This document shows positions 1-22,609 of a stretch of 22,609 bases of DNA, piece after piece. Location: NCBI GenBank assembly GCA_945906835.1, contig CAMDRL010000005.1, forward strand, positions 1 to 22,609. The letters run 5' to 3'. Position 1 is the stretch's first letter. Each line of letters opens with the position of its first letter. The position numbers and the translations under genes were made by a program. The DNA comes from Rickettsia typhi. GTDB taxonomy: Bacteria; Pseudomonadota; Alphaproteobacteria; Rickettsiales; UBA1997. A model generated the notes under the pieces. It was not told the DNA's origin, searched no databases, and saw only the letters and a program-made list of their open reading frames with translations.

Positions 1-2
1 AT

Positions 3-1355
3 TTGAATGTTTTTTTCCAGGCAAAAGGGAAATTTGAAAATGCTAAATTTGTTTATGAAAATGAAGTGCAAAAATGGCTGGATTTGATTCGCGGATCTTT
101 TTTAGAAACTCAAATTGATAATTTGAAACAAGGAGCAAAAAAACCTTTAATGCCGTTTTCTGAAGCTAGATTATTAGAAATTTTAACTCACACATTTTGG
201 TTTTTGCCCAGCGTTTCGTCTTGTTATGCGATGAAAAATATTTTGAGCAAAAGACAAAATATTTTTTATCATAATTATAAAATCATTGTTGCAGCAGGAA
301 AAGAAGCTGGAATTGGCGCTGAAGCATTAAAGCCAGTTATTGAGGCAATGGAAAACCCGCTTCAAACCAAAACCATCACTCTTTCTTGTGGAAAATTAAC
401 CACGGGCGTTTCTATTAAACCTTGGAGCGGAATTTTTATGCTTAGAAATTCTTCCAGCCCAGAAACCTATTTTCAAGCGGCATTTAGAGTGCAAACGCCT
501 TGGCAGATCAAAAATCCTGATGATAAGTCGCCAAACAAAATCGAAATTATCAAAGAAGAATGTTATGTTTTTGATTTTGCACCAAATCGAGCGCTTCGCC
601 AAATTGCGGATTACGGCTGTCGCCTGAATATTGATGAGAATAATCCTGAAAAGAAAGTTGAGGAATTTATCAATTTTCTGCCAATTTTGGCTTATGATGG
701 AAGCTCTACAAAGCAAATTAATGCCGCCGAAATATTAGATATCGCCTTTAGCGGAACCACGGCAACTTTGCTTGCCAGAAGATGGGAGAGTGCACTTTTG
801 GTTAATGTTGATAACGCAACTTTGTCAAGATTGATGGCGAGTGAAAAAGCCATGAATGCGTTGATGAGCATTGAAGGTTTTAGAACTCTAAACCAAGATA
901 TTGAAACAATTATTAATAAATCTGAATCAATTAAAAAAATTAAAAAAGAAGCAAATGAAAGAGATTTGAGCCCTAAAGAAAAAAAAGAATTATCGGATGA
1001 AGAAAAAGAATTTAAATCGAAAAGAAAACAAATTCAGGAAAAATTGATTAAATTTTCGACTAGAATTCCTGTTTTTATGTATTTGACTGATTATCGGGAA
1101 AGAAATATTAAAGATGTTATTATGCAACTTGAGCCACAACTTTTTAAAAAAGTAACTGGATTGAATGTTGGTGATTTTGATTTATTGGTAAGTCTTGGAG
1201 TTTTTAACGATTCCTTAATGAATGATGCGGTTTGTAAATTTAAAAAATATGAGGATAAAAGCCTTTCATATGCTGGCTTGTGGAGGCATAAAGATGAGGA
1301 TATTGGGTTATTTAACACCACTATTTCAAGCCAAGAATTTATTGAGAATTTATGA
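3..1355 (+). CDS. SF2 helicase-like protein, restriction/defence type (5' partial)
   Basis: This is the C-terminal portion of a larger protein. The frame is open to the window edge, so the real start lies upstream and the first visible codon is internal. What is seen: a TTGVSI stretch at visible residues 133-138 that resembles SF2 motif V, and QAAFRVQ at 158-164 that resembles motif VI (the arginine-finger region), within a segment reading IFMLRNSSSPETYFQAAFRVQ. A highly charged, probably coiled-coil stretch follows at about 305-355. This layout is typical of the ATPase half of restriction or other defence helicases, so the role proposed is ATP-dependent DNA translocation or unwinding. That role is inferred; motifs I and II (Walker A and DEAD/DEAH box) lie outside the window and cannot be checked. 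The stop overlaps the next ATG (ATGA), which suggests translational coupling to the small disrupted frame downstream. Confidence 0.6.
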   Translation: MNVFFQAKGKFENAKFVYENEVQKWLDLIRGSFLETQIDNLKQGAKKPLMPFSEARLLEILTHTFWFLPSVSSCYAMKNILSKRQNIFYHNYKIIVAAGKEAGIGAEALKPVIEAMENPLQTKTITLSCGKLTTGVSIKPWSGIFMLRNSSSPETYFQAAFRVQTPWQIKNPDDKSPNKIEIIKEECYVFDFAPNRALRQIADYGCRLNIDENNPEKKVEEFINFLPILAYDGSSTKQINAAEILDIAFSGTTATLLARRWESALLVNVDNATLSRLMASEKAMNALMSIEGFRTLNQDIETIINKSESIKKIKKEANERDLSPKEKKELSDEEKEFKSKRKQIQEKLIKFSTRIPVFMYLTDYRERNIKDVIMQLEPQLFKKVTGLNVGDFDLLVSLGVFNDSLMNDAVCKFKKYEDKSLSYAGLWRHKDEDIGLFNTTISSQEFIENL

Positions 1356-1706
1356 TTAAGAAATATTTTGAAACAATAAAAGATAAGCCTAGCGAGTTGC
1401 TTTAGACACTGTTAGCTAATTATTTTTATCCCATATTTAGCCCTGTTTTTGCTTATTTTTTGACAAAATTATTCAAAATATATCCAAATATTTATCGTAA
1501 TTTTGTCAAAAAAGTGCTAAAAACATTTCAAAATCTGTGCTAAAAAATAATTAGCTAACAGTGTCTATGATTACAAGAAGGATTCTTGGAATGCTCTGGC
1601 TTTGCAATATTTTCCAGTGATGGGGATGTATAATGCCATTTACATGAATGGTAGTTTTAGAGGACTTATGGTTCCTCAAATATACTATTGCAAAATATTT
1701 CTCTAA
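1352..1706 (+). pseudogene. small ORF interrupted by a MITE-like insertion
   Basis: A reading frame starts at the ATG overlapping the upstream stop, runs 17 codons (MIKKYFETIKDKPSELL) and hits TAG at 1403, exactly where the inverted-repeat element begins. Removing the element and one of its two flanking TA copies joins CTT to TAT and continues the frame with YDYKKDSWNALALQYFP and on to TAA at 1704. The restored frame is 63 codons. The exact frame restoration argues that this was coding when the element inserted. The product is not recognised. It may be a short partner of the upstream helicase-like gene or the fused remains of a longer gene, since an unrelated gene starts only about 60 bases further on. 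No residual function is claimed. Confidence 0.6.
1405..1565. mobile_element. MITE-like element with TA target duplication
   Basis: The element is 161 bp and non-coding. Its perfect 23-bp terminal inverted repeats begin GACACTGTTAGCTAAT and are flanked by TA on both sides (1403-1404 and 1566-1567). A second inner inverted repeat, TTTTTTGACAAAATTA at 1456-1471 against 1498-1513, lets nearly the whole element fold into one hairpin. There is no transposase inside it, so it would have to be moved in trans. TA duplication fits IS630/Tc1-mariner-type elements or the IS427 subgroup of IS5; the sequence alone does not decide between them. No second copy of the termini was noticed in this window. Confidence 0.85.
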
Positions 1707-1767
1707 GCCTTAGAAAATACTCTCCTCAAGCTATTCCTTAATCATAATCAAAAACCAACTAAGCTTT

Positions 1768-2337
1768 ATGAAAAAGATTTCAATTTTTTTAACTTTTTTA
1801 ACTTTAATTTTTTCTTCCATGAGTAGCGCTCACGCCCAAAAAGCTCCAAAAGCCAGCAATAATTTAGAAAATTTGCTTTACATTGATCTAAAATATGGTC
1901 GTGTAGTAATTGAATTATTACCTCAAGTCGCCCCTAAACATGTAGAAAGAATCAAAGCTTTAACTCGCCAAAAATTTTATGACGGAATTGTGTTTCATCG
2001 CGTAATTGATGGCTTTATGGCGCAAACTGGCGACCCTACTGGAACTGGCATGGGTGGCAGCAAATTACCAGATTTAAAAGCTGAATTTTCTGACGAACCG
2101 CACATTAAAGGTGCAGTTTCAATGGCTCGCGCTGCTGATCCAAATAGTGCTAATAGCCAATTTTTTATTGTAACTGCTGATTCTAGATTTTTAGATAAAC
2201 AATACACAGTTTGGGGTCGCGTAATTAAAGGAATGGAATTTGTTGATAAGATTAAAAAAGGTGGCGGCAGAGACGGCAAAGTTAACGGTCCAGATGCCAT
2301 GATTAGAGTGCAAGTGGCTGCTGACGCTGAGAAATAA
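1768..2337 (+). CDS. exported cyclophilin-type peptidyl-prolyl cis-trans isomerase
   Basis: This protein of 189 residues is predicted to catalyse proline cis-trans isomerisation and assist protein folding in the periplasm. Residues 1-23 form a Sec signal peptide: lysines at 2-3, a hydrophobic core, and a probable signal peptidase I site after AHA. The cyclophilin domain spans about 38-185 and shows the family signatures FHRVIDGFMAQTGDPTGTG (with the catalytic-site Arg, Phe and Gln), GAVSMARAADPNSANSQFFI and the late WGRVIKG segment. The length is usual for a secreted single-domain bacterial cyclophilin. No Shine-Dalgarno sequence is obvious before the ATG. It lies downstream of the disrupted defence-like region and is followed by a palindromic repeat and the HIT gene. 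The enzyme family is clear; the specific paralogue name (ppiA or ppiB) is left open. Confidence 0.93.
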   Translation: MKKISIFLTFLTLIFSSMSSAHAQKAPKASNNLENLLYIDLKYGRVVIELLPQVAPKHVERIKALTRQKFYDGIVFHRVIDGFMAQTGDPTGTGMGGSKLPDLKAEFSDEPHIKGAVSMARAADPNSANSQFFIVTADSRFLDKQYTVWGRVIKGMEFVDKIKKGGGRDGKVNGPDAMIRVQVAADAEK

Positions 2338-2347
2338 GATAATTTGA

Positions 2348-2369
2348 GATCCTGAACTTGTTTCAGGAT
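2348..2369. repeat. palindromic repeat, family A, copy 1
   Basis: A 22-base sequence GATCCTGAACTTGTTTCAGGAT with an 8-bp stem (ATCCTGAA/TTCAGGAT) and a five-base loop. The same sequence occurs inverted at 8782-8803. It lies between the cyclophilin and HIT genes and overlaps the first possible ATG of the HIT frame, which is one reason to prefer the downstream start. There is no T-tract on the plus side, so it is at best a weak terminator here. Confidence 0.85.
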
Positions 2370-2391
2370 GACAAAAAAATCAATAATTTTT

Positions 2392-2784
2392 ATGATCTTA
2401 AAATACGACTCAAACAACATCTTAGCTAAAATTATTCGCGGCGAAATTCCTGCGAATAAAGTTTATGAAGATGAAAAAGTTTTAGCTTTTTACGATATTT
2501 CTAAAGCAGCTCCAATTCATGTTTTAGTTATTCCCAAAGGCGAATATATAAATTTTTCTGATTTTACTAAAAAAGCAAAATCAGAAGAAATTGCTGATTT
2601 TTTTAAAAAAGTAACTCTTGTGGCAGATTTATTGAAAGCCAATGAATCTGATGAAAATTCTGGATTTCGTTTGATTGCAAACAATGGCGCCAATGCCCAC
2701 CAAACCGTGCCTCACTTTCATGTGCATATTTTGGCTGGGAAAAAATTGGGACCGTTACTTTCTTTCGATAGCGAACTGCGTTAA
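2392..2784 (+). CDS. HIT family nucleotide-binding hydrolase
   Basis: This is a histidine-triad protein of 130 residues from the chosen start, predicted to hydrolyse nucleoside phosphoramidates or related nucleotides in the cytoplasm. The N-terminal part (NNILAKIIRGEIPANKVYEDEKVLAFYDI) matches the bacterial HinT/HIT pattern, and the catalytic HxHxH-type triad is visible near the C-terminus as HFHVHILAGKKLG, preceded by NGANAHQTVPH. The start was chosen at ATG 2392 because family members begin only a few residues before the NNILAKII segment. The earlier in-frame ATG at 2368 would add eight residues encoded partly by palindromic repeat DNA. Neither start has a clear ribosome binding site. The physiological substrate cannot be deduced from the sequence. 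Confidence 0.92.
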   Translation: MILKYDSNNILAKIIRGEIPANKVYEDEKVLAFYDISKAAPIHVLVIPKGEYINFSDFTKKAKSEEIADFFKKVTLVADLLKANESDENSGFRLIANNGANAHQTVPHFHVHILAGKKLGPLLSFDSELR

Positions 2785-2806
2785 AAAATAAATAAATGGA
2801 GTAAAA

Positions 2807-4012
2807 ATGATGGATAAAAAAGCTCGTGATGCAACTCGTATAATACATGCTGGTCGAGACCCAAAAGAACAAGGTGGCATGGTAAATCCTCCTATTTATC
2901 AAAGCTCTACCATCGTTTTTCCAACACTAGATGAATTGCTTTACGCTGAAAGAGGCTATGCCGATAATGATTTGGTTAAACCTTTTGAACTTAAATATGG
3001 TCGCTACGGAACCCAAACTAACTTTTCTTTAGAAAAAGCCATTGCTGATATTGAGGGCGGTTACAATACCTTCGTTACTTCTGGTGGTGCTTCTGCCATC
3101 AGCACCGCTCTTATCGCCTTTCTAAAACAAGGAGATCATTTATTGATAATAGATAATGTCTATTCTTCAACTCGTGGCTTTGCTAATAAATTCTTGGCAA
3201 AATTTGGCATTGAAATCTCTTATTATGATCCTTTGATTGGAGAGGGAATTGAGAAATTAATCAAAAAAAATACTAAAGTAATTTTTATTGAAACCCCAGG
3301 GTCACTTACTTTTGAAATGCCAGATGTTGATGCAATTTGCAAAGTTGCCAAAAAACATGGCATCATCACAATCCTTGATAACTCTTGGGCAAGCGGTGTT
3401 TATTTCAAATCATTTGAACATGGTGTTGATATTTCTGTGACTGCGGTGACAAAATATATGAATGGTCACTCTGATGTTATGATGGGAGCTTTAACCATTA
3501 AAGATAAAAAACATTTCAAAACCATTTACGAATCATTTAGATATATGGCTGTAACTGCTGCGCCATTTTCTTCTTATTTGGCTCAAAGAGGTTTACGCAC
3601 TTTAAAAATTAGAATGGACCATTCTTATAAAAATGCTCTGGAACTTGCTAAATGGCTTGAAGCAAGACCAGAAGTTTCAAAAGTTCTTTATCCAGCTTTA
3701 AAATCTAATGAGAGCTATAAGCTTTGGAAGCGTGATTTTACAGGTGCTGCTGGCTTGTTCTCTATCATTTTAGATCGCAAATATTCTAACGAAGCCTTAG
3801 CTAAAATGGTTGATAAATTACACTATTTTGGCATGGGATATTCTTGGGGTGGCTATGAATCTTTAATTTTACCTTTCGATGCCGAAGGCTCAAGAAGTGC
3901 AACTAAATGGAGTTATGGCGATAAAACTTGCCTAAGAATTAATGTTGGATTGGAAGATATTGAAGATTTAAAAGAAGATTTAGAAGCTGGATTTAAGAGG
4001 CTTAAGAAATAA
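2807..4012 (+). CDS. metC: cystathionine beta-lyase-type PLP enzyme (Cys/Met metabolism family)
   Basis: This protein of 401 residues belongs to the Cys/Met metabolism PLP-dependent family. The expected reaction is cleavage of cystathionine to homocysteine, pyruvate and ammonia. Visible hallmarks: YGR at 64-66 (phosphate contact from the neighbouring subunit), TSGGASAI at 91-98 (phosphate-binding loop), D191 in ILDNSWASG (PLP ring nitrogen) and K216 in TAVTKYMNGHSD (Schiff-base lysine). The C-terminal part contains SWGGYESL and LRINVGLEDIEDL, common in the metC branch of the family. A GGAG ribosome binding site lies 8 bases before ATG 2807. The stop overlaps the next ATG by one base (TAATG), so the two genes are probably co-transcribed. 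Other branches, such as cystathionine gamma-lyase, methionine gamma-lyase or an L-cysteine lyase, cannot be fully excluded; GGYESL favours beta-lyase. Confidence 0.88.
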   Translation: MMDKKARDATRIIHAGRDPKEQGGMVNPPIYQSSTIVFPTLDELLYAERGYADNDLVKPFELKYGRYGTQTNFSLEKAIADIEGGYNTFVTSGGASAISTALIAFLKQGDHLLIIDNVYSSTRGFANKFLAKFGIEISYYDPLIGEGIEKLIKKNTKVIFIETPGSLTFEMPDVDAICKVAKKHGIITILDNSWASGVYFKSFEHGVDISVTAVTKYMNGHSDVMMGALTIKDKKHFKTIYESFRYMAVTAAPFSSYLAQRGLRTLKIRMDHSYKNALELAKWLEARPEVSKVLYPALKSNESYKLWKRDFTGAAGLFSIILDRKYSNEALAKMVDKLHYFGMGYSWGGYESLILPFDAEGSRSATKWSYGDKTCLRINVGLEDIEDLKEDLEAGFKRLKK

Positions 4013-4254
4013 TGTATTTATATATTGGAATTGCAGGAAGCTTGTTATGCCTGATTGCTTTGGGCATTACTTTGTTTAAAAGCAATTTTGGAGAATCTAA
4101 TAAATATAAGTTGCTTAATTTTGCAGGTGGATTGTGTTTGCTTTATTATGCATTAGCCATCAACAGCATTCCCTTCATTCTTCTGGAAAGCATCTGGGTA
4201 TCATTGCCATTAGCAGCATTTCTTTATGGAAAATTTCTTTCTAAGAAAAGCTAA
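4012..4254 (+). CDS. small inner-membrane protein, CBU_0592-like family
   Basis: This protein of 80 residues is made almost entirely of three hydrophobic segments: about 3-21, 35-51 and 54-72. The central sequence NFAGGLCLLYYALAINSIPFILLESIW resembles a family of small uncharacterised proteobacterial membrane proteins (CBU_0592 type). The family assignment is from recollection of the pattern and the function is unknown. Its start codon shares one base with the stop of the upstream lyase gene, implying translational coupling, and the shared terminator follows 11 bases after its stop. The coupling may reflect a role near sulfur amino acid metabolism, but nothing in the protein shows this. Confidence 0.75.
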   Translation: MYLYIGIAGSLLCLIALGITLFKSNFGESNKYKLLNFAGGLCLLYYALAINSIPFILLESIWVSLPLAAFLYGKFLSKKS

Positions 4255-4265
4255 GCTCATCTCAA

Positions 4266-4314
4266 AAAAACTCATCATCCTTGAATAAAAAATATTTAAG
4301 AATGATGAGTTTTT
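4266..4314. terminator. bidirectional intrinsic terminator
   Basis: A perfect 13-bp inverted repeat, AAAAACTCATCAT (4266-4278) and ATGATGAGTTTTT (4302-4314), lies exactly between two converging genes. The stem ends in A and T runs, so it gives a U-rich 3' end in either direction. It would stop the lyase/membrane-protein transcript on the plus strand and rpoD on the minus strand. Confidence 0.85.
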
Positions 4315-4324
4315 AAATTACAAT

Positions 4325-6850
4325 CTAAGAATCCTGCAAGAAACTCTTCAATAATTTAGATCTTTTTGGATGCTGTAGCTTCTTCAAAGCTTTCGCTTCA
4401 ATTTGTCTAATTCTTTCACGGGTAACTGAAAATTGCTTACCAACCTCTTCTAAAGTATGGTCTGTAACCATTCCAATGCCAAATCTCATACGCAGAACTC
4501 TTTCTTCTCTAGGAGTAAGAGATGACAACATTTGCGTTGTAACTTCTTTTAACTTAGAATGTGAAGCCGCGTCAAAAGGAAGAACCGCAGTTTTATCTTC
4601 AATAAAATCACCCAAAATACTGTCATCATCATCTCCAGAGACAGGAGCTTCAAGACTTACAGGATCTTTTGAGGTTCTTAAAACTTTTCTAACTTTATCA
4701 ACTGGCATTAAAAGTTTATCGGCAATCTCTTGTGCATCTGGCGTTCTACCAAGCTCTTGAGTAAGTTGACGCGAAGTTTTAACGATTTTATTAATTGTTT
4801 CCACCATGTGAATTGGGATTCTGATCGTACGAGACTGATCAGCGATAGCGCGGGTAATAGCCTGTCTAATCCACCAAGTTGCATAAGTTGAGAATTTGTA
4901 ACCTCTGCGATATTCAAATTTATCAACAGCACGCATCAAACCAATATTGCCTTCTTGAATTAAATCCAAGAATTGCAAACCACGATTGGTATATTTTTTA
5001 GCAATTGAAACCACCAAACGCAGGTTAGCTTCAATCATTTCTTTTTTAGCTTTTAATTCTTCATTTTGACCACTTCTAACAACATTAATCAACTTCTTGA
5101 ACTCTGGCAAACTAAGTCCCATAATATTAGTAAGCTTCACTATTCTTTCTTGAATGTTTTTGATTTTATCCAATTCTTCTAAATAGAAATTCTGCCATTT
5201 TTTATCTTTTAATTTAGAGATTTTATCTAACCATTTATCGCCTTCTTCAAGACCAATATAATGTTTCAAAAATTCAGATTTATCAACATTGTGATCTTGT
5301 GAAAGTCTTAGCAGTTCAATCTCAATGGCGATAAGTCTATCATACGCTTCATAAAGCTGTTCAACTAAAGCCTTAATCAAAGAATCATTAAAACTAACTT
5401 CCAAAGAAAGAGTTTCAAATTCAGCTTTTAATTTTTGAATGTCTTTATCAGCGTCAATTTGATCTTTGGTTTTATCAACACTTTTATCTAAAATCTTTTG
5501 GCAAATTTGTGAAATTTTTTGGAATAAATCGAGCATTTTCGGCATCAAAATTCTTTCCATCGAAACGAATGAAACCACGCTTTCATCAATTTCTTGCAAC
5601 TCTTCATCTTCAAATAAAGACTCTTCTGATTCAGAAGCAGTATCAACTTGCTCGTTAATAATCGCCGTAACATCTTCTTCAGTAGCTTGAGCTTCTAAAT
5701 TTTCAGCCGCTTGTTGCTCACTATTTTTAATCATTTCTTCCAATTCAGAATTGTAAGTCTCATCAATTCTAATAATATCACGAAGCAAAATAGCGCCGCC
5801 AGCAAGACCATTATACCATTCGATAAAATGTTTCATGATCATCGGGCTTTGATAAAGAGACTTAACTGTTTTATTGCGCCCTTCTTCAATGCGCATGGCA
5901 ATTGCCACTTCATCTTCACGAGTCAAAAGCTTCACACTGCTCATCGATTTCAAGTAAGTTTTAACTGAATCTTCGCTGCGTTTTTGACTTTTTTCTTCAT
6001 CTTTTGCCGCCAAACCATCTTCCAAAAGCTTTTCTAAATCATCTTCTTTTTCAATGATTTGAATTTTGAATTCAGCAAGAATATCAAGAATGCGATCTAA
6101 TTTTTTTGGATCAATTTCAGAGTCAATATTTTCATTGATTTGATCATAAGTTAAGAAGCCTTGAGATTTACCCAAAGCAATCATCACTTTTAGCTTATCA
6201 GCCAAGTCATTTGAGAGCTTTTTACCTTCTTCATCTTTTTGCAAAAGAGCGGTTTTTACACCTTGAATAAGCTGAAATCTTTCTGCCAAAACATGAGTAT
6301 TGTCATTGATGGCTGGCTTTATTTTAGGAACTCTTACTTTTTTTACTTTAGCTGGTTTTAGCTCTTTTATCTTTTTTTCTTTCTTAAGCTTTTTCTCTTT
6401 TATGGGTTTTTGGATAACTTTTTCTTTTTTTATTTTCTTCACTATTTTTTCCTTAATTGGCTTTTTAATTGGTTTCAAAGCCATTTTCGATTTAACTTTA
6501 CTTGATTTTAAATTTTTCTTTTTCTCAACCACTACATTTTTCTTGGCATTTTTCTTGGCATTTTTCTTGACATTTTTCTTGGCAATTTTCTTAACAGTTT
6601 TAGCCACTTTTTTTGCAACTGATTTTTGCGCTTTAGAAACCTTCTTAACAACCTTCGCTACAGATTTCTTAAATGGCTTAACAACTTTTTTTGCCACTTT
6701 TTTTACCGCAACTTTTTTCGCTGCCAATTTTTTTATTGGTTTAGCAGGTTTTTTTACAACCTTGACTACAGCTTTCTTAGCATTCTTCTTAGCCACAACT
6801 TTTACTGGCTTTTTCTTCGCAAGAATTTTTTTATTTTTATTTGTTGCCAT
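4325..6850 (-). CDS. rpoD: primary sigma factor RpoD (sigma-70) with long basic N-terminal extension
   Basis: This 841-residue housekeeping sigma factor directs RNA polymerase to -10/-35 promoters. Residues 1-180 are a Lys/Ala/Val-rich, histone H1-like tail with AKKN repeats and almost no acidic residues up to about 108. Region 1.1 follows (about 190-275), then region 1.2 at SVKTYLKSM, a large acidic non-conserved region (about 360-620), and regions 2.1-2.4, with [20 protein letters not shown] and [19 protein letters not shown] clearly visible. Regions 3 and 4 end at [21 protein letters not shown] 6850 is preceded by a good AGAGGA ribosome binding site, which supports translation of the basic tail; a start at M123 would have less support. 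The gene lies 34 bases downstream of dnaG, reproducing the dnaG-rpoD half of the macromolecular synthesis operon. The conserved core is certain. The tail is unusual for the family, and its role (DNA or RNA binding, nucleoid association) is only inferred. Confidence 0.97.
6536..6595. repeat. 12-bp tandem repeat inside rpoD basic tail
   Basis: Five successive 12-base units (ATTTTTCTTGGC and close variants; the last two units diverge slightly) encode repeated AKKN-type tetrapeptides on the minus strand. The unit length keeps the frame, so slippage would lengthen or shorten the basic tail without breaking the gene. Confidence 0.85.
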
Positions 6851-6884
6851 ATTTCCTCTAAAATTATTTCTTTTGTTTTAGTGC

Positions 6885-8732
6885 TTAGATAAGTTCTTTC
6901 TCGAGAGACAAAATCTTTTGTTCAAGAGAGTTTTTATAGTCAAAAATTTCTTTGATTTTTTGGTTAGTGATTGCAGTTTGATGAGTTTCAATTTCATCAA
7001 TTTTACTTAGAGCTTCTTTATATTGCTGCTCTACTTGAAGTAATGAATCTTTCAAAAGTAGAATGCTTAATTTATCTTTGGCGAAGTCTAGAGTAATTGA
7101 TCTAATGCTTGCAAGTATATTCTTCAAGTCCAAAAGATCTTTTTTTGCGGCGAATTCAGAAATTTTATCGAAAAACATCTCTGTGTCTGCGTTCGCGCCA
7201 GTTTCAATCACTTCAATAATCAACTCTTTTAAATTGGTCATCTCTTCACTCATTAGTTGAACTTCTCTAATGTCAAAATCTTCATTACGAAAATTAGCTA
7301 ATTCTGGAAACTTTACAATTAAAGCAATAATGTTTTTAGCTAGAAATTCCGTGGCGTTATTCGATGATTTAGCGTGAATATTTCCTGCAAAAGCAGAAGA
7401 ATTTTCTGATGATTTTATTTGTCTTTTATCGAACTTTTTGTCTGATTTTTTCCCCGAAACTCTTCCTAAAGAAAAAAGCAAATCTTTAAAAAAAAATGAA
7501 AAATATTTCTTAGAAGTAGCATCTTTAATCGCCTCAATTTTTAAGGCTAAATTAGCTTCAATTTTAGCTTTATTTTCAGGACTTACTTTATCATTGGCGT
7601 TAACTCCCAGCTCAGATAAGGCAAAGTCAAACAGGCTTTGAGAAAGAGGTGTGGCATTAACAAAAACCTTCTCTAATTCCTTTACTCCAAATTCTTTAAT
7701 AAAATCGTCAGGATCAAGCTGATTAGGCAAAAATGCAAAAGCGATATTTTTTTTGGCATTAATCAAAGGCAAAACTAATTCAGAAACTCTTTTAGCAGCG
7801 CGAATTCCCGCCACATCTCCGTCTAAACAAATTATAATTTTATCGGTTGTGAAAAATAATTCTTTTAAATGATCTTGCCCTAAAGCAGTTCCAAGACCTG
7901 CAACTACATTTTCTGCACCATTTGTGGAAAGTGAAATTGCGTCCATATATCCTTCAACCACAACTGCAAAACCCTTGGAAAATATAGGTTTGCGAGCGAA
8001 AAAGTAATTATAAAGAGTTTGATTTTTTTTAAAAATATCAGTTTCTGCCGAATTTAAATATTTTGGCATTTCGTCAGAAATTGTTCTGCCGCCAAAAGCA
8101 ATAACGCGATTTTTTTTATCAGTAATTGGAAAAATTACACGATTTCTGAATTTATCATAAAATTTCCTTTTCTCATTGATTCCAACAACGCCAGTACGAG
8201 ATATTTCCTCATCGGTAAAACTTTCAGATTGCAGAAAATTTACCAAACTTTCGTAAGAATTAAGCGCGAAACCTAAACGAAATTTTTTAATTACTTCCGA
8301 AGAAATTCCTCTTTTTTGCAGATAATTGAAAGCAACATTTCCGGCCGAAGAAATTAGATTTTTTTCGAAAAAATTACAGATTTTTTCTAAAATTAGGAAG
8401 TCGCGTTCAAGCTTGTTTTCTTTAACTTCATCAAATTTAACTTGTGGAATTGGAATAGAAAAATCATCAGCTAATTTTGCCACTGCATCGCGATATTCCA
8501 GACCTTCATTATTCATCACAAAACTAATTACATCACCATGAGCAGCGCAGCCAAAGCAATGGTAAAAACCTTTTTGATCGTTAACAGTAAATGATGGAGA
8601 TTTTTCATTATGAAACGGGCAAAGACCCGTAAATTCTTTACCGCGCAATTTTAACTTTACTTTTTTTCCAACAACTTCTGAAACCAAGATTGAAGAACGC
8701 AATGTATCTGGAAAGTCTTTTGGGAAGATCAT
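6885..8732 (-). CDS. dnaG: DNA primase DnaG
   Basis: This 615-residue primase synthesises RNA primers for chromosome replication. The N-terminal zinc-binding domain is complete: C38, H41, C59 and C62 in LCPFHNEKSPSF and FYHCFGCAAHGD. The RNA polymerase catalytic core follows, with the Toprim acidic residues E260 (VVEGYMD) and D305/D307 (CLDGDVAG). The C-terminal third is variable and helical, as expected for the helicase-binding domain. ATG 8732 is the first good start and gives the usual N-terminus. A consensus -10 hexamer lies only 11 bases upstream, so the transcript may be nearly leaderless. rpoD follows after 34 bases with no terminator between them, so the two are probably co-transcribed. 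Confidence 0.97.
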   Translation of the reverse strand: MIFPKDFPDTLRSSILVSEVVGKKVKLKLRGKEFTGLCPFHNEKSPSFTVNDQKGFYHCFGCAAHGDVISFVMNNEGLEYRDAVAKLADDFSIPIPQVKFDEVKENKLERDFLILEKICNFFEKNLISSAGNVAFNYLQKRGISSEVIKKFRLGFALNSYESLVNFLQSESFTDEEISRTGVVGINEKRKFYDKFRNRVIFPITDKKNRVIAFGGRTISDEMPKYLNSAETDIFKKNQTLYNYFFARKPIFSKGFAVVVEGYMDAISLSTNGAENVVAGLGTALGQDHLKELFFTTDKIIICLDGDVAGIRAAKRVSELVLPLINAKKNIAFAFLPNQLDPDDFIKEFGVKELEKVFVNATPLSQSLFDFALSELGVNANDKVSPENKAKIEANLALKIEAIKDATSKKYFSFFFKDLLFSLGRVSGKKSDKKFDKRQIKSSENSSAFAGNIHAKSSNNATEFLAKNIIALIVKFPELANFRNEDFDIREVQLMSEEMTNLKELIIEVIETGANADTEMFFDKISEFAAKKDLLDLKNILASIRSITLDFAKDKLSILLLKDSLLQVEQQYKEALSKIDEIETHQTAITNQKIKEIFDYKNSLEQKILSLEKELI

Positions 8733-8743
8733 TAAAAGTAAGA

Positions 8744-8772
8744 ATTATAGAGAGCAAATATATTGATGTCGC
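8744..8772 (-). promoter_or_regulatory. candidate sigma-70 promoter for dnaG-rpoD
   Basis: On the minus strand, GCGACA (8772-8767, 4 of 6 against TTGACA) is followed by a 17-bp spacer and a perfect TATAAT (8749-8744). The start codon of dnaG begins 11 bases after the -10, so any leader would be very short. The preceding gene is separated by a terminator-like palindrome, which makes a separate promoter necessary. The -35 is weak; this is a pattern match only. Confidence 0.5.
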
Positions 8773-8808
8773 AAAAAAAAGATCCTGAAACAAGTTCAGG
8801 ATCTTTTT
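8773..8808. terminator. palindromic repeat family A, copy 2, acting as terminator
   Basis: GATCCTGAA and TTCAGGATC enclose a five-base loop (8781-8803), with an A8 tract on the left and T5 on the right, giving a 14-bp stem when the A/T flanks are included. Read leftward, in the direction of the genes, it ends in eight U residues, a textbook intrinsic terminator after the polyprenol kinase-like gene. The core is the same 22 bases as the repeat at 2348-2369, in the opposite orientation. Confidence 0.8.
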
Positions 8809-8816
8809 ACAACAAA

Positions 8817-9443
8817 CTAGAGAGTATAATTCCACATCACATCAAACATCGTCATAATGATAGAAAAACCAAGTGGAATAGTTAAATTATCATCAACTTG
8901 AAACAGGCTTGGGCGAGACTCTATTATTGTAACGGCGAAAAGAGCTAATAATCCAAAAACATAAAACCATGGCTTAACATGAAAAATCATGCCGCAAGTT
9001 ATCAAAACCATCAAACCTGTAATAAAAAATGCCGAAGCGCCAGCGATTGATTTTTCGAAAAATTGTCCACTTGAGAAATTGCGACCAACTATTGCCGCCA
9101 TTGCATCACTTATTACCAATATTGAGAAGCCAGTAACCGCAATTTCTTTTTTAAAAAATAGAAAATTAACACAAGTGGCAATTGCAACAAAACTAGCGCC
9201 ACATAATTTATCACCTTCAAGCTCATGATGTCTTAAAGCTACGCCAAAAATTTTCTCAAAAATTATTTTTATTTTAGGATTTTTTCTGCGCATGTAATCA
9301 AGCGAAACCACCACAGTTGTGATAGAGGCGAAAATTACCAAACTGGTCCATTTGCCAAGATAACAATAGGCGATGGGAATTAGTATTAGAAAAAAATGTA
9401 ATATTTTGCGATATAGCTCGTTTCTTAGAGAAATTTGTTCCAT
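8817..9443 (-). CDS. diacylglycerol/polyprenol kinase family membrane protein
   Basis: This is an integral membrane protein of 208 residues with about six or seven hydrophobic segments. The pattern resembles the DGK1/SEC59/VTE5 family of CTP-dependent lipid kinases: an N-terminal RKILHF segment, SDAMAAIVGR in the middle, KSIAGASAFF (compare KSxxGS) and a late ESRPSLFQVDDNLTIPL segment. The expected reaction is phosphorylation of an isoprenoid alcohol or diacylglycerol at the membrane. The family call comes from these motifs and the substrate is unknown. CdsA (phosphatidate cytidylyltransferase) was considered because of the similar size and topology, but the motifs fit the kinase family better. 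The start codon lies one base after the ftsB-like stop, indicating one operon, and a strong palindromic terminator follows. Confidence 0.75.
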   Translation of the reverse strand: MEQISLRNELYRKILHFFLILIPIAYCYLGKWTSLVIFASITTVVVSLDYMRRKNPKIKIIFEKIFGVALRHHELEGDKLCGASFVAIATCVNFLFFKKEIAVTGFSILVISDAMAAIVGRNFSSGQFFEKSIAGASAFFITGLMVLITCGMIFHVKPWFYVFGLLALFAVTIIESRPSLFQVDDNLTIPLGFSIIMTMFDVMWNYTL

Positions 9444-9444
9444 T

Positions 9445-9786
9445 TTACTTACTTGTTGAAGATTTTTGATCTTGATAAATTACAACTTCATTTTTTCCGG
9501 CATAGCCTAAAACTCTGCGCGCTTGCTCATCTAATAAATCTACATCCAGTGAATTGGAATTCATTCCATCAACCATATTTTTCTTAACCTGAACTTCAGA
9601 TGATAATTCTTTTTTAACCTCTTCCTTTCCGGCAACTTTATTTTTAAGAGAAACATATTCTATTAGACCTTTCTGACCAAAAACTGTGCAAAAAATAAAA
9701 TAAATAATAACCATCAAACCAGTAAAATAGGTGATAAAAAGGCGTTTTGTAATATGATGTTTTTTAACAAAATTGTATAAAAACAT
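9445..9786 (-). CDS. FtsB/DivIC-like septum formation initiator
   Basis: This small bitopic protein has 113 residues: a short basic cytoplasmic N-terminus (KKHHITKR), one membrane helix at about 19-38, a charged coiled-coil stretch at about 40-80 (LKNKVAGKEEVKKELSSEVQ), then LDEQARRVLGYAGKNEVVIY, the LxExARxxLGyxxxgEivi pattern shared by FtsB/DivIC proteins. Such proteins bridge FtsQ and FtsL in the divisome. It lies between pdhB (5-base gap upstream) and the polyprenol kinase-like gene (1-base gap downstream). An ftsB-like gene beside pyruvate dehydrogenase genes is a familiar alphaproteobacterial arrangement, often with eno as well. Here eno lies at the other end of the window instead. Confidence 0.85.
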   Translation of the reverse strand: MFLYNFVKKHHITKRLFITYFTGLMVIIYFIFCTVFGQKGLIEYVSLKNKVAGKEEVKKELSSEVQVKKNMVDGMNSNSLDVDLLDEQARRVLGYAGKNEVVIYQDQKSSTSK

Positions 9787-9791
9787 ATCCT

Positions 9792-10787
9792 TTATTGCTG
9801 GTTACGATAACACAATTCTTTTGCCGCAGCCACGATGTCATGAGTTTTTGGCAATGCCAAACTTTCAAGATTTGCCGCGTAAGGTAATGGCGCATCAATG
9901 CTGGCAAGTTTTTTCACAGGAGCATCTAAGTAATCGAAAGCTTCTTCCATCAAAAGTGAGGCTATTTCACTGCCAATTGAAGCGAAAGGGAAGCCTTCTT
10001 CAACAGTAACGCAGCGAGAAGTCTTTTTTACAGATTCAATAATAGTTTCGCGATCCATTGGACGAATTGTGCGAAGATCAATAACTTCAGCCTCTATTCC
10101 TTCTTTAGCAAGTTCTTCTGCTGCTTCTAAAGCATATTTTACAGTAAGAGAAAATGCTACGATTGTTACATCAGAACCTTCGCGCATAATTTTAGCTTTA
10201 CCAATCTCAACAATATGATCATCGTCATAATCTTCTTCAAAAGAAAGGCCGTAAGTAATTTCATTTTCCAAGAAAATTACTGGATTTGGATCGCGAATTG
10301 CAGCTTTTAATAAACCTTTAGCATCAGCAGCGCTATAAGGAGCAACAACTTTTAAACCCGGAATTGCGCCATACCAAGCTGCGTAACATTGTGAATGTTG
10401 CGCACCAACTCTTGAAGCGGCACCATTTGGCCCACGAAAAACTATTGGACATTTAACTTGTCCACCTGACATATAGCTAGTTTTAGCAGCAGAGTTGATA
10501 ATTTGATCAATTGCCTGCATAGCAAAGTTAAAAGTCATGAATTCAACAATTGGCTTTAAGCCAGCAAAAGCTGCGCCAACACCAATACCAGCAAAACCAT
10601 GTTCAGTAATTGGAGTGTCAACAACTCTCTTAGCACCAAATTCAGCTAACAAGCCTTGAGTAACCTTGTAAGCGCCATTATATTCAGCAACTTCTTCACC
10701 CATTACAAAAACTTCTGGAGTTGCTCTCATTTCTTCTGCCATCGCTTCTTTTAAAGCCTCACGGACTGTTATTTTTCTAAGTGTCAT
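9792..10787 (-). CDS. pdhB: pyruvate dehydrogenase E1 component, beta subunit
   Basis: This 331-residue protein is the beta chain of the heterotetrameric, thiamine diphosphate-dependent E1 enzyme. With PdhA it decarboxylates pyruvate and passes the acetyl group to the lipoyl arm of E2. The transketolase-like pyrimidine-binding domain begins at once ([33 protein letters not shown]; the conserved Glu that activates the cofactor is in this [10 protein letters not shown] region). [19 protein letters not shown] and [17 protein letters not shown] are typical, and the C-terminal transketolase domain contains DLRTIRPMD and [14 protein letters not shown]. There is no lipoyl domain fused to its N-terminus, unlike many free-living alphaproteobacteria; this short form is like that of Rickettsia. 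It is separated from pdhA by 115 bases holding a strong inverted repeat. Confidence 0.97.
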
Positions 10788-10823
10788 AATTTTAATTATC
10801 TTTTAGGGTATAAACTTAATTTT

Positions 10824-10890
10824 GTCATTCCCGCGAAGGTGGGAATCCATTTTTCAAAGCAGTCTGGATTCCCGCCTTCGCGGGAATGAC
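10824..10890. repeat. large inverted repeat built of two palindromes, family B (dRS3-like)
   Basis: The two 26-base arms (10824-10849 and 10865-10890) are complementary except at one position and enclose a 15-base loop. Each arm is itself a palindrome of the form ATTCCC-N8-GGGAAT, the same pattern described for the dRS3 repeats of Neisseria. It sits between pdhA and pdhB, so it would form a very stable hairpin in a joint mRNA. There is no T-tract, so 3'-end protection or partial attenuation is likelier than clean termination. A single unit recurs at 20475-20500. Confidence 0.9.
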
Positions 10891-10902
10891 AAGCGGTAAA
10901 TT

Positions 10903-11922
10903 CTATTTATAAATTTCAGTCATAAGCTCAGACTCATCTGGTTCTGGGCTATTTTTTGCAAATTCAACTATTTCATTTACTTCTTCTTTAACGCGATTAT
11001 CAATTTTTTTGATATCTTCTTCTAAAGCAACTTTATTAGTTAAAATGTAATTTCTTAAAGCATCAATTGAATCAGCTTCTTTTTTGCAATTTAGTTCTTC
11101 TTTACTTCTGTAAGTTGCCGGATCAGACATTGAATGACCACGATAACGATAAGTGTCCATTTCAAGCAATATTGGACCATTTCCAGCTCGAACATAATCA
11201 ACAGCTTTTTGACCTTCTTTTAACACTTCAAAAATATCCATGGCATTGATTTTTTTACCAGGAATATTGAAGCCGCCACCCCTTTTATAAAGCTCGTCAA
11301 TTGAAGAAGAGCGATTCAGAGAAGTTCCCATCGCATAATGGTTATTTTCAATGATGAATAAAACTGGCAAATTCCATAATTTTGCCATGTTAAAGCTTTC
11401 ATAAACTTGACCTTGATGCGCTGCACCGTCACCAAAATAACAATAAGTTACATTATTATTGCCTAAATATTTATCAGCAAAAGCAAGTCCCGCACCAATT
11501 GGAACTGAAGCTCCAACAATTCCATGTCCACCGTAAAAATGCTTTTCTAAATCAAATAAATGCATCGAACCGCCTTTGCCTTTTGAAGAGCCGTCTCTTC
11601 TTCCAAGCAATTCTGCCATAATTTTTTTAGGATCAGAGCCAACAGCAATCATATGTCCATGATCGCGATAAGTTGTAATAACTTTATCTCCCTCAATCAT
11701 GGTATGACGCATGCCAGAGGCAATTGCTTCTTGCCCAATATAAAGATGGCAAAAACCTGCAATTAAACCCATACCATAAAGTTGTCCCGCCTTTTCTTCA
11801 AAACGACGAACCAGTAACATTTCTTGATAAAACTTTAATAGATCTTTTTTTGAATAGTTAAGTGGTCCAACTAGACTAATGTTAGCCAGATCAGACTTAG
11901 ACACTGATGATTTTTTAGACAT
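10903..11922 (-). CDS. pdhA: pyruvate dehydrogenase E1 component, alpha subunit
   Basis: This 339-residue protein, from the chosen start, is the alpha chain of thiamine diphosphate-dependent E1. Visible features: LLVRRFEEKAGQLYGMGLIAGFCHLYIGQEA near the N-terminus; the thiamine diphosphate/Mg motif GDGAAHQGQVYESFNMAKLWNLPVLFIIENN (GDG-x27-NN); and the phosphorylation-loop-like YRYRGHSMSDPATYRSKEE. The length matches Rickettsia-type PdhA. The frame stays open upstream to 12024 and could add 34 residues, but family proteins start just before the YSKKDLLKFYQEMLL segment, and a TTGACT -35-like hexamer lies at 12038-12033. ATG 11922 was therefore chosen, although neither start has a clear ribosome binding site. 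pdhB follows in the same direction after a hairpin-forming repeat. Confidence 0.95.
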   Translation of the reverse strand: MSKKSSVSKSDLANISLVGPLNYSKKDLLKFYQEMLLVRRFEEKAGQLYGMGLIAGFCHLYIGQEAIASGMRHTMIEGDKVITTYRDHGHMIAVGSDPKKIMAELLGRRDGSSKGKGGSMHLFDLEKHFYGGHGIVGASVPIGAGLAFADKYLGNNNVTYCYFGDGAAHQGQVYESFNMAKLWNLPVLFIIENNHYAMGTSLNRSSSIDELYKRGGGFNIPGKKINAMDIFEVLKEGQKAVDYVRAGNGPILLEMDTYRYRGHSMSDPATYRSKEELNCKKEADSIDALRNYILTNKVALEEDIKKIDNRVKEEVNEIVEFAKNSPEPDESELMTEIYK

Positions 11923-12110
11923 TTGTAATAATTCTGAATTGTGTTTATCTTCTCTCGATAGAAACTTCTTTACGCATTTCAATGGAACCCTTTTTAAGTT
12001 ATCTCGCGTCGTTGTAAATAGCAAAAATTAAAAGTCAAATGAGGAGACCATTATTACCAGCAATTATCTTACCGCGCATAACTGCAATCTTAAGCAAGAG
12101 GACATCAATG

Positions 12111-12135
12111 TCATGTTGAGGGCAGCGAAACATCT
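12111..12135. repeat. family C repeat, degenerate copy
   Basis: TCATGTTGAGGGCAGCGAAA and the following CATCT match 23 of 25 bases of the left arm of the family C palindrome at 16084. The right arm is only vaguely recognisable (AGAGATACTTGC against AGAGATCCTTCGC), so this copy can no longer fold well. It lies in the 195-297 base gap between the divergent pdhA and znuB-like genes. Nothing else convincing was seen in that gap. Confidence 0.65.
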
Positions 12136-12219
12136 AATGATAACAGAAGAGATACTTGCTTTTTTCAAAAACTCACTAATCCTTATAAATCTTTATAAAG
12201 ACAACTTAATAAAATTTCA

Positions 12220-13008
12220 GTGATTTCGCTATTTCTTCTAAAGCCATTTTTAGCCTTATTATTCATCACCATTTCTTGCTCGCTTCTGGGCGTTTTTGTT
12301 TTGTGGAAAAAATTGGCTTATTTTGGCGACGGACTCTCGCATTCAATTTTACTGGGATTTGTTTTGGGAGCATTGTTTGATTATGGTCAAATTGCGTCTT
12401 TAGCTTTCTTCTCTTTATTTTTTGCTTTTTTAGTTAGCCTTACTTCACGAAATAGTTATTTTTCGAAAGACACCGTAATTGCCATTTCATCATATTTCTG
12501 CATAGCTTTGGCGATTATTTTAAATGATATTTTTGCTCAAAATCTCAATTTTAACTCTTATGTTTTTGGCGATATTTTAACTGTCGGAAATCAGGAAATT
12601 TATGCTTTAGCAATAATCAGCATTCTAACCATCATTTACACCTTTTTTGCTTTTAGAAAAATTTTACTCATCAATATAAACTCCGATTTAGCCAGAATTG
12701 AAGGCATTAGAACGCAATTTTGGAATTTATCTTTTTTGATTTTACTATCTTTAACAATTTCTTTTTCAGTTAAAATTGTTGGCGTTTTTTTAATGACAGC
12801 TCTTTTGGTTTTGCCAGCAGCAATCGCCAGAATTTGGTCATTTTCAGCAAAACAAATGATGTTTCTAAGTGCATTTATTAGCTTAATCAGCGCGGTTATT
12901 TCTTTCAAAGTTGCTGATAGTTATAATCTCACAATCAGCTCCAGCATAATTGCAACATTTTGCATTATTTTTCTTTCAAGTTTATTTATCAAAAAATTGT
13001 CTAATTAG
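12220..13008 (+). CDS. znuB: ZnuB-type ABC metal transporter permease
   Basis: This 262-residue polytopic membrane protein, with roughly seven or eight hydrophobic segments, belongs to the ABC-3 family of zinc/manganese permeases. The N-terminal signature is clear: CSLLGVFVLWKKLAYFGDGLSHSILLGFVLG. The late MTALLVLPAAIARIWS segment is also typical. It should form the transmembrane channel for zinc (or manganese) import with an ATPase and a periplasmic binding protein; neither partner gene is in this window. The start is GTG at 12220, since there is no ATG before the conserved N-terminus and an in-frame stop lies 21 bases upstream. It is followed after 6 bases by hemH, so the two are probably co-transcribed. 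Zinc rather than manganese is preferred only by resemblance. Confidence 0.85.
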   Translation: MISLFLLKPFLALLFITISCSLLGVFVLWKKLAYFGDGLSHSILLGFVLGALFDYGQIASLAFFSLFFAFLVSLTSRNSYFSKDTVIAISSYFCIALAIILNDIFAQNLNFNSYVFGDILTVGNQEIYALAIISILTIIYTFFAFRKILLININSDLARIEGIRTQFWNLSFLILLSLTISFSVKIVGVFLMTALLVLPAAIARIWSFSAKQMMFLSAFISLISAVISFKVADSYNLTISSSIIATFCIIFLSSLFIKKLSN

Positions 13009-13014
13009 TAAATC

Positions 13015-14106
13015 ATGAAAAATTCACAAAAAAAATCTGCCGTAATTTTATTTAATCTTGGTGGCCCTGAAAGTTTGGAAGCTGTTAAGTCATTTCTTTT
13101 TAATTTGTTTAACGACAAGGCAATAATTGGACTTCCGCAGCCATTACGATTCTTATTGGCAAAATTTATTTCCAGCAGAAGAAATAAAAAAGCTCAAAAA
13201 ATTTATGCCTCAATTGGCGGAAAGTCTCCTTTGCTTGATTTCACTTTGGCTCAAGCCCACAATTTAGAAAAAGAATTATCTTATTTCGGAGATTTTAAAG
13301 TTTTTGTATCAATGCGCTATACTGCACCATTTGCCTTGGATGTTGCAAAACATGTTCTTGAATACAATCCAACTGAAACAATTTTATTACCTCTTTATCC
13401 TCAATTTTCCACCACAACCAGTGGCTCTTCTTTGGAAGATTTTGCTACAGAAATTACCAAATCTTTAAAAAGAGAAAATAAAAAAACTAACCTAAAAATT
13501 GTTTGTTGCTACCCCAAAGAAGCAGATTTTATAAAGTCTCATGCTTTACTCATAAAACAAACTTTACTTAAAATTTACGATAATAATTTAGAACAATTCC
13601 ATTTTCTATTTTCAGCTCACGGCTTGCCCCAAAAAGTTATAGATGCTGGCGATCCTTATGTTTTTCAAGTGGAAGTTACAACTAAAGAAGTGGTAGAAAA
13701 TTTAGCTCAACTTTTAGGAGTAACTTCTGATAAAATAAATTTTCAAATTTGTTATCAATCTAAAGTTGGGCCAATGGAGTGGACCAAGCCAAATCTTGAA
13801 CTTACTTTAAAAAGAACTATTTTGAATAAAAAAATTCCCGTAATTATACCAATTTCTTTTGTCTCAGAGCACTCAGAAACATTAGCTGAACTTGATATTG
13901 AATATAAAGAATTAGCTCAAAAATTAGGTGCAAAAAATTATTTGAGAGTTCCGGCCTTAAACAGCGATGGACATTTCATAAAATCTTTGGTTGAGCTTTG
14001 CAAAAGAATAAGCTCAGACGAAGATTCTAAATGCAATTCTGGACAAGGAAAAGATAGAATTTGTCCAAAAAAATTCACTAAATGCCCAAATCCTAACTTT
14101 TGCTAA
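13015..14106 (+). CDS. hemH: ferrochelatase with cysteine-rich C-terminus
   Basis: This 363-residue protein inserts ferrous iron into protoporphyrin IX, the last step of haem synthesis. Family features: ILFNLGGPESLEAVKSFLFNLF at the N-terminus, LLPLYPQFSTTTSGSS, the catalytic histidine H202 in FLFSAHGLPQKVID, ICYQSKVGPMEWTKP, and the SFVSEHSETLAELDIEY segment with acidic residues of the active site. The last 35 residues hold five cysteines (C329, C340, C350, C357 and C363) in a short hydrophilic tail. Many bacterial and animal ferrochelatases bind a [2Fe-2S] cluster through C-terminal cysteines plus, in some bacteria, one in the N-terminal domain; C164 or C165 could serve for that. The cluster is inferred only. 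It sits 6 bases after the permease gene and 3 bases before ybeY. Confidence 0.96.
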   Translation: MKNSQKKSAVILFNLGGPESLEAVKSFLFNLFNDKAIIGLPQPLRFLLAKFISSRRNKKAQKIYASIGGKSPLLDFTLAQAHNLEKELSYFGDFKVFVSMRYTAPFALDVAKHVLEYNPTETILLPLYPQFSTTTSGSSLEDFATEITKSLKRENKKTNLKIVCCYPKEADFIKSHALLIKQTLLKIYDNNLEQFHFLFSAHGLPQKVIDAGDPYVFQVEVTTKEVVENLAQLLGVTSDKINFQICYQSKVGPMEWTKPNLELTLKRTILNKKIPVIIPISFVSEHSETLAELDIEYKELAQKLGAKNYLRVPALNSDGHFIKSLVELCKRISSDEDSKCNSGQGKDRICPKKFTKCPNPNFC

Positions 14107-14109
14107 AAC

Positions 14110-14625
14110 ATGATTCACATTGACATCGTCACCAAAAGTAAAAAATGGTCGGAAGAAAAAAACATCGATAATTTTATTGAAAAAACCTGCCAAACTTTAA
14201 TTTTGCTAACTGATTTAAAAAAAATTCTTAAAAAAGATTTTGAGTTAGAGTTATCAGTTTCACTAGTTTCAGACCAGCAAATAAAAAAAATAAATTCCGA
14301 ATTTCGCGACAAAAATAAAGCTACAAATGTGCTGTCTTTCCCAGCTTTAGATGAAAATTTAATTAGAGAAACTGGACTTAAAAAAGCTGTAGAACCAAAT
14401 AAATACTTATTTCTTGGCGATATTATAATCGCTTATGAAACAGTTAAAAAAGAATCTCTTGCACAAAAAAAGAAATTTCGTAATCATTTAACTCACCTAA
14501 TTTTACACAGCATTTTACACTTAATTGGCTTTGACCATGAAGATAAAAAAATGGCAGAAGAGATGGAAAATCTTGAAATAAAAATTTTAAAAAAAATCAA
14601 CATCAAAAATCCTTACATATTTTAA
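14110..14625 (+). CDS. ybeY: endoribonuclease YbeY (16S rRNA maturation)
   Basis: This 171-residue member of the UPF0054 family is a zinc-dependent endoribonuclease involved in 16S rRNA 3'-end maturation and ribosome quality control. The metal-binding motif reads HSILHLIGFDHE, matching HGxLHLxGYDH except that Ser replaces the usual Gly after the first His; all three metal-ligand histidines are present. NKATNVLSFP upstream is the second family signature, followed by LGDIIIAYETV. A 3-base gap separates it from hemH and a 3-base gap from the corC/tlyC gene, so it is part of an operon. The ybeY-corC order is widespread in proteobacteria and found in Rickettsiales. Confidence 0.95.
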   Translation: MIHIDIVTKSKKWSEEKNIDNFIEKTCQTLILLTDLKKILKKDFELELSVSLVSDQQIKKINSEFRDKNKATNVLSFPALDENLIRETGLKKAVEPNKYLFLGDIIIAYETVKKESLAQKKKFRNHLTHLILHSILHLIGFDHEDKKMAEEMENLEIKILKKINIKNPYIF

Positions 14626-14628
14626 TCT

Positions 14629-15504
14629 ATGACAGACTCGTCAAGCAGTAATAGTAAAGCTAAAAAACGCAAATCTCACAATAAAAAATTACTAAATTTC
14701 TTTCTTAATTTGCTTTGCAAAAAAACCAAAAAATCTTTTTTATCGGTAATTTCTCATTTAGTTGATACCTATGAAAAGGAGAATTTAATTAGTTTTGAAG
14801 AAAAAGAGATGATTAAAAATATCGCTTCTTTAGGTGATAAAAAAGTTAACAACATCATGACTCCCAGAGCCGACTTAATCGCTCTTAATCAAAATGCTAA
14901 TTTAGAAGAAATTAAAAAAACCATCACCACCAACGGACATACCAGAATTCCTGTTTTTAAAGAAAATCTTGATGAAATTATCGGCTTCATTCATAGCAAA
15001 GATTTATCAAAATTTTTGTGCAATGAAAATCATAATTTCTCTATAACAAATATTTTGCGCAAAATCTTATTCGTTCCAGGGTCAATGAAGGTAATTGATC
15101 TGATGTTAAAAATGCGCATGGCAAGAGTTCATGTTGCTATAGTTTTAGATGAATTTGGTGGAGTTGATGGCTTTGTTACAATTGAAAATATTATGGAAGA
15201 AATTGTTGGTGATATTGAAGATGAGCATGATTTGCCGTCAGATAATTCTTTCTTTAGAATAAAAAAAGTCAGCAATACAATTTTTCATTTTGGCGGAAGA
15301 GTTGGTCTTGTTAAAGCGGAAGAAATATTACAAACTTCAATCAGACAAGAAGATGATGGCTTTGAAACAGTTGGTGGTCTTGTAATGTCGGCATTTAAAC
15401 GCGTTCCTGAAACTGGCGAAGAAGTCACTAAAGATAATCTTAAATTTAAGGTGATAGATTCTGACAGTCGCTGCGTTAAAACACTTGAAATAGAAAAATT
15501 ATAA
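14629..15504 (+). CDS. tlyC: CorC/TlyC family CBS-domain protein
   Basis: This 291-residue protein has a basic N-terminal segment (1-35), a conserved linker with NIMTPRADLIAL at about 75-86, two CBS domains (about 75-200, including HTRIPVFKENLDEIIGFIHSKDL and VHVAIVLDEFGGVDGFVTIENIMEEIVGDIEDEHD), and a C-terminal transporter-associated CorC_HlyC domain (about 215-290, with DDGFETVGGLVMS). There are no transmembrane helices. Family members are linked to magnesium/cobalt efflux (CorC). The Rickettsia homologue is named TlyC, a haemolysin candidate; that name should not be read as proof of haemolytic activity. The start lies 3 bases after ybeY, and the stop overlaps the next start codon by one base. 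Confidence 0.93.
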   Translation: MTDSSSSNSKAKKRKSHNKKLLNFFLNLLCKKTKKSFLSVISHLVDTYEKENLISFEEKEMIKNIASLGDKKVNNIMTPRADLIALNQNANLEEIKKTITTNGHTRIPVFKENLDEIIGFIHSKDLSKFLCNENHNFSITNILRKILFVPGSMKVIDLMLKMRMARVHVAIVLDEFGGVDGFVTIENIMEEIVGDIEDEHDLPSDNSFFRIKKVSNTIFHFGGRVGLVKAEEILQTSIRQEDDGFETVGGLVMSAFKRVPETGEEVTKDNLKFKVIDSDSRCVKTLEIEKL

Positions 15505-16073
15505 TGCATCCAACTTTAGTAAAAAAAGAATTTCCAATAATTGATCTTGGCGATTATATTTTACGCGAAAAAACTGATGATGATGTTGCGGATTTTTTTA
15601 ACTATTATTCCGACCCTGAAGTAAATAAATTCATACTTTGTGATATTCCTTGTGATTTAGAAGAAGCGAGAAGAGAAGTTTCTTATTGGCGTAATGTTTT
15701 TTATCACGGCGATGGAATTTATTTTGCCATTGCCCGAAAAGACACCAATCAACTAATAGGCTCAATTGGTCTAACTTCCCAAAATAATTACCATAAAAGA
15801 ATTGAATTAAGTTATGATTTAGCCAAAGAATATTGGCGAAAAGGCATTACCAGCAAAGCAATTCAAGCTATTGCTAAATATGGCTTCAAAGACTTAGGAA
15901 TGAATAGAATTGAAGCTTTTACTGCCACTGGAAATTTACCTTCAAAAAATCTTCTGATAAAAAACGGCTTTGTGTTAGAAGGTTTGCTAAACCAACATCG
16001 CTACCATAAAGGTTGTTATGTTGATGCTTATATTTTTGGTTTAGTGCGCCAGAATTTTTTAAGTAATACCTAA
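15504..16073 (+). CDS. GNAT acetyltransferase, RimJ/RimL type
   Basis: This is a GNAT-fold acetyl-CoA-dependent N-acetyltransferase of 189 residues. The substrate is unknown, but the RimJ/RimL-like group acetylates N-terminal amines of ribosomal proteins or small molecules. Visible features: the N-terminal LREKTDDDVADFFNYYSDPEVNKF; the beta4 segment ELSYDLAKEYWRKGITSKAI, with the acetyl-CoA pyrophosphate loop (Q/RxxGxG/A) seen as WRKGITSKAI; then MNRIEAFTATGNLPSKNLLIKNGFVLEGLLNQHRYHKGCYVDAYIFGLV, typical of the RimJ/RimL group. Its ATG shares one base with the corC/tlyC stop (TAATG), so it is the last gene of the hemH-ybeY-corC transcription unit. A palindromic repeat follows. Confidence 0.9.
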   Translation: MHPTLVKKEFPIIDLGDYILREKTDDDVADFFNYYSDPEVNKFILCDIPCDLEEARREVSYWRNVFYHGDGIYFAIARKDTNQLIGSIGLTSQNNYHKRIELSYDLAKEYWRKGITSKAIQAIAKYGFKDLGMNRIEAFTATGNLPSKNLLIKNGFVLEGLLNQHRYHKGCYVDAYIFGLVRQNFLSNT

Positions 16074-16083
16074 TCACCAAATA

Positions 16084-16148
16084 TCATGTTGAGCGAAGCG
16101 AAACATCTCGTGAAGCTGAAAGAGATCCTTCGCTTCGCTCAGGATAAC
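16084..16148. repeat. palindromic repeat, family C
   Basis: The outer arms TGAGCGAAGCGAA (16090-16102) and TTCGCTTCGCTCA (16129-16141) are perfectly complementary over 13 bases. The interior also pairs partly, with ACATCT facing AGAGAT. It lies directly after the acetyltransferase gene and could end that transcript, though no T-tract follows. A degenerate left arm is at 12111-12135. Confidence 0.85.
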
Positions 16149-16176
16149 AATTTGTTCAAGTAATTCAAAAAATTAT

Positions 16177-16267
16177 TTGACTTTTGGTTACGGGGCGTTT
16201 TAATGCGCCTCCTCTTTCCCAACATAGATGTCTCTTTCCTTTCAGAAGAGCCCCTAATTAGAGTCAA
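16177..16267. other. structured, relatively GC-rich segment upstream of rplM
   Basis: This part of the 256-base gap before rplM is richer in G and C than its surroundings and contains nested complementarity: TTGACT (16177-16182) faces AGTCAA (16262-16267), GGGGC (16192-16196) faces GCCCC (16250-16254), and a local GGGGCG/CGCCTC hairpin uses one G-U pair. It could be an mRNA leader for the L13-S9 operon, a promoter region (TTGACT is a good -35), or an old mobile fragment. An open frame of 61 codons on the minus strand here has no recognisable homology and is not called as a gene. Confidence 0.4.
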
Positions 16268-16279
16268 CATTGATAAGCT

Positions 16280-16308
16280 TTGCAAGGCTTCGATCATAAC
16301 AGAATAAT
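16280..16308 (+). promoter_or_regulatory. candidate promoter of rplM-rpsI
   Basis: TTGCAA (4 of 6 against TTGACA), a 17-bp spacer, and AATAAT (5 of 6 against TATAAT), ending 21 bases before the rplM ATG. If used, it gives a short leader and leaves the structured segment at 16177-16267 untranscribed. This is a pattern match only. Confidence 0.4.
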
Positions 16309-16329
16309 GAATTGAATTAAACAAATTTT

Positions 16330-16803
16330 ATGTCTTACATAGCAAGAAGTTATACAGCTAAACCAAGTGAAATCGAAAGAAAATGGTGGTTAATTGATGC
16401 AGAAAACCTAGTTGTAGGCAGAGTTTCAACAATAATCGCTAACCTTCTACGCGGTAAGCACAAACCAACATTCACACCAAACCTTGATTGCGGCGACCAT
16501 GTTGTTGTTATCAATGCTGACAAAGTTAAATTTACTGGCAAAAAATTGGCTGATAAAATATATTACTGGCACACTGGTCATCCAGGTGGCATTAAACAAA
16601 GAACTGCTAGACAAATTATGGAAGGAAATTTTCCTGAAAGAATTTTAGAAAGTTCAGTTTCAAGAATGATCTCTCGTGGACCATTGCAAAGAGACATCAT
16701 GGTAAAATTACACATCTACTGCGGTTCTGAACATAAGCATCAAGGACAAAATCCACAAAAATTGGATATTGCTGCAATGAACAGAAAAAACACTAAACAA
16801 TAA
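16330..16803 (+). CDS. rplM: ribosomal protein L13 (uL13)
   Basis: This 157-residue large-subunit protein is an early assembly component that binds 23S rRNA. Clear family segments: [77 protein letters not shown], and the C-terminal [25 protein letters not shown] sequence ([17 protein letters not shown]). The length is usual, slightly above the E. coli protein. It is followed after 19 bases by rpsI, the conserved rplM-rpsI pair. No Shine-Dalgarno sequence is evident. Confidence 0.98.
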
Positions 16804-16822
16804 CTAAATATTTTACAAAATC

Positions 16823-17293
16823 ATGCCTTCTACTGTAAAAGAAAAAATTATCGAAGTTATCCCAAATCAAATAGAAGCTATTCTTAAAGAGCAAAAAATT
16901 GATGCTCAAGGTAGATCTTACGCTACTGGCAAAAGAAAAAATGCCGCAGCCAGAGTTTGGATTAAAAAAGGAACTGGCAAAATCACCATAAATGGTCGTG
17001 ATGCCGCAACTTACCTTGGCAGAGAAATTTTATTCAATATTATCAGATTTCCATTTTCAGCTACTAAAAATGAAAATAAATTTGATGTTGTAGCAACTGC
17101 TGCTGGCGGTGGCTTGTCTGGACAAGCTGGTGCATTGGCTCATGGAATTAGTAAAGCTCTTGTGGCTTTTGAACCAACAAATCACAAAGCTTTAAAAGCT
17201 GGCGGGTTCTTAACTCGTGACTCACGAGTTGTTGAAAGAAAGAAATATGGTCTTAAAAAAGCTCGTAAAGGTCAAACTTATCGCAAAAGATAA
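16823..17293 (+). CDS. rpsI: ribosomal protein S9 (uS9)
   Basis: This 156-residue small-subunit protein has a C-terminal tail that reaches the P-site tRNA. After about 28 variable residues, the conserved part starts at [29 protein letters not shown] and continues through [23 protein letters not shown] and [28 protein letters not shown]; the invariant C-terminal KR is present. The N-terminal extension is common in Alphaproteobacteria. It is co-transcribed with rplM and followed by a clear terminator. Confidence 0.98.
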
Positions 17294-17326
17294 AATTTTC
17301 TCTCTTTTGAGAATTGCTTTAAACTT

Positions 17327-17360
17327 AAGCGCTTGGCGATTTTATCTCCAAGCGCTTTTT
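17327..17360 (+). terminator. intrinsic terminator after rpsI
   Basis: The perfect 10-bp stem AAGCGCTTGG/CCAAGCGCTT (17327-17336 and 17348-17357), with an 11-base loop, is followed by a T run ending at 17360. It ends the rplM-rpsI unit. Confidence 0.88.
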
Positions 17361-17382
17361 AATTGGTTACACATTAATTAAG

Positions 17383-17829
17383 ATGACTAAATTCATTACT
17401 CAAAAAGTTTTTATTGCTTCTGACCACGCTGGATTTACTTTAAAAGAAACTCTTGTCGAAGAATTAAAAAATTTAAAACTAGAAGTTGTTGATTTAGGAT
17501 GTGATTCTGCAGAAACTTCAGTTGACTATCCAGATTTTGCACAAAAATTAAGCAAAGAAATTACTAATGATTCGAATTATGGAATTTTAATTTGTGGCAG
17601 TGGCATAGGAATTTCAATAGCTGCCAATCGTTTTAAACATATCAGAGCTGCACTTTGTTATAACGCAAAATCAGCAAAACTTGCCAGAGCTCACAATAAT
17701 GCCAATGTTCTTTGCTTAGGCGCAAGATTCATTAAGGCAAAAAATTCTACTGCCTTAGTAAAAGCTTTTTTAAATACCGAATTTGAAGGTGGAAGACATG
17801 GAAGAAGAGTTGAAAAACTATCAAAATAA
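17383..17829 (+). CDS. rpiB: ribose-5-phosphate isomerase B
   Basis: This 148-residue enzyme of the RpiB/LacAB family interconverts ribose 5-phosphate and ribulose 5-phosphate in the pentose phosphate pathway. Visible signatures: VFIASDHAGFTLKE near the N-terminus (phosphate-binding SDHAG), ETSVDYPDFA, the catalytic region GILICGSGIGISIAANRFKHIRAALCYNA with the active-site Cys in ICGSGIG, and ARAHNNANVLCLGAR. The C-terminus FEGGRHGRRVEKL is the typical tail. The end of the gene overlaps the start of trmB by 32 bases, so the two are translated from one transcript. An RpiA is not in the window. Confidence 0.96.
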   Translation: MTKFITQKVFIASDHAGFTLKETLVEELKNLKLEVVDLGCDSAETSVDYPDFAQKLSKEITNDSNYGILICGSGIGISIAANRFKHIRAALCYNAKSAKLARAHNNANVLCLGARFIKAKNSTALVKAFLNTEFEGGRHGRRVEKLSK

Positions 17830-18583
17830 AAAATCAGAAGAAAGGTTAATCAGAAGTTTTGGACGCATAAAAAGCCGCAGATTATCTGATAACAAAAACT
17901 CTCTTCTAGAAAATCTTTTACCAAATTACGAAATCTTTTTTGAAAAAGGAGAAGCCCTCTTTGAAAAAGAGGGTGGATTAATCGCGCCAGCGATTAAGAC
18001 GGGTGATTTTCTAGAGACACCTTTAGATTCAATCTTTACTAAAAAAACCCACAAAAAAACCTCCCTAGAAATCGGCTTCGGCTTCGGAGACTTCCTATTT
18101 GAAAAAGCCAAAAACAACCCTGACACACTTTTCATTGGTTCAGAACCGCATCTAAACGGAGTTATAAATTTACTATCCAAACTACAAAAAGAACCCCTAA
18201 ATAATCTAAAAATTTCAAAACAAGATATCAGAATTCTTTTAGAAAATTTCCCAGAAAGTTTTTTTGATGAAATTTACATCTTATTTCCTGATCCTTGGCC
18301 AAAATTAAAGCATTTTAAAAGACGATTAATTAATACAAATTTTTTAGATTTCTTATCTAAAAAAATAAAACCCACAGGTAAATTAATTATTGCAACCGAC
18401 CACGACTCTTACAAAACATGGATTTTATCAGCAATTTCAGAAAATAAAAATTTTAAATGGCTTGTTGAAAGTAAAAAAGATTGGCAAATATTTCCTGATT
18501 GGTGGATAGAAACTAAATATCAAAAAAAAGCCGCCCGCGAAGGCCGCATATCTGTTATTTTTAACTTAATTAGAAATGTCTGA
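17798..18583 (+). CDS. trmB: tRNA (guanine-N7-)-methyltransferase with in-frame palindromic-element insertion
   Basis: This 261-residue protein, from the chosen start, methylates G46 of tRNAs using S-adenosylmethionine. Motifs: RSFGRIKSRRLS and LLENLLPNY at the N-terminus, SAM motif I LEIGFGFGDFLFEKA, GSEPHLNGV, the DEIYILFPDPWPKLKHFKRRL core, and the C-terminal FPDWWIETKYQKKAAREG. The last matches TxYE/TxFE except that Gln stands where Glu is usual. Residues 53-71 (ALFEKEGGLIAPAIKTGDF) are encoded by a repeat element; without them the LLP-to-LEIGFG spacing, about 29 residues instead of 48, is close to the family norm. ATG 17798 has GGTGG upstream; an earlier TTG at 17783 is less likely. It overlaps rpiB by 32 bases and murB by 8. 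Activity is probably retained, since all core motifs are intact. Confidence 0.95.
   Translation: MEEELKNYQNKKSEERLIRSFGRIKSRRLSDNKNSLLENLLPNYEIFFEKGEALFEKEGGLIAPAIKTGDFLETPLDSIFTKKTHKKTSLEIGFGFGDFLFEKAKNNPDTLFIGSEPHLNGVINLLSKLQKEPLNNLKISKQDIRILLENFPESFFDEIYILFPDPWPKLKHFKRRLINTNFLDFLSKKIKPTGKLIIATDHDSYKTWILSAISENKNFKWLVESKKDWQIFPDWWIETKYQKKAAREGRISVIFNLIRNV
17954..18010 (+). repeat. palindromic element family D, inserted in trmB in frame
   Basis: This 57-base element, running GCCCTCTTT...GGGTGATTTT, is made of hairpin 1 (CCCTCTTT-GAA-AAAGAGGG), a TGGA spacer, hairpin 2 (TTAATCGC-GCCA-GCGATTAA, self-complementary) and the tail GACGGGTGATTTT. Outside hairpin 2 it is nearly identical to the two intergenic copies at 22266-22321 and 22335-22386. 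It is exactly 19 codons long, in phase with trmB, and lacks a stop. Confidence 0.93.
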
Positions 18584-19493
18584 TCTACTAAAAAAATTAC
18601 CTCAAGTTAGAGGAATATATCGCACTGACGCTGAGTTAAAAAACTGGTTCAATATTACAACCAAAGCTGAAGTGCTTTTTCGCCCAAAAGATGTGTCTGA
18701 TTTACAGAATTTTTTACAAAAAGTTTCCAAAGAAATTCCCGTAACAATTCTTGGCGCAGCTTCAAATGTTATCATCAGAGATAGTGGAATTGCTGGAGTT
18801 ACAATAAGGCTTGGCAGAGAATTTGCCCAAATTTCTCATGATGAAAATTTGATAAAAGTTGGCGCAGCTTGCCTGTGTGGAAATGTCGCGCTTTACAGCA
18901 AAAATGCTGCTTTAGCTAATTTGGAATTTTTAACTGGAATTCCGGGATCAGTTGGTGGCGCCATTGCAATGAATGCTGGTTGTTATGGATCTGATGTTTC
19001 TCAAATATTAATTAACGCAACAGCTGTAGATTTTAATGGTAATTTAGTTGAGTTAAAAAATTCAGATAATTTATCTGAAAGTGATTTTGAATTTTCTTAT
19101 CGTAAAAATAAAATTGCTAAAGATTTTATTTTTGTTGAAGCGGTGTTTAAAGGAGAAAAATCTGATTCTGAATTGATTTCAAAAAAGATAAATGAATTCA
19201 ACAAAAAAAGAGAAACAACGCAGCCCATAAGAGCAAAAACTGGCGGCAGCACATTTAAAAATCCGCTTGACCAAACTACAAAAAAATCTTGGGAATTAAT
19301 TGATGAATCTGGATGTCGAGGACTTAAAAACAAAGACGCACAAATGTCTAAAAAACATTGCAACTTCATGATTAATAACGGCAATGCTTCAGCTCAAGAT
19401 TTAATTGATTTGGGCAATGAAGTTAAAAAAATAGTAAAAGAAAAAACCAACATTACTTTAGAGTGGGAAATAAAAATTTTAGGAAAATTTTAG
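18576..19493 (+). CDS. murB: UDP-N-acetylenolpyruvoylglucosamine reductase MurB
   Basis: This 305-residue flavoenzyme reduces UDP-GlcNAc-enolpyruvate to UDP-MurNAc in peptidoglycan synthesis, so the organism probably makes muropeptides. FAD-binding segments: VTILGAASNVIIRDSGIAGVTIRLG and NLEFLTGIPGSVGGAIAMNAGCYG. The substrate-binding domain shows YRKNKI, the catalytic Ser in KTGGSTFKNP, WELIDESGCRGL, and MSKKHCNFMINNGNASAQDLIDLG; the second proton-donor region is TLEWEIKILG at the C-terminus. The short form without the extra Tyr loop of E. coli suggests type II MurB. It starts within the last codons of trmB (8-base overlap). The stop falls inside an 11-bp tandem repeat. Confidence 0.97.
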   Translation: MSDLLKKLPQVRGIYRTDAELKNWFNITTKAEVLFRPKDVSDLQNFLQKVSKEIPVTILGAASNVIIRDSGIAGVTIRLGREFAQISHDENLIKVGAACLCGNVALYSKNAALANLEFLTGIPGSVGGAIAMNAGCYGSDVSQILINATAVDFNGNLVELKNSDNLSESDFEFSYRKNKIAKDFIFVEAVFKGEKSDSELISKKINEFNKKRETTQPIRAKTGGSTFKNPLDQTTKKSWELIDESGCRGLKNKDAQMSKKHCNFMINNGNASAQDLIDLGNEVKKIVKEKTNITLEWEIKILGKF

Positions 19494-19508
19494 GAAAATT
19501 TTAGGATA
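19476..19508 (+). repeat. 11-bp tandem repeat across the murB stop codon
   Basis: Three successive 11-base units (ATTTTAGGAAA, twice, then ATTTTAGGATA) span the murB C-terminus. The stop TAG lies inside the second unit. Since 11 is not a multiple of 3, copy-number change would shift the frame only after the stop or alter the last residues. Confidence 0.8.
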
Positions 19509-19562
19509 AATTAAATTATTTTATTGCATTTTTAAAAATCATAGTGCAATTTACTTTCCATC

Positions 19563-19583
19563 CTTTGTTTTGCAAAGTTTTTT
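19563..19583 (+). terminator. possible weak terminator after murB
   Basis: A short stem CTTTG/CAAAG with a five-base loop is followed by six T residues. The stem is short and AT-rich, so the call is weak; it would separate the rpiB-trmB-murB unit from the pilin gene. Confidence 0.35.
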
Positions 19584-19618
19584 GTAACAATTTTCTTAGT
19601 AAAAAGTAAAAACATAAT

Positions 19619-19972
19619 ATGAAAAAATTCACTTCTTTTGTTGCTAAAACCGTTCTTTTGTCATTTTTCTTCCTAACAGTTGTTCCAGCAGTTTTGCCTG
19701 TAATAGCTAATAATGCTCATGCAGCTGGAACCGTCACAACAGATGATAACGCGTTTGAAGATACAATGTGTAAAGCTTTAGGACTTGTTACTGGAAATGC
19801 TGGTAAAGCTTTTGCCGCATTTGCAATTATCTCTCTTGGCATTGGTTTCTTCACTGGTAAAATCTCTTGGGGTTTGATGATTGGTGTGGCTATGGGTATC
19901 GCTGCTATGTTTGGAGCTCCATCAATCGTTGCTCTTCTTAGTGGTCAACCTAACTATGATTGCACTAAATAA
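19619..19972 (+). CDS. virB2: VirB2/TrbC family type IV secretion pilin (solitary)
   Basis: This 117-residue protein has a long N-terminal signal sequence ending at a probable AHA cleavage site (about residue 35). The mature part is about 80 residues with two hydrophobic helices: AFAAFAIISLGIGFFTGKISWG and LMIGVAMGIAAMFGAPSIVALL. This layout and the FxGKISWG centre are characteristic of VirB2/TrbC pilin subunits of type IV secretion systems. Rickettsiales VirB2 proteins share the mature-region cysteine near the start (MCKAL) and the YDC close to the end, which could form a disulfide; both are present. No other vir gene is here: the neighbours are murB upstream and rpmB downstream. Scattered virB2 paralogues are known in Rickettsiales. 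The protein probably supplies pilin to a T4SS encoded elsewhere. Confidence 0.85.
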   Translation: MKKFTSFVAKTVLLSFFFLTVVPAVLPVIANNAHAAGTVTTDDNAFEDTMCKALGLVTGNAGKAFAAFAIISLGIGFFTGKISWGLMIGVAMGIAAMFGAPSIVALLSGQPNYDCTK

Positions 19973-20004
19973 AATTAAATACGCTTTAAATTAAAAAAAT
20001 AAAT

Positions 20005-20373
20005 ATGTCTAGAAAATGTGAGTTACTGGGTACTGGCGTTATGAGTGGAAACAAAGTTTCTCACTCTAACCGTAAAACCAGAAGAAAATTTCTACCAAAT
20101 TTACAAACTCTTTCTTTTAAGAGCGATGTTCTTGGATCCGATTTATCTCTAAAAATTACAACAGCTACTCTTAGAACTGTTAATAAATATGGAAATATTG
20201 ACAGCTTCTTAGTTAATTGTCGTCATTCTAAACTTACTGATTTAGGTAAGAGCCTTAAAACTCAAATCAAAAAGAAGTTAATTAAAATTGGTAAATTAGA
20301 AGAAGTTAAAATTGTAAGAGAAAAGAAAGTTTTGGTAAAAAAAGAAGTTAAGAAAAAAGCTAAAGCAGCTTAA
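20005..20373 (+). CDS. rpmB: ribosomal protein L28 (bL28)
   Basis: This 122-residue large-subunit protein has conserved N-terminal MSRKCELLGTGVMSGNKVSHSNRKTRRKFLPNL and central LKITTATLRTVNKYGNIDSFL. The C-terminal about 25 residues (EVKIVREKKVLVKKEVKKKAKAA) form a Lys-rich tail beyond the roughly 97-residue size usual in Rickettsiales. A 32-base gap separates it from the pilin gene and a strong terminator follows, so the two could be on one transcript. No clear ribosome binding site is seen. Confidence 0.96.
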   Translation: MSRKCELLGTGVMSGNKVSHSNRKTRRKFLPNLQTLSFKSDVLGSDLSLKITTATLRTVNKYGNIDSFLVNCRHSKLTDLGKSLKTQIKKKLIKIGKLEEVKIVREKKVLVKKEVKKKAKAA

Positions 20374-20399
20374 GGTTTTTTACAAAGATCTAAAAACTT

Positions 20400-20439
20400 A
20401 ATCAGCCTTTCCATTTATTTGGTAAGGCTGATTTTTTTT
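20400..20439 (+). terminator. intrinsic terminator after rpmB
   Basis: The 10-bp stem AATCAGCCTT/AAGGCTGATT (20400-20409 and 20424-20433), with a 14-base loop, is followed by T8. This is a strong plus-strand terminator. Confidence 0.9.
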
Positions 20440-20474
20440 GTTTCTAATTTAGTTATCATTCCTGCATCTACTTT

Positions 20475-20500
20475 GTCATTCCCGCCTTCGTGGGAATAAC
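20475..20500. repeat. palindromic repeat family B, single unit
   Basis: A single unit beginning GTCATTCCCGCCTTCG and ending GGGAATAAC; its core is ATTCCC-N8-GGGAAT, as in both arms of the large repeat at 10824-10890. It lies just beyond the stop of the minus-strand ccmG-like gene, so it may protect or end that transcript. Confidence 0.85.
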
Positions 20501-20506
20501 AAATAA

Positions 20507-21079
20507 CTAATTTTTCACCGCAATCCTTCTTATTTCATCAATAGCAAATTCCTCTAAATTTCCCTGATATTTAAAAATCACTTTCCCATTTGCATCAACA
20601 ATCAAAGTTTCTGGAACGGCTTTAATACCAGTTATTTTTGAAAATATCGCTTTATTATCCGTGGCAATTTTTGTAAATGGATTGCCATTTTTTTCAAGAT
20701 AGGCTTTGGTATTATCATTAATGTCACGCCAAGCAACTCCGTATATATCAACAATTCCTTCCTGTTTTAAACGCATCAACGCCTCATGTTCAGCGTGGCA
20801 TGTTGTACACCATGAAGCGAAAAAATTAATGATTGAATATTTCCCTAACAAATCTTTATTTGAGAAATCTTTAGTTGCTTCATAAAGGTCAGGCAAAGAA
20901 AATTCTGGTAACAAGATATCCTCTTTGGAAAATATATTGGTTGTTACGCCTTCAATATTTTTAGATAAATCTTCTTGTTTAAACTTTTGTTTTGCATTGA
21001 TTTTGTAGGTTGAAATTCCGATAATGCTGATCAGAAAAACCAATATAAAAAATGGCGCAAAGTTATTGAGCTTGTTCAT
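20507..21079 (-). CDS. CcmG/DsbE-like membrane-anchored thioredoxin
   Basis: This 190-residue protein has one N-terminal membrane anchor (about 8-25) and a thioredoxin-like domain facing the periplasm. The redox motif is WCTTC in INFFASWCTTCHAEHEALMRL, which closely follows the CcmG/DsbE pattern (NxxASWCxxCxxEHxxL). The cis-proline loop is seen as TGIKAVPETLIVDANGKV. In cytochrome c maturation, CcmG reduces apocytochrome c or CcmH; in other settings TlpA-type proteins serve different reductive roles. No other ccm gene is in the window, so the role rests on the motif alone. It is divergent from tgt with only 26 bases between the start codons, implying overlapping promoters. A family B palindrome lies just past its stop. 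Confidence 0.87.
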   Translation of the reverse strand: MNKLNNFAPFFILVFLISIIGISTYKINAKQKFKQEDLSKNIEGVTTNIFSKEDILLPEFSLPDLYEATKDFSNKDLLGKYSIINFFASWCTTCHAEHEALMRLKQEGIVDIYGVAWRDINDNTKAYLEKNGNPFTKIATDNKAIFSKITGIKAVPETLIVDANGKVIFKYQGNLEEFAIDEIRRIAVKN

Positions 21080-21105
21080 AAAATCTGTTTAAAATTATCA
21101 AAAAA

Positions 21106-22260
21106 ATGCCTAAAAAAATACCCAAGAAAATATCTAAGAAAATTTCTTTTAACTTAAAAGGCGTTGAAAATAAAGCAAGAAGAGGTGAGTTGGTTACCGC
21201 TCACGGAACCATTCAAACTCCCGCTTTTATGCCGGTTGGAACTGCTGCAACTGTTAAAGCTATGAAAGTTTCTGATGTTAAAAAATCAGGCGCTGAAATA
21301 ATTCTGGGAAATACTTATCATCTAATGCTGCGCCCTACAGCAGAATTAATTGAACAACTTGGTGGTTTGCATAAATTCATGGGCTGGGACGGCCCTATTC
21401 TCACTGATTCTGGCGGATTTCAAGTAATGTCTCTTTCTAAAATTCGCAAAATTTCTGATGCGGGAGTTGAATTTTCTTCGCATTTAGATGGCTCAAAATA
21501 TTTTGTCAGCCCAGAAAGATCGATTGAAATTCAACACATGCTTGGCAGCGATATTACCATGATTTTTGATGAATGTATTCAATTTCCTGCAAGTTTTGAA
21601 GATACACAAAATGCCATGAATCGCTCTATTGCTTGGGCAAAAAGATCAAAAAATGCTTTTAAAGAAAGAAATGGTTACGGAATTTTTGGAATAAATCAGG
21701 GTGGAGTTTATCAAGATTTGCGAAAAATATCGGCAGAAAAATTAATTGAAATTGGCTTTGATGGCTATGCAATTGGAGGATTGGCTGTTGGTGAAGGACA
21801 AGAAATTATGTTTGAAGTTTTGAATTATACGGCAGATTTTTTGCCAACAGATAAACCAAGATATTTAATGGGAGTTGGCAAGCCATCAGATATTGTTGGC
21901 GCGGTTGCTCGCGGTGTTGATATGTTTGATTGCGTAATGCCAACTCGCTCTGGCCGCACTGGACAAGCTTTTACCAGAAAAGGCACCATCAATATTCGCA
22001 ACGCTAAATATAGAGATGACAAAAATCCAATTGATGAAAAATGTGCTTGTTATGCCTGCCAAAATCATAGTTTGGCATATATAAATCATCTCTCTAAAGC
22101 TAATGAAATATTGGCTTCAATGCTGTTGACTGAGCATAATATTTTTTATTATCAGGATTTGATGAAGGATATTAGGAGTGCTATTGAGAATGGTAAGTTT
22201 GGTGAATTTGCTGAGGGGTTTGGGAAGGATGTTGTTGATGAAATTGAGGAAAATAATTAG
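21106..22260 (+). CDS. tgt: queuine tRNA-ribosyltransferase (bacterial Tgt)
   Basis: This 384-residue enzyme exchanges G34 for preQ1 in tRNAs with GUN anticodons, the first tRNA-linked step of queuosine synthesis. Signatures: [16 protein letters not shown], the Asp base in [28 protein letters not shown] (substrate specificity loop), the nucleophile region [17 protein letters not shown], and the zinc ligands in [17 protein letters not shown] (three Cys, one His). A Lys-rich N-terminal leader ([16 protein letters not shown]) precedes the catalytic barrel. An in-frame M later in the barrel (MPVG) is too far inside to be the start. queA and queuosine precursor genes are not in the window. An inverted pair of repeats follows. 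Confidence 0.97.
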
Positions 22261-22265
22261 TTACA

Positions 22266-22321
22266 AAAATCACCCGTCTCAATCACTTCGCGATTGATCC
22301 ACCCTCTTTTTCAAAGAGGGC
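22266..22321 (-). repeat. palindromic element family D, inverted copy
   Basis: Read on the minus strand it begins GCCCTCTTTGAAAAAGAGGG and ends GACGGGTGATTTT, as in trmB. Hairpin 2 is CAATCGC-GAA-GTGATTG with one G-U pair. Read in the trmB frame it meets a TGA in hairpin 2, and its 56 bases are not a whole number of codons. Confidence 0.9.
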
Positions 22322-22334
22322 TAAAAGCGGTAAA

Positions 22335-22609
<275 letters not shown>

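Follow-up and report, generated by a model that had tools for sequence, protein, structure and literature searches.

The palindrome that interrupts trmB in the 22,609-nucleotide stretch of DNA analyzed here (the window) is, with a probability of roughly two in three, the unit A end of a mobile twin-hairpin element and a non-autonomous derivative of a cassette encoding a DUF559 nuclease. What is new is the presence of a DUF559 nuclease gene between copies of the element, together with DUF559 domains that lie, along with inverted palindromes, in frame in host genes. To our knowledge, the route by which palindromes of the Rickettsia palindromic element (RPE) type come to lie in coding sequence is not established, and DUF559 provides a concrete candidate enzyme, tied by position to the palindromes in six genomes. 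Its role in moving the element is suggested by this position and by co-occurrence, in genomes that are related to one another, and DUF559 could be a passenger. In the proposed mechanism, the nuclease, related to I-Bth0305I and Vsr, would cut target DNA, and repair of the break would copy the palindrome-bounded unit into the new site. Loss of the nuclease gene from most progeny would leave behind paired units or single ones as in trmB; out-of-frame or fold-breaking insertions would be lost, while in-frame insertions in loops and linkers would persist.

The palindromic element in trmB and its dispersal

The trmB gene for tRNA (guanosine(46)-N7)-methyltransferase occupies 17798..18583 on the plus strand (ATG at 17798, stop at 18581-18583, 261 codons plus stop), and its product belongs to the TrmB family (TIGR00091, 124 bits against a cutoff of 113). 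A preliminary description had placed inside it a 57-base, stop-free palindromic element of 19 codons in phase, nearly identical to two intergenic copies, and both statements held. In the open frame, positions 17954-18010 correspond to TrmB residues 53-71 and read ALFEKEGGLIAPAIKTGDF, between LLPNY and the SAM motif LEIGFGFGD. The unit as modeled (unit A) measures 59 nt (17952..18010, plus strand). The intergenic copies lie downstream of tgt at 22266..22323 on the minus strand and at 22333..22387 on the plus strand, diverging from each other with a spacing of 9 nt; the corresponding blastn matches cover 22322-22266 (91% over 58 positions, E 3e-15) and 22333-22386 (86% over 58, E 8e-12). The next-best blastn matches within the window covered only 19-31 nt (E 0.17-0.46), and an Rfam scan of the window gave zero matches at gathering scores. 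Insertion of the palindrome into trmB is near certain.

The conserved core of the element comprises, in order, CCCTCTTTGAAAAAGAGGG (hairpin 1), TGG, a variable hairpin 2, and GACGGGTGATTT. Folding indicated that both hairpins are intact in the trmB copy, where alignment A2 and the fold place the constant hairpin 1 at 17955..17973 (CCCTCTTT GAA AAAGAGGG), TGG at 17974-17976, hairpin 2 at 17978..17997 (TTAATCGC GCCA GCGATTAA), and the conserved 3' end at 17998..18010 (GACGGGTGATTTT), all on the plus strand; the minus strand of this 3' end gives CGTC beside the stem. Across 28 distinct hairpin-2 sequences, 83% of the cells in the seven stem positions were paired, compared with a maximum of 60% when the right stem arms were shuffled 1000 times, and only the correct register of the four tried paired well (0.83 vs 0.25-0.36). 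Hairpin 2 is therefore kept by compensating change. The modeled strand carries GACG, the CGTC tag, in 24 of 28 copies and TGG ahead of the stem, a CCA tail on the other strand, in all 28. The uninterrupted hairpin-2 stem ranges from 2 to 9 bp and reaches at least 8 in 13/28 copies, and its loop is 4-5 nt long in 16/28. A second unit, B (CCTCCTTTGAAAAAGGAGGTGG..CGGAGGATT), pairs with unit A in opposite orientation, and in genome G003 A and B units form arrays with a period of about 140 nt.

The insert as a whole is longer than had been proposed. According to the preliminary description, the protein has the usual family spacing once the 19 residues are removed; the span from GRIKSR to EIGFGFGD is 69 residues in the window TrmB and has a median of 40 and a mode of 37 (43/120) in 120 homologs, so that removal leaves 50. 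The loop is 32 residues above the mode, about 13 beyond what 57 nt explains, and the 57 nt represent a conserved core that is shorter than the full insert. Directly after the core, trmB carries GAGACA, a motif that 26 of 153 distinct copies have no more than 16 nt away from the core; the trmB match to one G003 copy extends to window position 18037, and the stretch following the core (TTCTAGAGACACC...) resembles the spacer 3' of the core in G003 copies. Part of the remaining excess may, rather weakly, be element spacer, with a possible remnant at 18011..18037 on the plus strand (TAGAGACACC...), and the ends of the insert in trmB are approximate. As for its place in the protein, the AlphaFold model, whose fold matches E. 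coli TrmB (3dxx-3dxz), assigns pLDDT values below 50 to residues 50-83, which link a helix to the first strand of the methyltransferase core. The peptide would be translated, and tolerated rather than useful.

The search for further copies that the preliminary description had proposed was run on the nearest family covered, with 61 genomes of uncultured alphaproteobacteria of which several are titled Rickettsiales, a field chosen among at least 80 TrmB loci via locus L003 of Alphaproteobacteria bacterium RIFCSPLOWO2_01_FULL_40_26 (G003). These genomes are fragmented, and those named in the TrmB-locus scan are mostly metagenome bins. Using blastn, the element was detected in 5 of the first 19 genomes, with the G003 copy C5:581-639 as the best match of the trmB element. 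The covariance model R1, which also picks up the paired unit B, gave at least 448 matches at E 1e-3 in 16/61 genomes. Nine genomes are copy-rich, with at least 91 matches in G060, 81 in G003, 71 in G005, 43 in G058, 39 in G061, 34 in G052, 31 in G051, 22 in G004 and 19 in G002; the other seven have 1-4 matches each, the single ones in G042 and G055 being weak. Copies were found both dispersed and within genes, as described below. Of the two outcomes that the preliminary description had named as refuting, neither was observed.

DUF559 nucleases and their inverted flanks

The DUF559 family (PF04480) is present in 24 of the 61 family genomes, and in six of them (G003, G061, G052, G002, G060 and G051) a gene of a short DUF559 subfamily lies directly between copies of the element. 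In G003, unit B (158-205) is followed by the nuclease frame (214-579) and by unit A in reverse (581-639), the copy on C5 that best matches the trmB element in the 19 genomes compared by blastn; in G051, both flanking copies point in the same direction and not inward. This arrangement occurs in 6/9 genomes with at least 19 copies and in 0/52 others (p 1.5e-6, an optimistic value since the genomes are related). At E 1e-3, zero PF04480 matches were obtained in copy-rich G005 (at least 71 copies) and G004 (at least 22). In addition, G058 (at least 43) carries a sister nuclease without an adjoining R1 copy, and G001 carries a sister nuclease without adjoining copies and has zero R1 copies in its genome.

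A profile built from 13 nuclease sequences matched 3hrl (E 2e-30) and the homing nuclease I-Bth0305I (3r3p, E 1e-5), and E29, D56, E67, D69, H73 and D83 are invariant in the 13 sequences. The nuclease model (mean pLDDT 90) had the same two structures as its best matches, with Foldseek TM scores on 3r3p of 0.78 by target and 0.63 by query length, and a weak match to Vsr (E 0.02-0.04). The likeness thus extends to sequence profile and fold for I-Bth0305I and to fold for Vsr (1vsr, 1cw0). I-Bth0305I is intron-encoded, and the database name of 3r3p is mobile intron protein, while the DUF559 domains considered here stand in open host-protein frames, and Pfam at E 1e-10 shows nothing further in the insert. 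In the literature, a section on intein-containing genes in PMC9403480 mentions a DUF559-containing gene and places it in the EDxHD homing family; EDxHD enzymes are described in PMC3943268, and a Caulobacter DUF559 protein is presented as Vsr-like and tied to DNA damage in PMC12907096. No report linking DUF559 to palindromic repeats was found in open-licence PubMed Central. The closest solved relative, 3hrl, is a Neisseria protein. According to the portion of PMC3733652 that treats them, the Neisseria dRS3 repeats are CGTC-1 palindromes, so the pairing of DUF559 with palindromes may reach beyond the alphaproteobacteria.

DUF559 domains also occur inside host genes. In G052, G060, G061 and G021, one is found at the IleS site that holds A or B units in other genomes; in G052 and G061 the ileS frame stays open through DUF559 with more than 400 codons on each side, and the contigs of G060 and G021 break off a short way upstream. 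The flanks of the G052 ileS domain, PSPLRGEGWGEGE..HPHPTLSPQGRG, are an inverted pair. We scored such flanks as the best inverted match between 260 nt on each side of the DUF559 domain, with a threshold of 40 that was chosen after the family result was seen. By this measure, inverted flanks were detected at 18/26 testable family loci, 12/14 further order loci and 17/30 class loci, with 8/26, 2/14 and 13/30 falling below threshold. The family sample covers 28 of 35 DUF559 rows, two with too little flank; L448 and L449 were left out, and five rows were without loci, two of which (G052:C12 and G060:C74) were examined with R1 instead. The class sample consists of the 30 places for which loci were at hand. 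None of the control genes reached the threshold (TrmB 0/27, DapF 0/22, TsaD 0/24; 18/26 vs 0/73, p 6e-14), nor did more than 1/150 random windows in the same loci; control flanks lie outside whole genes and DUF559 flanks outside the domain, a difference that the random windows cover only in part. When ten hand-picked arms from other DUF559 units were folded, nine formed two adjacent hairpins like the window element, the exception being the G052 ileS arm with one hairpin, and in several units the order of parts is also alike, such as CCCTCTCCCC..GGGAGAGGG TGG [stem] CCGGGTGAGGGG at L479.

At the level of the order, the G003 nuclease has matches in 57 of 343 genomes (E 1e-12); 82 matches were read, 46 of which lie in open frames of at least 500 residues. 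Apart from ileS, the hosts include valS (L426, L434), leuS (L441, and L440 by Pfam), recJ (L429, L435), mfd as judged by domains (L495), DNA polymerase III alpha (L514), S-adenosylhomocysteine hydrolase/ahcY (L498), further class I synthetases (L501, L507, L508), Ham1 (L503), Pth at its C-terminus (L500) and a poly(A)/CCA polymerase (L505), the last without inverted flanks. The host frames stay open through repeat, nuclease and repeat, and DUF559 was the sole domain detected in the inserts by Pfam at E 1e-10, which argues against a self-splicing intron or intein around the nuclease. A broader reading, which we advance tentatively and at somewhat less than even odds, is that DUF559 cassettes with hairpin ends form an undescribed selfish class that homes into essential genes and is translated without splicing, and that many alphaproteobacterial palindromes, including the trmB insert and perhaps the CGTC-tagged RPEs, are its non-autonomous ends. 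Were the cassette reading true, CGTC-type palindromes would have in DUF559 the enzyme that they have lacked. As a caution for annotation, mobile inserts may account for odd loops and for DUF559 fusions in metagenome proteins.

Relation to known palindromes and their enzymes

RPEs and Wolbachia palindromic elements (WPE) are dispersed palindromes, some of which lie in frame inside protein genes. The element family of the window resembles them in being dispersed and in frame in several unrelated protein genes, and the preliminary proposal of an RPE-like gene-invading element was supported in this respect. The proposal was incomplete in that the insert exceeds 57 nt, its site is shared with unrelated repeats, and the DUF559 link was not mentioned. 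Compared by description, it differs from RPEs and WPE in that the unit has two hairpins, that different genomes have pairs and singles in the same loops, and that a nuclease gene stands between copies in six genomes.

RPE-1, RPE-4, RPE-6 and WPE are treated in PMC3733652 (Di Nocera 2013) alongside the CGTC-tagged REPs, which, in the passages devoted to them, have CGTC (or TGTC, CCTC) unpaired at one end of the stem and a CCA tail at the other, a stem of 8-9 bp, a loop of 4-5 nt and a unit of 20-40 bp built from one hairpin. The same passages describe these repeats as found mostly in alphaproteobacteria, in paired units, some of them intragenic, and as apparently without a dedicated transposase (PMC3733652). 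The window element shares the CGTC beside the stem, the CCA tail, the alphaproteobacterial setting, the paired units and the intragenic copies. It differs in its additional constant hairpin 1 and its candidate dedicated enzyme, and in part of its copies the uninterrupted stem falls in the range of 2-9 bp and the loop is shorter or longer than 4-5 nt; its conserved unit of about 57 nt, with the second constant hairpin, exceeds the one-hairpin size of 20-40 bp, which hairpin 2 alone would fit.

The CGTC tag and the CCA tail speak for the strongest rival reading, in which some other enzyme or recombination spreads an ordinary CGTC-tagged palindrome like RPE-4 and RPE-6, and DUF559 genes do no more than insert at such repeats. 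Nucleases may home into repeats. We consider this reading unlikely, given that inverted repeats of differing sequence flank DUF559 across the class, that nine of the ten folded arms form two hairpins, and that matched ends of this kind are easier to explain by a cassette than by chance arrival in repeats. Alternatively, copies might spread through gene conversion with one another, by RAYT transposition or by simple recombination.

Mobilization in trans of the element as a REP by RAYT (REP-associated tyrosine transposase) or another Y1 transposase, with DUF559 again a passenger, was considered because the layout of hairpin and tetranucleotide resembles that of REPs. In REP/RAYT systems (REPtrons), too, short palindromes flank one small DNA-processing gene and solo derivatives are scattered, with a tyrosine transposase in the place that the DUF559 endonuclease takes here. 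In favor of this reading, a copy in G054 has a RAYT gene (NF047646, 87 bits against a cutoff of 80) at a distance of 279 nt, and relatives of this RAYT occur in G051, G005, G001 and G033. Nevertheless, by eye, the RAYT genes of G054, G051, G005 and G001 are bracketed by other palindromes, of the GACGGGGTTTGTAACCCCGTCC type; G001 has RAYT and zero element copies; and no relatives of this RAYT were detected at E 1e-3 in seven of the nine copy-rich genomes (G003, G058, G060, G061, G052, G004 and G002). RAYT was thus rejected as the mover of the element, a rejection that concerns this RAYT, as other Y1 transposases exist, for example in G002, G050, G051 and G060, and we rate this reading as a whole as quite improbable, below the CGTC-palindrome alternative. 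As the RAYT-like genes L177, L179, L180 and L183 are bracketed by palindromes of their own, of the same type, the family seems to harbor several palindrome-enzyme systems side by side.

Recurrent insertion sites in host proteins

Whether residues 53-71 of TrmB are an insertion found only in the window was a check proposed in the preliminary description. The four closest homologs, TrmB clusters with 90-99% identity, carry the same peptide. In two of the four, LIA..AIK is replaced by SIA..AIE, which, judging from the protein, would correspond to a hairpin-keeping change of the DNA pair TTA..TAA to TCA..TGA. Two further homologs, P0009 and P0011, read KPSLK(N/D)(R/K)(V/M)DQ..HFET(G/S)DF, which at the protein level resembles the element translated in a second frame and with hairpin 2 altered. 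In a TrmB tree of 81 rows, built with the loop left out, the five closely related sequences with the window peptide form one clade (100/90), and the group of P0009 and P0011 (84/58) falls in a separate clade (100/96) with P0010, which carries a CHPERSEG-type repeat in its loop. A third repeat, LKQVQDD..HPELVSGS, is carried by P0020 and P0029, whose clade of four (100/96) includes P0046 and P0079, both without it. The TrmB loop was therefore probably entered more than once, with one gain and several losses as a possible alternative for a given repeat family. A search of residues 42-83 against the protein database, weakened by its word filter, returned P0001 alone among two candidates.

Four other TrmB-loop repeats were seen, in G050, G052, G003 and G005. 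Those of G003 and G005 have other copies in the 86 and 102 kb examined; those of G050 and G052 had zero further copies in 17 and 45 kb and are thus not claimed to be dispersed. We take the TrmB-loop repeat peptides to be translations of known intergenic palindromes, apart from the G003 case, which was read in DNA. That the peptide is instead an old lineage-specific loop extension resembling the repeats by chance is highly improbable: the five related sequences do form a single clade and the loop does vary in length among relatives, but the DNA matches a dispersed copy at 91% over 58 positions with both hairpins intact, P0009 and P0011 in their separate clade seem to have the element in a different frame, and the blastn copies in the window and in family genomes, together with the R1 dispersal, already contradict it.

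For the copies within genes, regions around 120 places were taken, the loci scanned in all numbered 187 with 413 copies, overlaps counted, and the in-gene counts rest on loci around the better-scoring copies. We identified 18 distinct open frames with a copy and at least 60 codons on each side, 17 of them in recognizable genes of 13 families (NCBIfam): ileS, tsaD, dapF and rarA (two each), recG, cysS, glmU, zapE, cobT and trmB, and genes for a glutamate-synthase-beta/hydroxylase protein, a YejF-like ABC ATPase and a DltB-like protein. CobT (L142) and the DltB-like protein (L252) are counted as probable, their best profile stretch lying only downstream of the insert, and L273 was dropped because its named domain lies on one side only. 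Both orientations, and more than one reading frame, are represented among the copies.

Several of these sites are shared among genomes. In DapF, the segment GCDQLI..EIYNSDG has 20 residues in 21/32 loci, and the linker holds unit pairs in G005, G051 and G060, in opposite arrangement in G051; three loci are without the motif, four others have 21-33 residues or are inserted, and L359 reads as 60 residues because the anchor fell elsewhere. At the TsaD site between NRLxNV and KKLVIAGG, G060 has unit A, G061 has unit A reversed, and G005 has an A-like stretch with a reversed unit; G052 and G003 have other repeats there. The IleS site from GKFTSEIFD to LSLKxRQVF has 33 residues in 12/32 loci, which are empty, and is occupied by an A or B unit in G002, G003, G051 and G058; G050 and G055 have repeat-like inserts of a different nature there. 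Seven loci were without the site at first, three of which were read later, and six have 45-74 residues without the element. Unrelated repeat-like peptides in frame (RPQGSPLQ..VGAGLVSAR, TKHEAR, PPQGEGNHPPLEGES and WTGFVTPSTRS..VTNPV) were also observed at these element-family sites in tsaD (L366, L386) and ileS (L391, L402).

On these sequence comparisons, the loops of TrmB, DapF, TsaD and IleS are hit repeatedly, also by unrelated repeats, and accept insertions time after time. It seems to be in loose linkers of the chain that insertions survive, as suggested by the low-pLDDT TrmB loop and the recurrent linker sites. Such sites offer a natural experiment in which essential enzymes accept about 15 to 170 extra residues.

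Other repeats were also noted in the window. Right after the open frame 3-1355, positions 1403-1567 contain a perfect inverted repeat of 25 nt (TAGACACTGTTAGCTAATTATTTTT), with 115 nt between its copies and with inner arms of 59 nt, which looks like a miniature transposon. A 28-nt inverted pair (TTGTCATTCCCGCGAAGG..., 96% complementary) occupies 10822-10892, between the frames 9792-10787 and 10903-12024, and represents another intergenic palindrome. The repeat ATGTTGAG(C/G)G(A/C)AGCGAAACATCT, found at 12107-12157 and 16076-16155, with 76% likeness over 51 nt and one palindromic copy, represents a further family. Finally, a palindrome of the GATCCTGAAACAAGTTCAGGATC type, or half of one, is present at 8781-8803 and 2354-2376 and belongs to the family that fills the TrmB loop of G003.
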